Source: an uncultured Paracoccaceae bacterium
GTDB lineage: Bacteria; Pseudomonadota; Alphaproteobacteria; Rhodobacterales; Rhodobacteraceae
Direction: 5' to 3'
Length of the DNA: 64,000 bases
Assembly: GCA_947500825.1 (NCBI GenBank)
Contig: CANMTR010000014.1
Coordinates: 1 to 64,000, forward strand
Shown here: one piece after another, positions 1-64,000 of the stretch
Layout of the letters: every line of letters starts with the position of its first letter
Position numbering within the stretch: the stretch's first letter is position 1
Program-made: the position numbers and the translations under genes
Notes under the pieces: generated by a model
What the model was told of the DNA's origin: nothing
What the model saw: only the letters and a program-made list of their open reading frames with translations
Database searches by the model: none

Positions 1-490
1 CGCTGTCAAAGCCGCAGCTTAAACTGCAAACGACCGGACAGCCTCGAGAGAGGCTATGGGGGTGAACCGCCGCTTACGATTCTGCGGGTAACCCGACATT
101 CGAACCGTGCGCTCTGGAAGGGGTGGGCGGGATACCATGTCCGAAGTCGAGTCGAGACCAAGATGAACTGTTTGAAGCTTTTCGGCTAACGGATCATGTC
201 GCGAATCCCCGGCCGCCAGTCAGTCGAAATCCAGATCCGCATCATGCTCATGAACCGGTTCTCCGCTCTCGGCACCGCCGAGATCTAGGCTGACGTCTGA
301 ACTCAGCGGGGAAGGGGGGAAGCGCGCGTCAAGCTGCAACAGCGCGATAACGTCCCACTTCGTTGAAGAATTGCACTGCCGACGCGGTCTCTTTCGCATA
401 TAGGCGCGCGCGCTTTACCGCGCGGTCATTCATTAGAAATGTTTTGATCCCATCAGGGGCGGGCAACGACCACGCAACGGGAGACGTGCG
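1..490. other. Gene-poor left edge upstream of the pilus locus
   Basis: I see no supportable gene here. Open frames are short or are shadows of the gene that starts at 491, and none resembles a known family. The last part (about 330-490) is A+T-richer than the coding DNA and lies directly before the first pilus-locus gene, so it probably holds that gene's promoter, but I could not place a convincing -35/-10 pair. Confidence 0.5.
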
Positions 491-922
491 ATGGACATGG
501 TTCGGATCACCTGCGCGGGCGGGCTCGCCTTTCTCGCGGTATGGATGGCGGGAGCTTCCGCGGCAGAAGTCGACGCCACCCGGACCTTGACCCTCGCGCC
601 CGGCGAAGCGCGGATCGAGCGTTACGACCGAGAGATCGAAACGATCGTGGTGGGAAATGCCGAGGTGGTCGTGGCCTCCGTCGCGCGCTCCGACGCGCTG
701 GTCCTGACCGGGCTGGCCGAGGGCGCGACGAACGCCATCGTGCTGGCCGAGGACGGAGACGAGATCGACCGGATCGCCCTCCGGGTGGCGGCACCGGGGG
801 CGCGGGTGGTGCTGTGGCATGGCCTGGAGCGCGAGGCCCACAGATGCGACCGCCGCTGCGCGCCCGAGGAAGGCGCCCCCGCGTCCCGGCCCGCCCCGGC
901 GGCACAAGCCGTGGCGGAATAG
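491..922 (+). CDS. Secreted protein with a pilus/secretin N-terminal domain (CpaC N-domain-like)
   Basis: A 143-residue protein with a signal peptide in the first ~25 residues (hydrophobic run, then ASAAE). Residues ~28-105 match the pattern of the type II/III secretion pilus N-terminal domain (PF13629 type): a beta-rich core with VGNAEVV and a following glycine-containing turn. The CpaC secretin at 10179-11564 has the same pattern (IGDPEVA and GRTNLQIF). Here the domain stands alone, with an Ala/Pro-rich tail and no secretin barrel. It lies 235 bp before the pilin gene, which suggests a periplasmic accessory of the Tad pilus, for example binding or guiding the secretin; that role is inference. 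The ATG at 491 is preceded by GGGAGA. It could also be a leftover of a duplicated cpaC. Confidence 0.7.
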   Translation: MDMVRITCAGGLAFLAVWMAGASAAEVDATRTLTLAPGEARIERYDREIETIVVGNAEVVVASVARSDALVLTGLAEGATNAIVLAEDGDEIDRIALRVAAPGARVVLWHGLEREAHRCDRRCAPEEGAPASRPAPAAQAVAE

Positions 923-1157
923 GTGCCGCTTCTGGTGCGTAAAATACGCGCCATTTCGACCCTCGGACGACGGTCCCGATTCACGCCCGTTTAACGAATT
1001 CGGCCTCAGATGGACGGCATAGGGCGATGATCCGCACGCGAATACGACGGCGGCTGGCCCTGGAACATTCGCGGCGCGGTCCGGGCGGTACACCCACCAG
1101 CGCCATCCATCGGCGATCCCTGCCGGGGCGCCGAACGTGACAGGAAAGGAACGTCAC

Positions 1158-1331
1158 ATGCTGAAGGTTATGAAGAAGTTCGGCCGCGACGACAGCGGCG
1201 CCACGGCCATCGAATACGGCCTGATCGCGGGCCTGATCGCGGTTGCATTGATCACAGCGGTGTCTCTCGTTGGGACTGATCTTGGTAACAAATTTGGGCA
1301 AGTCAGCACAGAGCTACAAAAGACACCATAA
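1158..1331 (+). CDS. flp: Flp/Fap-type type IVb pilin
   Basis: A 57-residue prepilin, the major subunit of the Tad pilus. A short basic leader (MLKVMKKFGRDDSG) is followed by the processing site G/ATAIEYG, with the conserved Glu at mature position 5 and the Tyr after it that mark Flp pilins. The hydrophobic helix GLIAGLIAVALITAVSL follows, then a short tail. I chose the ATG at 1158 over the in-frame one at 1137 because AGGAAAGGA lies 7 nt upstream and a short leader is normal for this family. The prepilin peptidase at 6106-6603 should process it. It stands apart from the neighbours and is normally expressed far more than the assembly genes. Confidence 0.93.
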   Translation: MLKVMKKFGRDDSGATAIEYGLIAGLIAVALITAVSLVGTDLGNKFGQVSTELQKTP

Positions 1332-1370
1332 AGCGACTTCTGCAAATGCGCCCATGAGGTTGTCGATACT

Positions 1371-2836
<1,466 letters not shown>

Positions 2837-2849
<13 letters not shown>

Positions 2850-3826
2850 GCCTGACCGATCCCGCCCTGCAATCGGCCCTCTTCGGGGGCCTCGTGCTGG
2901 TCGCCGTCTCGGCGGGGATCTGGGCGGGTGCGTCCGGCCGGGCCGCGACCGCGCAGCGCCACCGCGCGCGGCTCGCGCGCTTCGCCCCGCCCGCGCGCGG
3001 CACCCGGCCGGGTCGCGGCGGCGCCGAGGCGGAGGTGCATCGCCACGCCAGCGAGATCCTCGCCCGGCGGCGCAATGCCGACCGGCTGTCGTTTCGCGCC
3101 CTGCTGGACCGGGCGGGCCTCGCGTGGCCCGCCTGGACGGTGCCGGCCGCCTGCCTCGGGCTGGCCGCGCTCGCGGGCGGGCTCGCCCTCTCGGGGGGGA
3201 TGGCACCGCTGCCGGCGGGGCTCATCGGCGCGGGCCTGGGCCCGGGTATATTCCTCCTGGCGGTACGCCTGCGCCAGGCTCGCCGCCTCAAGGCGATGGA
3301 GAAGACGTTTCCCGCCGCGCTCGATATCATCGTGCGGGGGGTGAAGTCGGGCCTGCCGCTGATCGACTGCCTGCGCATCGTCAGCCGCGAGATCGCGGGC
3401 CCGCTCGGGGCCGAGTTCGGGCGCATGATCGACCAGCAGAGCCACGGTGTCTCCCTGTCCGACGCGGTCAACCGGATGGCGTCGCGCGTTCCCCTGTCGG
3501 AGGTGAACTTCTTCGCCATCGTCGTGGGCCTGCAGTCGCGCACGGGCGGGCGCCTGAGCGAGTCGCTGGACAACCTCGTCTCGGTGCTGCGCGCCCGCAC
3601 TCAGCTGCGTGCCAAGGTCAAGTCCATGAGCGCCGAGGCGAAAGCGTCTGGCGGCATCATCGGCTCGCTGCCCCTCGTCGTGACCACGCTCGTCTACATA
3701 ACCAGTCCGCAGTATATCGGCCTGCTGTTCAGCGAGCCCATCGGCAATGTGGTGCTTGCGGGATCGGCCGTCTGGATGCTGGCCGGCGTGCTGGTGATGG
3801 CCAAGATGATCCGGATCGAGGTCTGA
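2837..3826 (+). CDS. tadB: Tad pilus inner-membrane platform protein TadB
   Basis: A 329-residue GspF-family membrane protein. There is one transmembrane segment near residues 10-30, two near 95-140, and the type II secretion F domain (~165-290) containing ALDIIVRGVKSGLPLIDCL and a conserved cytoplasmic helix with SQ/GGRLSESL. A C-terminal membrane segment pair follows. With TadC it forms the platform on which the CpaF ATPase acts. The ATG at 2837 lies inside the end of cpaF, and the gene ends at the TGATG that starts tadC, so translation of cpaF, tadB and tadC is probably coupled. Confidence 0.93.
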
Positions 3827-4812
3827 TGCAGGGCCTCGTCGATATCGTTCGCGCCATCCTGGCGGACCCGATACGGCTAGCTCCCCTGGTGGCCGCGATC
3901 TCGGCCGTGGCAACGGTGACGGCGCTGTCCTGGCCGGTGCTAGCCGCCCGTCGCCGCCAGGCGCGAATCCGCGCGGCGGCCCGCTCGCTGGACGGGCTGC
4001 GCCGCTCCGCCACGGCGCAACAGGGCGAGTCCGACGCCGTCATGCGCCTGCGCCACGCCGCGCCGAAGCGGTTCCACCAGGCCATCGTGCGGCGGCTGAA
4101 GCTGGGGACGCTGATCGCCGACCCCAAGACCCGGACGCTGATCCACCAGGCGGGCTTCCGCAGCCCGGCCGCCGCGATCCGGATCACCGCCACGCGGGTC
4201 ATCTCCGCCGTGGGCCTGGCCGCCGCGGCCGGCCTCTACGCCGCGCTGGTCGCGGTGCCGGGGATGCCGGCGGCGATTCATGCGTTGGTGGCGGTGGCGG
4301 GCGCGGCGGCGGGCTGGCACGCGCCCATCGTGTTCCTGCGCAACCGCCTGCAGAAGCGGCGCACCGATGTGCGGCGCAACTGGCCCGATGCGATGGACCT
4401 GCTGCTGATCTGCGTCGAATCGGGCATGTCGATCGAGATGGCGTTCCGCAAGGTCGCCGAGGAGATCGCCGTCCAGAGCCTGACCTTGAGCGAGGAGCTG
4501 TCTCTGACCACGGCAGAGCTTGCCTACCTGCAGGACCGGGCGGAGGTCTATCGCCGCCTGGCCGCGCGCGTGGATGTCGAAGCGGTGGGATCGGTCGTCA
4601 CCAGCCTCATCCAGTCGGAGAAATACGGCACCCCGGTGGGCCAAGCCCTGCGCGTTCTGTCGCGCGAGAGCCGCGACCTGCGCATGGCCGAGGCCGAGAG
4701 GAAGGCTGCCGCGCTTCCACCGAAGCTGACGGTGCCGATGATCATCTTCTTTCTGCCCGTCCTCTTCGCGGTGATCATGACGCCCGCGATCATCCAGATA
4801 ACGGCGAACTGA
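3826..4812 (+). CDS. tadC: Tad pilus inner-membrane platform protein TadC
   Basis: A 328-residue GspF-family protein, the partner of TadB. A membrane segment near residues 15-40, a pair near 125-175, and the F domain with MDLLLICVESGMSIEMA and the TadC-type phrase SLIQSEKYGTPVGQALRVLS are visible. The end is a strongly hydrophobic helix with FFLPVLFAVIMTPAIIQ. The gene starts within the tadB stop codon and stops two bases before the next ATG. TadB and TadC are told apart here by order and by the QSEKYGTP motif, which is typical of TadC. Confidence 0.93.
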   Translation: MQGLVDIVRAILADPIRLAPLVAAISAVATVTALSWPVLAARRRQARIRAAARSLDGLRRSATAQQGESDAVMRLRHAAPKRFHQAIVRRLKLGTLIADPKTRTLIHQAGFRSPAAAIRITATRVISAVGLAAAAGLYAALVAVPGMPAAIHALVAVAGAAAGWHAPIVFLRNRLQKRRTDVRRNWPDAMDLLLICVESGMSIEMAFRKVAEEIAVQSLTLSEELSLTTAELAYLQDRAEVYRRLAARVDVEAVGSVVTSLIQSEKYGTPVGQALRVLSRESRDLRMAEAERKAAALPPKLTVPMIIFFLPVLFAVIMTPAIIQITAN

Positions 4813-4813
4813 G

Positions 4814-6094
4814 ATGGCATGCGCGTTCTCCCGACCCGGGCGCTTCCGGCAGGACGGGTCGGGATCCGTGGCCGTGATCACGGCGCTGGTCTTCCCGATC
4901 CTGATCGGCGGCATGGCGCTGGGGGCGGAGGCGAGCTTCTGGTATCTCAGCCAACGCAAGCTGCAGCAGATCGGCGATTTGGCCGTCTACGCCGCCGCCG
5001 TCCAGAAACGCTCGGGCCGGGACGAGACGGCCATGCACGGCGCGGCCGTCACTGCCGCCCATGCCAGCGGCCTGGATGCGGGTGCGGACGAGCTCACCCT
5101 CCACCCCTCGCCGGTGAGCGGGGCCTTCGCCGGGCGGGACGACGCCGTCGAGGTCCGCCTGGTACGTCAGCAGGAGCGGTATTTCTCGCTGATCTATTCA
5201 GATCGGCCCGTCACCATGTCGGCCAGAGCGGTCGCGCAGATCCGCGAGGGCGCCGATGCGTGCGTCCTTGCGCTCGACCCCTCGGGCGGCGGGGCAATCA
5301 CGGTCAGCGGATCGAGCAGCATCACCTTCGACGGTTGCGACGTGGCGGCCAACTCGGCCGCCAAGGACGCCTTCGACATGCAGGGCGGCCGCGCCGAGCT
5401 GACCACCGGCTGCGTCAGCACCGTGGGCGGGGCCGATATCACCTCGAACCTGACGATGCGCGACTGCGCCAGCCCGCGCACCGAGGCCCCGGCGGTGCGC
5501 GACCCCTATGCCGACGTGCCCGAGCCGCCGACGGGGCTGACATGCGAGCGACAGGCCAAGGTGGGGTCGGGCAATGGCGTCCCCCGGGTCGTCCCCACGA
5601 CGCAACTGCCGGACGGCACGAAGGTGAAGTGCTACCAGGGGGGGCCGTCGATCAAGGGCGACGTGACCTTCGATCCCGGCCTCTACGTGATCGAGGGCGG
5701 CACGCTTTCGATCAATGCGAACAGCCGCGTGTTCGGCGAGGGCGTCACCTTCCACCTGCGAGGCGGGGCGTCGCTGGCCTTCAACGGAGGGGCCTCCATC
5801 GACCTCACCGCACCGGCCACCGGCCCCTATGCCGGGCTTCTCTTTTTCGGCTCGCGCGACGATTCCGGGGTGGACCACACGATCAATGGCTCTGCCGGGT
5901 CGCGTCTCGCCGGCGCCGTTTACCTTCCGTCCGGATCTCTCGGCTACAGTGGCAACTTCACCGGCTCGGGCGGCTGCACCCAGATCGTCGCGCGCCGGGT
6001 CGAGTTCACCGGCAACTCGACGCTCGACGTGGATTGCACGGCCGCCGGCACGCGCCGCATCGCGGTCAGGCAGACGATCGCCCTGGTGGAATAG
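4814..6094 (+). CDS. TadG-like pilus-associated protein
   Basis: A 426-residue protein with an N-terminal pseudopilin-like helix (about residues 17-42, GSVAVITALVFPILIGG) of the putative Flp pilus-assembly TadE/G-like type (PF13400), so it should sit in the inner membrane with its bulk in the periplasm. The C-terminal two thirds is Gly/Ser/Thr/Asn-rich with short repeating beta-like stretches (GGTLSINANSRVFGEGV, GASLAFNGGASIDL, GNFTGSGGCTQIV) and several Cys, which looks like a right-handed beta-helix. The Glu at mature position 5 found in true pilins is absent. It lies between tadC and the prepilin peptidase, 1 bp after tadC. A role as tip, anchor or adhesin is inference. Confidence 0.8.
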   Translation: MACAFSRPGRFRQDGSGSVAVITALVFPILIGGMALGAEASFWYLSQRKLQQIGDLAVYAAAVQKRSGRDETAMHGAAVTAAHASGLDAGADELTLHPSPVSGAFAGRDDAVEVRLVRQQERYFSLIYSDRPVTMSARAVAQIREGADACVLALDPSGGGAITVSGSSSITFDGCDVAANSAAKDAFDMQGGRAELTTGCVSTVGGADITSNLTMRDCASPRTEAPAVRDPYADVPEPPTGLTCERQAKVGSGNGVPRVVPTTQLPDGTKVKCYQGGPSIKGDVTFDPGLYVIEGGTLSINANSRVFGEGVTFHLRGGASLAFNGGASIDLTAPATGPYAGLLFFGSRDDSGVDHTINGSAGSRLAGAVYLPSGSLGYSGNFTGSGGCTQIVARRVEFTGNSTLDVDCTAAGTRRIAVRQTIALVE

Positions 6095-6105
6095 GAAGGA
6101 TCGAC

Positions 6106-6603
6106 ATGATGATGGCTTTCGGGTTCTCGGCCCTTTTCATGGGGTTCCTTCTCGCCGCCGCGATCTGCGATCTGCGCGACTTGCGCATCCCCAACGCACT
6201 GTGCCTGGCGATGGCGGCGCTGGGGCCGGTGGCGGTGGTGCTGGCCATCCCGACCGAGGGCGCCCTGCGCGGCGCGCTTCTGGCGGGGGCGGCGACGCTC
6301 GCCGTCACCTGGACGATGTTCGAGCTGGGCTGGTTCGGCGGCGGCGACGCCAAGCTCGCCGCCGCCGCGGCGTTGTGGCTGGGCGGCCCCGCAACCCTGG
6401 CCTTCGCGCTGGCCACGGCGATCTTCGGTGCCGTTCTCGCGGCGGTGCTCCTGGTGCTGTCTCGATGGGATGGGGCCCGCGCGACGCTCGGCCCCGCTTG
6501 GCGCGAGCGCCTCGGCGCGGCGCGTCTTCAAGTGCCCTATGCGGTCGGGATGGCGCCGGGCGGCCTCGTGGCGCTCTCCGTCCGCTTCGATGGCCTGTAC
6601 TAG
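6106..6603 (+). CDS. cpaA: Type IV prepilin peptidase (TadV/CpaA)
   Basis: A 165-residue A24-family aspartic prepilin peptidase with about five membrane helices and no N-methylation domain, the usual TadV/CpaA form. The two catalytic Asp are visible: ICDLRDLRIPN near residue 22 and GGGDAKLAAA near residue 83 (GxGD motif). It should cleave the leader of the Flp pilin and of the TadE/F-type proteins in this locus. Three ATG codons follow one another at 6106; AGGAAGGA at 6093-6100 favours the first. It lies inside the assembly operon instead of next to the pilin gene. Confidence 0.92.
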   Translation: MMMAFGFSALFMGFLLAAAICDLRDLRIPNALCLAMAALGPVAVVLAIPTEGALRGALLAGAATLAVTWTMFELGWFGGGDAKLAAAAALWLGGPATLAFALATAIFGAVLAAVLLVLSRWDGARATLGPAWRERLGAARLQVPYAVGMAPGGLVALSVRFDGLY

Positions 6604-6612
6604 GGGATCGGC

Positions 6613-7512
6613 ATGATCAGGATAGCCGTCGTCGTGATCGCCCTGCTCTCCGGCACCGCCGCCGGATGGCTGGCGCTGCAGGCCACCTGGCGCGAGCCCC
6701 CCGAGGCCGACACCGTCGTGATGGAGGAACCCAGGGTCGATGTCCTGACGCCCCGGATCGACCTGAGGCGCGGAGCCCGGATCGCGACCGGGCATCTCGA
6801 ATGGACGCCCTGGCCCGAGCGGCAGGTGCGCGCGGGGATGATCCTGCGCGACAACGCGCCGGACGCCGCCCAAGACATGGCGGGGCGGATCCTGCGGTCG
6901 AATCTCTATGCCGGCGAGCCGGTCCGGGAGGCGCACCTCGCCACCGGCGACGGCGGGTTCCTGTCGACCGTGTTGCAACCGGGGATGCGCGCCGTGGGCG
7001 TGCCCGTCAGCGAGGAAATGACGGCGGGCGGCTTCGTTCTGCCCAACGATCGGGTCGACGTGCTTCACACCGTGATTCGCGACCTCGACGGGGACGGCAC
7101 GGCGACAGGCGCGACGCGCACGATCCTGACCAACGTGCGCGTGCTGGCGATCGGGCAGACGACGTTCGGCGGCGATGCCCTCGTGGTCGACCCGGAGGCG
7201 GCTGAGCCGACCGCGGGGCGCGGTGAGGCGTTGACCGGCAAGACCGCGACGCTGGAGGTCGCGACCGAGCAGGCCGAGGTGCTGATGGCCGCTGGCGCCT
7301 CGGGCGAGCTGTCGCTCGCGCTTCGGGCGGCGGACGATTTCGGTCTGAGCGGGATGGGCGACCTGACCATGATCGAGGGGCGCGCGCCGGAGGTGGGCAC
7401 GACAGATCTGGCGGGGGATGCCGCCGACGACGCGGCGCGGCGCCACGAGATCCGGCTGATCTCGGCCGGGACGGTGGAGACGGTCGTGACCCCGAAGCGA
7501 GGGACCAGATGA
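6613..7512 (+). CDS. cpaB: Flp pilus assembly protein CpaB/RcpC
   Basis: A 299-residue periplasmic protein with an N-terminal membrane anchor (residues ~3-24). An SAF-type domain follows, with the paired elements of CpaB: GRILRSNLYAGEPVREAHLA and a second region with MRAVGVPVSEEMTAGGFVLPNDRVDVL. The RcpC domain covers ~115-240 (TILTNVRVLAIGQ, TATLEVATEQAEVLMAAGASGELSL). CpaB is needed for secretin assembly or stability in Tad systems. The ATG follows cpaA by 9 bp, and the end overlaps cpaE by 4 bp (ATGA). Confidence 0.92.
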   Translation: MIRIAVVVIALLSGTAAGWLALQATWREPPEADTVVMEEPRVDVLTPRIDLRRGARIATGHLEWTPWPERQVRAGMILRDNAPDAAQDMAGRILRSNLYAGEPVREAHLATGDGGFLSTVLQPGMRAVGVPVSEEMTAGGFVLPNDRVDVLHTVIRDLDGDGTATGATRTILTNVRVLAIGQTTFGGDALVVDPEAAEPTAGRGEALTGKTATLEVATEQAEVLMAAGASGELSLALRAADDFGLSGMGDLTMIEGRAPEVGTTDLAGDAADDAARRHEIRLISAGTVETVVTPKRGTR

Positions 7513-8756
7513 GCGGCGAGCCTTCCCGGAGTACGCGGGCAGGAGCCCCCGCCGGCACCCTGCTGCCGCGGATCAAGGTCGATATGTTCGCCGAGAGCGA
7601 CTCGGTGCGCGACAGCCTCGACCGCGCGGCCGCCGACCGGCGCGCCGTGCGCACCGAGTTCACGCTTCTGGAGGGAAGCTTCGCGGCTGCCGCCGAGCGC
7701 TACCGCGACGCGCCCTCTCCCGACCTGATCGTGGTCGAGCAGCAGGGCTGGGTCGAGGATCTCGATGCCCGGATCGAGGCCCTGGCCGAGGTATGCCAGC
7801 AGCGGACACGCCTGCTGGTGATCGGCGACCGCAACGATGTCGTTCTCTATCGCCACCTGCTGCGCGCGGGTGTCAGCGACTACCTGTTCCAACCGGTCGC
7901 GCCACTGGTGTTCCTCGACGCGGTGCAGTCGATCTTCGATGCCGAAGGCGAGGGGGGCGAGTTGGGCCGGGCGATCGCCTTCGTGGGCGCGCGCGGCGGC
8001 GCGGGGGCCTCGACGCTCGCTCATAACGTGGCCGCGGCCTTCGGCCGCGACTTCGAGTTGACGACCCTTCTGATCGACGCCGACCTGGGCTTCGGCACCG
8101 CCGCGCTGCAATTCGACGTGAACCCGCCCGGCGGCCTGGGCGAGGCCCTGACCGAGGGCGACGACCTCACCCGCGAGGTGCTCGAGCCGCTGGTCCACTG
8201 GCGCGACAAGCGCATGGGCCTGCTTGTCGCCCCCGACCGGGAGCGCCACCCCGCGCCGCCGGAGCCCCACGCCATGCGCCAGGTGGTGGACCAGGCCCGG
8301 CGGCTGGCCCGGATCGTGGTGTTGGACCTGCCGCATGGATGGGCGCCCTGGACGATGGAGGCGCTGGCCGCCGCCGACCGGGTCGTGCTCGTGGCGACGC
8401 CGGACCTGCCGTCGCTGCGCAACGCGCGCACGCTGACGGGGGCGCTGGCAGGGCTGCGCCCCAACGACGAGCCCCCCCTCCTCGTGCTCAATCGAGTGGT
8501 GGCGAAGCCGCTCGTTCCACCAGAGGAGTTCGCCAAGGTCCTCGATTGCGAGGTCGCGGCGCGCATTCCCGTCGAGGCCGCCGCCGCCGGGGCCGAAATG
8601 TCGGGCACGCTGCTGGCCGACGCCGTCCCCAGATCGGAGGCAGTCTTGGCCATCATGCGGCTCGCCGAGGGCCTGTCCTCGGATGGTGCGCGTCCCCGCG
8701 CACCGCGTCCCCGCAGCTCGTGGCTCGGCCGGCTCCTCGGGGGACGGGCGTCGTGA
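7509..8756 (+). CDS. cpaE: Pilus assembly protein CpaE (receiver-like plus ParA/MinD-like domain)
   Basis: A 415-residue protein that localises Tad pilus assembly in related systems. Residues ~20-140 form a receiver-like fold (VVEQQGW, LLRAGVSDYLFQP). Residues ~155-390 form a MinD/ParA-like ATPase domain. The nucleotide loop reads GARGGAGASTLAHN near residues 160-172: it lacks the Lys of the deviant Walker A box. Similar substitutions occur in other CpaE/TadZ proteins, so it may bind but hydrolyse ATP poorly. The switch region LIDADLGFGTAALQFDV and the NRV element are present. It overlaps cpaB by 4 bp and the next gene by 4 bp. Confidence 0.92.
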   Translation: MSGEPSRSTRAGAPAGTLLPRIKVDMFAESDSVRDSLDRAAADRRAVRTEFTLLEGSFAAAAERYRDAPSPDLIVVEQQGWVEDLDARIEALAEVCQQRTRLLVIGDRNDVVLYRHLLRAGVSDYLFQPVAPLVFLDAVQSIFDAEGEGGELGRAIAFVGARGGAGASTLAHNVAAAFGRDFELTTLLIDADLGFGTAALQFDVNPPGGLGEALTEGDDLTREVLEPLVHWRDKRMGLLVAPDRERHPAPPEPHAMRQVVDQARRLARIVVLDLPHGWAPWTMEALAAADRVVLVATPDLPSLRNARTLTGALAGLRPNDEPPLLVLNRVVAKPLVPPEEFAKVLDCEVAARIPVEAAAAGAEMSGTLLADAVPRSEAVLAIMRLAEGLSSDGARPRAPRPRSSWLGRLLGGRAS

Positions 8757-9184
8757 TCCGCCGCCCCCGGTTCGGCCCCACGGAGGGGGCATCGACCGTC
8801 GAGTTCGCGATCGTCGCGCCGGTCCTCATTTTTGCCGTCCTGTCGATGGCCGATATCGGCCTCGCGATCCACCAGGTGTTCCGCATCGACCAGGCCATGC
8901 GCAACGGCGTCGAGGCGGCCCTGTCCGACCCCGGCGAGGCCCCGGTCGAGGCCGTGCTGGAGCGCACCTACGCCCCAGGCGCGGCGCCGCCGGACGACAT
9001 GTGGGACGTCGACCGCCGCTGCGAATGCCCGGGCGGGGGGGTGGTGGAATGCGAATCCTTCATGATCTGCGCGGGCGAGCGCGCCGCCGGCATCTTCTAC
9101 GACATTACCGGCTCGCGCATCTACGAGGGTATCCTGATCCCCGACCGTGCCCTGCGGCGCACGGCCTCGGTTCAGGTCCGATGA
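8753..9184 (+). CDS. tadE: TadE-like minor pilin
   Basis: A 143-residue pseudopilin. A short leader ends in EG/ASTVEFAIVAP, a prepilin-peptidase site with Glu at mature position 5, followed by a single hydrophobic helix (~12-35). The rest is periplasmic and has four Cys in a central loop (RRCECPGGGVVECESFMIC), probably disulfide-bonded. The start is GTG at 8753 inside the cpaE stop region (GTGA); no ATG is available before the leader. It overlaps the next minor pilin by ATGA. Confidence 0.85.
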   Translation: MIRRPRFGPTEGASTVEFAIVAPVLIFAVLSMADIGLAIHQVFRIDQAMRNGVEAALSDPGEAPVEAVLERTYAPGAAPPDDMWDVDRRCECPGGGVVECESFMICAGERAAGIFYDITGSRIYEGILIPDRALRRTASVQVR

Positions 9185-9576
9185 GGCGCGCCGCCGCATT
9201 CGCGCGCGATCGGAGTGGCGCCGCGGCGCTCGAATTCGCGCTCGTGGGCCTGCCGCTGATCCTGCTGATCCTGGGTCTGGTCGAGTTCGGCCGCGCGCTG
9301 TACGTCAGGGCCGCGCTCGATGCCGCCGCCGACAGGGCGCAGCGCGTCCTGCTCATCGCCCCCGACACCTCCGACAACGATCTCGGCGCCTTCGTGCGCG
9401 AAGAGCTCGACGGCCTGTCCTCCGACAGGCTGACGATCGACCACGGTGCCGAGACGATCTCGGGGGCGCGCTACCGTCTGCTGGAGCTACGCTACGACAT
9501 GGTCCTGGCTGTTCCCACGCCGCTTGGCTCGTCGCTGGCCATCGACACCGTGCGCCGCATCTTCGTGGTACGCTGA
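9181..9576 (+). CDS. tadF: TadE/TadF-like minor pilin
   Basis: A 131-residue pseudopilin with a basic leader, processing site SG/AAALEFALVG, and a long hydrophobic helix LPLILLILGLVEFGRALYV. The exposed domain is about 95 residues and lacks Cys, unlike the preceding TadE-like protein. TadE/F-type proteins are processed by the Tad peptidase and needed for pilus production in related systems. The ATG lies in the ATGA overlap with the previous gene. Naming as tadF is by order and pairing, not by a firm sequence signature. Confidence 0.82.
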   Translation: MRRAAAFARDRSGAAALEFALVGLPLILLILGLVEFGRALYVRAALDAAADRAQRVLLIAPDTSDNDLGAFVREELDGLSSDRLTIDHGAETISGARYRLLELRYDMVLAVPTPLGSSLAIDTVRRIFVVR

Positions 9577-9706
9577 CGCCCGCGTCGCCGCCGCACCACG
9601 CCCCTCGCGCGGAAGATCGCATGACGGTCTGGACACAGGGTCTGGTTCGTGCACAGGTTGTGACCTGTCTCCACCCGGCAGAGATGGACCGAAACCGAGC
9701 GGATCG

Positions 9707-10195
9707 ATGTCAGCGGATAGTCTTCATCCGGCCTTCGCCAGGGCCCTGGTACTGGTCTGCATCTGCGCGACGGTGACGCTCGCCGGCTGCGGTGCCACCG
9801 CGCCCGAGGCCACGCGCCTGGCGCTGCCCGCCTCGGTGCCCGACGTCGCCCCGGGAGGCGAGATCGCGGCGGCGCGGCAAGCCTTCGCGGCGGGCAACTT
9901 CGGATACGCCGCGCGCTACTTCGAGAATGCGGAGAAGGGTGCGGAAGCCTGTCTCGGTCTCGCCGCCTCCTACGACTGGCTCTACCGCTTCGACCTGGCC
10001 GATCCCGCCTACGACCGCTGCGCCCGGGCCACAGGGGAAAGCTTCGCCTACCATAACAACCGCGGCTTCTCCTACCTGCTGCGCGGCGACACGGACCGCG
10101 CGGCGGCCAGCTTCGAGCGCGCGCGCGCCCTGCGTCCGGGCGACGCCGTCATCAGAACCAATCTCAGGATCCTGCGCGATGCCGTGCAGGGCTAG
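9707..10195 (+). CDS. tadD: TadD-like TPR lipoprotein
   Basis: A 162-residue lipoprotein. The signal sequence ends in the lipobox L25-A-G-C28. Three tetratricopeptide-like helix pairs follow (AARQAFAAGNFGYAARYFENAE; YHNNRGFSYLLRGDTDRAAASFERA). TadD-type TPR lipoproteins are thought to act at the outer membrane as pilotins for the secretin, which fits the next gene being cpaC, with which it overlaps by 17 bp. There are 130 bp between tadF and this gene, enough for a second promoter. It is shorter than many TadD proteins. Confidence 0.82.
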   Translation: MSADSLHPAFARALVLVCICATVTLAGCGATAPEATRLALPASVPDVAPGGEIAAARQAFAAGNFGYAARYFENAEKGAEACLGLAASYDWLYRFDLADPAYDRCARATGESFAYHNNRGFSYLLRGDTDRAAASFERARALRPGDAVIRTNLRILRDAVQG

Positions 10196-11564
10196 TCTCG
10201 TCGCGATCTTGTGGTCACTGGCCCTGTGCGCGGGGGCCGCGCCCCTCGCCGCTGCCGACGTGGGACCCGCCCGGCTGTCGTTGTCGACAAGCTCGGCTGT
10301 CGCGGTCGAGGTGCCGGTGGGGCAGTCGCGCGTCTTCACCACCGATGAGGACATTACCGACCTGGCCATCGGCGACCCGGAGGTGGCCGACATCGTGCTG
10401 GTTTCGCTACGCTCGTTCTACGTGCTCGGGCGCGGCCTCGGGCGGACGAACTTGCAGATCTTTTCGGGCGGCGATTTCCCCGCCGGCTTGATCGATCTGG
10501 AGGTGACGGTCGATACCGCCGACCTTTCCGCCACCCTGCGCGCAGCGGCCCCCGAGGCCGCGATCGACGTGCAATCGGTCAACGGGCGGTTGCGCCTGGC
10601 GGGGCGCGCCCCCGACGTGGTGACGCAAGAGCGGGTCTTGGGCATCGCCGGCCAGTACGGCTCCGACGAGGTTATCAACGCGCTTCAGATTGAAAGCCCG
10701 CAGCAAGTGTTCCTCCAGGTGCGCATCGTCGAGGCCTCGCGCGACGCCGCGCGCGCCCTAGGCGTCAGCTTTAACGGAAGCGACGGGAGCGCCGCCGTCA
10801 CAACCGGCGGATCGGCACCGACCGTGCCCTTTGGCACCTTCATGGCCACCCTCATCGACGAAGGCTTCACCCTTGCTTCAGTGATCGAGGCGCTGGAAAC
10901 GCGCGGGCTCGCGCGCAACCTGGCAGAGCCGACGCTCGCGGCTCTATCGGGCGAGACGGCAAGTTTCCTCGCCGGCGGCGAGGTGCCGATTCCGGTCTCC
11001 AATGACGAAGGCGATGTCACGGTCGAATACAAGGAGTTCGGCGTCCGTCTCAGCTTCACACCCGTCGTACTGGGCAACGGGATGATCAATCTCGCGCTCG
11101 AGCCCGAGGTCAGCCAGATCGACCGCTCCAGCAGCGTCAATACCGGCGCGGTCGAGGTTCCCGGGTTCTCCACCCGCCGCGCCAGCACCACGATCGAGTT
11201 GCAGGACGGGCAGAGCTTCGCGATCGCGGGCTTGCTGCAGCGCAACAACAGCCGCAACCAGTCGCAACTTCCGTGGCTGGGCAATGTGCCGGTGCTGGGC
11301 ACGCTGTTCCGCTCCGCTTCTTATCAGCGGGAGGAAACAGATCTGGTCATCATCGTGACGCCGCATCTGAGCCTGCCGGCCACCGGCCCCACTGTACTGG
11401 CCACGCCTCTGGACACCACCGTGCCGACCTCGGATGCCACCTTTTTCCTCTACGGCAAGCAGGAGATCACCCGCCGCGAGCTGGAGCGTCAGCTGCGCCG
11501 GGAGGGCGTAGACGGCCCGTTCGGCCATGTGATCCCCGCCCGTGAGCGCCATGTCGCGAATTGA
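10179..11564 (+). CDS. cpaC: Tad pilus outer-membrane secretin CpaC/RcpA
   Basis: A 461-residue secretin that forms the outer-membrane channel for the Flp pilus. A signal peptide (residues 1-29) is followed by the pilus N-terminal domain (~35-110, with ITDLAIGDPEVADIV), a BON/N1-like segment (~115-165), and the secretin barrel domain (~175-410) with AEPTLAALSGETASFLAGGEVPIP, IELQDGQSFAIAGLL and the closing phrase LPWLGNVPVLGTLFRS. The C-terminal tail of ~45 residues is charged. The ATG at 10179 lies inside the lipoprotein gene. The last 14 bp overlap a small lipoprotein gene. Confidence 0.94.
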   Translation: MPCRASLVAILWSLALCAGAAPLAAADVGPARLSLSTSSAVAVEVPVGQSRVFTTDEDITDLAIGDPEVADIVLVSLRSFYVLGRGLGRTNLQIFSGGDFPAGLIDLEVTVDTADLSATLRAAAPEAAIDVQSVNGRLRLAGRAPDVVTQERVLGIAGQYGSDEVINALQIESPQQVFLQVRIVEASRDAARALGVSFNGSDGSAAVTTGGSAPTVPFGTFMATLIDEGFTLASVIEALETRGLARNLAEPTLAALSGETASFLAGGEVPIPVSNDEGDVTVEYKEFGVRLSFTPVVLGNGMINLALEPEVSQIDRSSSVNTGAVEVPGFSTRRASTTIELQDGQSFAIAGLLQRNNSRNQSQLPWLGNVPVLGTLFRSASYQREETDLVIIVTPHLSLPATGPTVLATPLDTTVPTSDATFFLYGKQEITRRELERQLRREGVDGPFGHVIPARERHVAN

Positions 11565-11811
11565 TGCCCTCCTTTTCGCCGCCTTCCTCGCCGCCGCCTG
11601 CACCCCTTCCGGCCGTCCGCCCGATGGGATCTCGCCCACGGCCGGGCGAGCGCAGGTGCAGAACATGGCTGTTCACACCGATGGAGTGACGCATGAAACT
11701 GCTGCTTGGCCGAACCCCGGTGGCGACGGCCCCCGCGGTGCGGGCACGCTGGAGTCATACCGCTCGGGGTCCGCTCCCGAGCCCGCCGTGGCGGGACGAG
11801 AGGCACCTTGA
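11551..11811 (+). CDS. Small predicted lipoprotein at the end of the pilus operon
   Basis: An 86-residue protein not assignable to a family. The N-terminus (MSRIDALLFAAFLAAAC) is a signal peptide with a lipobox-like LAAAC, Cys17 being the likely lipidated residue. The rest is Pro/Gly-rich and probably unstructured. The ATG at 11551 overlaps the end of cpaC by 14 bp, the same coupling as elsewhere in the operon, and this supports it as a real gene. It might be a CpaD-like accessory or a secretin pilotin; nothing in the sequence proves either. Confidence 0.6.
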   Translation: MSRIDALLFAAFLAAACTPSGRPPDGISPTAGRAQVQNMAVHTDGVTHETAAWPNPGGDGPRGAGTLESYRSGSAPEPAVAGREAP

Positions 11812-11984
11812 TGGAGGCTCACCGAGGGGGGCGTTCTTTTCCCAGGAGTGGAAAGAAAAATCGTAGGACAAGTCCGTCCCATCGTCAAAACCGACGGAAA
11901 CCATCACGAGCCAGGCCGCCCGTTCCCGATCAGGCCCGCGTGTCCCAGATCATCTGACGACGGACAAGGAGCGCCGCCAAAGGA

Positions 11985-12030
11985 CATCGGAAAGGGCCGC
12001 CTCAATGGCGAAGCGGCCGGCTTTCCGATG
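11985..12030. terminator. Long hairpin between convergent pilus operon and pyrophosphatase gene
   Basis: CATCGGAAAG followed by GGCCGC pairs with GCGGCC followed by CTTTCCGATG, giving a ~16-bp stem with a 2-nt bulge and a 12-nt loop. It lies between the last pilus gene and the 3' end of the convergent pyrophosphatase gene, so it can act on both transcripts. There is no clear T run, so it may protect 3' ends instead of terminating by itself. Confidence 0.6.
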
Positions 12031-12042
12031 AAAGTGGGCCTC

Positions 12043-12747
12043 CTACTGGGTGGCTTCGTAGTTCGAGATCGCCGCTTCGAGCACCTCGCGCGCCGTATCC
12101 GCGCCCTCGTATCCGAGGCTTTCCATGCCGCCATCCTGCCCCTTGTAGTTCGCGAACCACAGGTCGACGATCCGGCTCACGCCCGCGAAGTCCTCGTCGA
12201 GCTGGTCCATGCTCTCCACCTCGGCGAAGGGAGAGTCCTGGGTCATCACGGCGATCAGCTTGTCGTCCTGCGCGCCGCCATCGAGCATCTTCAACACGCC
12301 GATCAGCCGGACATCCACGATCTCGCCACGCGGCACGGCCTGGCCCAGGACCAGAATGTCGAGCGGGTCGCCGTCCCCTCCCAGGTCCTCGGGAAGGGCC
12401 GTGCCAGGGATCGTGCCGTAATTGCCGGGATAGGCGAGATAGTCGACGATGCGCGGCGCCCCGTGCTCTTCCTCCCAGTGGATCTCCCTGGGATCGTCCT
12501 TGTTCACCTCCCATTTCGCCGAGGTACCGGACGGTATCTCGACGATCGCCCGGACCGAGCCATCCTCGGCCAGTGCCGGCTGCGCCATCAGGTCATCCTC
12601 TCCGGCAATGGTGAACGCGTCCCCCGCGGTCATCGCCTCCGCATGGCGCGTGGCCGCGGCATGGGCCAGCCCGCCGACCGTCTCGGCGTCGGCCTGTGCG
12701 ACCGGCAGTGTTAGGCAGGCGGCGGCAAGCATCAGGGCTCTGGTCAT
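12043..12747 (-). CDS. Exported family I inorganic pyrophosphatase
   Basis: A 234-residue protein. The first ~21 residues (MTRALMLAAACLTLPVAQADA) look like a cleavable signal peptide, so the enzyme is probably periplasmic. Mature residues carry family I pyrophosphatase marks: a KWEVNKDD start region, YLAYPGNYGTIPGT, and the Asp-rich metal motif GGDGDPLDIL (DxDPxD). It would hydrolyse pyrophosphate to phosphate. AAGGAGA lies 6 nt before the ATG. This is not the cytosolic housekeeping Ppa, which lacks a signal. It is the only gene between the pilus locus and the degraded region that follows. Confidence 0.87.
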   Translation of the reverse strand: MTRALMLAAACLTLPVAQADAETVGGLAHAAATRHAEAMTAGDAFTIAGEDDLMAQPALAEDGSVRAIVEIPSGTSAKWEVNKDDPREIHWEEEHGAPRIVDYLAYPGNYGTIPGTALPEDLGGDGDPLDILVLGQAVPRGEIVDVRLIGVLKMLDGGAQDDKLIAVMTQDSPFAEVESMDQLDEDFAGVSRIVDLWFANYKGQDGGMESLGYEGADTAREVLEAAISNYEATQ

Positions 12748-12976
12748 GTGCGGTCTCCTTGCAAGGTGCCCGTCGGGTAGAGCCGCGATGTAACAGGATC
12801 CTGAAACGGGGCCTGGCGCCCCTTGCCCGTCACGGACCCTCACGGCCCATCCTTGCGCCGTCATGGAAACGTCGCTGGATCGCGCGCTCCGGGGCGGCCC
12901 GTCCCCTGGGCACGGAGGGCGGCGGCCGCGCGACCGGCCGCCCGCGCCTTCAGGCCGACCCCTCCCGGGGTCATTG

Positions 12977-13385
12977 ATGGGAAACAACGACATGCTCCGT
13001 TCGATCTTCTGCTCGTGCTCGGCTGCAGTGCCCGGAGCGCTGGCCGCCCTGCCGGTCGCCGCGACGACATGCGACCCGGCGGCCTCGGGCGGAATATCCT
13101 GCACCGCACCCGTGACCGATCGCGTGGCCTCCGATGCGCCGAGCACATCGGTAAGGGTGGCGGCGGGTGCTTCGGTCGCCAGCGGTGACGCCGGTCGCGC
13201 CGACCGGGGGCGGTGCCTACGTGGGGAACGACGGCGTGATCACGCAATCTGCCGATGACGACGCCTATGCCATCACCGGCGCGGGAGAGGGCCTGTCAGT
13301 CTTCAACCGCGGGCGCATCTCCAGTGGCGACCGCGGCATCGAGTTGCTGCCCGGCTCGGACCTGACGGTGGTTTTGATGGTGTGA
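12977..13385 (+). pseudogene. Remnant of an autotransporter-like surface protein, frameshifted and truncated
   Basis: Reading from ATG 12977 gives a signal-like start, then TCDPAASGGISCTAP and a Ser/Ala/Val-rich beta-repeat style. The frame is lost near 13180-13200; the next frame continues the same style (GGGAYVGNDGVITQSADDDAY, GLSVFNRGRISSGDRGIEL) to 13385. This is how the passenger of a type V autotransporter usually begins. The frame ends inside the left arm of the inverted-repeat element at 13370-13493, and no continuation is seen after the right arm. So a large gene has lost its body, and what remains has one +1 frameshift. Confidence 0.65.
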
Positions 13386-13493
13386 CTGCCCCCCCCCCAA
13401 CGTCATCCGACATGACCGCTCCATCCCGTGGATCATTGCTGACCCACCTTGGCACATCGAATGCCGTCGGGGGGCGGTCACACCATCAGAGCC
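13370..13493. mobile_element. 124-bp inverted-repeat element (MITE-like or IS remnant)
   Basis: The ends at 13370-13394 and 13469-13493 are 25-nt inverted repeats with three mismatches; read inward both contain TGATGGTGTGAC followed by a run of C. The 74 bp between them contains no gene. I cannot see a clear target duplication. The size and ends suit a non-autonomous miniature element or the collapsed remains of an insertion sequence. It interrupts the autotransporter remnant exactly at its last readable residues. Confidence 0.6.
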
Positions 13494-13679
13494 ATCCCAT
13501 CATCTCCAATCCCCCTGCCCAATACCGGAGTTGAATCAGCGGGATGCCCCTCGATCAAGCGAGAGTCTTTCAACAGAATAGGCCCTTACCGTGGGTCCCC
13601 TCATCTCCGCTGAAGAAGTCGAGCACGTGCGTCCCATGCTCGACAGGTCGTCCATTGTGTCAGGTCGAGCAATCCGACG

Positions 13680-14441
13680 TTAGCGACCGGCTCGGATGCC
13701 AGACTGAGCTTGCCCCCGGGGCGGGACTTGAACAGGTGGTCGAACGCCCAGCCGAGGCCGGCGAGGCCGAGCGCCCCGGCGGCGCAGAGGGGCAGGGGGC
13801 CCGCCCAGCTCGTCCCCGGAACGACCGGGAGCGTGATCGCCATGGAGAAGGTCAGCGGCGACCACATCAGGGTCGAGGTGATGCCGCGCTGGATCGCCAC
13901 CAGCATCCGGCGGGTGCGAATGTGGCGGAGGTGCTCGTCCCGCTTCTCGGCGACGCTCTCGGTCGCGCGGCCTCCGAAGGTCGAGATCGCCCGTAGAGGA
14001 GGACGAGACCGAACAGGGGCCTGCCGATGGTCAACGCAGTCCCGGCGGCTGCGCGGCGAGGGCGCGGCCGCAATCCACGATTCCGGGATCGGTGATCGCC
14101 GCGTTGCGGATCGCCCGCGCGAGGGCGTCGTGGATGGCGGGGCGCGCCGTAGGCGGCGCCGCAGCAGCAACCACGGCGAGGACAAAGCCGATGGCGAGGA
14201 AAACGCGCCGGGAGGGGCGGACCTGCGGGGCGAAGCAGGCGAGGCCCAGGATCGTCATCGCGCCGTCCGCTTCGGCGAAGGCCGCCCCGCCGGTGAATTC
14301 GGATGGTATGGAGAAAAGGAGCGTGGCGCCCATCAGCGCCCCGCCCAAGGGGTTGCACCCTTCGGCCGTGCGGATCACGACGGCTGGTCCGCGAGGTGGT
14401 CGGCGGGCATGGGATCGGCGGAGCACCCGGGCGGAAAACAT
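13680..14441 (-). pseudogene. Decayed integral membrane protein gene with two frameshifts
   Basis: On the minus strand, three frames in sequence encode what looks like one membrane protein. From 14441 there is a segment with PLGGALMGATLLFSIPSEFTGG and a hydrophobic FLAIGFVLAVVAAAAP, ending near 14031. A second frame gives LTIGRPLFGLVLLYGR. The third (from about 13990) gives LVAIQRGITSTLMWSPLTF and a further helix down to about 13680. The two shifts lie within ~50 bp of each other. I do not recognise the family. An assembly or sequencing error could explain closely spaced shifts, but the surrounding decay favours a pseudogene. Confidence 0.55.
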
Positions 14442-14675
14442 GGTCGTGTCGGTGTCGTCGCGAAGATCCTGCGTTTCCTAGGTAGGATCTGATTTGCAGA
14501 CGGCGATGACGCCGCAAGCGCCCGGCACGGGTTCATTGTGGCCGGTATGGTCTGGGGAGGGAGGCGGATGGGCTCTGATTTTCCGGCTCACCGACTGGGC
14601 TGTAGGAGGCGTGACGCGATAGACGCGGCGGAACGGGGACATATCCTTTCCGACGGATCGAGCGAAGGGACCGAC

Positions 14676-15824
14676 ATGAAGATCACCGGCCTGAAGACCT
14701 TTATCGTGCCGCCGCGCTGGCTGTTCCTGAAGATCGAGACCGACGAGGGGATCTCCGGCTGGGGCGAGCCGGTGGTCGAGGGTCGGGCGCAGACGGTGGA
14801 GGCCTGTGTCCACGAACTCGCCGACTACCTGGTCGGGCGCGACCCGGCCCCCATCGAGGATCACTGGCAGGTACTCTACCGCGGCGGCTTCTATCGCGGC
14901 GGGCCGATCCTGATGAGTGCGCTGGCGGGCATCGACCAGGCGCTGTGGGACATCAAGGGCCGGGCGCTGGGCCAGCCCGTCCACCAGCTTCTGGGCGGGC
15001 CGTGCCGCGACCGGATCGCGGTCTATTCCTGGATCGGCGGCGACCGGCCCGCGGACGTGGCCGGGGCGGCGGCGGATGCGGTCGCCCGCGGCTTCCGGGC
15101 CGTGAAGATGAACGGACCGGAAGAGATGCAGATCGTCGACGGTTACGACAAGGTCGAGCGGGTGGTGGAGAACGTCGCCGCGGTGCGCGAGGCGGTCGGC
15201 CCCCATGTGGGGATCGGCGTCGACTTCCACGGGCGGGTGCATCGCCCCATGGCGAAGGTGCTCCTGCGCGAGCTGGAGCCGTTCAGGCTGATGTTCGTGG
15301 AGGAGCCGATCCTGTCGGAGCATCTCGAGGCGCTGCCGGAGGTGACGAAGGGCTGCTCCACGCCGATCGCGCTGGGCGAGCGGCTCTATTCCCGGTGGGA
15401 CTTCAAGCGGGTGCTGGAGGGCCGCTGCGTGGATATCGTCCAGCCCGACATCAGCCACGCGGGCGGGATCACCGAATGCCGCAAGATCGCGACCATGGCG
15501 GAAGCCTACGACGTGGCGCTGGCCCCGCACTGTCCGCTCGGTCCCATCGCGCTGGCCGCGAGCCTGCAGCTCGACGCGGTGAGCCACAACGCCTTCATCC
15601 AGGAGCAGAGCCTCGGCATCCACTACAACCAAGGCAGCGACATCCTCGACTATCTCGCGGACCCGTCGGTCTTCGACTACGAGGACGGCGGGGTGGCGAT
15701 CCCGACCGGTCCCGGCCTCGGGATCGAGATCGACGAGGCGGCCGTCGCCCGTGCAGCCGAGACGGGGCATCGCTGGCGCAATCCGATCTGGCGCCATGCG
15801 GACGGTTCGGTGGCGGAGTGGTGA
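14676..15824 (+). CDS. dgoD: D-galactonate dehydratase
   Basis: A 382-residue enolase-superfamily (mandelate racemase group) enzyme, the same length as E. coli DgoD and strongly similar throughout ([36 protein letters not shown] end). It dehydrates D-galactonate to 2-keto-3-deoxygalactonate. Key residues fall at the E. coli positions: metal ligands D183, E209 and E235, and acid/base residues H185 and H285 (GVDFHG, VEEP, LGER, PHCPLGP). The start at 14676 has AAGGGA 7 nt upstream. No kinase, aldolase, transporter or regulator lies nearby, so the rest of the De Ley-Doudoroff pathway must be elsewhere, or the gene is a stranded remnant. Confidence 0.93.
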
Positions 15825-16871
15825 GGGAGGCGTTCATGGCCGGATTGGTCTGGCCGCACGACCTGAGAAAGTCGCCGAACCGCTAGCGTGTTGGGGAAGT
15901 GATGGAAGCAAGGTTTGCGGGGTGATACATGAGATCGAGGTTCAGACGGACGGCCGCTCGCTACCGATGCCGAAGCAGCGCGCCTGAGGATATCCCTCAC
16001 GCCTGCGTCATCGCGAGCGTAGAGCTCGATAATCCAGATTGGACGTTCAGAACCAGGCGCCGGACCTGGGACATCCAGGTCAACCCTGGCGCGGTACAGG
16101 GTATCTCTTCGAGAGCAAACGCTGAGGGTGATCTAAACGGTTGAGGCCTGGAATGGCAGGACTGGGGTACTCTTCGTGGTACGGTTCTGAAGTCTTCCTA
16201 GAATGTAAATTCTGGTCAAAGACATGAGGCGATCCTTTGTCGGATTCCTCCCCGCCACTTCCTCGGAAATATTCCCCTTATTTCTGTAGATCGCACAGTC
16301 AGAGGCGATGTCCTCCCCATTCTGACCCCCGCCAGTTCGCCGGGTAGTTCCGGCCACGCCGGTGGCGGGGGCCAAGTAATCTCCCACCATCCCTCAAGAT
16401 ATCGCCGCAGCCTTGGCCCTCGAGGAAGGGCGCTCGGCGATCAGCCGCGTCAAGGCCAGGTCGAGGGGGCTCTGGCCCCTCGCCGGTTCGGGGAATGTCG
16501 ACCGGCTGATCGATGAAAGCCGACCCTGCCGGGCGATCGAAGGCGACGGATGGACCGTGTCGATCCTCTCCCGCTTCCGGGGGGCGCCCATCGTCCGGAG
16601 GCCTTTCGCAAAATCGCGCTCCACGACCGACTCGCAGATCTTCGCGTGCAGACGTCCCGGCTCGGCCTCGCGACCGGCCCCGACATCGCCAGGTCGCCCT
16701 TCAGCGCATCCAAACGCGGCCTTCGCCTCGACCGCGGCGCCGTGGCGCCGCCTCTTCACCGCCCTTCGGTTCGTCCTCGATCATCGGCGGGCCAAGCTTT
16801 GCCCCATGCCCGGCCAGGGCCGGAGCGACAGGACCGATGGGGGTGCTCCTGGCCGAGACGGAGACCCGAGG
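15825..16871. other. Non-coding or degraded DNA
   Basis: About 1 kb with no gene I can support. The part around 16140-16320 is A+T-richer than its surroundings. Short open frames at 15929-16144 (+) and 16133-16390 (-) lack recognisable motifs and convincing ribosome-binding sites. The stretch 16400-16870 is G+C-rich with open frames in several phases, none with family features. Together with the remnants to the left, this looks like old, degenerated accessory DNA. Confidence 0.55.
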
Positions 16872-17552
16872 TCAGCTGTCGGTGCGCGCAGCGATCCAGA
16901 TCGTGTGGCGGGCACCGCGTTTCGTGCGGCCGGCGCGGACCGTGTGCGCACCGACCTCGAAGCCGCACCGCGACAGGCGTTTCGAGAAGGCCGGGTCCGG
17001 GGCGGCGGACCATACCGCGAGGACGCCGCCCGGAACGAGGGCCCGCCGCGCCGATCGCAGGCCCTCCTCTCCGTAGAGCGCGTCGTTGCCCGCACGTGTG
17101 AGCCCGTCCGGGCCGTTGTCGACGTCGAGCAGAATGGCGTCGAACTCGCGCCGCGCACCGCGGATGGCGGCGAGGACGTCGCCCGCCTGCACCTCCACCC
17201 GCGCGTCCGCCAGGCAATCGCCAAAGACCGCCGCCATGTGCAGGTCCGCCCACTCGACGAGTTCGGGAACGATCTCCGAGACGATGAGACGGGCGTCGGG
17301 CGGCGCGACCTCCTGCGCGGCGCGCAAGGTGAAGCCCATGCCGAGGCCACCGATCAGCACGCAAGCCGCCGGGCGGCCGGACACGCGTTCCAGCGCCAGG
17401 GTGGCGAGCGCCCGCTCCGATCCGCCGAGCCGGCTGTTCATCAACTCGTTTCCGTCCGCGAGACGGATCGAGAACTCGTCACCCCGGCGCAGGAGCCTGA
17501 GGGTATCCCCGCCCGGCGCCAGGGCCGTCGCAAGATGTGTCCAAGGCAACAC
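16872..17552 (-). CDS. Spermidine synthase-like SAM-dependent methyltransferase-fold protein
   Basis: A 226-residue Rossmann-fold protein of the polyamine aminopropyltransferase/methyltransferase superfamily. The glycine-rich AdoMet loop is VLIGGLGMGFTLRAA, followed by the acidic residue in IVSEIVPELVEW. The motif FDAILLDVDNGPDGLT replaces the DxxDP-type catalytic loop of real spermidine synthases, and the usual N-terminal beta domain is short. Such proteins are often annotated as spermidine synthase, but a true aminopropyltransferase activity is doubtful. It lies 230 bp downstream of mdcH on the same strand, with no evident link to malonate use. Confidence 0.75.
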   Translation of the reverse strand: MLPWTHLATALAPGGDTLRLLRRGDEFSIRLADGNELMNSRLGGSERALATLALERVSGRPAACVLIGGLGMGFTLRAAQEVAPPDARLIVSEIVPELVEWADLHMAAVFGDCLADARVEVQAGDVLAAIRGARREFDAILLDVDNGPDGLTRAGNDALYGEEGLRSARRALVPGGVLAVWSAAPDPAFSKRLSRCGFEVGAHTVRAGRTKRGARHTIWIAARTDS

Positions 17553-17782
17553 GAGGCAATCCTGTCGTCAGCGTCGGCCGTTCCTTATCCGCCCGGGGAG
17601 GCCGGTGAAAGGGCGCGTGCTCCAGGCGCTCCCGGCTCGAGGAAGAAGCGCGACGTGGTCGACCGTGTCGAGACATTCCGTACTCCTTGGCGCGTGGGGC
17701 GGTACGGTCTCGTCTGTCGAGTTCGCACGGGAGCGAATAGCGGGCCACGACCGCATTCTGGAAACGCCCGGCCGTCCAGAGC

Positions 17783-18703
17783 TTACCCGGAGATCCAGTT
17801 GCACAGGCCATGGGAGGTCTGGAAGTCCTCCATCGCGCGGACGCGTGCCTCGGGCATCGCCTGCTCCGCCTTGCGCGAGAGGGCGTGGCCGGGGCCCAAC
17901 TCGATTACGCGCGTCGCCCCGAACTCGGCACAGGCCGCGAGACAGGCCTGCCAGTCGATCGGTTCCGAGATCTGCCGGGCGAGTTTGTCGAGACCTTTTC
18001 CGGCCCCGAAGACGGTCGCGCCGTCGAGCCCGGAGAGGAGGCGCGGCGCCTTGCCTGCCGGGCGCGCGGCCCCGCAATCCTCCAGGACCGGGCGAAGCTC
18101 CGCGCTCGCCTCGGACAGAAGCGGGGTATGCGACGGGACGCGCACGTCGAGCCTGACGGCGCGTGCGGCGCCTTCGGCCAGGGCGGCTTCGCACAGCGCG
18201 TCGAGCGCGGTCGCGGGCCCGCCCGCCACGCCGCTGTCGGCCGCATTGCGAATCGCGAGGTAGGCACCGTGATCCTCGGCCATCGCGCCCAGGCGCTCGA
18301 GGCGGATCCCCCTGATCCCGGCCAGGCCCTGATCCGGCCCCGCGGCCCGGTCCATCGCCGCGGCCCGGGCCGCGGCGAGGTCGAGGGCCGTCGCCGCGTC
18401 GATCCAGCCCGCCACGGCCCAGGCCGCCAGATCGCCGATGCTGTAGCCGGCGACGATCACCCGCTCGGGCGCGGCGTCCGCGATCAGCCGCCAGCCCGCC
18501 AGCGCGGCGGTGACGCACAGGATCTGGCCGGTCCGGTTCTCGTGCAGGGCCGCGGCGGGATCGCGCACGAGGTCTCGGGGATCGACCTCCAGGCGTTCCC
18601 GGGCCAGGTCGAAGATCTCCTGCGCCGCGTCGACGTCGGCGGTCAGGTCGAACATGGAGGGCCCTTGCCCGCCCTGTCCTGAAAGCAGCACGGCAAGGGT
18701 CAT
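17783..18703 (-). CDS. mdcH: Malonyl-CoA:ACP malonyltransferase of malonate decarboxylase
   Basis: A 306-residue FabD-type acyltransferase. The nucleophile elbow is GYSIGDLAAW, the oxyanion GQGGQ lies at residues 9-13, and a His in PSHTP plus GPGHAL near the C-terminus match the family. MdcH loads the malonate decarboxylase ACP with malonyl from malonyl-CoA to start the cycle. The ATG overlaps the mdcB stop (ATGA), and this is the last gene of mdcACDEGBH. Confidence 0.9.
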   Translation of the reverse strand: MTLAVLLSGQGGQGPSMFDLTADVDAAQEIFDLARERLEVDPRDLVRDPAAALHENRTGQILCVTAALAGWRLIADAAPERVIVAGYSIGDLAAWAVAGWIDAATALDLAAARAAAMDRAAGPDQGLAGIRGIRLERLGAMAEDHGAYLAIRNAADSGVAGGPATALDALCEAALAEGAARAVRLDVRVPSHTPLLSEASAELRPVLEDCGAARPAGKAPRLLSGLDGATVFGAGKGLDKLARQISEPIDWQACLAACAEFGATRVIELGPGHALSRKAEQAMPEARVRAMEDFQTSHGLCNWISG

Positions 18704-19551
18704 GGCCGTGCCTCGATCGCATCGACGAAGAGCGTCATCGACAGGAGGTCCGCCGCCCCTCCGGGGCTGAGGTGCCGGGCAATGAACGCACGGTGCATCC
18801 TTTCGGCGCGGAGCTCCCATCCGGGTCGGTCCGTGCCGCCCTCGTCGAGGAAGCCCCGGGCCGCGGCTTGCGCGAAGGACGCCCCGCCAGGCCCGCCGCG
18901 ATGCAGCAGGTTGGTATCCTCCACCGTGGCGATGAGGGCCATGCAGGCCGCGACGTGGGCGGCGTTGCCGGGCGCGGCGCGGCGCAGCGCCGGCAGACCC
19001 ACGGCGTAAAGCGTGGGAAACCCCGCGCCGGCCTCGCTCGGAGCGCCGCCAGCGCCATAGCGCCGCCGCGCCGCCGCGCCGGGGCGGTGGCCACCCGCCG
19101 GCCCGGCGAGGATGCCGCCGCGCCACGCCGCGTGGACATGGGCGCCCAGCGCGCCCGGAGGGATCGGACCGCCCGGCGCCGCCCGCGCCCCCGCGGCGGC
19201 GGCCAGAAGACCCAGGCCGAATATCGCGCCGCGATGGGTGTTCACCCCGCCGGTCGCGCGCAGCATCGCGGCTTCGGCGGCCAGCCCGATCTCGCGAAGA
19301 CGCCCCATACCAGCGCCCGCCGCGCCCGCCCGCGCCAGGTCGGCGAAGAACGGCGAGATGGCCGCGATCGATGCCTCGAAGCTGGTCGCGTCCATGTCGT
19401 CGTGGCTGCCCGCGTCGACATGGCTGACGAGGCCGGGCTTGGGCCAGGCGGCCAGCTCGGCGCGCAGGGCGGCCTCGGCCGCGGCGCCGATCCGGCAAGC
19501 GTCGGTCGCCTGCGGCCGGGTCCGGACCGCCACGGAGGCGCCCGCGCTCAT
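18700..19551 (-). CDS. mdcB: Triphosphoribosyl-dephospho-CoA synthase
   Basis: A 283-residue CitG/MdcB-family enzyme that makes 2'-(5''-triphosphoribosyl)-3'-dephospho-CoA from ATP and dephospho-CoA, the precursor of the prosthetic group of the decarboxylase ACP. Visible family phrases are WPKPGLVSHVDAGSHDDMD, GGVNTHRGAIFGLGLL, and VEDTNLLHRGG. It overlaps mdcG upstream and mdcH downstream by ATGA. The central segment (about residues 140-180) is Ala/Gly-rich and less conserved. Confidence 0.92.
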   Translation of the reverse strand: MSAGASVAVRTRPQATDACRIGAAAEAALRAELAAWPKPGLVSHVDAGSHDDMDATSFEASIAAISPFFADLARAGAAGAGMGRLREIGLAAEAAMLRATGGVNTHRGAIFGLGLLAAAAGARAAPGGPIPPGALGAHVHAAWRGGILAGPAGGHRPGAAARRRYGAGGAPSEAGAGFPTLYAVGLPALRRAAPGNAAHVAACMALIATVEDTNLLHRGGPGGASFAQAAARGFLDEGGTDRPGWELRAERMHRAFIARHLSPGGAADLLSMTLFVDAIEARP

Positions 19552-20189
19552 GCGGCCGCGGGGTTGCGGAAGGCGGCGGAGGGCCGCATTTCGACACCTT
19601 GTCCCGATTTGCAGAGGACCGTCGCGCCCGGCCCGGCTTGCGCCAGTTCGCGCCATTGGACACCGGCCGCGCCGAGAAGGATCTCGCCGTCGATCCGCAT
19701 CGGCGCGCCTGCATCGAGCGCGGCGATGTCGGCCAGAAGGCCCGGGGACACAGGCCCCGCGCAGGGCCACAGAAGGTCCAGGTCGGACCCGTCATGCAAG
19801 TAGGCGAGGCCGGTAAGCCGTTGCCACAGCAACGCGCCGAAGGGACGTGGCCCGATGCCGTGGGCCGTCCCGATCCGCGCGACCTCGCGGAGCGTGGGCT
19901 CCCAGCAGGGGGGGGCGGCGTCGATGCAATCGAGGATCTGCGGCGGTGAGACGGGCTCCAGGCTCCGTTCGGGCAAGGCCAGGGCGATCCGCCGTTTGCC
20001 CGCCGCGGGCGGAAGCGGCAGGCCCAGCGGCACCTCCGCCCCGTCCGAAGGGGCCTTGCGGCGAACGATGAGCGGTCGGCCCGCGGCGGCCCAGGCGGCG
20101 GCGACATCCTCCGGCAGCTTTTCGGGCAGGGACGGCATGTCGACCGGAGCGCGGACCAGATCGTGCCGGGCGAAGCCCTCAGCCGCCAC
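19548..20189 (-). CDS. mdcG: Phosphoribosyl-dephospho-CoA transferase
   Basis: A 213-residue MdcG-family nucleotidyltransferase-fold protein that attaches the dephospho-CoA prosthetic group to the ACP MdcC. Typical features are the N-terminal RHDLV, the central FGALLWQRLTGLAYLHDGSDLDLLWP containing the metal-binding GSDLDLL, and the end with AFRNPAAA. I chose GTG at 20189 as start; it lies just inside the end of mdcE and matches the family N-terminus. The longer frame upstream is a shadow of mdcE. Confidence 0.9.
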   Translation of the reverse strand: MAAEGFARHDLVRAPVDMPSLPEKLPEDVAAAWAAAGRPLIVRRKAPSDGAEVPLGLPLPPAAGKRRIALALPERSLEPVSPPQILDCIDAAPPCWEPTLREVARIGTAHGIGPRPFGALLWQRLTGLAYLHDGSDLDLLWPCAGPVSPGLLADIAALDAGAPMRIDGEILLGAAGVQWRELAQAGPGATVLCKSGQGVEMRPSAAFRNPAAA

Positions 20190-20895
20190 GGGCCGCCTCC
20201 ACGACCAGATCCGCGATCCGTGCGGCCTCCGTGCGACCGCCCCGTTCCGCGCCCAGGCGGTCGCGGTCGTCGAAGCGGGGCAGGTCATCGAGCAATGACG
20301 CGACCTGGCCCGCCAGCGGCGCATCCGCATCGAGGACGGCGCGCACGCTTCCCATCGCCACCATGTTGTCGAGCCCCGGCGCGAAGACCGGCGTATCCTT
20401 GGCCAGCTCCTCGAGTCGTTCGAGCGGCAGCGTGGTCACGCGCGCCACGGAGGTTAGGTCCATCACCGTGGGATTGGCGCCCGGCACGCCCACGAGGACA
20501 CGGGTGGCCAGCGCGGTGGCGATGAAGGCCCCGGCGGCCGAGTGGCCGTAGATCATCCCAACCGTGGGATGGCCCCGCGTATCGGCGAGGAACAGGGCCT
20601 TGGCCAGGTGCGCCAGGTACTCGTTCAGCCCCAAGAGTTCGTCCCGCCGCCGCATCCGCTGGCTGCCGGAATCGATCAGCACGAGGATCGGGTCTCCGTC
20701 ATCACGCGCGGCCGCGTCGAGCACCAGCCCCGCGAGCCGGAGCGCCCCGTCGACGCCCAGGGTGGTCTCGTCCGCGATGCCGATTACCGTCGCGCGGCCG
20801 CCGGCCAGCGGGCCGGACCCTGCGATCAGGCCGTCTTGGACGGTAACGTCGTGACCGTCCGGAAAGAGGGAGGCGAGGATCTCATCGAGCGTCAT
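20179..20895 (-). CDS. mdcE: Malonate decarboxylase gamma subunit
   Basis: A 238-residue carboxyltransferase-fold subunit that with MdcD decarboxylates malonyl-S-ACP to acetyl-S-ACP. The crotonase-like core has LVLIDSGSQRMRRRDELLGLNEY, YGHSAAGAFIATAL and VMDLTSVARVT, all typical of MdcE. It starts 14 bp inside mdcD and overlaps mdcG. The biotin-independent Mdc system lacks membrane subunits; decarboxylation takes place in the cytosol. Confidence 0.92.
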   Translation of the reverse strand: MTLDEILASLFPDGHDVTVQDGLIAGSGPLAGGRATVIGIADETTLGVDGALRLAGLVLDAAARDDGDPILVLIDSGSQRMRRRDELLGLNEYLAHLAKALFLADTRGHPTVGMIYGHSAAGAFIATALATRVLVGVPGANPTVMDLTSVARVTTLPLERLEELAKDTPVFAPGLDNMVAMGSVRAVLDADAPLAGQVASLLDDLPRFDDRDRLGAERGGRTEAARIADLVVEAARGG

Positions 20896-21796
20896 GGCTG
20901 TCTCCGCTGCTGGCGAGAAGCTCGGCGAAGGCATCGTCGCCGAGCGCGGACACGCGCCCGGATTCGGGGACACCGAGGGCGGACCAGATGTCGGGCGCGT
21001 CGCCGGCCGTGCCGTGGCGCTCCAGCCTTGCCTCCAGCCGGGCCTGCTCGGCGCGCATCGTCTCGAGGTCGAACGCGGGCGCGCGATCGATCAATCGCAG
21101 CGCAGCGGCCCGGAACGCCTCCGCCGTGTCGGCGGCATAGGCGTCCGCCCCGCCGGTCAGCGCGCGGTGCTTGCCCCCCATCGTGCGCCAGACGAGCGCG
21201 CGGTCCTTCGAGTCGAACTCCTCGACGCCATGGTTGGTCTCGATCACCTCGGGGCCCGAGACGGCGATCCTGCCCTGTTCGGAGACGACGAGGCGCGCGC
21301 AGGTCCCCGCGATGAGGCCGCCGCCGCCATAGGCTCCCGCCCGGCCGCCGACGAGGCCCACGACGGGAACTCCGGCGCGCCGCACCTCGACGATCGCGCG
21401 CATGATCTCCGAGATCGCCGTCTCGCCGGCATTGGCCTCCTGCAATCGGACACCGCCGGTGTCGAAGAGGATCAGGACGGCCGCCGGGCGCAGCTCGGCG
21501 GCGGCGCGCAGCAGGCCCGTGAGCTTGGCCGCGTGAACCTCGCCGAAGGCGCCGCCCATGAAGCGGCCTTCCTGCGCGGCCGCGAGCACGGGGCGATCAT
21601 CGAGCGTGCCACGGCCCACCACGATGCCGTCATCGAAGGCGCGGGGAAGGTCGAAGAGCGGAAGATGCGGGCTCGTCTCGCGCGCGGCGGGGCCGAGGAA
21701 CTCGGTGAAGCTCGCCCTGTCGAGCAGGGCCGCGAGGCGTGCGCGCGCGCTGGCCTCGTACCAGCTGGGCGCGCGGTCGGCGGTGGGTGCGCTCAC
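20882..21796 (-). CDS. mdcD: Malonate decarboxylase beta subunit
   Basis: A 304-residue carboxyltransferase-fold subunit. Family phrases: SWYEASARARLAALLDR near the N-terminus, AAQEGRFMGGAFGEVHAAKLTGLL, ILFDTGGVRLQEANAGE, and SGPEVIETNHGVEEFD. With MdcE it forms the malonyl-S-ACP decarboxylase. The start is GTG at 21796, overlapping the mdcC stop; the long upstream frame is a shadow. Confidence 0.93.
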   Translation of the reverse strand: MSAPTADRAPSWYEASARARLAALLDRASFTEFLGPAARETSPHLPLFDLPRAFDDGIVVGRGTLDDRPVLAAAQEGRFMGGAFGEVHAAKLTGLLRAAAELRPAAVLILFDTGGVRLQEANAGETAISEIMRAIVEVRRAGVPVVGLVGGRAGAYGGGGLIAGTCARLVVSEQGRIAVSGPEVIETNHGVEEFDSKDRALVWRTMGGKHRALTGGADAYAADTAEAFRAAALRLIDRAPAFDLETMRAEQARLEARLERHGTAGDAPDIWSALGVPESGRVSALGDDAFAELLASSGDSHDAR

Positions 21797-22107
21797 GACT
21801 GGCCCTCCATCATCCGGGCGGCCTGCAGCAGGCGCAGCATCACCGTGTCGGGTTGCGCGCCGCCGTCGTTGATCGAGATCCGGACGCCGCCAGGAGCCGC
21901 TCGCTCGACGAAATCTGCGATCACCGCTTCCCAGACGGCGTCGTAGCCGCCGAGCGGCGTGGTGATCTCGATCTCGCACCGGTCGGGTTCCAGCACCCGC
22001 TCCATGAGGACCTCGAGGTTGCCCGAGGCGACCACGCCCAGGATCGCCTGGTCGCGACCGCCCCCCAGGGCGCGCGGTGTCTCGTGGGAGAATTGCAGCC
22101 TATCCAT
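21793..22107 (-). CDS. mdcC: Malonate decarboxylase acyl carrier protein (delta subunit)
   Basis: A 104-residue ACP. The phosphoribosyl-dephospho-CoA attachment Ser is in VVASGNLEVLMER (Ser28 with the start used here), matching Ser25 of the Klebsiella protein. The C-terminal half has the family pattern EIEITTPLGGYDAVW and RISINDGGAQPDTVMLRLLQA. An in-frame GTG at 22116 overlaps the mdcA stop as GTGA and is an equally possible start. MdcC carries acetyl and malonyl groups between MdcA and MdcDE. Confidence 0.92.
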   Translation of the reverse strand: MDRLQFSHETPRALGGGRDQAILGVVASGNLEVLMERVLEPDRCEIEITTPLGGYDAVWEAVIADFVERAAPGGVRISINDGGAQPDTVMLRLLQAARMMEGQS

Positions 22108-22112
22108 GTCGC

Positions 22113-23762
22113 TCACCAGTTCCTGAAGCGCGCGGGCGGATCGTAGAGCCCGCCCGACCAATGCACGAGATCCTTCATCGAGCGCGCCGCGAGTAGCGAC
22201 CGGTCGGCGTCGAGGACGTCGATGCCCAGGTCCTCTGGGCGGCGGATCACGCCCCGTTCGCGCAGCTGCGCCACCATCGCGCGGTCGCGGCCGCGGCCGA
22301 TCTCGGTATAGCCGGCGACGCCCCGGATCGCCTGCTCGCGCTCCTGCGCGGTTCGGCACAGGAGCAGGTTGGCGATCCCTTCCTCGGTCAGGATATGGGT
22401 GACGTCGTCGCCGTAGATCATCACCGGCGCCAGGTCGAGGCCGGCATTGCGGGCCAGCCGCACGGCATCGAGCTCCTCCACGAAGGTCGGCGCCATGCCC
22501 TCTGCGAAGGTCTCGACGATCTGGACAACGAGCTTGCGGCCCCGGCGCATCAGGCGCTCGTCCGTTCCGTCCGAGGCCTCTTCCGCGGCCTTGAGCCAGG
22601 CGGGCGAAGGGTGCCGACGGCCATGCGGGTCGGACCCCATGTTCGGCGCCCCCCCGAAGCCCGCGACCCGCCCGGTCGTGACGGTCGAGGAGTTGCCCTG
22701 AAGGTCGACCTGCAGCGTCGAGCCGATGAACATGTCGCAGGCGTAGAGCCCTGCCGTCTGGCAGAACGCCCGGTTGGACCGCAGCGACCCGTCGGGCCCG
22801 GTGAAGAAGATGTCGGGTCGGGCGCCGACATAGGCCTCCATCCCCACCTCGGAGCCGAAGCAGTGGACTTGCGAGACCCACCCCGATTCGACCGCCGGGA
22901 TCAGGGAAGGGTGGGGGTTCAGCGCCCAGTGGCTCGCGACCTTGCCCTTCAGCCCCAGCCTCTCGCCGTAGGTCGGCAGGATCAGCTCGATTGCGGCCGT
23001 CCCGAAGCCGATGCCGTGGTTCAACCGGGTCACCCCGTATTCCCCGTAGATCCCCTTCAGCGCCATCATCGCCATGAGGATCTGCGTCTCGGTCACGGCG
23101 CCGGGATCGCGGGTGAAGAGCGGCTCGACATAGAAGGGCTTGTCGGCCTCGACGACGAAATGCACGCGGTCGCCGGGGATGTCGACGCGCGGTACTTTCT
23201 CGACGATCTCGTTGACTTGCGCGACCACGAGCCCGTTCTTGAAGGCCGTCGCCTCGACGACGGTGGGCGTATCCTCGGTGTTCGGTCCGGTATAGAGGTT
23301 GCCGTCGCGGTCGGCGCTCACGGCGACGACAAGCGCCACCTGCGGCGTCAGGTCGACGAAGTAGCGCGCGAACAGCTCGAGATAGGTATGCACGGCCCCC
23401 ACGGTCAGGGAGCCCTCGCCCATCATCCGCGCCACCCGCGCGCCCTGCGGCCCGGAATAGGAGTAGTCCAGCCGATCCGCGATCCCGATCTCGAAGATGT
23501 CCAGATGTTCCGGCAGGACCACGCCGGACTGCACCATGTGAAGGCCGTTCACCCGCGCGGGGTCGCAGCCGGCAAGCGCGCGCGCAAGGCAGTCGGCCTG
23601 CTTCTGGTTGTCTCCCTCGATGCAGACCCGGTCACCCGGGCGGATCACCGCCTCCAGAAGCGCGGTCGCCTCGGTGGCGGCAACGATCTTGCCGTCGGCC
23701 ATCGCCGCCCCGGCTTGCCGCCGCGCGGAGAGAGCCTCTGGCCCGGTCTCGCCTTCGGACAT
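22113..23762 (-). CDS. mdcA: Malonate decarboxylase alpha subunit (acetyl-ACP:malonate ACP transferase)
   Basis: A 549-residue coenzyme A-transferase-fold subunit, the largest of the complex, that swaps acetyl for malonyl on MdcC. Conserved stretches include VIRPGDRVCIEGDNQKQAD, SYSGPQGARVARM, LYTGPNTEDTPT, LNHGIGFGTAAIELI, GFGGAPNMGSDPHGRRH and EELDAVRLARNAGLDLAPVM. The ATG at 23762 is preceded by a G-rich Shine-Dalgarno (GGGGGGAAT). It is the first gene of mdcACDEGBH, transcribed away from madLM across a 213-bp intergenic region. Confidence 0.95.
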   Translation of the reverse strand: MSEGETGPEALSARRQAGAAMADGKIVAATEATALLEAVIRPGDRVCIEGDNQKQADCLARALAGCDPARVNGLHMVQSGVVLPEHLDIFEIGIADRLDYSYSGPQGARVARMMGEGSLTVGAVHTYLELFARYFVDLTPQVALVVAVSADRDGNLYTGPNTEDTPTVVEATAFKNGLVVAQVNEIVEKVPRVDIPGDRVHFVVEADKPFYVEPLFTRDPGAVTETQILMAMMALKGIYGEYGVTRLNHGIGFGTAAIELILPTYGERLGLKGKVASHWALNPHPSLIPAVESGWVSQVHCFGSEVGMEAYVGARPDIFFTGPDGSLRSNRAFCQTAGLYACDMFIGSTLQVDLQGNSSTVTTGRVAGFGGAPNMGSDPHGRRHPSPAWLKAAEEASDGTDERLMRRGRKLVVQIVETFAEGMAPTFVEELDAVRLARNAGLDLAPVMIYGDDVTHILTEEGIANLLLCRTAQEREQAIRGVAGYTEIGRGRDRAMVAQLRERGVIRRPEDLGIDVLDADRSLLAARSMKDLVHWSGGLYDPPARFRNW

Positions 23763-23804
23763 GCAATTCCCCCCAACAGCCGCGCCCGAGGCGCGGGATC
23801 GACC

Positions 23805-23847
23805 TTGTGCATACAATACAGCAAATTTGTGCAAATTTGTATACACA
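23805..23847. promoter_or_regulatory. Palindromic operator cluster in the mdcA/madL divergent promoter region
   Basis: This A+T-rich stretch holds TTGTGCATACAA (23805-23816, imperfect palindrome), two direct copies of GCAAATTTGT (23821-23840), and TGTATACA (23838-23845, perfect palindrome). TTGTNNACAA-like palindromes are typical targets of FCD-type GntR regulators, and a GntR gene lies at the end of the madLM cluster. Placement between divergent mdcA and madL would let one regulator control both. The assignment to that regulator is inference. Confidence 0.6.
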
Positions 23848-23975
23848 TGATGCTTTTCAAATCGAAATAGTATTCTTTGACCCTACGTCGTCAAGGTATC
23901 GAATCGCACTTGAGGGAGGAGCGTGGAGATGATCGATCGAAAAACCGCAGGATTGTCGGGGCGGGGGGTGCGGCC

Positions 23976-24401
23976 ATGATTTACGGCGTCGCCCTTCTGG
24001 CAGTCTCGATGCTCATCGGCATCCTGGTCGGCGAGGTCCTGGGCATCGTCATCGGCGTCAGCGCCAATGTCGGTGGCGTCGGCATCGCGATGGTGTTTCT
24101 CATCGGGGGCCGCGTTCTGCTGGAACGCGCCGGCCTCATGGATGAGAAGATGCGCTTCGGCGTCCTGTTCTGGGCGGGCATCTACATCCCGATCGTGGTC
24201 GCCATGGCCGCCACCCAGAACGTCGTGGCCGCCGTGACGGGCGGGCCCCTCGTCATCGTCACCGCGCTCGTCTCGATCTTGGTCAGCTTCGCCACCGTGG
24301 CTGTCCTGGGCCGCATGGCCCCCGAGCCGCAGGGCATCCTGCGCGACGACGACGGCGCCGAGATCCTGGACGACAGGTCCCGCAAGGAGGGTGCGAGATG
24401 A
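23976..24401 (+). CDS. madL: Malonate transporter subunit MadL
   Basis: A 141-residue membrane protein of the MadL family, the small subunit of the MadLM malonate carrier described in Malonomonas rubra (Na+-coupled there). Four hydrophobic segments are visible (about residues 2-25, 28-48, 62-85, 88-110), with the family phrase GVSANVGGVGIAMVFLI. The C-terminal ~30 residues are charged. The ATG at 23976 is preceded by a G-rich run. It overlaps madM by 4 bp. Confidence 0.9.
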   Translation: MIYGVALLAVSMLIGILVGEVLGIVIGVSANVGGVGIAMVFLIGGRVLLERAGLMDEKMRFGVLFWAGIYIPIVVAMAATQNVVAAVTGGPLVIVTALVSILVSFATVAVLGRMAPEPQGILRDDDGAEILDDRSRKEGAR

Positions 24402-25162
24402 ACGACCTCATGGACTCCGTCTTCGTCGATCACGGCCTGATCACCGCCTTCGCGCTGGTCGGCCTGTTGATGATCGTGTCGAACCTCGCGGCCGACAAGC
24501 TCTTCGCCGGCCGGATCCACGGCTCGGCGATCGCCATCGTCGTGGGGCTGATACTGGCCTACGCGGGCGGCGTGGCCAGCGGCGGCGAGGACGGCATCGC
24601 CGACATCGCGCTCTTTTCCGGCATGGGCCTCCTGGGCGGATCGATGCTGCGCGACTTCGCCATCGTCGCCACGGCCTTCGAGGTCAACGTCGCGGAGGTG
24701 CGCCGCTCGGGCCTGATCGGGGTGATCGCCCTGGGGCTCGGCGTCGTCCTTCCCTTCGTCGCGGGCGCGGCCTGCGCGGTGGCCTTCGGTTATACCGATG
24801 CGGTCTCGATCACCACGATCGGCGCCGGTGCACTGACCTACATCGTCGGGCCCGTGACCGGCACGGCGCTCGGGGCGGATTCCACCGTGATCGCGCTGTC
24901 GGTGGCCACGGGCGTGATGAAGTCCGTCTCGGTCATGGTGATCACGCCGCTGGTCGCCGGGCCGATCGGCCTGCGTACACCCGCCTCGGCCATGGCGTTC
25001 GGCGGGCTCATGGGGACGACGTCCGGTGTCGCCGCCGGCCTCGCGGCCACGGACCCGAAGCTCGTTCCCTACGGCGCGATGACGGCCACCTTCCATACCG
25101 GGCTGGGGTGCCTCTTGGGGCCGTCGGTTCTCTTTCTCGCGGTACGTGCTATCTTCGGGTGA
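24398..25162 (+). CDS. madM: Malonate transporter subunit MadM
   Basis: A 254-residue membrane protein with about seven to eight hydrophobic segments, the large subunit of MadLM. Family phrases include HGSAIAIVVGLILAYAGG, TTIGAGALTYIVGPVTG and FHTGLGCLLGPSVLFL. It would import malonate for the Mdc decarboxylase encoded on the other strand. The ATG lies in ATGA overlap with madL; the gntR gene follows after 18 bp. Confidence 0.92.
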   Translation: MNDLMDSVFVDHGLITAFALVGLLMIVSNLAADKLFAGRIHGSAIAIVVGLILAYAGGVASGGEDGIADIALFSGMGLLGGSMLRDFAIVATAFEVNVAEVRRSGLIGVIALGLGVVLPFVAGAACAVAFGYTDAVSITTIGAGALTYIVGPVTGTALGADSTVIALSVATGVMKSVSVMVITPLVAGPIGLRTPASAMAFGGLMGTTSGVAAGLAATDPKLVPYGAMTATFHTGLGCLLGPSVLFLAVRAIFG

Positions 25163-25180
25163 CGGATAGACCGGGATGAC

Positions 25181-25879
25181 ATGCACAAGAAGACCTCCGG
25201 ACCGGAACTGCGGTCGGATCGTATACGCGATGCGCTGAGCGACGAGATCGCCGGGGGCGTCATGCACCCCGGCGAGGCGCTGGACGAGAAGGAGCTCGCC
25301 CGGCGCTTCGGCGTGTCGCGCACCCCGGTGCGCGAGGCGCTGCGCCAGCTTGCGACGAGCGGCCAGGTCGAGGCGCGACCCCATCGCGGCATGGTTGTTG
25401 CCCGCGTCACGCCCGAGCGCATTCGCGACCTGTTCGAGACCACGGCCGAGGTCGAGGCGATGTGCGTCCGGCTGGCCACCTACCGAATGACCCCGGCCGA
25501 GCGCGGGCACCTGACGGATCTATGGGAAAACTCGCTGGATGTCGTCGGGGCCGGGGATTTTGACGCCTACGACCGCGTCAACCGCGATTTTCACGAGACG
25601 ATCTACACGGCCACGCGCAATGCCTTCATGGCCGAGCAGGCCATGGACATCCGCATCCGTCTGCTTGGCTTCAGGCGCACACAGCTGCGTTTCAAGGACA
25701 GGCTGCGAAGTTCGCGGGCCGAACACGGCGAGATCCTGACCCTGATGGCCCGCGGCGACGGTGACGGCGCCGCGAGAGCGATGCGCGCCCATATCTTCGC
25801 CGCCGCCAGCGCGCTCGAACGCTACATCGCCTCCATTTCGGATACCTCGGGGCGTGGCGGAAGCGAGGGGAGCCCGTGA
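25181..25879 (+). CDS. GntR-family (FCD) transcriptional regulator of malonate use
   Basis: A 232-residue regulator. The winged helix-turn-helix covers residues ~10-75, with LDEKELARRFGVSRTPVREALRQL. The FCD ligand domain covers ~85-215, with acidic and His residues in DRVNRDFHETIY and a later EHGEIL, the usual metal/ligand-binding helices. It lies 18 bp after madM and is probably co-transcribed. Context suggests it responds to malonate and binds the palindromes upstream of mdcA and madL. Other Mdc clusters use a LysR regulator (MdcR); Mad/Mat clusters often use GntR proteins. Confidence 0.88.
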   Translation: MHKKTSGPELRSDRIRDALSDEIAGGVMHPGEALDEKELARRFGVSRTPVREALRQLATSGQVEARPHRGMVVARVTPERIRDLFETTAEVEAMCVRLATYRMTPAERGHLTDLWENSLDVVGAGDFDAYDRVNRDFHETIYTATRNAFMAEQAMDIRIRLLGFRRTQLRFKDRLRSSRAEHGEILTLMARGDGDGAARAMRAHIFAAASALERYIASISDTSGRGGSEGSP

Positions 25880-26034
25880 CCCTTCCCGAGCTGACATCCA
25901 AGCTCGCCCCACGCCAGGGTCGTCCGCGCCACTCCGCCGACCATCGCTCCGGGCGCATGGCGCTCCGGTGACCGGCCGATGAGAGCCGCGGCTGCCTTTT
26001 GGGCGGCGGCCTTGAGTTGTCTCGACCGCGGGCC

Positions 26035-26460
26035 TCCAGTTCCAGGGCGGCAACTCGCCAAGACAGTCGATCCCGTGATCCTGAATGCGGGGGAAGATGT
26101 CACCCGGGCAGGCTGTGGGAGGGCGCCCGCCGAGCCGGCGATCGAGGGCGTGGCGGACCGATCCGGTCCAGGGCATCCCGGGCGATCCTGGAGCTCGCGC
26201 CGATCCAGGCATCGTGGACGTCGTCGCGCAGCTGCGCCAGCCGCGCCGCATCGCGCCGACATGCCTGGCCCGCGGCCTCGGGCCGGAGGATGCCGTCGAA
26301 CCCGTCCATGCGCCTCTTCGCATGAGGCGCCCGCACCTTTGAGCCCTTCGACGGCCGGTTCGAGCTGCTCGATCTCGCGTTCGGCCTTCCCCCGGCGCCG
26401 GACGTCTGCTTCTGGAGCTTGCCGATCCTGATCGGCGGCGACTGCCCGGGCAGATCACGA
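26035..26460 (-). pseudogene. Degenerate IS66-family transposase remnant
   Basis: Pieces of an IS66 TnpC-like transposase can be read in different minus-strand frames. Near 26440-26340 there is RIGKLQKQT followed, after a frameshift, by EREIEQLEPAVEGLKG, the coiled N-terminal region. Near 26300-26160 a worn segment has DALDRIG. Near 26110-26045 the C-terminal end reads FPRIQDHGIDCLGELPPWNW, like the usual IS66 ending. Most of the ~500-residue protein is missing. No inverted repeats were found. The rest of 25880-26637 shows no gene. Confidence 0.6.
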
Positions 26461-26637
26461 GCACCCACGCCCGTAAGACGTCGTCATGCACGTGTCGTGA
26501 ATAGCCGGGTGAAGGTCCGACAGGCGCTCCGGGCCGGGCGGTTGTCTCCGCAGGGCACTCTCGGCGCTTATGCGCCGTCGGAGCCCTGAATTTTCAGGGA
26601 GCTACGCGATGGCAGCCGATGCCGAAGGGGAGGTGAC

Positions 26638-26711
26638 TGGAGCGGGTGAAGGGAATCGAACCCTCGTCTTAAGCTTGGGAAGCTCCTGCTCTACCATTGA
26701 GCTACACCCGC
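26638..26711 (-). tRNA. tRNA-Gly (anticodon CCC)
   Basis: The minus strand folds as a cloverleaf: acceptor GCGGGTG/CACCCGC, D arm GCTC/GAGC, anticodon loop TTCCCAA (26675-26681) with anticodon CCC, T arm GAGGG/CCCTT with loop TTCGATT, and an encoded CCA at 26638-26640. It resembles E. coli glyU. The anticodon stem has one weak G-A closing position. It lies 69 bp downstream of the ornithine decarboxylase gene on the same strand and beside the IS66 remnant. Confidence 0.95.
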
Positions 26712-26780
26712 GATGGTCCGCACAATATCGCCTCGTGCGGCAGAGGCAAGACGCGGCGACCGAAATCGCCGCGCGAAAGC

Positions 26781-27944
26781 TTAGATCACCAGCAGATCGA
26801 GCGGCGGGAAGCCGTTGAAGCCGACGCTGGAATAGGTCGAGGTATAGGCGCCGCAATTGCGGATCACCACCCGGTCGCCGGCGGACAGGGTCAGGGGCAG
26901 TTGCACGGGGCGGCGCTCGTAGAGCACATCGACCGAGTCGCAGGACGGGCCCGCCAGGATGCAGGGGCCGGTCTCGTCGCCGTCGCGCACGGTGCGGATC
27001 TGGTAGCGGATCGCCTCGCCTTCCGTTTCCGCAAGGCCCGAGAAGCGCCCGATGTCGAGATAGACCCAGCGGTGCAGGTCCGTCTCGGACTTGCGGCTGA
27101 CCAGCAGCACCTCGGCGGCGATGGCGCCCGCGTCCGCCACCATGCCGCGCCCGGGCTCGGCCATCACCTCGAGCTCGGTGCCGAACAGGCGGCGCACCTG
27201 CGCCATGACGCCCGCGGCGTACTCGGCCGGCCCGTCCACCGCCTCGCCGTAGAAGGCGGGGAACCCGCCGCCGATGTTCAACAGGCTCATGCCGAAGCCG
27301 GCGGCCTGCAGGCGGTGCCAGATCCCGGCCACCTGGGCCAGGGTGTCCGACCACATGGTGGCGAAGCGGGTCTGGCTGCCCACGTGGAACGACAGGCCCA
27401 CCGGCGCCAGGCCCAGCGCGCGCGCCCGGGCCGCCAGCCCCTCCACCCGGTCGGGGGCGCAGCCGAACTTGCGCGTCAGCGGCCAGTCGGCGCCCGAGGG
27501 CTCGACGATCACGCGCAGGTAGATGCGCGCGCCGGGTGCGGCGCGGGCGATCTTCTCCAGCTCCTCCTCGGCATCGGCGGCGAACAGGGTGATGCCGGCG
27601 GCGTGCGCGAAGGCGATGTCGCTCTCGCGCTTGATCGTGTTGCCGAAGCTGATCGCCTCGGGCCGCGCGCCCTGGCTCAGGCACAGCTCGATCTCTCCGC
27701 GCGAGGCCGCGTCGAACCCGGACCCTTCGGCCACGAGCGTCGAGATCACCTCCCGCGCGGGGTTGGCCTTCACGGCATAATGGATGCGCGCACCGTCGAG
27801 CCCGTCCTTCAGGGCGCGGTAGTTGCGCGCCACGACGCGCGGATCGAGGACCAGCGTCGGACGGTCGAAGGGCCGCGTCGCGGCGACTTCCTCGGCGGTG
27901 GGGGCAAAGGCGCGGCCGACGAAGTCGGGGGAGAGGGCGGTCAT
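26781..27944 (-). CDS. Type III PLP-dependent ornithine/lysine decarboxylase
   Basis: A 387-residue alanine-racemase-fold decarboxylase making putrescine (or cadaverine) in polyamine synthesis. The PLP lysine is K59 in YAVKANP. HVGSQT, LNIGGGFP, AEPGRGMVADAG and the active-site Cys motif GPSCDSVDVL are all present and typical of ornithine decarboxylases of this fold. The length fits the short bacterial ODC of alphaproteobacteria. Specificity for ornithine over lysine cannot be settled by eye. About 200 bp of leader precede it. Confidence 0.92.
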   Translation of the reverse strand: MTALSPDFVGRAFAPTAEEVAATRPFDRPTLVLDPRVVARNYRALKDGLDGARIHYAVKANPAREVISTLVAEGSGFDAASRGEIELCLSQGARPEAISFGNTIKRESDIAFAHAAGITLFAADAEEELEKIARAAPGARIYLRVIVEPSGADWPLTRKFGCAPDRVEGLAARARALGLAPVGLSFHVGSQTRFATMWSDTLAQVAGIWHRLQAAGFGMSLLNIGGGFPAFYGEAVDGPAEYAAGVMAQVRRLFGTELEVMAEPGRGMVADAGAIAAEVLLVSRKSETDLHRWVYLDIGRFSGLAETEGEAIRYQIRTVRDGDETGPCILAGPSCDSVDVLYERRPVQLPLTLSAGDRVVIRNCGAYTSTYSSVGFNGFPPLDLLVI

Positions 27945-28145
27945 GGCATCTCCAATGGGACCGGGGCGCAAGGCGCAACCCTGAGTTTCACGGGAGACGT
28001 TACCGTCGCTACATGTGCGGATCGGGTCCGGCGACCAGAGGCGCGTGCGTTGGCGTCTTGACCGGGCATATGGGGCGGAACGGTCGGTGACGCAAGGAAT
28101 TTCACGGCCCCCGCGATAATTTACCAAAGGCGCGGTGCGCCCCGA

Positions 28146-29045
28146 TCAACCGTCCGCCGGGGCCTCGGGGATCGCGCGCAGATAGGCGACGATCGCGTCG
28201 ATGTCCTCGTCGGGCAGGGTGCCCAGGTGGTCGACCACGGCCACCATCTGCCCGCCCGCGCTGTCGTAGTCGGGCGTCAGCCCGGTCTTGAGATAGGCGG
28301 CGATGTCGGCGTCCGACCAGTCGAGTTGCCCCGGCGCGATGCCGGGGATGCGGCCCTCGCCGTCGGGGTTCTGCGCGCCCTGCAGCCAGCGGTCGCGGTC
28401 CATTCCCCCCAGCGCCGTGCGCGGCGTGTGGCACTGCCCGCAATGGACCAGCGCCTCGACGAGGTAGCGGCCGCGCTCCAGGCCCGCGTCTCCCGGCTCC
28501 TCCATGACCCAGCCGCGCCCGGCATAGAGGATCTTCCACGCCCCAAGCGTGCGGCGGATGTCGAAGGGGAACGACAGGTCGTTGGGCGGCGGCTCGGCGT
28601 CGGAGGCGGGCAGGGTGCGGATATGGGCCGCGATGTCGAGCAGGTCCTGCACGGTCGCGTTCTCGTAGGAGGTATAGGGCAGGGCGGGATAGAGATGCGC
28701 GCCCTCCGCCGACACGCCGCGCGCCATGGCCGAGACCAGCTCCGCGTCGCTCCATTCCCCCACGCCCGCCGGGGAGGGGGAGATGTTGGGCGCGTGGAAC
28801 GTGCCGTATGTGGTCTCGAAGGCCTGTCCCCCCGCCAGGACGGGGGCGTCGCCCTCCTCCGCGCCGGGCGCCACGTGGCACGAGGCGCAGCCCGCCAGGG
28901 CGAAGAGCTGCGCGCCGCGCTCCGCGTCGCCACTCATCCCCTCCAGCGCCGCGGGCTCGAGCGGCGCGGGCCGGGTCGCCCACCAGCCGGCGGCGGCCGC
29001 CGCCAGGGCGAGCGCACCCAGCGGCAGGGCCAGGCGCCGGATCAA
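28146..29045 (-). CDS. Di-haem c-type cytochrome
   Basis: A 299-residue exported protein with an N-terminal membrane anchor or signal (residues ~5-24). Two cytochrome c domains each have a haem motif: CASCH near residue 55 and CGQCH near residue 200, with distal Met in later helices. It resembles the small cytochrome subunits of alcohol/sorbosone dehydrogenase-type electron chains. Translation appears to begin at TTG 29045, overlapping the stop codon of the cytochrome c' gene (TTGA), so the two are probably coupled. Confidence 0.87.
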   Translation of the reverse strand: MIRRLALPLGALALAAAAAGWWATRPAPLEPAALEGMSGDAERGAQLFALAGCASCHVAPGAEEGDAPVLAGGQAFETTYGTFHAPNISPSPAGVGEWSDAELVSAMARGVSAEGAHLYPALPYTSYENATVQDLLDIAAHIRTLPASDAEPPPNDLSFPFDIRRTLGAWKILYAGRGWVMEEPGDAGLERGRYLVEALVHCGQCHTPRTALGGMDRDRWLQGAQNPDGEGRIPGIAPGQLDWSDADIAAYLKTGLTPDYDSAGGQMVAVVDHLGTLPDEDIDAIVAYLRAIPEAPADG

Positions 29046-29503
29046 TCGTCGGACATCCGGTAATCGTCATGACAGCCGCCGCAGGACTGGCCCACCGCGC
29101 GCATCTGGCCCGCGATCGCGTCCTGTCCGTCGCCGGCGACTTCCTGCATGGCCATGGCCGCCTCGTGCAGCTCGCCGAAGCCGGACTGGAAATCCTCCAT
29201 GTCCTCCCAGACGGCGGGCAGGGCGCGCGAATCCTCGACCTCGTCCGACGACGTGCCCTCGGGCCAGTAGCCTTCCTGGTTGAGGTTCGACAGGACGACC
29301 AGCCGGTCGGCGGCGGCCTGCGCCATCTCGGCGTCGAACTCGACCTCGCCCTTGGCCATCGCGCCCAGGGTGGACAGGCTGAAGGAGTAGTTCTCCATGA
29401 TCCCGTGGCGCGCCTCGACCGAGGCGGGCGTGTCCTCGTCCTGGGCGATGGCGGCGGTCGCGGCGAGCGCGGCGAGGGAGAGGGCGGCGAGATGGCGTTT
29501 CAT
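29042..29503 (-). CDS. Cytochrome c' (c-prime) family protein
   Basis: A 153-residue periplasmic protein with a signal peptide (MKRHLAALSLAALAATAAIA) and a four-helix bundle whose single haem motif CGGCH lies near the C-terminus, the cytochrome c' arrangement. Cytochromes c' bind NO and protect against nitrosative stress; the actual ligand here is unknown. GGAAGGA precedes the ATG at 29503. It is followed by the overlapping di-haem cytochrome gene. Confidence 0.88.
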   Translation of the reverse strand: MKRHLAALSLAALAATAAIAQDEDTPASVEARHGIMENYSFSLSTLGAMAKGEVEFDAEMAQAAADRLVVLSNLNQEGYWPEGTSSDEVEDSRALPAVWEDMEDFQSGFGELHEAAMAMQEVAGDGQDAIAGQMRAVGQSCGGCHDDYRMSDD

Positions 29504-29571
29504 GGCATGTCCTTCCGGGTGGCTGGGGGGATGCAATCACCTTCCGGGGTCATTCAGAAATCACGCTCGCG

Positions 29572-30123
29572 TTATTCGCCCAGCACCACCCGGCCGATGA
29601 AGGGCAGGTTGCGGTCGCGCTGGGCGTAGTCGATGCCGTAGCCCACGACGAACTCGTCGGCGATCTCGAACCCCGTCCAGGTGGCGCGCACGTCGACCTC
29701 GCGCCGGGCGGGCTTGTCGAGCATGGCGATCGTCTCCAGCCGGGCGGGGCCGCGCGCGGCCAGGAGCCCCAGGACGTGGTGGAGCGTGTGGCCGGTATCG
29801 ACGATGTCCTCCACGACCAGCACGTCGCGCCCCGCGATCTCGGCCGACAGGTCCTTGAGGATGCGCACCTCGCGGCTCGATTCCATCGCGTTGCCGTAGG
29901 AGGACGCCTCCAGGAAATCGACCTCCACCACCAGGTCCAGCGCCCGCACCAGGTCGGCGATGAACACGAACGAGCCGCGCAGCAGCCCCACCACCACCAG
30001 TTGGCGCGTGCCGGCGAAATGCGCCTCGATCTGGGGCGCCAGTTCCGCGATCCGGTCCGCGATTGCCCCGGCCGGGATCATCTCCTCGATCCGGTACGCC
30101 GGTCCCGCGTCGCTTGCGCCCAT
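29572..30123 (-). CDS. hpt: Hypoxanthine phosphoribosyltransferase
   Basis: A 183-residue purine salvage enzyme that makes IMP from hypoxanthine and PRPP. The PRPP loop [14 protein letters not shown], the N-terminal [16 protein letters not shown], and the C-terminal [18 protein letters not shown] are the family signatures. The gene is divergent from the COQ10-type gene with 65 bp between them, and 68 bp upstream of cytochrome c' on the same strand. Confidence 0.94.
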
Positions 30124-30188
30124 GGCTTCGCCCTTGATTTCGATGCCGCCCCGGCCGAAATCGTCTGGGACGCGACCGCAGGACAGAT

Positions 30189-30635
30189 ATGCCGAAGCAC
30201 CACGAGACCCGCAAGCTTCCCTACACCGCCCAGCAGATGTTTGACCTGGTGGCGGATGTGGAGGATTATCCCAACTTCATCCCGTGGACATCGGCGGCCC
30301 GGATCACGTCGAGGCGCCAGACCGACGAGGGCGAGCTGCTGAAGGTGGACCTCGTGATCTCGTTCAAGGTCTTCCGCGAGCGTTTCGCCAGCCGCGTGAC
30401 CCTCGACCACGAGAACATGCGCATCGACACCGAGTATCTCGACGGTCCGTTCCGGCACATGAACTCCACCTGGCACTTCCGCGATCTCGACACGGGCGGC
30501 TGCGAGGTCGAGTTCCACGTGGACTTCGAGTTCAAGAGCCGCATCCTGGGCTCGGCGGCGCAGATGTTCTTCAACGACGCTATGCAGCGGATCGTGCGCG
30601 CCTTCGAGCGTCGCGCCCACCAGCGCTACGGCTGA
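30189..30635 (+). CDS. COQ10/RatA-type START-domain protein
   Basis: A 148-residue single-domain polyketide-cyclase/START protein. Family phrases are the N-terminal [35 protein letters not shown] and [16 protein letters not shown]. In mitochondria and alphaproteobacteria it is thought to bind ubiquinone and help its delivery; in E. coli the homologue RatA has been described as a ribosome-association factor. The ubiquinone role seems more likely here. A hairpin pair follows the gene. Confidence 0.9.
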
Positions 30636-30727
30636 GTCGAAGGCGCCCGACCGTCGTCCCCGAAACATTCCGTTCACTCTGCTGGACGGGGGCGCGGAGC
30701 CGCGACACCGGGTCATGCCGTGGCGAT

Positions 30728-30770
30728 GCGAGCCCCCTTGGCTCGCGTGGCGCTCAGTGCCGTATTTTTA
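30728..30770 (+). terminator. Hairpin pair with T-rich tail after the COQ10-type gene
   Basis: GCGAGCC (30728-30734) pairs with GGCTCGC (30740-30746) around a 5-nt loop. A second small stem GGCGC/GTGCC follows, directly before GTATTTTTA. The second stem with the T run is the more likely intrinsic terminator for the plus-strand gene ending at 30635. Confidence 0.5.
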
Positions 30771-30858
30771 GTCGTGGCACTGCCCAATCCATGAGCAGAT
30801 TCGAAGCGGCCCTGAAATCGCGGTTGTGGAAGCGCGCCGACCCTGGCGCGCGGTCCGG

Positions 30859-31332
30859 CTACCCGGCCACCGCCCGGGTCAGGATCGCGAGGGCATGGGC
30901 CACGCTGCCCCGGCGCACCTCGTCGCGGCCGCGCGCGCCGAACTCCACACATTCCGCGTCGGTGCCGCCGGCCTCGGCCAGCGCGAACCAGACCAGCCCT
31001 TCCGGCTTCTCCTCGGTGCCGCCGCCCGGCCCGGCGATCCCCGTCACGGCGACCGCGTGGCTCGCCGCCGAGCGCGCCAGCGCCCCCTCGGCCATGGCGC
31101 GCGCTACCGCCTCGCTGACCGCGCCGTGGGCCTCTAGAAGGGCCTGGGGAACGCCCAGAAGGTCGGTCTTGGCCGCGTTAGAGTAGGTGACGAATCCGCG
31201 GTCGAACACCGCGGAGGCTCCCGCAGGATCGGTCAGCGCGGCCGAGACCATGCCCGCGGTGCAGCTTTCGGCGGTGGCGATGGTCGCCCCCGCCGCCCGC
31301 GCCCGCTCCAGAAGGGCCTCGGCCGCGGTCAT
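30859..31332 (-). CDS. CinA-family protein (C-terminal amidase domain only)
   Basis: A 157-residue protein made only of the CinA C-terminal (PncC) domain, which hydrolyses nicotinamide mononucleotide to nicotinate mononucleotide in NAD recycling. Motifs: TIATAESCTAGMVSAALTD, GFVTYSNAAKTDLLGV, and AVAVTGIAGPGGGTEEKPEG. The N-terminal MoaB-like half of full CinA is absent, as is usual in this group. It overlaps pgpA by 4 bp (ATGA). Confidence 0.92.
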   Translation of the reverse strand: MTAAEALLERARAAGATIATAESCTAGMVSAALTDPAGASAVFDRGFVTYSNAAKTDLLGVPQALLEAHGAVSEAVARAMAEGALARSAASHAVAVTGIAGPGGGTEEKPEGLVWFALAEAGGTDAECVEFGARGRDEVRRGSVAHALAILTRAVAG

Positions 31333-31817
31333 ACCAGCAACCCGTGGGCGATCGCCGCCAGGACCACCACGCAGACCGCCGCCATCGCCCCCGCGACCAC
31401 GTCGTCCAGCATCACACCCACCACGTCGCCCCGCGCGTCCACCTTGCCCACCGGGCCGGGCTTCCAGATGTCGAACAGCCGGAACAGGACGAAGGCGCCG
31501 ATCCAGCCGGGCCAGAGCGCGCCGATCCCCACGCCCACATGGGCGGCGCCCAGCGACAGGGGCATCAGCGCCAGCCATTGCCCGGCCACCTCGTCGATGA
31601 CGACCTCTCCGGGGTCGGATTGGCCCAGCCGCCGCGTCTCCACCGCGGTCGCCCAGAACCCGGCCGCGAGCGCGACGACGATACCGAGGGCGCACAGGAG
31701 GGGCCCCCCGACTACGTGGAGCGCATAGAAGACCGGAAGGGCGGCCAGCGATCCCCAGGTCCCGGGGCCGGGCCGCAGCAGCCCGGCGAAGAAGAAGGTG
31801 GCGACGATCCGGCTCAT
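31329..31817 (-). CDS. pgpA: Phosphatidylglycerophosphatase A
   Basis: A 162-residue inner-membrane enzyme that dephosphorylates phosphatidylglycerol phosphate. The N-terminal [12 protein letters not shown] and the central [13 protein letters not shown] are PgpA signatures, followed by [13 protein letters not shown] and the C-terminal [14 protein letters not shown]. Three to four hydrophobic segments are visible. It lies between ispDF and cinA in a three-gene chain with 4-bp overlaps. Confidence 0.93.
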
Positions 31818-32968
31818 GCCTTCACCAGCGCGACGGTGGCCATGGCGGCGATTCCCTCCTCGCGGCCGGTGAACCCGAGCCGCTCCGACGTGGTGGCCTT
31901 CACCGAGACCCTGCTTGGCTCAATGTCGAGGATCGTGGCCAGTTCCCGCGACATGCGCCCCGCATGCGGCCCCACCTTGGGGCGCTCGCAGATCAGCGTC
32001 AGGTCCACGTTCGACAGGGCGTATCCGCGTGTCGCGGCGATCTCGGCCGCGCGGGACAGGAAGATGCGCGAGGCCGCCCCCTTCCACTGCGGGTCCGAGG
32101 GCGGGAAGTGGCGCCCGATATCGCCCTCGGCCAGCGCGCCCAGGATCGCGTCGGTGACCGCGTGCATGCCCACGTCGGCGTCGGAATGGCCCGTGAGCGC
32201 ACGGGTATGGGGGATCTCGACGCCGCACAGGACCACCCGGTCCCCCTCGCCGAAGGCGTGCACGTCGAAGCCGTTGCCGATGCGGATGTCCATTCCGTCC
32301 TCCAGAAGCGCCTCGGCCCGGGCGAAGTCGCCGGGGCCCGTGATCTTGAGGTTCCTCTCATCGCCCTCGACGATCCGGACGTCCAGCCCGGCGGCGCGGG
32401 CCACCGCCACGTCGTCCGCCGCCGATCCGTCCCCCGTCCGGTGCGCCGCCCGGATCGCCTCGAAGCGGAACCCCTGCGGCGTCTGCGCCCGCCACAGCCC
32501 CGCGCGATCGCGGGTGCCCTCCACCGTCCCCCCGGCCGCCCCGACCCAGAGCGCGTCGACGATCGGCAGGGCGGGGGCCGCGCCCGGCGCGGTGTCGAGC
32601 GCGGCGATCACCCGGTCGATCACGTCCGCGCCCACCAGCGGGCGCGCCACGTCGTGGATCAGCACCCGGTCCACCCCGCGCCCCGCGAGCCCCTCGAGCC
32701 CGGCGCGGACCGATGCGGCGCGGGTCGCACCGCCCGCGACCACGATCATGTCCGGGTGCGCCTCCCATCCCGGCGCCATGGCCATGTCGTCGGGATGGAG
32801 CACCAGCGCCACCGGCCCGACCCGCGGATGGGTGCGGAACGCGGCGATCGTGTGCGCGGCCACGCTCCGGCCACGCAGCAACCGCCATTGCTTCGGCAGG
32901 CCGCCCCCGGCGCGCATGCCTCGTCCGGCCGCGACGATCACCGCGGCAATGCAAGTCTTGTCGTTCAT
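31814..32968 (-). CDS. ispDF: Bifunctional IspD/IspF isoprenoid enzyme
   Basis: A 384-residue fusion acting at two steps of the MEP pathway. Residues ~5-220 are IspD (MEP cytidylyltransferase): [39 protein letters not shown]. Residues ~225-384 are IspF (MECDP synthase): [10 protein letters not shown] with metal-binding Asp/His, [19 protein letters not shown], and the end [18 protein letters not shown]. Such fusions are usual in alphaproteobacteria. ATG 32968 was preferred to the one at 33010 because IspD proteins begin just before the nucleotide loop. Confidence 0.95.
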
Positions 32969-33091
32969 TCCCGTCCCCGTACCCGGCGTGATTGTCGCGC
33001 GTTTTGCCACCGGATGAAACGCGCGAGTTCCGGCCGACCGCCTGTCATTTGGGCAGGTCGTGTCTAGGGGGCGAATTGCGGTCCCGTTCGT

Positions 33092-33148
33092 TTGCCACCC
33101 GGCCGGGCTGGCGGTATCTGATTGGGCAAACGCTTACCGATTGGGCAA
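33092..33148 (+). promoter_or_regulatory. Sigma-70-like promoter and repeated site before dusB-ntrBC
   Basis: TTGCCA (33092-33097) and TATCTG (33115-33120) are separated by 17 bp, a good -35/-10 pair for the plus-strand dusB-ntrB-ntrC transcript. Two copies of GATTGGGCAA start at 33120 and 33139, 19 bp apart, covering the expected transcription start and leader. They could be a regulator site or leader element; no regulator can be named. Confidence 0.45.
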
Positions 33149-33157
33149 CAACCCCCC

Positions 33158-34129
33158 GTGTCTTCCCGCCTCGCCGATCTCGACCTCTCCCCGCCCGTCT
33201 TCCTCGCGCCCATGGCCGGGATCACGGACCTGCCGTTCCGCGACATCGTCTCCGGTTTCGGCGCCGGTCTCGTGGTCAGCGAGATGGTCGCCAGCCAGGA
33301 GATGGTGCAGGGCAAGCCCGGCACCGCCGAGCGCGCGGCGCTGGGGCTCGGGCGGGCGCGCTCGGCGGTCCAGATCGCGGGCCGCGACGCGGGCTGGATG
33401 GCCGAGGCCGCGCGCCGGGTCGAGGGGGCGGGCGCGCGCATCATCGACATCAACATGGGCTGCCCGGCCAAGAAGGTCGTCAACGGCCTGTCGGGCTCGG
33501 CGCTGATGCGCGATCCCGACCATGCCCTGTCCCTGGTGGATGCGGTGTCGGCGGCGGTGTCCGTTCCCGTCACGCTCAAGATGCGGCTGGGCTGGGACGC
33601 CGGGACGCTGAACGCCGCCGCGATCGCGCGCCGGGCCGAGGCGGCGGGCGTGGCGATGATCACCGTCCACGGCCGCACCCGCTGCCAGTTCTATACCGGC
33701 CGCGCCGACTGGGCGGCGATCGGCGAGGTGGTGCGCGCCGTCTCCGTGCCCGTGATCGCCAACGGCGACATCCGCTCGGCCGCCGACGCGCGCGCGGCCC
33801 GGGAAGCGTCCGGCGCGGCGGGCGTGATGATCGGGCGCGGCGTCCAGGGGCGCCCCTGGCTGCTGGGGCAGGTCGCGGCCGAGCTCGCGGGCCGCCCGGT
33901 GCCGCCGGCCCCCCAAGGGGCGGCGCTGACCGACCTGGTCGCGGCCCATGTCGAGGCCGCGGCGCGTTTCTACGGGCCGGGCCTGGGCACGCGCGTGGTC
34001 CGCAAGCACCTGGGCTGGTACCTCGACGGGGTCGATCCGGGCCTGCGCCGCGAGGTCCTGACCGCCGGGGGGCCGCGGGCGGTCCTGGCGCTCCTGCCGC
34101 GCGCGTTCGAGGCGGGGGTGGCGGCATGA
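33158..34129 (+). CDS. dusB: tRNA-dihydrouridine synthase DusB (NifR3)
   Basis: A 323-residue flavoenzyme reducing uridines in the tRNA D-loop. FMN-barrel signatures: APMAGITDLPFRDIV, INMGCPAKKVVNG with the catalytic Cys, TLKMRLGWD, ITVHGRTRCQFYTG, VIANGDI and GVMIGRGVQGRPWL. The GTG at 33158 places MSSRLADLDLSPPVFLAPM at the start, matching relatives; a TTG at 33122 would add 12 residues that overlap the repeated leader motif. The gene is the first of the nifR3-ntrB-ntrC operon, as in Rhodobacter, and overlaps ntrB by 4 bp. Confidence 0.94.
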   Translation: MSSRLADLDLSPPVFLAPMAGITDLPFRDIVSGFGAGLVVSEMVASQEMVQGKPGTAERAALGLGRARSAVQIAGRDAGWMAEAARRVEGAGARIIDINMGCPAKKVVNGLSGSALMRDPDHALSLVDAVSAAVSVPVTLKMRLGWDAGTLNAAAIARRAEAAGVAMITVHGRTRCQFYTGRADWAAIGEVVRAVSVPVIANGDIRSAADARAAREASGAAGVMIGRGVQGRPWLLGQVAAELAGRPVPPAPQGAALTDLVAAHVEAAARFYGPGLGTRVVRKHLGWYLDGVDPGLRREVLTAGGPRAVLALLPRAFEAGVAA

Positions 34130-35205
34130 GCTTTCCCGACAACCTCTGGGCCTCGCTGCCGCTTCCCGCGCTCCTCCTCGACCCCGGCGACGTGATCTGC
34201 GAGGTCAATTCCGCCGCCGAGGACTTCCTGATGACCTCCGCGCGCTCCCTTTCCGGCAAGCCGTTCTTCGACCGGGTGCGGATCGACGCGCCCATGGACG
34301 ACGCGCTGGGCCGGGTGCGCCGCAACCGCGCGCCGCTCTTCATCAACACGGTGGATGTCGCCGCGTCGGGCCGTGCGGCCGAATCCTGCGACATCCAGAT
34401 CGCCCCGATGACGCGGATGCCGGGCTTCGTCCTCGTGCTGATGACGCCGCGCCAGATCGCGGGACGGCTGCGCAAGGCGGGCGCGGCGCGCTCCTCGGCC
34501 CGCTCGGCCATCGGCATGGCCGAGATGCTGGCCCACGAGATCAAGAACCCGCTGGCGGGCATCACCGGCGCGGCGCAGCTTCTGTCGATGGGGCTGGAGG
34601 CCCGCGACCGCGAGCTCACCGACCTCATCGTGGCCGAATCGCGCCGCATCGTGGCCCTGGTCGACCAGGTGGAGCAGTTCGGCAACCTGCGCCCGCCCGA
34701 CCGCGCGGCCGTCAACCTCCACGACATTCTCGACCGCACCTGCAAGAGCGCCGCGCTGGGCTTCGCCGCCCACATGCGGATATCGGACGACTACGACCCC
34801 TCCCTGCCGCCCGCCCACGTGGACGCCGACCAGATGCAGCAGGTGTTCCAGAACCTTCTGAAGAACGCCGCCGAGGCCGCCGATCCGTCCGGCGGCTCGA
34901 TCCGGGTGCGCACCTTCTACGACCACGCGCTCCGGGTGCGGCACAGCGATGGCAGCGGGGCCGACGTGCCGCTGCAGGTGGAGATCCTGGACGACGGTCC
35001 GGGCCTGCCCGCCGACCTGCAGGACGCCGTCTTCGACCCCTTCGTGTCGGGGCGCGAGAACGGCACCGGGCTGGGCCTGGCGCTGGTCTCCAAGATCGTC
35101 AGCGAGCACGACGGCCTCATCGGGGTGGAGAGCAGGCCCGGTCGCACGGCCTTCCGCGTCTCCCTTCCCCTCGCCCCCGATCCCGATCCATCCGAACCGG
35201 AGTGA
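34126..35205 (+). CDS. ntrB: Nitrogen regulation sensor kinase NtrB
   Basis: A 359-residue cytosolic histidine kinase without membrane segments. A PAS-like sensor domain (~8-110) precedes the dimerisation helix with the phosphorylated H137 in [19 protein letters not shown]. The ATPase domain has the N box [13 protein letters not shown], the G1 box LDDGPGLP, and the G2 region GTGLGLALV. It phosphorylates NtrC under nitrogen limitation and takes its signal from PII proteins. It starts in the dusB stop (ATGA) and ends 4 bp before ntrC. Confidence 0.94.
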
Positions 35206-35209
35206 GCCC

Positions 35210-36577
35210 ATGGACGGCACCGTTCTCGTCGCCGACGACGACCGCACGATCCGCACCGTTCTGACCCAGGCCCTGACCCGGGCGGGCTGCAAGGTGCATG
35301 CCACCGCCTCCATGGTCACGCTCATGCGCTGGGTGGACGAGGGCAAGGGCGACCTGGTGATCTCCGACGTGATCATGCCCGACGGCAACGGGCTCGAGGC
35401 GTTGCCCGAGATCGGCCAGCGCCGCCCCGGCCTGCCGGTGATCGTCATCTCGGCCCAGAACACGATCATGACCGCGATCCAGGCCGCCGAGAAGGAGGCG
35501 TTCGACTACCTCCCCAAGCCCTTCGACCTGCCCGACCTGATGAAGCGCGCCTCCCGTGCGCTCGACGCGCCGCGCCGCGCCGGGCCGCCGCCTGCGCGCG
35601 CCACCCCGCCCGACGCGCAGACCGACCTGCCGCTGGTGGGGCGCACGCCCGCGATGCAGGAGCTCTACCGCCTCGTGGCGCGGGTGATGAACACCGACCT
35701 CGCGGTCCTGATCACCGGCGAGTCGGGCACCGGCAAGAGCCTCGTGGCCCGCGCCGTGCACGACTTCTCCGACCGCCGCACGCTGCCCCTCGTGGTGGCC
35801 GACGCCTCCGAGCTGGCCGCCCCCGAGGGGCCCGGCGCGGTGCTCGCACGCGCCCGCGGCGGCACGATCCTGCTCGACGAGGTGGGCGACCTGGGCCCCG
35901 AGATCCAGGCCCGGATCGTGCGGATGCTCGACGGGCTGGGCGACGGCGCGCCGCGCATCATGGCGATCAGCCAGGCCGATCTCGGCCGCCGGATGGAGGA
36001 GGGAACGTTCCGCTCCGACCTCTTCTACCGCCTGTCCGGCGTCACCCTGGCGGTGCCGTCCCTGCGCGAGCGGGTCGAGGATATCCCGCTCCTGGCCGAG
36101 CATTTCATGGCCAGGGCGGAACGCGACGGCCTGGCGCCGCGCGTCTTCTCCAACGACGCGATGGCGCTGGTGCGGCGCTATTCCTGGCCCGGCAACGTGC
36201 GCCAGCTCGAGAACACCATGCGCCGGCTGATGCTCACGGGCGGCGAGGGCGAAGTCAGCCGCGACGAGGCCGAGGCGGTGCTCGGCAACCAGCCCGCCAT
36301 GGAGCCCCTCCGGGGCGGCGAGGGCGACGGACTGGCCGCGTCGGTGGCCCGTCACCTGCGGCGCTACTTCGATCTCCACGGCGGCGTGCTGCCGTCCCCC
36401 GGCCTCTACCAGCGCATCCTGCGCGAGGTGGAGACGCCCCTGATCGAGATCGCCCTGGACGCCACGGGCGGCAACCAGGCGAAATGCGCCGACCTGTTGG
36501 GAATCAACCGAAATACCCTCAGAAAGAAGATCACCGATCTGGATATTCACGTGACACGGCGGCGCAAGTTGATGTAG
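35210..36577 (+). CDS. ntrC: Nitrogen response regulator NtrC (sigma-54-independent type)
   Basis: A 455-residue response regulator. The receiver (1-120) carries phospho-acceptor D53 in [13 protein letters not shown]. The AAA+ domain (~140-370) has Walker A GESGTGKS, Walker [12 protein letters not shown], and the arginine-finger region [13 protein letters not shown]. The GAFTGA loop that normally contacts sigma-54 is missing: the sequence runs from the [11 protein letters not shown] segment directly to [11 protein letters not shown]. This is the known form in Rhodobacter capsulatus, where NtrC activates with the housekeeping sigma factor. The Fis-type DNA-binding helix ([21 protein letters not shown]) ends the protein. 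Confidence 0.94.
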
Positions 36578-36686
36578 TTCTGCAACAGAAGCGTGGCCAC
36601 GGGGCACGAAGACCCCGACCGAAGAGAGCCACGCCTGAGCGGTAACGGGCGTGTCCAGGCACGCCGCACATCATCGGGAGAGATCC

Positions 36687-38972
36687 ATGGCGCATCCGGC
36701 CCGGATGCTCAGGTGGGATCGTCTGGCGCGCGTGCGCAGGCAAAAGCGCGTGCAGACCGGGGCCACGATCGGCCTCGTGGTGCTGGGGCCGATCCTGGCC
36801 CTTGCGACCTATGTCGTCCTCGGCCCGCTCGACGCGGCCTCCTCCACGCGCGCCCTGCGCCTCGTCCTCCTGGCCGACCTCGTCTATGTCATTGCCCTGG
36901 TCACCCTCGTGGCCATGGCGCTGGGCCGGATGATCGCCGCGCGGCGGGCGCAGTCTGCCGGCTCGCGGCTCCACCTGCGCCTCACGGGCGTCTTCGCCCT
37001 GATCGCCATGGTGCCCACGATCACCGTGGCGATCTTCGCGGCCCTGACCATCAATATCGGGCTCGAGGGCTGGTTCTCCGACCGGGTGCGCCAGGTCGTG
37101 GGCGCCTCCCTCGCCGCCGCCCAGGCCTACGAGGACGAGCAGCGCGAGAGCCTGTCTGAGGATGCCGAGGCGCTCGCCGACTACCTGTCGGTGGCCCAGC
37201 GCAATACCTTCCTGCTGTCGGACGGCGAGATCCGCCGCCTGCTGGGGCAGGGACAGGCCCAGATCCAGCGCGGCCTCGACGAGGCCTTCGTCATCGACGG
37301 CGCCGCCGGTATCCGCTCGCGCGGCGAGGGCTCCTACCTGTTCGATTACGAGCCGCCCCCCGGCGACGCGCTCGCCGCCGCCCGCGAGGGGCAGACCGTC
37401 ATCGTCGAGGACTGGGACATCAACGAGTTCCGCGCCCTGGTGGCGCTCGACGGTCTGGGCGACCGCTTTCTCTACGTGACGCGGGACGTGGACGGCGAGC
37501 TCCTCGCGCTCCTCGACGACACCCAGGACAGCGTGCGCCTCTACAACCAGCTCGAATCCGAGCGCGGCCGCCTCCTGTTCGAGTTCGGCCTGCTCTACCT
37601 GGGCTTCGCCGCGATCCTGATCCTGGCCGCGATCTTCCTCGGCCTGTGGTTCGCCGAGCGCCTCGCGCGCCCCGTGGGCCGGCTCGCGGGTGCGGCCGAG
37701 CGGGTGGGGGCGGGCGACCTGGACGTGCAGGTCAAGGAGGAGCCGGGAGACGACGAGATCTCCATGCTCGGGCGCCTGTTCAACCAGATGACCCGCCAGC
37801 TCCGCGCCCAGCGCGAGGCGCTCCTGGAGCGCAACGACCAGATCGAGAGCCGGCGGCGCCTGTTCGACAGTGTCCTGTCGTCGGTCACCGCAGGCGTGGT
37901 GGGCGTCGACGCCGACGGCCGCGTGACCTTCGTCAACCGCTCCGCCGAGCGGCTCCTGCGCCTCGAGGAGGGGGAGGGGCAGACGGTGCCCCTGTCGGCC
38001 GCGGTGCCCGAGTTCGCCCCTCTCTTCGACCGGCTGGTGGAGACCCGCGACGAGACCGTGCAGGGCGAGGTCAAGGTCTCGCGCGGCGGCTCTCTCGAGA
38101 GCCTGCTGGTGCGCATGGCCGTGCGCCGCTCCGAGTGCGGCGAGCCCGAGGGCTACGTGATCGCCTTCGACGACGTGAGCGACCTCGTGGCCGCCCAGCG
38201 CATGGCCGCCTGGGGCGACGTGGCCCGCCGCATCGCCCACGAGATCAAGAACCCGCTGACCCCGATCCAGCTCTCGGCGGGGCGCATCCGGCGCAAGTTC
38301 GGGGGCGAGGTCAGCGACCCCGAGAAGCTCGGGTCGATGACCGACGTCATCATCCGCCAGACCGACGGGCTGCGCCGGATCGTGGACGAGTTCAGCCAGT
38401 TCGCCCGCATGCCCGCGCCCGACAGGCGCCGCCACGACCTGCGCGCCCTGGTCGAGGGCGCGGTCCTGCTCCAGCAGGCCGGCCAGGAGGATGTCCGCAT
38501 CGAGGCCGACCTGCCCCCGGGCCCGGTCCCCGCGGACTTGGACGAGACCATGATCGGCCAGGCGCTGACCAACCTCATCAAGAACGCGGGCGAGGCCACC
38601 CACGGCCTGGTGGAGGCGGGCGCGCCCGAGGGCTACGCGCCCAGCATCCGGGTCTCGCTCTCGCCCGACCCCGACGAGATCCTCGTGACGATCGAGGACA
38701 ACGGCATCGGCCTGCCGGAGGACCGCTCGCGGCTCTTCGAACCTTACGTGACCACCCGCGCCGAGGGGACCGGGCTCGGCCTGCCCATCGTGCGCAAGAT
38801 CATCGAGGAACATGGCGGATCGCTGGTCCTGACCGACGCCGATCCGTTCGTGCCTGGCGCCCATCGCGGCGCCCGGGCCGAGATCAGGCTGCCGGCCTCC
38901 AAGGAGGGCGGCGGCCAGGACGGCAACGACAAAGATAAAAAGGAGGCGGAAGCACAATGGGCGACATCCTGA
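36687..38972 (+). CDS. ntrY: Membrane sensor kinase NtrY
   Basis: A 761-residue histidine kinase. Three membrane helices lie in the first ~140 residues, then a periplasmic domain (~145-300), a fourth helix (~305-330), HAMP (~335-385), a PAS domain (~395-505), the phosphorylated H518 in [21 protein letters not shown], and an ATPase domain with LIKNAGEAT, IEDNGIGLP and GTGLGLPIV. NtrYX responds to nitrogen and, in several alphaproteobacteria, to redox state. ATG 36687 follows GGGAGA; a farther ATG at 36651 would add a short polar tail. It overlaps ntrX by 16 bp. Confidence 0.93.
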   Translation: MAHPARMLRWDRLARVRRQKRVQTGATIGLVVLGPILALATYVVLGPLDAASSTRALRLVLLADLVYVIALVTLVAMALGRMIAARRAQSAGSRLHLRLTGVFALIAMVPTITVAIFAALTINIGLEGWFSDRVRQVVGASLAAAQAYEDEQRESLSEDAEALADYLSVAQRNTFLLSDGEIRRLLGQGQAQIQRGLDEAFVIDGAAGIRSRGEGSYLFDYEPPPGDALAAAREGQTVIVEDWDINEFRALVALDGLGDRFLYVTRDVDGELLALLDDTQDSVRLYNQLESERGRLLFEFGLLYLGFAAILILAAIFLGLWFAERLARPVGRLAGAAERVGAGDLDVQVKEEPGDDEISMLGRLFNQMTRQLRAQREALLERNDQIESRRRLFDSVLSSVTAGVVGVDADGRVTFVNRSAERLLRLEEGEGQTVPLSAAVPEFAPLFDRLVETRDETVQGEVKVSRGGSLESLLVRMAVRRSECGEPEGYVIAFDDVSDLVAAQRMAAWGDVARRIAHEIKNPLTPIQLSAGRIRRKFGGEVSDPEKLGSMTDVIIRQTDGLRRIVDEFSQFARMPAPDRRRHDLRALVEGAVLLQQAGQEDVRIEADLPPGPVPADLDETMIGQALTNLIKNAGEATHGLVEAGAPEGYAPSIRVSLSPDPDEILVTIEDNGIGLPEDRSRLFEPYVTTRAEGTGLGLPIVRKIIEEHGGSLVLTDADPFVPGAHRGARAEIRLPASKEGGGQDGNDKDKKEAEAQWATS

Positions 38973-40357
38973 TCGTGGACGACGAGCGCGACATCCGCGA
39001 GCTCGTGGCAGACATCCTCGAGGACGAGGGCTATACCTGCCGCAGGGCGGGCAACTCCACCGAGTGCATGTCCGAGGTGGAGCGCGAGGCCCCCAGCCTG
39101 ATGATTCTCGACATCTGGCTCAAGGACAGCGACATGGACGGGATCGACATCCTCAAGATCGCCAAGCGCGATTATCCGGGGATGCCCGTCATCATCATCT
39201 CGGGCCACGGCAACATCGAGATCGCGGTCGCCGCGATCAAGCAGGGCGCCTACGACTACATCGAGAAGCCCTTCAACATCGACCAGCTCATGGTGGTGAT
39301 CGGCCGCGCCATGGAGACCTCGCGCCTGCGCCGCGAGAACGTGGAGCTGCGCCGCCGCGACGCCGAGCCACCCGTGGCGGTGGGCTCCTCGCCCGCCTTC
39401 CGCACGCTCAAGTCGGCGCTCGACAAGGTCACCAAGTCCAACGGCCGGGTCATGCTCACCGGCCCCGCGGGGTCCGGCAAGGAGCTCGCGGCGCGCTACA
39501 TCCACGCCAATTCGGGGCGCGCCGACCACCCCTTCGTCACCGTCGGCGCCGCCGCGATCGAACCCGACCGGATGGAGGAGGTGCTGTTCGGCCGCGAGGG
39601 CGAGCGCGGCGTCGAGCCGGGCCTTCTCGAACAGGCCGACGGGGGTGTGCTGTTCTTCGACGAGGTCGCCGACATGCCCATGGGCACCCAGTCCAAGATC
39701 CTGCGCGTGCTGGTGGACCAGGCCTTCGCCCGGGTCGGCGGCACCGAGAAGATCCGCGTCGACATCCGCGTGATCTCCTCCACCAACCGCGACCTGGCCG
39801 CCCTCGCCGCCGACGGGCTGTTCCGCCAGGAGCTCTACCACCGCCTTGCCGTCGTCCCCATCGAGGTGCCCGCCCTCGAAGAGCGGCGCGAGGACATCCC
39901 CGAGCTCGCGGCCTTCTTCCTCGACATGTTCAACAAGACGCAAGGGTTGCCCCAGCGCACCCTGGGCGGCGAGGCGCAGGCGGTGCTGCAGACCATGTCC
40001 TGGCCCGGCAACGTGCGCCAGCTCAAGAACATGATGGAGCGCGCCCTGATCCTGGGCGAGGGGCGCGGCGAGATCTCGGCCGCCGAGCTGCCCCAGGCCG
40101 AGGAGGGCCCCCAGCCCGAGGGCGGCCGGGTGGTCCTGTCGGGCTCGCTGGCCACCCTTCCCCTGCGCGAGGCGCGCGAACTCTTCGAGCGGGAGTACCT
40201 GCTTACCCAGATCAACCGCTTCGGCGGCAACATCTCCCGCACGGCGAACTTCGTGGGCATGGAACGCTCGGCGCTCCACCGCAAGCTGAAGTCGCTCGGC
40301 GTCGTCACCTCGCCGCGGCAGGGTACGCGCCCGGTGGCCGAGCAGACGGCGGGCTGA
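38957..40357 (+). CDS. ntrX: Response regulator NtrX
   Basis: A 466-residue partner of NtrY. The receiver has D52 in LMILDIWLKDSDMDGID. The AAA+ domain has a variant Walker A GPAGSGKE, Walker B GGVLFFDEVADM and [11 protein letters not shown], but, as in the neighbouring NtrC, no GAFTGA loop: after LFGREGERG the chain goes to EPGLLEQADGG. It is therefore unlikely to drive sigma-54 open-complex formation directly. A Fis-type helix (GNISRTANFVGMERSALHRKL) is at the C-terminus. The ATG at 38957 lies inside ntrY. Confidence 0.94.
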   Translation: MGDILIVDDERDIRELVADILEDEGYTCRRAGNSTECMSEVEREAPSLMILDIWLKDSDMDGIDILKIAKRDYPGMPVIIISGHGNIEIAVAAIKQGAYDYIEKPFNIDQLMVVIGRAMETSRLRRENVELRRRDAEPPVAVGSSPAFRTLKSALDKVTKSNGRVMLTGPAGSGKELAARYIHANSGRADHPFVTVGAAAIEPDRMEEVLFGREGERGVEPGLLEQADGGVLFFDEVADMPMGTQSKILRVLVDQAFARVGGTEKIRVDIRVISSTNRDLAALAADGLFRQELYHRLAVVPIEVPALEERREDIPELAAFFLDMFNKTQGLPQRTLGGEAQAVLQTMSWPGNVRQLKNMMERALILGEGRGEISAAELPQAEEGPQPEGGRVVLSGSLATLPLREARELFEREYLLTQINRFGGNISRTANFVGMERSALHRKLKSLGVVTSPRQGTRPVAEQTAG

Positions 40358-40358
40358 C

Positions 40359-41204
40359 ATGGACGGGGTCGCCGCGGCCCGCCTCGCCGTCGACGGGCGG
40401 CAGGTCTCCTACCTCGCGGCCGGGCCGGAGGGCGCGCCGCCGCTCCTCCTGCTCCATGGCGCGGGCTTCGACGACAAGGCCCTGACATGGGCGCCCACGC
40501 TCGCCGCCCTCGCGCGCACCCGCCGGGTGATCGTGCCCGACCTGCCGGGCTACGGCGACAGCGACGACCTGGCCGAGGCGCCGGGTTTCGCCGCCCTGTC
40601 GGAATGGGTGCCGCGGTTCATGGACGCGGCGGGCCTGGCGCGTGCCGACCTCGCGGGTGTCTCCATGGGCGGGGGCATGGCGCTGTGGCTGGCGATCCAT
40701 CATCCGGGCCGGATCCGCCGCGTGGTGCCGGTCTGCGCCTACGGGCTGATGTCGCACGCGCCCCACCATGCCCTGGCCCGCGCCGCCGTGCGCGCGGGCG
40801 CGCTGGGCGCGATCTACCGCGTCGCCGCGGGCTCCGAGATGCTGTCGCGGATCGGGCTGGGGCTCAACTACGCCGAGCCGGGCCGGATCACCGCGCCCAC
40901 CGTGGCCGGGCTGCGCCGGGTCGCGGCAACCCAGGTCCGGCGCCGCAGCTTCGACGCCTTCCTCGCCGCCGAGATGGGCGGGCAGGGGCTCAGGACCGAC
41001 CTGCGCCCCGACCTCCACCGCATCGCCGCGCCCACGCTCCTTGTCTCCGGGCGAGCCGACCGGATCGTGCCCCGCCGTTATCCCCAGGACGCCGCCGCCC
41101 GGATCGCGGGCGCGCGTCATCTGTGCCTGCCCACCGGCCACTGGCCCATGCGCGAGCGCCCCGACCTCTTCAACGCCGCCCTGGCCGATTTCCTCGCGGG
41201 CTAG
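40359..41204 (+). CDS. Alpha/beta-hydrolase fold protein
   Basis: A 281-residue hydrolase of unknown substrate. The oxyanion HGAGFDDK, nucleophile elbow GVSMGGGMA with the catalytic Ser, a candidate acid in SGRADRIVP, and the catalytic His in PTGHWPMRERP complete the triad. No signal peptide. The ATG comes 1 bp after the ntrX stop, so it is probably translated from the ntrYX transcript, but nothing links its chemistry to nitrogen control. Confidence 0.85.
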   Translation: MDGVAAARLAVDGRQVSYLAAGPEGAPPLLLLHGAGFDDKALTWAPTLAALARTRRVIVPDLPGYGDSDDLAEAPGFAALSEWVPRFMDAAGLARADLAGVSMGGGMALWLAIHHPGRIRRVVPVCAYGLMSHAPHHALARAAVRAGALGAIYRVAAGSEMLSRIGLGLNYAEPGRITAPTVAGLRRVAATQVRRRSFDAFLAAEMGGQGLRTDLRPDLHRIAAPTLLVSGRADRIVPRRYPQDAAARIAGARHLCLPTGHWPMRERPDLFNAALADFLAG

Positions 41205-41313
41205 GCCGCCGCCCTGACGTCGCGCCGGGCCCCTGCGCGGGGGCGTCGTCTTGAACCGTGCCGCGGGGCGTGGCAGAACCGCGGACAGCCTGCCCGAGGG
41301 CGAGGAGTTTCCG

Positions 41314-42690
41314 GTGAAGATCATCATTTGCGGCGCCGGCCAGGTCGGCTGGCAGATCGCCCGCCATCTCGCGGGCGAGCGCAACGACGTGACGGTCGTG
41401 GACAACAACCCCGAGCTCGTGCGCCAGGCCACCGACACGCTCGACGTGCAGGGCATCGCCGGGCACGCCTCCTACCCCGACGTGCTCGACCGCGCCGGCG
41501 CGCGCGACGCCGAGATGGTGATCGCCGCCACCCATTCCGACGAGGTCAACATGGTCACCTGCCAGGTGGCCCATTCGGTCTTCGCCGTGCCGCGCAAGAT
41601 CGCCCGCCTGCGCTCCCAGAGCTATCTCGACGCGATCTACTCCGATCTCTACCGGCGCGACCACATGCCCATCGACGTGGTCATCTCGCCCGAGAAGGAG
41701 GTGTCCGAGGCCGCCCTGCGCCGCCTCTCGGCGCCCGCCGCCTTCGATACCCAGACCTTCCTCGACGATCGGGTCCAGCTCCTGGGCGTGGCGCTCGACG
41801 CCGATTGCCCGGTCCTGAACACGCCGCTGAGACAGCTCACAGACCTGTTCTCGACCCTGCGCGCCATCGTCGTGGGCGTGCGCCGGCGCGGGCAGCTCTT
41901 CGCGCCCGAGCCCGGCGACCAGCTCTTCGAGGGCGACGACATCTACGTCACCACCCACCGCGAGGATGCCGCCCGGGTGCTCGACATCTTCGGCAAGACC
42001 GTCGTGCGCCAGGAGCGCGTGGTGGTCGTGGGCGGCGGCAATGTCGGGCTGGCCGTGGCCCGCCGGCTGGAGGCGGCGCCCTGGAAGCTGCGCGTCAAGA
42101 TGATCGAGAAGGACCGCCGCGCCGCGGAGCGCGCCGCCGCCGCGCTGGAACGCACCATCGTGCTGAACGGCGACGGCATGAGCATGGAGCTCCTATCGGA
42201 GGCCTCCATCGCCAAGGCCGACACCGTCCTGTGCGTCACCGACGACGACAAGACCAACCTGCTGGCCGCCGTGCGCGCCAAGCAGGCGGGCTGCCACATG
42301 GCGATCTGCCTCGTGAACGACCCCTCGCTGCAATCGCTCATGCGCCCCCTGGGGATCGACGCCTTCATCAACCCGCGCGCCACCACCGTCAGCTCGATCC
42401 TGCGCCACATCCGCCACGGAAGGGTGCGCGGCGTCTATTCCGTGGGCGACGCCGAGGCCGAGGTGATCGAGGCGCAGGTCCTGTCCACCTCGTCGATCTC
42501 GGGCAAGCTGATTCGCGAGATCGACTTCCCCGAGGGCGCTCTCGTGGGCGCCGTGTCGAAGGGCGGCCGGATCGTGCGCCCCACGGGCACCACGCGGGTG
42601 GAGGAAGGCGACGTCGTCGTCATCTTCGCGCTGGCCGCGGACGTGCCGGCGGTGGAGCGGCTGTTCCAGGTCGCGATCGACTTCTTCTGA
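41314..42690 (+). CDS. trkA: Trk potassium uptake NAD-binding protein TrkA
   Basis: A 458-residue cytoplasmic protein, the same length as E. coli TrkA. It has two RCK repeats, each an NAD-binding KTN domain plus TrkA-C domain: KIIICGAGQVGWQIA near the start, then VVVVGGGNVGLAVARRLE near residue 230. It gates the TrkH channel encoded next. I chose GTG 41314 (GGAG 8 nt upstream) over an ATG at 41251 because the Rossmann fold begins at once. It overlaps trkH by 1 bp. Confidence 0.95.
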   Translation: MKIIICGAGQVGWQIARHLAGERNDVTVVDNNPELVRQATDTLDVQGIAGHASYPDVLDRAGARDAEMVIAATHSDEVNMVTCQVAHSVFAVPRKIARLRSQSYLDAIYSDLYRRDHMPIDVVISPEKEVSEAALRRLSAPAAFDTQTFLDDRVQLLGVALDADCPVLNTPLRQLTDLFSTLRAIVVGVRRRGQLFAPEPGDQLFEGDDIYVTTHREDAARVLDIFGKTVVRQERVVVVGGGNVGLAVARRLEAAPWKLRVKMIEKDRRAAERAAAALERTIVLNGDGMSMELLSEASIAKADTVLCVTDDDKTNLLAAVRAKQAGCHMAICLVNDPSLQSLMRPLGIDAFINPRATTVSSILRHIRHGRVRGVYSVGDAEAEVIEAQVLSTSSISGKLIREIDFPEGALVGAVSKGGRIVRPTGTTRVEEGDVVVIFALAADVPAVERLFQVAIDFF

Positions 42691-44198
42691 TGCGCCGCAC
42701 CCTGCAACGGCTCCCGTTCCTGCTGATCCTGCAGGGGCTGGGCGCGCTGGCGATGCTGGTCCCCGCGATCCACGCCATGCACCTGGGCGACTGGGCCATC
42801 GCGCGCGCCTTCCTGTTCTCGGGCCTGCTGGGGCTGGTGGGCTTCGTCTTCCTGGCGGTGGCGGTGGGCAATCGCGGTCGCGGGGGCGCGGTGCGCGGCC
42901 AGCTCCTGGGGCTGGTCGGCGCCTTGGTGGCGCTGCCCGTGATGCTGGCGATGCCCTTGCGCGAATCGCTGCCCGACCTGACGCTCTTCGCCGCCTGGTT
43001 CGAGATGGTCAGCGCCCTGACCACCACCGGCGCCACCCTCTTTCCCGACCCCGACGCCATCTCGCTCAGCCTGCACCTGTGGCGCGCGCTCGTGGCCTGG
43101 ATGGGCGGGCTCCTGTTCTGGGTCTCGGCGCTCGCGATCCTGGCGCCCCTGAACCTCGGCGGCTTCGAGGTGATCGCCACCGACATCACCGCCGCGGGCC
43201 GCGCCGCCCTGCGCGAGCGTCGCGCGGGCCGTCCCGGCGAGCGGCTCCGGCGCTACGCCCTGCGGCTGATGCCGATCTATCTCGGGCTTACCCTGCTGCT
43301 CTGGACGATCCTCGTGATGATGGGGGCCGAGCCCACCGACGGGGCGATCCTGGCCATGTCCACCCTGTCCACCTCGGGCATCGTGCCTCCCGGTTTCGAG
43401 GTGGGCAGCGTCGCGCTCGAGGTGCCGATCTGCGTGTTCCTCGTCTTCGCCCTGTCGCGGCTGACCTTCCGCAACGACTTCATCAACCGCGAGCGCGGCG
43501 TGCTGCTGCACGATCCCGAGATCCGCCTCGCCGTGACCCTCGTCGTGGCGGTGCCCACGTTCCTGTTCCTGCGCCACTTCCTTGGCTCGATCGACGTCGA
43601 CGGCCAGGATGACGTGTCGGCCGCCATCCGCGCCTTCTGGGGCGCGCTCTTCACCACCGTGTCGTTCCTCACGACCACGGGCTTCGAGAGCGCGGCCTTC
43701 GAGGACGCGCGCTTCTGGTCGGGCCTGCCCACGCCCGGTATCCTCCTCGTGGGCCTGAGCCTCATCGGCGGCGGCGTCGCCACCACCGCGGGCGGCGTGA
43801 AGCTGTTGCGGATGTACGCGCTCTACAAGCACGGCGCGCGCGAGATGGGGCGGCTCGTCTATCCCAGCTCCATCGGCGGCTCGGGCGCGGCGGGTCGGCG
43901 GCTGCGCCGCGAGGGGGCGTTCGTGGCCTGGATCTTCTTCATGCTCTTCGCCATGACCATCGCGGTCACCATGCTGGCCCTGTCGCTCTCGGGCCTTCCC
44001 TTCGAGATGACGGCGATCCTGTCGGTGGCGGCGCTCTCGACCACCGGGCCGCTCGCGGATGTGGCGGGGGAATCCCCCATCCTCTACTTCGACCTCGGCG
44101 TGGGCCCGCAGGCGATCCTGGCCGCGGTCATGGTCGTGGGACGGCTCGAGGCGCTGGCCCTCATCGCTTTGTTCAACCGAGATTTCTGGCGCGGCTGA
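42690..44198 (+). CDS. trkH: Trk potassium uptake channel TrkH
   Basis: A 502-residue inner-membrane K+ translocator. Four membrane-pore-membrane units are visible, with selectivity-filter-like turns such as SALTTTGATLFP, STLSTSGIVPPG, SFLTTTGFESAA and AALSTTGPLAD. The repeat III phrase GGGVATTAGGVKLLRMYAL is typical. It starts in the trkA stop codon (TGATG) and is co-translated with it. TrkH imports K+ for turgor, which suits a salt-adapted organism. Confidence 0.94.
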   Translation: MRRTLQRLPFLLILQGLGALAMLVPAIHAMHLGDWAIARAFLFSGLLGLVGFVFLAVAVGNRGRGGAVRGQLLGLVGALVALPVMLAMPLRESLPDLTLFAAWFEMVSALTTTGATLFPDPDAISLSLHLWRALVAWMGGLLFWVSALAILAPLNLGGFEVIATDITAAGRAALRERRAGRPGERLRRYALRLMPIYLGLTLLLWTILVMMGAEPTDGAILAMSTLSTSGIVPPGFEVGSVALEVPICVFLVFALSRLTFRNDFINRERGVLLHDPEIRLAVTLVVAVPTFLFLRHFLGSIDVDGQDDVSAAIRAFWGALFTTVSFLTTTGFESAAFEDARFWSGLPTPGILLVGLSLIGGGVATTAGGVKLLRMYALYKHGAREMGRLVYPSSIGGSGAAGRRLRREGAFVAWIFFMLFAMTIAVTMLALSLSGLPFEMTAILSVAALSTTGPLADVAGESPILYFDLGVGPQAILAAVMVVGRLEALALIALFNRDFWRG

Positions 44199-44313
44199 GG
44201 GCCGGATTCGCTCTGGCAATCCGGGGGGTGGCGGGACATACTGACCGCCACACCTGCGGCACCTCGGCGCGCGGGCGATTACACGCGACCATTGTTTCAG
44301 GGACAGGGCGAAG

Positions 44314-44553
44314 ATGGCCGGCGACAAGCAGAACCTTCAGGAAACCTTCCTCAACCACGTCCGCAAGACCAAGGTCCCGGTGACGATCTTCCTCATCAAC
44401 GGCGTCAAGCTGCAGGGCGTGATCACCTGGTTCGACAATTTCTGCGTGCTGCTGCGCCGCGACGGCCAGTCCCAGCTCGTCTTCAAGGGCGCGATCTCGA
44501 CCATCATGCCTTCGCAGCCGATCCAGCTCTACGAAGGCGACGGCGAAGGGTGA
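44314..44553 (+). CDS. hfq: RNA chaperone Hfq
   Basis: A 79-residue Sm-like hexameric protein that pairs small RNAs with mRNAs. Sm1 ([24 protein letters not shown], split by the loop) and Sm2 ([16 protein letters not shown]) are complete, with the Gln8/Phe-type proximal residues in QNLQETFLN. The C-terminal tail is very short, as usual in alphaproteobacteria. The 115-bp spacing after trkH allows its own promoter. hflX follows, the usual hfq-hflX order. Confidence 0.96.
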
Positions 44554-44593
44554 TCGCCCGGACCCGCCCGGGCCCCGGCCGCGTTGCGGCCCC

Positions 44594-45850
44594 ATGACAA
44601 CACGCGCCTGGGTCCTGCACCCCGATATCCAGACCGACCGCGACCGCCGCGCCCCCGAACCCGCGCTGGAGGAGGCCATGTCGCTCGCCCATGCCCTGCC
44701 CGGCCTCAAGGTCGCGGGGGGCGAGGTCGTGCGTCTGCCCCGCGCCCATCCCGGCCACCTCTTCGGCATCGGCAAGATGGACGAGCTCAAGCACCGCCTG
44801 GCCGAGGAGGAGATCGGCCTCGTCCTCGTCGACGGTCCCGTCTCGCCCGTCCAGCAGCGCAACCTCGAAAAGGCCTGGGGCACCAAGCTCCTCGACCGCA
44901 CCGGCCTGATTCTCGAGATCTTCTCCGACCGCGCCGGCACCCGCGAAGGCGTTCTGCAGGTCGAGATGGCGCATCTGAGCTACCAGCGCACGCGCCTCGT
45001 GCGCGCCTGGACCCACCTGGAGCGGCAGCGCGGCGGCCTCGGCTTCGTGGGCGGCCCCGGCGAAACCCAGATCGAGGCCGACCGCCGCGCCATCGACGAG
45101 CAGATCGACCGTCTCAAGAAGCAGCTCGACAAGGTGGTCCGCACACGCGAGCTGCACCGCGCCGCCCGCGCCAAGGTGCCGTTCCCCATCGTCGCGCTGG
45201 TGGGCTACACCAACGCCGGCAAGTCCACGCTTTTCAACCGCCTCACCGGCGCCGAGGTGATGGTCGAGGACATGCTCTTCGCCACGCTCGACCCGACCAT
45301 GCGCGCGATCGACCTGCCCTCGGGGATGCGGGTGATCCTGTCGGACACGGTGGGCTTCATCTCCGACCTGCCCACCCAGCTCGTCGCCGCCTTCCGCGCC
45401 ACGCTGGAGGAGGTTCTGGCCGCCGACCTGATCCTGCATGTCCGCGACGTGAGCCATTCGGGCACGGAGGAGCAGGCGCAGGACGTAACGCGCATCCTGT
45501 CGGATCTCGGCGTGGACGAGGACGTCCCCCTGATCGAGGTCTGGAACAAGGTCGACCGCCTTCCCGAGGAGGAGCGTGCTGCGCTGTTCCGTCTCGCCGA
45601 CCGGCGCGACGAGGTGCAGACCCTCTCGGCGCTGACGGGCGAGGGGCTCGAGCCCCTCCTGGCGGCGGTGAACGACCGGCTCGACGACGCGCGGACGCGC
45701 AAGACCATCGCCTTGCCGTTCGAGGCGGGCAAGCGGCGCGCGTGGCTCTACGATCAGGGGGTGGTGGAAGACGAGGCCCAGGACGAATCCGGTCTGCGTC
45801 TGACGGTCAACTGGACGGCGCGCCAGGCGCGCCGGTTCCACGACATCTGA
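44594..45850 (+). CDS. hflX: GTPase HflX
   Basis: A 418-residue ribosome-associated GTPase that in bacteria splits stalled ribosomes. N-terminal HflX domain (~10-190) with [12 protein letters not shown] and a basic coiled linker ([13 protein letters not shown]). G domain: G1 [10 protein letters not shown]2 region [10 protein letters not shown]3 [15 protein letters not shown]4 NKVD. The C-terminal domain is shorter than in E. coli. It lies 40 bp after hfq. Confidence 0.95.
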
Positions 45851-45857
45851 TCGCACC

Positions 45858-45874
45858 GGGCGGCTGGGCCGCCC
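45858..45874. terminator. GC hairpin between hflX and the entericidin-like gene
   Basis: GGGCGGC (45858-45864) and GCCGCCC (45868-45874) form a perfect 7-bp stem with a TGG loop, placed between the convergent ends of hflX and the small lipoprotein gene. A second stem CCAGT/ACTGG follows. There is no long T run. Confidence 0.5.
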
Positions 45875-45886
45875 AGTGCTCGTCCA

Positions 45887-46024
45887 TCAGTACTGGACGT
45901 CGTTGCTCTGATCCTGGATCGCCTCGCCGGCGGACTCGATGTCCTGTCCGGCGCCGCCGACGGTCTCGCAAGCCGAGAGGGCGACGAAGCCGGCAAGGGC
46001 CAGAAGCTTGATAGTCGTGGTCAT
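45887..46024 (-). CDS. Entericidin-like small lipoprotein
   Basis: A 45-residue lipoprotein with lipobox L16-S-A-C19 and the mature sequence ETVGGAGQDIESAGEAI, typical of the entericidin EcnA/EcnB family. Entericidins are stationary-phase envelope lipoproteins; in enterobacteria they form a toxin/antidote pair, but single copies in alphaproteobacteria have unclear roles. GGAGA precedes the ATG at 46024. No second family member is adjacent. Confidence 0.88.
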   Translation of the reverse strand: MTTTIKLLALAGFVALSACETVGGAGQDIESAGEAIQDQSNDVQY

Positions 46025-46058
46025 CACTGTCTCCGTTGATTGACGGGCCTCCAACCCG

Positions 46059-46415
46059 TCACGCCGCCGACCTGTTCCGCCCCGCGACATAGACCGCGAC
46101 GGCGATGAGCGCATAAGCGCCGTTCACCAGCAGCACGAAGCTCCAAGGCGCCGCGGCCCCGAAGACGAGCTTGGCCGACAGCGACGACAGCGCCTCCAGC
46201 ACCACGAAGGAGGTGACGCAGGCGGCGGCCGTCGACATGGAGGCGAAGATCGGGATCATCGCCATGGCGAACAGGATCGAGAAGAACTCCCGCCCGAGGC
46301 TGAAGATCAGCGGCATCAGCGGCGCGCCCGCCAGGGCCGTGATGGCGAGGGAGTTGGCGATGCAGCCGGCGACCCCGGCGACCGCCGCGATGATGACGTT
46401 GCGTGCGGTGAACAT
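46059..46415 (-). CDS. Small four-helix membrane protein of unknown function
   Basis: A 118-residue protein with four hydrophobic segments (about residues 7-27, 32-57, 60-82, 88-112) and short polar loops. I do not recognise a family. GGAGGAGA precedes the ATG by 8 nt, a strong ribosome-binding site, which supports a real gene. It lies 34 bp upstream of the entericidin-like gene on the same strand and 36 bp after the esterase gene; the three could share a transcript. Confidence 0.7.
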   Translation of the reverse strand: MFTARNVIIAAVAGVAGCIANSLAITALAGAPLMPLIFSLGREFFSILFAMAMIPIFASMSTAAACVTSFVVLEALSSLSAKLVFGAAAPWSFVLLVNGAYALIAVAVYVAGRNRSAA

Positions 46416-46451
46416 GGGCGTGTCTCCTCCGATTATCTATCGGACGACCAA

Positions 46452-47240
46452 CTAGTCCGAAATCCCGGCATCCAAGAAGTTTCTGATCGCGGCTTCGGTC
46501 TCGCGGGGCTTCTCGGCGTGGAGCCAATGCCCCGCCCCGGGGATCGCGGCGAAGCGGGCCTTCGGGAACAGCCGCCCGATCGGCTCCCGCGCGGCATCGG
46601 TGACGTAGTCGCTCTCAGCCCCCGACAGGAACAGCGCGGGGCGCTCGAACGTCCCCCCCATGTCCCCGGGCCAGCCGGTGATCGCGTCCATCTCGCGGCC
46701 CAGCGTGTCGAGGTTGAGCATCCAGCGCCCCTTCCGCACGTCGAGGCTCTGGAGCAGGAAGGCCCGCACGCCCGGCTCGTCCACGTGCTCGGCCAGGGCC
46801 GCGTCGGCATCGGCCCGCGTCTCGATGGCGGACAGGTCCAGCGCCTTCATCGCCTCGATCAGGTGCGCCTGGCTGTGGTCGTAGGCCACCGGCGCGATGT
46901 CGGCCACGACCAGCCGACGCACCCGTTCGGGCCGGGTCAGGGCCAGCGCCATGGCGGCCTTGCCGCCCATGGAATGGCCGACCACGTCCCAGCCGTCGTC
47001 GATCGCCCCGGCCAGGTCCTCGGCCATCCCGGCGTAGGAGTGGCTCTCGGTCCGGGGCGAGGCACCGTGGTTGCGCATGTCCACGGTGCGCACCCGCCGA
47101 TCCGCGGCCAGCCGCCTGGCAACAGCGCCCCAGTTGCGCCCCGATCCGAACAGCCCGTGGACGACCAGCAGGGGCGGGCGGTCGCCGCCCGTGTCCCCCC
47201 CGTGATCTTCTCCGTGATCCGTCGCTGCCAGCTCGACCAT
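46452..47240 (-). CDS. Alpha/beta-hydrolase (YbfF-like esterase)
   Basis: A 262-residue esterase-type hydrolase. Oxyanion HGLFGSGRNWGA, nucleophile elbow VGHSMGGKAAMALAL, DMRNHGASP, a candidate acid in LSGAESDYV and His in GAGHWLHAEKP agree with the YbfF/Abhd11 group. The ATG begins directly next to the glyA stop codon, so it is probably co-transcribed with glyA. Substrate unknown. Confidence 0.87.
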   Translation of the reverse strand: MVELAATDHGEDHGGDTGGDRPPLLVVHGLFGSGRNWGAVARRLAADRRVRTVDMRNHGASPRTESHSYAGMAEDLAGAIDDGWDVVGHSMGGKAAMALALTRPERVRRLVVADIAPVAYDHSQAHLIEAMKALDLSAIETRADADAALAEHVDEPGVRAFLLQSLDVRKGRWMLNLDTLGREMDAITGWPGDMGGTFERPALFLSGAESDYVTDAAREPIGRLFPKARFAAIPGAGHWLHAEKPRETEAAIRNFLDAGISD

Positions 47241-48536
<1,296 letters not shown>

Positions 48537-48660
48537 GGCAGGCCAGCTCCTTGTGTCGCGGGATGGCTCCCCTTAGCCCATCGCGCCCGCCCGGGGAAGG
48601 GCCGGGACCGACCCGTCCCTTGTCATTCGCGTCCCGTCCGGGCAATCGTCCCCGCGAGGG

Positions 48661-48749
48661 GGACCGGCCCACGTCCTCCGCAGGGGGGACCGGCCCACGT
48701 CCTCCGCAGGGAGGACCGGCCCACGTCCTCCGCAGGGAGGACCGGCCCA
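48661..48749 (+). repeat. 26-bp tandem repeat upstream of nadK
   Basis: Three full units of GGACCGGCCCACGTCCTCCG plus CAGGGA/CAGGGG start at 48661, 48687 and 48713, followed by a partial fourth unit at 48739 whose ACG has become the ATG start codon of nadK. Each unit carries a purine-rich AGGGAGGA-like Shine-Dalgarno at its junction. The unit is 26 bp, so copies are in different reading frames. Confidence 0.9.
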
Positions 48750-49510
48750 TGTATCGAAAGATCGCGTTTTCGGCGAGCCGAAGCGACCAGGCGCAGGCGG
48801 CGATCGCCGCCCTGTCGCGCCGCTACGGCGACGTCCCCGAGGCCGAGGCCGAGGTGATCGTCGCCCTGGGCGGCGACGGCCACATGCTGCGCACGCTCCA
48901 TCGCACCCAAAGCCTCCCCGCGCCCGTCTACGGCATGAACTGCGGCACCATCGGCTTTCTGATGAACGAGTACGACGAGGACGGCCTGATCGCCCGCCTC
49001 GCCGCGGCCGAGCGCGAGACGATCAACCCCCTGTCGATGGTCGCCACCCGCGCCGACGGATCGGTGGAGCGGCACCTGGCCATCAACGAGGTCTCGCTCC
49101 TGCGCCAGGGCCCCCAGGCGGCGAAGCTGTCGATCCGCGTGGACGGCCGCACCCGGATGCAGGAGCTGGTCTGCGACGGGGCGCTGGTGGCCACGCCGGC
49201 GGGCTCGACGGCCTACAACTACTCCGCCCACGGCCCGATCCTGCCCATCGGCGCCGACGTCCTGGCCCTGACGGCCATGTCCGCGTTCCGGCCGCGGCGC
49301 TGGCGCGGCGCGCTCCTGCCCGAGACGGTGACGGTCCGCTTCGAGGTGCTGGAGGCCGAGAAGCGCCCCGTCATGGCCGACGCCGACGGGAACTCCGTGC
49401 GCGACGTGGCCACCGTGGAGGTCCGCACCGAGCCCGCCGTGAGCCACGCGATCCTGTTCGACCCCGGCCACGGCCTGCAGGAACGGCTCATCCGCGAGCA
49501 GTTCGTCTGA
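48749..49510 (+). CDS. nadK: NAD kinase
   Basis: A 253-residue kinase making NADP+ from NAD+. Signatures: [59 protein letters not shown]. The length is typical of short alphaproteobacterial NadK. The ATG at 48749 lies in the partial fourth copy of the 26-bp repeat, with GGAGG 8-9 nt upstream. The same frame stays open upstream to 48551, so a longer form cannot be excluded, but no relative begins that far upstream. Confidence 0.93.
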
Positions 49511-49558
49511 GCCCACCCCGATTTTTCGACCCGAGAAATCGCCTCGCCCCACCGTTCG

Positions 49559-50539
49559 TCACAACCGCGGTGCCGGGCCGAGCGGCACCGGGCCGAGCCA
49601 GACGCGCCCGTCCCGCAGCTCCAGCGGCACGCGCACCCGGTCCGCCCGCTCCGTGCCCGCCGACAGGGCGCCAAGGCCCTGCCGGGCCATCTCCAGCCGC
49701 CCCTCCGCCAGAAGCCCGGCCGCTTCGGCGATCTCCAGCGCCCGGTCCCAACCGGTCAGGGTCACGTCGAGCCGCCCCGTGAGCAGGCCCTCGGGGCCCA
49801 CGTCGAGCGTACCTTCCGCGTCGAGCGCGGCGCCGCCCCAGTCCAGGTCGAGCCGGTCGATCTCGATCCGCTCCACCGCGATCTCGCCGGTCTCCAGCGC
49901 CAGCCGGGTCGGCGCCGCGTCGAGATGCACGAGCGCGTCGAGCGTCACCCCGTCCACCAGCCGCGCCTCGGCGCCCGCCCCGGGCAGCAGGTCGCGGGGC
50001 AGGGCCACGTCATCGAGGGTAACCCCGATATTCTGCACGTCGGCCTCCATGCCGTCCGCCACGCGGGTCGCGGCGAGCACGCGGCCCGCCGCCGCCTCCC
50101 GCCCCGCCCAGCGGGCGGTGGCCTCCTCCCAGACGAGGTTGGCGTGGTCGAGCATGCCGCCCGCCTCGGGCGAGAAGGTCGCCGAGGCCCGCGCCCGGCC
50201 CGCGCCGACCTCGACCGCCCCGGCGGCGGTGTCGAGCGTCTGGGTCTCGGGGAAGGCCACGATCACCCGGTTGGGCGCGTAGCTCAGGGCGAAGACCTGC
50301 AGGAACGGCGCCGACCAGCCCGCGCCGCCGGGCCACGCGACCCGGGGCGCGTCGATCATGGTGTCGAAGCGGTTGGGAAAGCCGGTGACGCGGATGTCAT
50401 CGGTCTCCACCGAGACGCCGCGCGCCTCCATCCGCGCGATGCCTTCGTCGATGGCCGAGCGCAGCATGCGCGACCCCACGACCCAGTAGGCGGACCAGGC
50501 CGCCGAGACGACGACGATCAGGGCGATCAGGATTCGCAT
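49559..50539 (-). CDS. DUF2125 family protein
   Basis: A 326-residue protein with an N-terminal membrane anchor or signal (MRILIALIVVVSAAWSAYWVV) and a long beta-rich periplasmic part. The pattern RVTGFPNRFDTMIDAPRV and SYAPNRVIVAFPETQ is that of DUF2125 proteins, common in alphaproteobacteria and of unknown function. It may be a periplasmic beta-taco/lipid-transfer type protein like the AsmA group, which is inference. Divergent from the ChaC-like gene with 45 bp between them. Confidence 0.82.
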   Translation of the reverse strand: MRILIALIVVVSAAWSAYWVVGSRMLRSAIDEGIARMEARGVSVETDDIRVTGFPNRFDTMIDAPRVAWPGGAGWSAPFLQVFALSYAPNRVIVAFPETQTLDTAAGAVEVGAGRARASATFSPEAGGMLDHANLVWEEATARWAGREAAAGRVLAATRVADGMEADVQNIGVTLDDVALPRDLLPGAGAEARLVDGVTLDALVHLDAAPTRLALETGEIAVERIEIDRLDLDWGGAALDAEGTLDVGPEGLLTGRLDVTLTGWDRALEIAEAAGLLAEGRLEMARQGLGALSAGTERADRVRVPLELRDGRVWLGPVPLGPAPRL

Positions 50540-50584
50540 CTTGGGTCCTTTTCCCGTCGGTCCGGGGGAGATATAGCCCCGGCC

Positions 50585-51148
50585 ATGGAACCGCCAGCGA
50601 CACAAGGTCCGATGTGGGTCTTCGGGTACGGCTCGCTCGTCTGGAACCCGGAATTTCCCGTGGCCGAACGCCTCGTGGCGCGGCTCTCGGGCTATGCCCG
50701 CACCTTCTGCATGAGCTCGGTGCACCACCGCGGCACGCCCGACCTTCCGGGGCTGGTGCTGGCGCTCGACGCCCGGCGGGGCGAAAGCTGCACGGGCCTC
50801 GCCCTGCGCGTGGAGCCCGGCCACGAGGCCGACACGCTGGTGCGCCTGCGCGAGCGCGAGCTCGTCTCCTCCGCCTACCTGGAGCGGCGCCTGCCGCTCA
50901 CCCTCGCGGACGGCCGCGCGGTGGAGGCGGTGGCCTACGTGGTCGACCCCGACCACGACCAGTACCGTGGCGCCCTCACGCTCGAGGAGCAGGCCCGCAT
51001 CATCGCCGACGCCACCGGCGGACGCGGCCCCAACGACGAGTATCTCTACAACACCTCGTCCCACCTGGCCGATCTCGGCATCTCCGATCCCGACCTCGAC
51101 TGGCTGTCCGAGCGGGTCCGCCGCCTGCGGGGCGCCGACGGCGCGTGA
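50585..51148 (+). CDS. ChaC-like gamma-glutamylcyclotransferase
   Basis: A 187-residue ChaC-family protein that degrades glutathione to 5-oxoproline and Cys-Gly. The substrate loop WVFGYGSLVWNPEFPV, FCMSSVHHRGTPDLPGL, the acidic RERELVSSAYLERRLP and the end GPNDEYLYNTSSHLADLGI are typical. ATG 50585 lies close to the divergent DUF2125 start. The next plus-strand gene starts 43 bp downstream. Confidence 0.92.
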   Translation: MEPPATQGPMWVFGYGSLVWNPEFPVAERLVARLSGYARTFCMSSVHHRGTPDLPGLVLALDARRGESCTGLALRVEPGHEADTLVRLRERELVSSAYLERRLPLTLADGRAVEAVAYVVDPDHDQYRGALTLEEQARIIADATGGRGPNDEYLYNTSSHLADLGISDPDLDWLSERVRRLRGADGA

Positions 51149-51191
51149 CGCCTTGGCGCGCGCGCGCCTTTTCTCTAGGCTTCGTAGGACC

Positions 51192-52346
51192 ATGGCAGGG
51201 CAGGGCAGCCAGATGACCTTCAGCGCCGGGCGCGACCTGCGCCCCAGGTTCACGCGGCCGCTGCGGCAGGTCGTATCGATGGTCCTGGTCCTCGTGCTGA
51301 CCTGTCTCGGCACCGTTCTGGCCTGGCCCAGCGTGGCGCCCGTCTTCCTCGCCAACCCGGCGCTGAACGGGTTCATCGGGCTGGTCTTCCTCGTGGGCGT
51401 GCTGGCCTGCTTCGGTCAGCTCTGGCAGCTCTGGCAGTCGGTCGACTGGCTGCAGGGCTTCGCGGCCGAGGCGCCGGGCTATCGCCTGTCGGCCGCGCCG
51501 CGCCTGCTCGCGCCCCTGGCCACGCTCATGCGGTCCCGCGGGCGCCACGCCCAGATCAGCGCGACCTCGTCGCGCTCCATCCTCGACTCTGTCGCGACCC
51601 GCATCGACGAGGCGCGCGACATCACCCGCTACATCGTCAACCTTCTGATCTTCCTCGGCCTTCTGGGCACGTTCTACGGCCTGGCCACCACCGTTCCCGC
51701 CATCGTCGAGACGATCCGCGCCCTCGCCCCGGAGGAGGGCGAGGACAGCCTCGCCATCTTCTCGCGCCTGATGGACGGGCTCGAAACGCAGCTCGGCGGC
51801 ATGGGCATCGCCTTCGGCTCCTCGCTCCTGGGCCTGGCGGGATCGCTGGTCGTGGGCCTGCTGGAGCTCTTCGCCAGCCACGGGCAGAACCGGTTCTACC
51901 GCGAGCTGGAGGAGTGGCTCAGCTCCATGACCCGCCTCGGCCTCGCCGGAGAGGAGGGCGGCGGCGACACCGCCGGCGCCACGGCCGTCCTTGAGCACGT
52001 CTCCGCCCAGATCGACCGGCTCGAGGACATCCTGGCGCGGGGCGAGGCGCGCCGGGCCGAGAGCGACGCCCGCCTGGCCGAGATCCTCGCCGCGCCCCGC
52101 GAGGGGGGCGACCTCGCCCCCGCCATCTCGCGCCTGGCCGACGGCCAGGACCGCCTCGCCGCCGCGCTCGCGGACGGCCCCGGCGAGGGCCTCGATTCCG
52201 AATCCCGCCTGCGCCTGCGCTCCCTCGACGTGCAGGTCCTGCGTCTCTCGGAGGAGGTCGCCGCCGGCCGCGTCGAGGCCACCGCCGAGATCCGCCACGA
52301 GTTGCGCCAGGTCGCCCGCGCCCTGTCGCGCGCCCGCGCCGAGTGA
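51192..52346 (+). CDS. MotA/TolQ/ExbB-like ion-channel subunit
   Basis: A 384-residue protein with two N-terminal hydrophobic segments (about 28-46 and 56-76), a cytoplasmic stretch, then two long helices near 150-175 (IVNLLIFLGLLGTFYGLATTV) and 205-230 (GIAFGSSLLGLAGSLVVGLLEL). The GLLGTFYGL and GSSLLGLAGS helices resemble the pore helices of MotA/TolQ/ExbB/ZorA. The C-terminal ~120 residues are a charged coiled coil. With the next gene it forms a stator-like pair. An in-frame ATG at 51213 is an alternative start. It is not flagellar MotA: no flagellar genes are near. Confidence 0.82.
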   Translation: MAGQGSQMTFSAGRDLRPRFTRPLRQVVSMVLVLVLTCLGTVLAWPSVAPVFLANPALNGFIGLVFLVGVLACFGQLWQLWQSVDWLQGFAAEAPGYRLSAAPRLLAPLATLMRSRGRHAQISATSSRSILDSVATRIDEARDITRYIVNLLIFLGLLGTFYGLATTVPAIVETIRALAPEEGEDSLAIFSRLMDGLETQLGGMGIAFGSSLLGLAGSLVVGLLELFASHGQNRFYRELEEWLSSMTRLGLAGEEGGGDTAGATAVLEHVSAQIDRLEDILARGEARRAESDARLAEILAAPREGGDLAPAISRLADGQDRLAAALADGPGEGLDSESRLRLRSLDVQVLRLSEEVAAGRVEATAEIRHELRQVARALSRARAE

Positions 52347-52373
52347 GGCCCCGCCCATGCCCCTGAGCGCCCC

Positions 52374-53975
52374 ATGCCCCTGAGCCGCCGCGCCACGGGC
52401 CGCGTCACCGCCAATATCTGGCCCGGCTTCGTCGACGCGGTGACCTCGCTCCTGCTGGTCGTCACCTTCGTCCTGTCGATCTTCATCGTCGTCCAGTACG
52501 TCCTGCGCGAGGAGATATCGGGCCAGCAATCGCGTCTCGACGCGCTCGCGGGCAAGGTCGAGACCCTGTCGGCCGCTCTGGGCGTCGCCGACAGCCGCGC
52601 CGAGGCGCTGGCCGCCGAGGGCGTCGAGCTGCGCGGCACCCTTTCGCGGCGCGACGAGCGCATCGCCGCGCTCGAGGCCGAGAGCGCCCGCCGGGCCGCC
52701 CGCGCGGAGGAGGCGGCGTCGGCACGCGACGCGGCCCTCTCAGACCTCGCCGCCGCCCGCGACGAGATCGACGCCGAGGCGGAGGCCGCGCGCCTCGCCG
52801 CCGCCCGCGCCGACGCGCTGGCGGCCCTGGCCGACCGGCTCAGGGGCGAGGTGGCCGAGGGCGCGGAGCGGACCGCCGCCCTGCAATCGGACCTCGACGC
52901 CGAGGAGGCCGCCCGTTTGGCCGAGGCCGCGGCGGCCGAGGACCTGCGAGACCGCCTTTCGGACAGCCGCGCCGAGCTGACGGCCATGGCGCTCGACCTC
53001 GAGGAGCAGCGCGCCCGCGCGGAGGAGACGCTGACCCTGCTCGCCGCCGCCCGCGCCGCCGGGGACGCGCTCGACGCGCGCCTCGCCGACGCCCTTGCCG
53101 GCCGCGACACCGCCGCCGCCCGGGGGGAGGAGGCCCGCGCCCGGGCCGAGGACCTGCGCGCGCGCCTCGCCGACGCGCTCCTGCTGGAGCGCCAGGCCCG
53201 CACCCGCGCCGCGGCCGAAGGGGAGGCGGCCGAGCGCCAGGCCACGCTTCTCGACCTGGCCCGCTCCGAGCTGGCCGAACGGGACGCCGCGGCCGAGGAC
53301 GCCGCCCGCGACCGGGCCGCCCTCGACGTACAGGTCGCCCGCCTGGAGACCCAGGTCGCCACCCTGCGCTCGCTCCTCGACGTGGCGGAGGAGCAGGAGA
53401 GCGCCGCCGAGGGCGAGATCGCCGACCTGGGCCGGCGCCTCAACGCAGCCCTCGCCCGCGAGGCGGAGGAGCAGCGCCGCCGCGCCGAGCTGGAGGCCGC
53501 CGAACGCGAACGGCTCGAAAGCTACCGCTCCGAGTTCTTCGGCCGCCTGCGCCAGGTCCTGGGCGGCCGCGAGGGAGTGGAGATCGCGGGCGACCGCTTC
53601 GTGTTCGACAGCGAGGTGCTGTTCCCCTCGGGCTCGGCCGACCTGTCGCAGGCGGGGCGCGACCAGGTGGCCCGGGTGGCCCGGCTCCTGGACGACGTGC
53701 GCGCCCAGATCCCCGACGGGATAGACTGGGTGATCCGCGTCGACGGCCATACCGACGACGTGCCCCTCTCGCCGCGCAGCCCCTACGACGACAACTGGGA
53801 GCTGAGCCAGGCCCGCGCCCTGTCGGTGGTGCGCTACATGTCCGGCGAGCTGGGCTTCCCGCAGGACCGGCTCGCGCCCACGGGCTTCGGCGAGTTTCGC
53901 CCCCTGGACGCGTCCGGCACGCCCGAGGCCCGCGCCCGCAACCGCCGCATCGAGCTCAAGCTGACCGAGCGCTAG
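52374..53975 (+). CDS. MotB/OmpA-like peptidoglycan-binding coiled-coil protein
   Basis: A 533-residue partner of the preceding channel subunit. One N-terminal membrane helix (~17-41) begins WPGFVDAVTSLLLVV; Asp21 sits where MotB/ZorB/ExbD have the proton-binding Asp. Residues ~50-385 are an Ala/Glu/Arg-rich coiled coil of more than 300 residues. The OmpA domain (~400-533) has FDSEVLFPSGSADLS, VDGHTDDVPL, ELSQARALSVVRYM and ARNRRIELKL, which bind peptidoglycan. This suggests a proton-driven envelope machine with a very long periplasmic stalk. The start region is duplicated (17 bp). Confidence 0.85.
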   Translation: MPLSRRATGRVTANIWPGFVDAVTSLLLVVTFVLSIFIVVQYVLREEISGQQSRLDALAGKVETLSAALGVADSRAEALAAEGVELRGTLSRRDERIAALEAESARRAARAEEAASARDAALSDLAAARDEIDAEAEAARLAAARADALAALADRLRGEVAEGAERTAALQSDLDAEEAARLAEAAAAEDLRDRLSDSRAELTAMALDLEEQRARAEETLTLLAAARAAGDALDARLADALAGRDTAAARGEEARARAEDLRARLADALLLERQARTRAAAEGEAAERQATLLDLARSELAERDAAAEDAARDRAALDVQVARLETQVATLRSLLDVAEEQESAAEGEIADLGRRLNAALAREAEEQRRRAELEAAERERLESYRSEFFGRLRQVLGGREGVEIAGDRFVFDSEVLFPSGSADLSQAGRDQVARVARLLDDVRAQIPDGIDWVIRVDGHTDDVPLSPRSPYDDNWELSQARALSVVRYMSGELGFPQDRLAPTGFGEFRPLDASGTPEARARNRRIELKLTER

Positions 53976-53979
53976 GTGC

Positions 53980-54744
53980 TCAGGTGTCGCCCTGGGTCTC
54001 GATGTAGATGGTGTTGCCGCAATGCTTGCAGTGGCTGGCGTCGTGGTCGTGGGCGCCCAGGCCGCAATCCTCGCAGGTCACCTGCGCCTTGTTGGGCCGG
54101 TAGATCGCCTGGAGAAGCTGCAGGAAGAAGCCCACGCCGAAGATCATCATGAAGATCGTCAGGATGCGGCCCACCCGGTCCTCCAGCGTGATGTCGCCGT
54201 AGCCCGTCGTGGTCAGGGTCGTGATGGTGAAGTAAAGCGCGTCCACCAGCGTGTCGAGGTTGGGGTTGCGGTCGTGCTCGACCACCCAGACGATGGATGT
54301 CGCCACGAAGATGAACGCGAGCAGGTTCAGCGCGGCGACCGAGACCCGCGTGTTGACGTTGAGCCGACCCAGCACCTCGTCGATCCACCCCGCCACCCGG
54401 AAGGTGCGGATCAGGCGCAGCACCCGCAGCACCCGCAGGAAGGCCAGGTTCGACCCCGCGAAGAGGGGCGCCAGCAGCGAGGCCATGACCACGATGTCGG
54501 CCAGCGTCGGCAGCGACAGCAGGAACTTCCAGCGGTTGTCCGCGATCCAGCCCCGCGCGATCACGTCGGACAGCACCACGAGCCCCACGGCGATGTCCAC
54601 GGCAACGATCCCGGCGTTGAACCGGGAGGTGGCGGTTGCCAGGAAGTAGGCGATCGTCGCGAGGTCGAACACGAACAGCGCCCCGCGAAAGACGCGCGGC
54701 GCCGTGCCCTCGCCCTCGTAGAGGTTGGCGAGCGTGTCGCGCAT
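53980..54744 (-). CDS. Voltage-gated-type potassium channel with C-terminal zinc ribbon
   Basis: A 254-residue six-helix ion channel. A voltage-sensor-like S4 has spaced Arg (FLRVLRVLRLIRTFRVAGW), and the pore carries the K+ filter TTTGYGD near residues 178-184. After S6 a short tail has four Cys in two pairs (CEDCGL and CKHCG), a zinc-ribbon pattern not common in such channels. It is convergent with the stator-like pair (4 bp between ends) and 8 bp after bcp on the same strand. Confidence 0.9.
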   Translation of the reverse strand: MRDTLANLYEGEGTAPRVFRGALFVFDLATIAYFLATATSRFNAGIVAVDIAVGLVVLSDVIARGWIADNRWKFLLSLPTLADIVVMASLLAPLFAGSNLAFLRVLRVLRLIRTFRVAGWIDEVLGRLNVNTRVSVAALNLLAFIFVATSIVWVVEHDRNPNLDTLVDALYFTITTLTTTGYGDITLEDRVGRILTIFMMIFGVGFFLQLLQAIYRPNKAQVTCEDCGLGAHDHDASHCKHCGNTIYIETQGDT

Positions 54745-54752
54745 CGCGCGCC

Positions 54753-55247
54753 CTATTGCGGCTTGTCGGCGGCCGTGGCCTCTCCGGGGAAGGCCTCGCG
54801 CACCGCCTTCAGCACCGCTTCGGCATGGCCGTCGACCTTCACCTTGCGCCACTCGGCCCGCACCACCTTCTCCGGGTCCACCAGGAAGGTCGCCCGCTCG
54901 ATCCCCATGGAGGTCTTGCCGTACATGGTCTTCTCCACCCAGACGCCGTAGGCCTCGCAGACCGCCCCGTCCTCGTCCGACAGGAGCGCCACCTTCAGGT
55001 CGTGCTTGTCGCGGAACTTGTCCTGCTTGGCGACCGGGTCGCGCGAGATCCCGAGGATCGTCACGCCCTGCGCGGCGAACTGGTCCACCATCTCGGTGAA
55101 GGCCTGCGCCTCCTTGGTGCAGCCCGGCGTGTCGGCCCTGGGGTAGAAGTAGATCACCACCGCGCCGTCCACCTGCGACAGGGTGACGGTCTCGCCGCCG
55201 TCGCGGGGCAGGGTGAAGTCCGGGGCGGGCTGGCCGGTCAGGTCCAT
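54753..55247 (-). CDS. bcp: Thioredoxin-dependent peroxiredoxin (Bcp/PrxQ)
   Basis: A 164-residue peroxiredoxin reducing hydrogen peroxide and organic peroxides. The peroxidatic Cys is C43 in ADTPGCTKEA. The resolving Cys five residues later in E. coli Bcp is Gln48 here, but C97 (DGAVCEAYG) is placed like the resolving Cys of the alpha-3 type of PrxQ. Other phrases: YFYPRADTPG, ILGISRDP, SMGIERATFLVDPE. It lies directly before the potassium channel gene. Confidence 0.92.
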   Translation of the reverse strand: MDLTGQPAPDFTLPRDGGETVTLSQVDGAVVIYFYPRADTPGCTKEAQAFTEMVDQFAAQGVTILGISRDPVAKQDKFRDKHDLKVALLSDEDGAVCEAYGVWVEKTMYGKTSMGIERATFLVDPEKVVRAEWRKVKVDGHAEAVLKAVREAFPGEATAADKPQ

Positions 55248-55436
55248 GGCGCGTCTCCTCTTGGGTGTGGGGGCAAAGGTGTCGGTGGGAGGGCGAAAGG
55301 CAAGCCCCCGCCTCGCCGCGATCCGTGCCGCGACCCCGTGCGAACGTGATCGCCCGCAGCGGCCGGCCCCCGTGGAAGCCGCGCGCGAATCCGGCCATGG
55401 TGCGCGCCATGAGGCCGGCAGGATGAAACGGGCAGG

Positions 55437-58400
55437 ATGACACGTTCGGGCGGAACGGGGCGGCGCCTCCGGCGCGGAGCCGTGCGCGCGGGGCTGTGGG
55501 CGGCGGCGCTCGCCGCGGTCCTCCTCGCCGTGCTGGCGGGTCTTGCCCTGACGGAGACGCGCCTCGTCCTGCCCGCCGCCCTGGTCGGGCGGATCGAGGA
55601 GCGGATCGACGACCGCCTCCCCGACCTTTCCATCGACCTGGGCCGCGTCTCGGTCTGGATCGACGACGGCGCGGTCCCGCGCCTCGCGCTGGAGGAGGTG
55701 CGTCTCGCCGGTGCCGGGGGCACCGAGATCGCCGCGCTGGGCGAGGTCGGCCTCGCCTTCGATACGCGCGCCGCGCTCTCGGGACGGATCGCGCCCCGCG
55801 CCCTCGACGTGGAAGGCGCGCACCTGACCCTGCGCCGCGATTCCCGCGGGCGCTTCGAGCTGAGCTTCGGCGGCACCGGCGGGGTGGAACTGGCCGGCCC
55901 GGGCGACATCCTGCAGGCGGCCGAGGCGGCGTTGGCGCGGGCCCCGTTCGACCGGGTGCGCTCGGTCACCCTCGACGGCGCCCTCATCACGGTGGAGGAC
56001 GCGCGCACGGCGCGTGTCTGGCAGCTGACCGACGGGCGCGTGGCGCTGGACCGCTCGGCGGATGGCACGGAGCTGACGATTGCGTCCCGCATTTTCAACG
56101 GCACCGACCGGATGGGCCGCCTGCGCCTGGCCCTCGACAGCCCCGCCCGGACCCCTCGCGCGACCCTGCGCGCCGAGCTCGCCGGCATCGCTGCCCGGGA
56201 CCTCGCGCTCCAGAGCCCCGCGCTCGCCGCCCTATCGGTCCTCGACGCCCCCCTCTCGGCCTCGCTGCGCGCCGCCGTCGACGACCGGGGCGAGGTCGCG
56301 GGTCTGTTGGGGTCCCTGCGAATCGGCGCCGGCACGCTCAGGCCCCGCGCGGCGGTGCGACCCATCCCGTTCCGGGCAGCGAGTGCCCGGATCGACTACG
56401 ACCCCACCCGGGATCGCGTGGAAATTCCAGAGGTTACGGTCCGCTCCAAGGATGGCTCGGCACAGCTTTCGGGCCATGTGGACCTGGTAGGCGAGGCCGA
56501 CGGCGTCCCGCAGGAGCTGATCGGCCAGCTCCGCATCGCCCGCCTGCGCCTCGGCGCGCCCGAGCTCTACCCCGAGCCGGTGGAGGTCACGGGCGGCTCC
56601 GTCGACCTGCGTCTCGCGCTCGACCCGTTCCGCCTCGAGGTGGGCCGCATCGAGCTGCCAGGCCCCGGGGGCGACCCCGAACGCACCGTGCGCGTCCGGG
56701 GCCGCGTTGCCGCCGGCGCCGAGGGCTGGGACGTGTCCATGGACCTGGCCGCCGAACGGCTCGACATCGCCCGCGTCCAGCGCTTCTGGCCCCTTCCCAT
56801 CGCACCCGGCGTGCGCGATTTCGTCACCGGGCGCATCGCGGACGGGGAGGCGACGGACCCCGCGCTGGCGATCCGCTGGCGCACGGGCATGGACAAGCCC
56901 GAGCTGCAGATGAGCCTCGCCTTCGAGGGAGCAAAGGTGCGGGCGGTGCCGTTCCTGCCACCGGTCACGGGCGGCGCGGGCTTCGTCGAACTCAGCGACG
57001 ACCGCTTCACCGTCGCCGTCGACGAAGGTGACGTGGCCCCCGAGGGCCGCCCCCCCGTCAGCCTGGGGGGCACCACCTTCGTCATCCCCGATACCCGGGT
57101 GAATCCCGCCCCCGCCGAGATCGAGCTGGTGAGCGACGGCCCGCTCCCCTCCACGCTCGCGCTCCTCGACGCCGAGCCGCTCCGGCTCCTGTCGCGCGCG
57201 GGGCGCACGCCCGACATCGCCGAGGGGCGGCTCGCGGCCACCACCCGGATCGGCCTGCGCCTGCAGCCCGGCAACACGGCCGAGGACATCGACGTGGACA
57301 GCCGGGGCGTTGTGACCGGCCTCGTCTCCGAGACGGCGGTGCCGGGCCGCCGATTGACGGCCGAGCGAATGGAGATCGAGGCCGACAAGACCCGCATCCG
57401 CGCCACCGGCGCGGCGGAGTTGTCGGGCGTCGCCTTCGACGGCGCGTGGGAACAGGGCCTGTCGGGCGACGCCCAGGGCCAGGGCCGGGTGGAGGGGCAG
57501 GTGGCGCTCTCGCCCGAGGGGCTCGCGGCCTTCGGCGTGGCGCTGCCCGACGGGTTCGTCTCGGGGAGCGGCACGGGGCGGATCGAGATGGACCTGGGCG
57601 GCGGGCCGCCGCGCTTTTCCGTCACCTCCGACCTGTCGGGGATCGGCCTGTCGGTGGCCGCCGTCAACTGGTCCAAGGCCCCGTCGCGGACCGGGACGTT
57701 CGAGGTGGCCGGAACCCTGGGGGAGGCTCCGGCGATAGACCGGCTGCGGCTCGACGCTCCGGGCCTCGACGCGTCGGGGCGCATAGAACTTGCGCCCGGG
57801 CCGGCCTTCGGCGCGCTGCGGCTCGACCGGGTTGTCCTTGGCGACTGGCTCGACGCGGGCGTGACGATCTCGGCCCGGGGGCCGGGGCAGGCGCCCGCGA
57901 TCCGCGTCGACGGCGGCTCGGTGGACCTGCGCCGGGCCGAACTGGGGGGGGACGGCGGCTCGGGCGGGGGCGGCGCGGCGCGCGGCCCCGTCGCGCTGCG
58001 CCTCGACCGGCTGGTGCTGACCGACACGATCGCGCTCCGCCCCGTGTCGGTGGACCTCGCCGCCGGAACGGCGCTCAGGGGCACGTTCCGCGGCCAGGTG
58101 AACGGCGGCGTGGCGGTCGACGGCCAGCTCGCGGGCGGCGCGCGGGGCACGTCGATCCGCGTCACCTCCCGCGACGCGGGCGCGATCCTGCGCGACGCGG
58201 GCCTCGTGCGGCAGGTGCAGGGCGGCGCGCTCGACCTCGTGCTTGAACCCACGGGGGCGAAGGGGACCTACGACGGCCGGGTGCGGGTGAACGGCATCGT
58301 GCTGCGCGACGCGCCCGCCATCGCCGAGCTGCTCTCGGCGATCTCGGTCGTGGGTCTGCTGGAGCAGCTTCAGACCAACGGCATCCCCTTCGACGAGGTC

Positions 58401-58724
58401 TCGGCCGAGTTCCGGGTTTCGCCCCGCGCTATCACGCTCTATCGCTCCTCGGCCACCGGGGCCTCCCTGGGGCTGTCGATGGACGGGGGCTACGACATGG
58501 TGACGAAACGGATGGACATGCAGGGCGTCGTCTCGCCGATCTACCTGCTGAACCGGGTGGGGTCGATTTTCACCCGGCGCGGCGAGGGGCTGTTCGGGGT
58601 CAACTTCACCCTGCGCGGGCCGGTGGCCGATCCGCAGGTGGGGGTGAACCCGCTGTCGATCCTGACGCCGGGAATGTTTCGCGACATCTTCCGCCGACCG
58701 CCCCCCGAGAGGGCCGCGCCGTGA
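55437..58724 (+). CDS. AsmA/YhdP-like (DUF3971) large envelope protein
   Basis: A 1095-residue protein with one N-terminal membrane helix (~residues 17-38, [18 protein letters not shown]) and a long periplasmic beta-rich body. The YhdP/DUF3971 pattern ([23 protein letters not shown]) follows, and the C-terminal AsmA-like region has [29 protein letters not shown] and [25 protein letters not shown]. YhdP-type proteins act with TamB and YdbH in phospholipid transport to the outer membrane in E. coli. The GTG of queA overlaps its stop. Confidence 0.88.
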
Positions 58725-59782
58725 AGCTTTCGGAGTTCGATTTCGACCTGCCCGACGAGCTGATCGCCACCCGGCCCGCGCGGCCGCGCTCCTCGGCGCG
58801 GATGCTGGTGGCGCGGGGGCGCGAGATCGCGGATGCCCGGGCCATCGACCTCGCCTCCATTCTCGACCCCGGCGACCGGCTGGTCCTGAACGACACCCGC
58901 GTCATCCCCGCCCGGCTGTCGGGGACACGGGAGCGCCCCGGTGGCGCCGGGGCGCGGATCGAGGCGACCCTGCTCGACCCCCGCCCCGACGGGACCTGGC
59001 GCGCGCTCCTCAAGCCGTTGCGCAAGGTCCGCGACGGCGAGCGGATCGACTTCTCCTCCGGCCTGTCGGCCGTGGTCGAAGGTCGCGAGGACGGGGCGGC
59101 GCACCTGCGCTTCGACCTTGCGGGCGCGGATTTCGACGCGGCCCTCGACGCGGCCGGCGCCATGCCGCTGCCTCCCTACATCGCCGCGAAGCGCGCCGCC
59201 GACGACCGCGACCGCGAGGATTACCAGACGATCTGGGCGCGCCGGTCCGGCGCCGTCGCGGCCCCCACGGCCTCGCTCCACTTCGACGCGGCGCTGATGG
59301 ACCGGCTTGCCGAGCGGGGGGTGCAGATGAGCTACGTCACGCTTCACGTCGGCGCGGGCACGTTCCTGCCCGTCAAGGTGGACGACATCTCCGACCACCG
59401 GATGCACGCCGAGTGGGGCGAGGTCACCGAAGGCGCGGCGACCGAGATCGCGGCCACGAAGCGCGCGGGGGCGCGCGTCGTGCCCGTGGGCACCACCGCC
59501 CTGCGCCTGATCGAGAGCGCGGCCACCGCGCGGGGGGAGATCGCCCCCTGGCGGGGCGAGACCGATATCTTCATCACGCCCGGGTTCGAGTTCCGCATCG
59601 CCGACGCGCTGATGACGAACTTCCACCTGCCGCGCTCGACGCTGATGATGCTGGTCTCGGCCTTTCTCGGGGTGGAGGAGATCCGCGCCGTCTATGCCCA
59701 TGCGATCGCGGAGCGTTACCGCTTCTTCAGCTACGGCGACGCCTCGCTCCTGATCCCGGGGGAGCCGCGATGCGGGAGCTGA
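58721..59782 (+). CDS. queA: S-adenosylmethionine:tRNA ribosyltransferase-isomerase
   Basis: A 353-residue enzyme of queuosine synthesis that transfers ribose from AdoMet to 7-aminomethyl-7-deazaguanine in tRNA. Signatures: [24 protein letters not shown] near the start, [34 protein letters not shown], and [17 protein letters not shown]. Start is GTG 58721 inside the stop of the preceding gene. It overlaps the following UDG-type gene by 13 bp. Confidence 0.95.
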
Positions 59783-60366
59783 TGGACCGCCTGGCGGGGT
59801 GCACGATCTGCGCGGAGCGGTTTGCCGCGACCCATACCGCCCACCGGCCCAACCCGGTGGTGTGGTTCCGCCCCGGCGCGCGCATCCTGATCGCGAGCCA
59901 GGCGCCGGGGATGCGCGTCCACCAGGCCAACACGCCGTTCTGGGACCAGTCGGGCAAGCGGCTGCGCGACTGGCTGGGGATCGGGGAGGACGAGTTCTAC
60001 GACCGGGGCCGGGTCGCTATTGTGCCCATGGCGTTCTGCTTTCCCGGCTACGACGCCAAGGGCTCGGACCTGCCGCCGCCGCGGGTCTGCGCCAAGACCT
60101 GGCGCGCGCCGATCCTGGAGGCGCTCGACACGATCCGCCTGACGGTGCTCATCGGGGGCTACGCGCAGAAATGGCACCTCGGAACCCGGGGGCGGGTGAC
60201 GGACACGGTCGCGGCCTGGCGCGACCATGCGCCGGAGGTCTTCCCCTTGCCGCACCCGTCCTGGCGCAATACCGCGTGGCTGAAGCGCAATCCGTGGTTC
60301 GAGAGCGATCTCGTCCCCGTCCTGCAAGCCCGTGTGAGGGAGGTGCTCGATGACGACGCCGCTTGA
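59770..60366 (+). CDS. Uracil-DNA glycosylase superfamily protein
   Basis: A 198-residue UDG-fold protein. Motif 1 reads [21 protein letters not shown], matching the GEAPG..E..G.PF pattern of family 4/5-type UDGs but with AsxxPG and no acidic residue. Motif 2 reads LPHPSWRN. N-terminal Cys (CTICAERF) occur, but I cannot place the four Cys of an iron-sulfur cluster with confidence. It may be a structural relative with another role. It overlaps queA and the next gene. Confidence 0.78.
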
Positions 60367-61132
60367 CGATGCCCATGCCGCGATGACGGCCGCGCCCGAG
60401 GACGACGACGCGCGCCTCGCCTTCCACGACCGGCTGGCCTCGGCCGAACTCTACCTGCTGCTGGTGCGCGAGCCCGAGGGCGACGAGGCGCTCGACCCGC
60501 GCCTGTTCGAGACGTCCCAGGGGACATTCGTGCTGGCCTTCGACCGGGTCGAGCGGCTCTCGGCCTTCGCCGAAGGCTCGGCGCCCTACGCCGCGCTGTC
60601 GGGCCGCATCCTGGCCGCGATGCTGGACGGCAACGGGGTGGGCCTGGCCCTGAACCCCGGCGTCGCGCCATCCTCCTACCTGATGCCGTCCGAGGCGGTG
60701 ACCTGGCTGGCGGAAACCCTCTCGGACGCGCCCGACGAGCTGGAGGCGCGGCCCTCCGAGCTGTCGCCCCCCGGCGACCTGCCTGACCGGCTTCTGACGG
60801 CGCTCGACGCCAAGCTCGCCTCCGCCCAAGGGCTGGCACGCATGGCCTATCTCTGCGGCGTGACCTGGGAGACGGGGGCGAGGGGGCACCTCCTGGCCTT
60901 CGTCGACGCGACACCCGGGGCCGAGGGTGCGCTGGCGCGCGCGGTGCGCGAGGCGCTGGTCTTCTCGGGGTTGGAGGCCGGCGCCCTCGACGTGGCGTTC
61001 TTCGCCGCCTACGACGCGGTCGCGGGGCGGCTGGCGCGGGTCGGCCTGCGATTCGACCTGCCCGCGTTCGAGGCACAGGTGGCCCCGGCCGCGCCCGGAA
61101 CGGACCCGGACAATCCGCCGCGCTTGCGCTGA
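60350..61132 (+). CDS. SseB-family protein
   Basis: A 260-residue cytosolic protein with the N-terminal SseB pattern (FHDRLASAELYLLLV, FETSQGTFVLAFDRVERLSAF, GNGVGLALNPGVAPSSYLMPSEAVTWL) and the C-terminal SseB_C-like half. The function is unknown in most bacteria. It starts 17 bp inside the UDG-type gene, continuing the overlapping queA cluster. Confidence 0.83.
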   Translation: MTTPLDDAHAAMTAAPEDDDARLAFHDRLASAELYLLLVREPEGDEALDPRLFETSQGTFVLAFDRVERLSAFAEGSAPYAALSGRILAAMLDGNGVGLALNPGVAPSSYLMPSEAVTWLAETLSDAPDELEARPSELSPPGDLPDRLLTALDAKLASAQGLARMAYLCGVTWETGARGHLLAFVDATPGAEGALARAVREALVFSGLEAGALDVAFFAAYDAVAGRLARVGLRFDLPAFEAQVAPAAPGTDPDNPPRLR

Positions 61133-61178
61133 GAGGCGCGGTGGCCGATCCTGACCGTGACACGGGAGGGAGAGGCGG

Positions 61179-61535
61179 ATGATCGACGGGATCTTCGAGG
61201 CGACCCCGAGGGAGGGCGCACGGGCCGAGTGTCTCGACCCCGCCGCCGAAATGCGCCCCCTGGTGGAGGAGATCGACGGCTTTGTCTCCGTCGAGCGGTT
61301 CGAGAGTTTGACCACGCCCGGAAAGCTCCTGTCGGTGTCGGTGTTCCACGACGAGGCCGCGCTCGACGAATGGCGCCGGGTGGCGAAGCATCGCGCGATG
61401 CAGTCGCGCGGGCGTCACCGTCTGTTCGCCGACTACCGGCTGCGGGTGACGAGCGTGATCCGCGACGACGGCCTGACCGACCGCGCCGAGGCGCCCGGCG
61501 ACAGCCGGACCCTGCACGAGACCCCCGGCGCCTGA
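61179..61535 (+). CDS. Antibiotic biosynthesis monooxygenase-fold protein
   Basis: A 118-residue small ferredoxin-like barrel protein of the ABM family. The pattern MRPLVEEIDGFVSVERFESLTTPGKLLSVSVFHDEAALDEW is characteristic, with a later His in KHRAMQSRGR. Such proteins oxidise or isomerise quinone-like or aromatic substrates without cofactors, or degrade haem; the substrate here is unknown. GGGAGG precedes the ATG. The tail after residue 95 is polar. Confidence 0.82.
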   Translation: MIDGIFEATPREGARAECLDPAAEMRPLVEEIDGFVSVERFESLTTPGKLLSVSVFHDEAALDEWRRVAKHRAMQSRGRHRLFADYRLRVTSVIRDDGLTDRAEAPGDSRTLHETPGA

Positions 61536-61583
61536 GCGCCCGCGCCTTTCCGGCCGGGAACCCGGCCCCCACGGAGACCGCCG

Positions 61584-62861
61584 ATGCCCGCCCGTCCGTT
61601 CCTCCTGGCCCTTTTCGCGCTCGTCGCCTGCGACGGGGCGGAGGCGCCCATGTCCACGGTGGTGGGCCCCGATCCGCGCCTGCCCGCGCCCGAGCAGCGC
61701 CTCCTGCCCACGGTCAACATCGCCCCCGCAACGGGCTGGCCCGAAGGCACCGCACCGGTGGCGGCCGAGGGGCTGGAGGTGGCGCCGTTCTTCTCCGGGC
61801 TCGACCATCCGCGCTGGCTCCACGTGCTGCCGAACGGCGACGTGCTGGTGGCCGAGACGAACGCCCAACCCTCCGCGCCCAAGGGGCCGCGCGATCTTGC
61901 CATGCGCCTGGTGATGGGCGTGGCGGGGGCCCGGGCGCCCACGGCCGACCGTATCAGCCTGCTGCGCGACGCCGACGGCGACGGCGTGGCCGAGGGGCGC
62001 TCCGTCCTCCTGAAGGGGCTGACATCGCCCTTCGGCATGGCGCTGGCAGGGGGCTACCTCTACGTCGCCAACACCGACGCGCTGGTCCGCGTGCCCTACA
62101 CCCCCGGTCAGGCGCGCATCGACGCCGAGCCGGAGGTGGTGGCGCGGCTGCCGGCCCTGCCCATCAACCACCACTGGACGAAGGGGCTCCTGGCCCATGA
62201 CGGGCGGCTCTATGTCTCCGTCGGATCGAACAGCGACCACGGCGAGAACGGGCTGGAGGCGGAGGAGGGCCGCGCCGCGATCTGGGAGGTCGACCCGGTG
62301 ACCGGGGCGGCGCAGATCTACGCGGAGGGGCTGCGCAACCCGGTGGGCCTGGATGCCGATCCAGCCACGGGCGCGATCTGGGCGGTGGTCAACGAGCGCG
62401 ACGAGCTAGGCGACAACCTGGTGCCGGACTATCTCGCGCGGGTCGATCGGGGCGACTGGTTCGGCTGGCCCTTCGTCTACTGGGGCGACGTGGCCGACCC
62501 GCGGGTGGACCAGTCCGCGCGCCCCGACCGTCCCGTGGAGCGACCCGACTATGCCTTGGGGGCCCATGTGGCGCCCCTGGGTCTCGCCTTCGCCGACGGG
62601 GCGCGGCTGGGGCAGGGGCGCGGGGTCTATGTCGGGCTCCACGGGTCGTGGAACCGCCGGCCCGCCAGCGGCTACGAGGTCGTCTTCGTGCCGTTCGACG
62701 GCGGAGGGCCCTCGGGCGATCCACGCACCGTCCTGTCGGGCTTCCTCGACGCCTCCGAGCAGGCGCGCGGCCGTCCCGTGGGCGTTGCCGTGGCACCCGA
62801 CGGGGCGCTCCTCGTGGCCGACGACGTGGGCAACACCGTGTGGCGGGTCGTGCCCGAGTGA
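61584..62861 (+). CDS. PQQ-type sugar (L-sorbosone-like) dehydrogenase lipoprotein
   Basis: A 425-residue six-bladed beta-propeller of the soluble glucose/sorbosone dehydrogenase group. A signal peptide ends in lipobox L13-V-A-C16, so it is probably membrane-anchored in the periplasm. Family phrases: FFSGLDHPRWLHVLPNGDVLVAE, LTSPFGMALAGGYLYVANTDALVR, NHHWTKGLLAHDGRLYVSVGSNSDHGENG (split), and PLGLAFADG. It would oxidise an aldose or sorbosone using PQQ and pass electrons to a cytochrome. The natural substrate is unknown. Confidence 0.86.
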   Translation: MPARPFLLALFALVACDGAEAPMSTVVGPDPRLPAPEQRLLPTVNIAPATGWPEGTAPVAAEGLEVAPFFSGLDHPRWLHVLPNGDVLVAETNAQPSAPKGPRDLAMRLVMGVAGARAPTADRISLLRDADGDGVAEGRSVLLKGLTSPFGMALAGGYLYVANTDALVRVPYTPGQARIDAEPEVVARLPALPINHHWTKGLLAHDGRLYVSVGSNSDHGENGLEAEEGRAAIWEVDPVTGAAQIYAEGLRNPVGLDADPATGAIWAVVNERDELGDNLVPDYLARVDRGDWFGWPFVYWGDVADPRVDQSARPDRPVERPDYALGAHVAPLGLAFADGARLGQGRGVYVGLHGSWNRRPASGYEVVFVPFDGGGPSGDPRTVLSGFLDASEQARGRPVGVAVAPDGALLVADDVGNTVWRVVPE

Positions 62862-62869
62862 CGCCGGCC

Positions 62870-62890
62870 GGGCCCCGCCGGTGCGGGCCC
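62870..62890. terminator. GC-rich hairpin between convergent genes
   Basis: GGGCCCCGC and GCGGGCCC pair with a one-base bulge around a CGGT loop. It sits between the sugar dehydrogenase gene and the 3' end of the glycosyltransferase gene and could serve both. No T run. Confidence 0.4.
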
Positions 62891-62891
62891 C

Positions 62892-64000
62892 CTAGAGCGG
62901 GCCCTCCTCGCCGGTGAAGCCCTTCATCTGGTCCTCGGCCCAGGCGCGGATGTCGTATTTCTTGATTGTCTCGCGCATGTTGCGCATCCGGTCCTCCTGC
63001 TCGTCCTCGGGCATCTTGAGCGCCTGGACGATCGCGCGGTCCATGGAGCGGTGGCTGAACGGGTTGGCGACGATGGCCGATCCCATCTCGACCGAGGCGC
63101 CGGCGAATTCCGACAGGACCAGCGCGCCGCGATTGTCGCTGCGGCAGGCGGCGAACTCCTTGGCGACCAGGTTCATCCCGTCCGCGAGCGGCGTGATCCA
63201 GGCCACGTCGGCGGCACGGTAGTAGGCGACGAGGTCGTCGAAGGGGATCGCCCGGCTCATCAGCGTCACCGGCGTCCATTCGAGCGTGCCGAAGCGGCCG
63301 TTGATGCGGCCCACGATCTGCTCGATGTCGTTCTGGATGTCGGCATAGACGGTCATGTTGCGGTTGGCGCTGACCGAGACGTGCATCAGCCGGATCTTGC
63401 CGCGCAGGTCGGGATATTCTTCCAGCACCCGCTCGAAGCTCAGGAGCTGGTCGGTGCCTCCCTTGGTGTAGTCGGTGCGCCCCACCGACAGGATCAGCTT
63501 GGCGTCCAGGTCGGCGCGGATCTCTCGGGCGCGCTCGATGGTCTCCTCGCTCTGCGCGCGGCTCTCGATATAGTCCACGTCGACCCCCACGGGGGAGGCC
63601 AGGACCTGCACCTTGCGGCCGTCGTAGGACACGTGACGGGCATAGCGCCGCTCGCTGAGGGCCACGTATTCCTTGATGAAGTCGGGATCGACCTCCTCGC
63701 GCGCGCCGGTCTGCACGTCGAACAGGCTTTCGGCCACGCCGACGAAGTTGGCCGCGTAGCGCGGGATGTGAAAGCCCACCACGTTGCAGGACAGGAGCGA
63801 CTCCATGATCTCGCGCCGCCACGGCAGGACGTTGAACATGTCCGCCGAGGGGAACGGCGTGTGGTGGAAGAAGCTGATCCGCACGTCGGGGCGAAGCTGG
63901 CGCAGGTATTTCGGCACGAGCCACAGGTTGTAGTCGTGGACCCAGACCACCGCCTTGTCGGCGGCTTCGGCCGCGGCGGCCTCGGCGAAGGCCCAGTTCA
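62892..64000 (-). CDS. Glucosylglycerol-phosphate synthase-like glycosyltransferase (partial)
   Basis: At least 369 residues of a GT20 enzyme, the 5' end lying beyond the window. The phrases WVHDYNLWLVPKYLRQLRPD, FFHHTPFPSADMFNVLPWR, GFHIPRYAANFVGVAES and VGRTDYTKGGTDQLLSFE match glucosylglycerol-phosphate synthases better than OtsA, which has a different HDYHL/IPFP region. It would transfer glucose to glycerol-3-phosphate from a nucleotide sugar, the first step to the compatible solute glucosylglycerol. Trehalose-6-phosphate synthase is the alternative. The frame is open to the window edge. Confidence 0.82.
   Translation of the reverse strand, partial: NWAFAEAAAAEAADKAVVWVHDYNLWLVPKYLRQLRPDVRISFFHHTPFPSADMFNVLPWRREIMESLLSCNVVGFHIPRYAANFVGVAESLFDVQTGAREEVDPDFIKEYVALSERRYARHVSYDGRKVQVLASPVGVDVDYIESRAQSEETIERAREIRADLDAKLILSVGRTDYTKGGTDQLLSFERVLEEYPDLRGKIRLMHVSVSANRNMTVYADIQNDIEQIVGRINGRFGTLEWTPVTLMSRAIPFDDLVAYYRAADVAWITPLADGMNLVAKEFAACRSDNRGALVLSEFAGASVEMGSAIVANPFSHRSMDRAIVQALKMPEDEQEDRMRNMRETIKKYDIRAWAEDQMKGFTGEEGPL

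Follow-up and report, generated by a model that had tools for sequence, protein, structure and literature searches.

A MotAB/ZorAB-type gene pair retained across Alphaproteobacteria, related to the Zorya motor and carrying a coiled-coil anchor whose length tends to differ by whole heptads

Analysis of a 64,000-nucleotide stretch of DNA from an uncultured Paracoccaceae bacterium (contig CANMTR010000014.1 of assembly GCA_947500825.1; hereafter the window) identified two adjacent genes, A and B, that encode a membrane protein of the MotA/TolQ/ExbB/ZorA fold family and a partner combining an N-terminal membrane helix, a long heptad coiled coil and an OmpA-like domain. The pair is conserved and widely distributed in Alphaproteobacteria, and A is kin to ZorA of the Zorya phage-defence systems. 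We consider it likely that A and B form a Zor-type, proton-driven A5B2 motor of the inner membrane, which belongs to the core genome and is neither a flagellar stator nor, probably, a Zorya defence system.

Both open reading frames, confirmed in the window, lie on the plus strand with a gap of 27 bases between them (Table 1), and their reading as chance open reading frames was rejected. For A, an alternative start, the ATG at 51213, matches the starts of many relatives better. The predicted structure of A (mean pLDDT 82.4) comprises helices at residues 24-43, 45-54, 56-91, 104-116, 124-177, 186-252, 260-300, 308-328 and 336-383, and four membrane segments, followed by a C-terminal helical tail, were read from the sequence and this model. 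The Pfam profile MotA_ExbB matched A below threshold (E = 0.24, 11.6 bits; cut-off 22.9). The first 48 Foldseek rows for the model consisted of ExbB, TolQ and ZorA, most of them at a probability of 1.00, with a best E-value of 0.007 and none at or below 0.001, and a second structure aligner placed MotA next among the fold neighbours, in agreement with the first-pass annotation, which had called A MotA/TolQ-like. As modelled, helices 3 and 4 would be the pore helices of this fold, as in 5:2 ion-driven motors, and it is in these two helices that most of the invariant positions of 32 aligned A proteins are found (LGLLGTF, T160, T167 and GMG.AF..S). The motif at the end of the tail is conserved in most of the 32 rows, several being devoid of the conserved end, and, of the 200 A proteins that could be measured, 5 carry no more than 70 residues past the fourth helix. 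By analogy, the tail would be cytoplasmic. A sequence search of the PDB with the A profile returned, among the best 60 of 104 rows, only coiled-coil or helical matches to this tail.

Table 1. Features of the A-B locus, in window coordinates.
Feature	Position	Strand	Basis
Gene A, MotA/TolQ/ExbB/ZorA-fold subunit, 384 aa	51192..52346	+	ORF, alignment, model, tree
A third membrane helix, residues about 145-177, invariant LGLLGTF and Thr160/Thr167	51624..51722	+	limits by eye and model
A fourth membrane helix, residues about 190-230	51759..51881	+	limits by eye and model
A C-terminal tail, predicted helices 260-300, 308-328, 336-383	51969..52343	+	alignment, model
Gene B, MotB/ZorB-like subunit, 533 aa, NCBIfam NF006542	52374..53975	+	ORF, profile match, model
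B membrane helix, residues about 17-45	52422..52508	+	sequence, alignment, model
Asp21 codon of B, candidate proton-binding residue	52434..52436	+	alignment
B heptad coiled coil, residues about 46-396, roughly 350 residues	52509..53561	+	sequence, periodicity, model
B OmpA-like domain, residues 416-524, GHTD and NRR motifs	53619..53945	+	Pfam, alignment, structure comparison
chaC-like gene upstream of A, conserved neighbour in Rhodobacteraceae set	50585..51148	+	Pfam, locus survey

The MotB-like B protein carries its Asp at residue 21, where the first-pass annotation had placed it, and its OmpA domain (Pfam OmpA, 4.6e-16) is closest to MotB-like structures. Conservation of this Asp in orthologues had been set beforehand as a refutation test; the residue is present in all 211 non-identical B proteins, that of the window included (202 scored by pattern and 9 read by eye in the aligned rows). 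In an alignment of 26 B proteins, W16, P17, G18, V20 and D21 were invariant (26/26), as were the GHTD and NRR motifs of the OmpA domain, which play a role in binding. With 598.5 bits against NCBIfam NF006542 (cut-off 388) and 308.6 bits against NF006543, barely over the cut-off of 305, B belongs by score to the NF006542-NF006546 (PRK09039) group, which carries the annotation "peptidoglycan -binding protein" only. As an annotated, function-less family, B is thus already known, and the earlier description of the machine as undescribed holds for its function alone; searches of open-access papers turned up neither a function nor a partner. The model of B (mean pLDDT 73.6) shows long helices at residues 17-105, 115-209 and 218-396, followed by a domain of the OmpA fold; because its pTM is 0.36, the arrangement of the long helices is unreliable, and a reading of the helix breaks as hairpins was rejected for this reason.

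Inter-protein couplings were computed from 202 A-B pairs (205 before duplicate removal). Couplings between helices 3 and 4 of A and the membrane helix of B made up 14 of the 50 strongest, where about 6 would be expected, and 22 of the 100 strongest; in 12 re-pairings carried out within two groups, the corresponding counts ranged over 0-10 and 6-15. Among the 10 and the 20 strongest couplings, the real pairs scored 3 and 6, values that a re-pairing equalled or exceeded (3 and 7). Counted in a box chosen from the known motors, these couplings are weakly consistent with contact between A and B.

We determined the distribution of the pair at three taxonomic depths. Matches to A were obtained in 34 of the 40 relatives (21/27 genera), 189 of the 289 class genomes (148/224 genera) and 76 of the 299 phylum genomes. 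B, at E = 1e-25, was found in 185 of the same 289 class genomes. The two genes occur together in 182 of these 289 genomes and are both absent from 97, A alone being found in 7 and B alone in 3. In 205 of 217 loci, B is the gene that immediately follows A, a count in which the window enters twice and which includes a few near-duplicates. The pair is retained in genomes of 0.7-1.4 Mb, and several small genomes in which A and B lie on different contigs have still kept both. Compilation of these data indicates that the pair is most likely part of the core genome in many Alphaproteobacteria, where it would be largely inherited vertically. Outside the class, 17 matches to A were obtained in the phylum: (i) five strong ones (E = 3e-93 or better), of which the three placed in our tree nest inside the A clade, (ii) six weaker ones (E = 2e-17 to 5e-5), all long open reading frames, and (iii) six further weak ones (E = 2.5e-7 to 6e-4), which lay outside the comparison with Zorya described below. 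Strong out-of-class relatives accompanied by B were seen at three loci (L231, L232 and L233, in genomes G570, G447 and G370), all nesting inside the A clade, for which transfer or an error in the class label is possible. One divergent A of about 560 aa (L259, genome G557) has a weak B-like frame upstream instead of downstream; the other listed members of its family (f13) are devoid of the A-B pair.

The survey of gene neighbourhoods for a constant third partner, proposed in the first-pass annotation, yielded a frequent neighbour, here named X, in other alphaproteobacteria, but not in the Rhodobacteraceae set, where a chaC-like gene stands in its place upstream of A. A chaC match was found in 109 of 123 loci, 108 of them among the 112 loci of the Rhodobacteraceae set, and in most loci of this set a DUF2125-like gene and the chaC-like gene (window 49559-51148) adjoin the pair. 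On the other side, the window carries at 53980-54780, on the minus strand and convergent with B, a gene for an ion channel (Pfam Ion_trans_2) ending in a zinc-ribbon-like Cys tail, for which the closest NCBIfam family, under its cut-off, is a potassium channel. In a set of 110 loci (104 not belonging to the Rhodobacteraceae set), the genes that recurred beside the pair were inositol-monophosphatase-like (76), elongation factor P (67), ABC transporter (53), ThiE-like (46), gene X (43, by clustering) and ribosomal protein L31 (41) genes; apart from the ABC transporter, these names are our reading of the sequences.

By eye, the X protein starts with a signal peptide; it further contains a stretch rich in Pro and Ala, and an OmpA domain of divergent sequence (Pfam OmpA, 1.4e-8 to 4.7e-13 in the four proteins tested). 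A script located X as the gene immediately preceding A at no fewer than 74 of the 104 diverse loci that do not belong to the Rhodobacteraceae set (L056-L066 and L161-L260); this count misses L171 and L194, where an overlong A frame hid an adjacent X that is seen by coordinates, and another locus, L252, ends near A. Together with the co-occurrence of A and X above expectation in 289 genomes (125 with both, 64 with A alone, 35 with X alone and 65 with neither; odds 3.6, uncorrected for kinship), this position would suit a Tol-like envelope machine in which X, a secreted OmpA-like protein, acts at the outer membrane or septum. We regard this as rather unlikely, since X stands beside A in none of 113 loci of the Rhodobacteraceae set, occurs in 35 genomes in which A was not found, and is devoid of the GHTD and NRR motifs. 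Neither A nor B was matched beside X in 20 X-only loci, at least two of which end shortly after X. X was therefore rejected as an obligatory third partner and is to be seen as a frequent neighbour of the pair.

The linker between the membrane helix and the OmpA domain of B is unusually long and variable in length. In the window, residues 47-400 contain no Pro, and the hydrophobicity period is best at 3.5, with a power of 9.2 as compared to 4.5 for the highest of 500 shuffles; along with the long helices of the model, this bears out a coiled coil of more than 300 residues. With linker length taken as the distance between the FVD motif and the SEFF motif that immediately precedes the OmpA domain, 81 loci of the Rhodobacteraceae set gave values of 297-991 residues, with a median of 496. 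Loci without a motif match were left out (28 of 109 in the Rhodobacteraceae set and 25 of 93 elsewhere), and the shortest linker among the others, 21 residues, is probably a pattern error. Each protein was then paired with its nearest relative of different length, each being used once, so that the pairs are disjoint, albeit not wholly independent of kinship. In the Rhodobacteraceae set, 19 of 40 pairs differed in length by a multiple of seven (P = 5.5e-7 against 1/7), as did 17 of 34 pairs in a separate set from other alphaproteobacteria (P = 8.6e-7). An earlier run that kept three near-duplicates gave 16 of 41 (P = 9e-5), the count depending somewhat on the pairing. As a control, differences in A-tail length were multiples of seven in 1 of 31 pairs. 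The register of the coiled coil thus tends to be kept, while its length is not.

A coiled coil rises by about 0.15 nm per residue, and the periplasm is 20-30 nm wide. At this rise, 350 residues would span 52 nm and 990 residues about 147 nm, both in excess of the width of the periplasm, which makes a straight radial strut unlikely. Such freedom of length in whole heptads would be odd for a torque-bearing rod of fixed span, and could point to a passive tether between inner membrane and wall in which the channel residues are relics. We judge this reading improbable, given that D21 and the pore helices of A are among the most conserved positions of the two proteins.

In order to place A among related proteins, we built a tree of 62 proteins over 394 columns, consisting of 30 A proteins, six ZorA3, one ZorA1 and 25 PF01618 proteins (MotA, TolQ and ExbB, not sorted further; five of 30 PF01618 loci gave no row). 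A, ZorA3 and ZorA1 are split from all 25 PF01618 rows at 100/93, A forming one group (89/79) and ZorA3 another (100/99). The joining of A with ZorA3 apart from ZorA1 is weak (95/45), and ZorA1 sits on a long branch (end branch 3.5) that makes its place unsure. The tree was rooted at its midpoint solely for display; with this root, one PF01618 row (L334) falls on the A/Zor side. Of the PADLOC models, that of ZorA matched A at 2.2e-9 (only 34.6 bits) and that of ZorB matched B at 1.1e-21 (75.4 bits). By tree and PADLOC, the two genes constitute a core pair homologous to ZorA/ZorB. The ZorAB/MotAB-type arrangement and the conserved Asp originally proposed are thus supported.

Among the six weaker out-of-class frames, the two scanned with PADLOC score as ZorA3 (815 and 895 bits) and the three scanned with Pfam carry DUF802. 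At one of these loci (L303), the gene order DUF3348, DUF802 protein, OmpA protein and DUF2894 (Pfam) is that of Zorya type III, as defined in the available parts of PMC8565338 and PMC11890865. The six loci (L301-L306) appear to be of this kind in other Pseudomonadota, L303 by Pfam and the others by similar gene order. Their ZorA-like frames measure 675-1074 aa, so that the ZorA tail too varies widely. Like A and B, ZorA3 and ZorB3 combine a MotA-like membrane core plus tail with an OmpA partner bearing an N-terminal membrane helix. In contrast, type III systems include ZorF (DUF3348) and ZorG (DUF2894), neighbours that the window pair does not have; A of the window has only 384 aa as against 675-1074 aa for ZorA3 at the six loci; the 208-227 aa partner frames of the type III loci are devoid of the long coiled coil of B; and type III Zorya is accessory, whereas the pair is widespread in its class. 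From ZorAB of Zorya types I and II (PDB 8qyd, 8vvn and 8vvi), the pair differs in that ZorC, ZorD and ZorE are absent from the ten scanned neighbours.

This kinship, with ZorA and ZorB models matching the pair and type III Zorya loci as its nearest examined outgroup relatives outside the class, would also fit a phage-defence module akin to Zorya, with its effectors encoded at another place in the genome. The first-pass annotation had listed defence among the possible roles. However, the sporadic, accessory distribution that is a trait of Zorya was not seen for A: the core-genome distribution of the pair, its conserved neighbours of housekeeping type and its retention in the 0.7-1.4 Mb genomes argue against defence, and a search with one ZorA1 model at E = 1e-15 matched 1 of 200 phylum genomes. 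No Zorya model matched any of the ten neighbouring genes in the window, a scan that stopped short of a peroxiredoxin-like small gene at about 54.8-55.3 kb, and neither ZorC/D, ZorE nor ZorF/G adjoins the pair among these ten (three of them also run against Pfam). HflX was the only scanned neighbour with defence-model matches, which were weak and to LeoA/LeoBC. We therefore regard a defence role as very unlikely, and rejected membership in Zorya proper, as no Zorya partner was found among the ten neighbours and the distribution is not accessory.

The pair shares with MotAB/PomAB a four-helix A subunit, an Asp in the helix of B and an OmpA domain nearest to MotB-like structures, and the window's genome does encode FliG (on another contig, in support of the original claim that flagellar genes are not near the pair), but an extra flagellar stator is hardly credible and was rejected, since FliG was matched in 17 of 34 genomes tested and went undetected in 16 small genomes (1.8 Mb or less) with both A and B (four of them under 90% complete) and in one species of the window's genus (G001), and A stands apart from the MotA, TolQ and ExbB rows in the tree. 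With respect to TolQR/ExbBD, B has an OmpA domain in place of the TolR/ExbD domain and the tree likewise sets A apart; the window's genome has separate PF01618 proteins, one of which (L001) is TolQ-like by our reading.

In the model put forward for MotAB and ZorAB, five A subunits turn round two B subunits, which peptidoglycan holds in place, while protons flow past the Asp (available parts of PMC9389320 and PMC11890865). The stoichiometry, proton flux, peptidoglycan binding and rotation that we infer for the present pair follow this scheme. A and B would assemble as A5B2 in the inner membrane; protons would pass D21 of B at its interface with helices 3 and 4 of A; the OmpA domain would anchor B to peptidoglycan through an in-register coiled coil of free length; and relative rotation or tilting of A may be passed to the cytoplasm by the helical tail of A, as the ZorA tail may do. 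In spite of its kinship with a phage-defence motor, the wide retention of the pair and the absence of known defence genes beside it suggest that it is probably an uncharacterised housekeeping machine. We give an even chance to the fuller reading, namely a housekeeping rotary motor of Alphaproteobacteria that arose from a common stock with Zorya and whose anchor is free to vary in whole heptads (about 300 to 990 residues within one family), implying a folded, tilted or sideways tether. As to its role, our tentative guess is that the machine couples the proton-motive force to the wall, or reports wall tension to the cytoplasm.

A peptidoglycan-binding domain protein of Rhodobacter sphaeroides, RSP_1880, is on the CenR target list and was found with the division lipoprotein DalA, and both RSP_1880 and RSP_1033 are named in the available parts of the two reports (PMC9275681, PMC10470522). 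The A-B pair itself was not found in the available parts of these reports or of PMC12204202 and PMC11974857. A survey of MotAB relatives in mBio (PMC12505986), in its available parts, leaves ZorAB out of the phylogeny and characterises its non-flagellar B subunits as devoid of the OmpA-like domain; the A/B group is thus apparently not covered there. The whole-heptad differences in linker length and the occurrence of gene X upstream of A outside the Rhodobacteraceae set are new to this study.

If this reading holds, some two thirds of the tested genomes of Alphaproteobacteria encode an as yet unstudied machine that is driven by protons and coupled to the wall. The pair would constitute a non-defence relative of Zorya, in which the action of the motor could be studied without effectors and which would offer a route to the origin of Zorya, and its coiled-coil anchors would form a natural length series in which to test the effect of linker length in a 5:2 motor. 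A phage-defence motor and a wall-coupled machine of the core genome would then share an ancestor.
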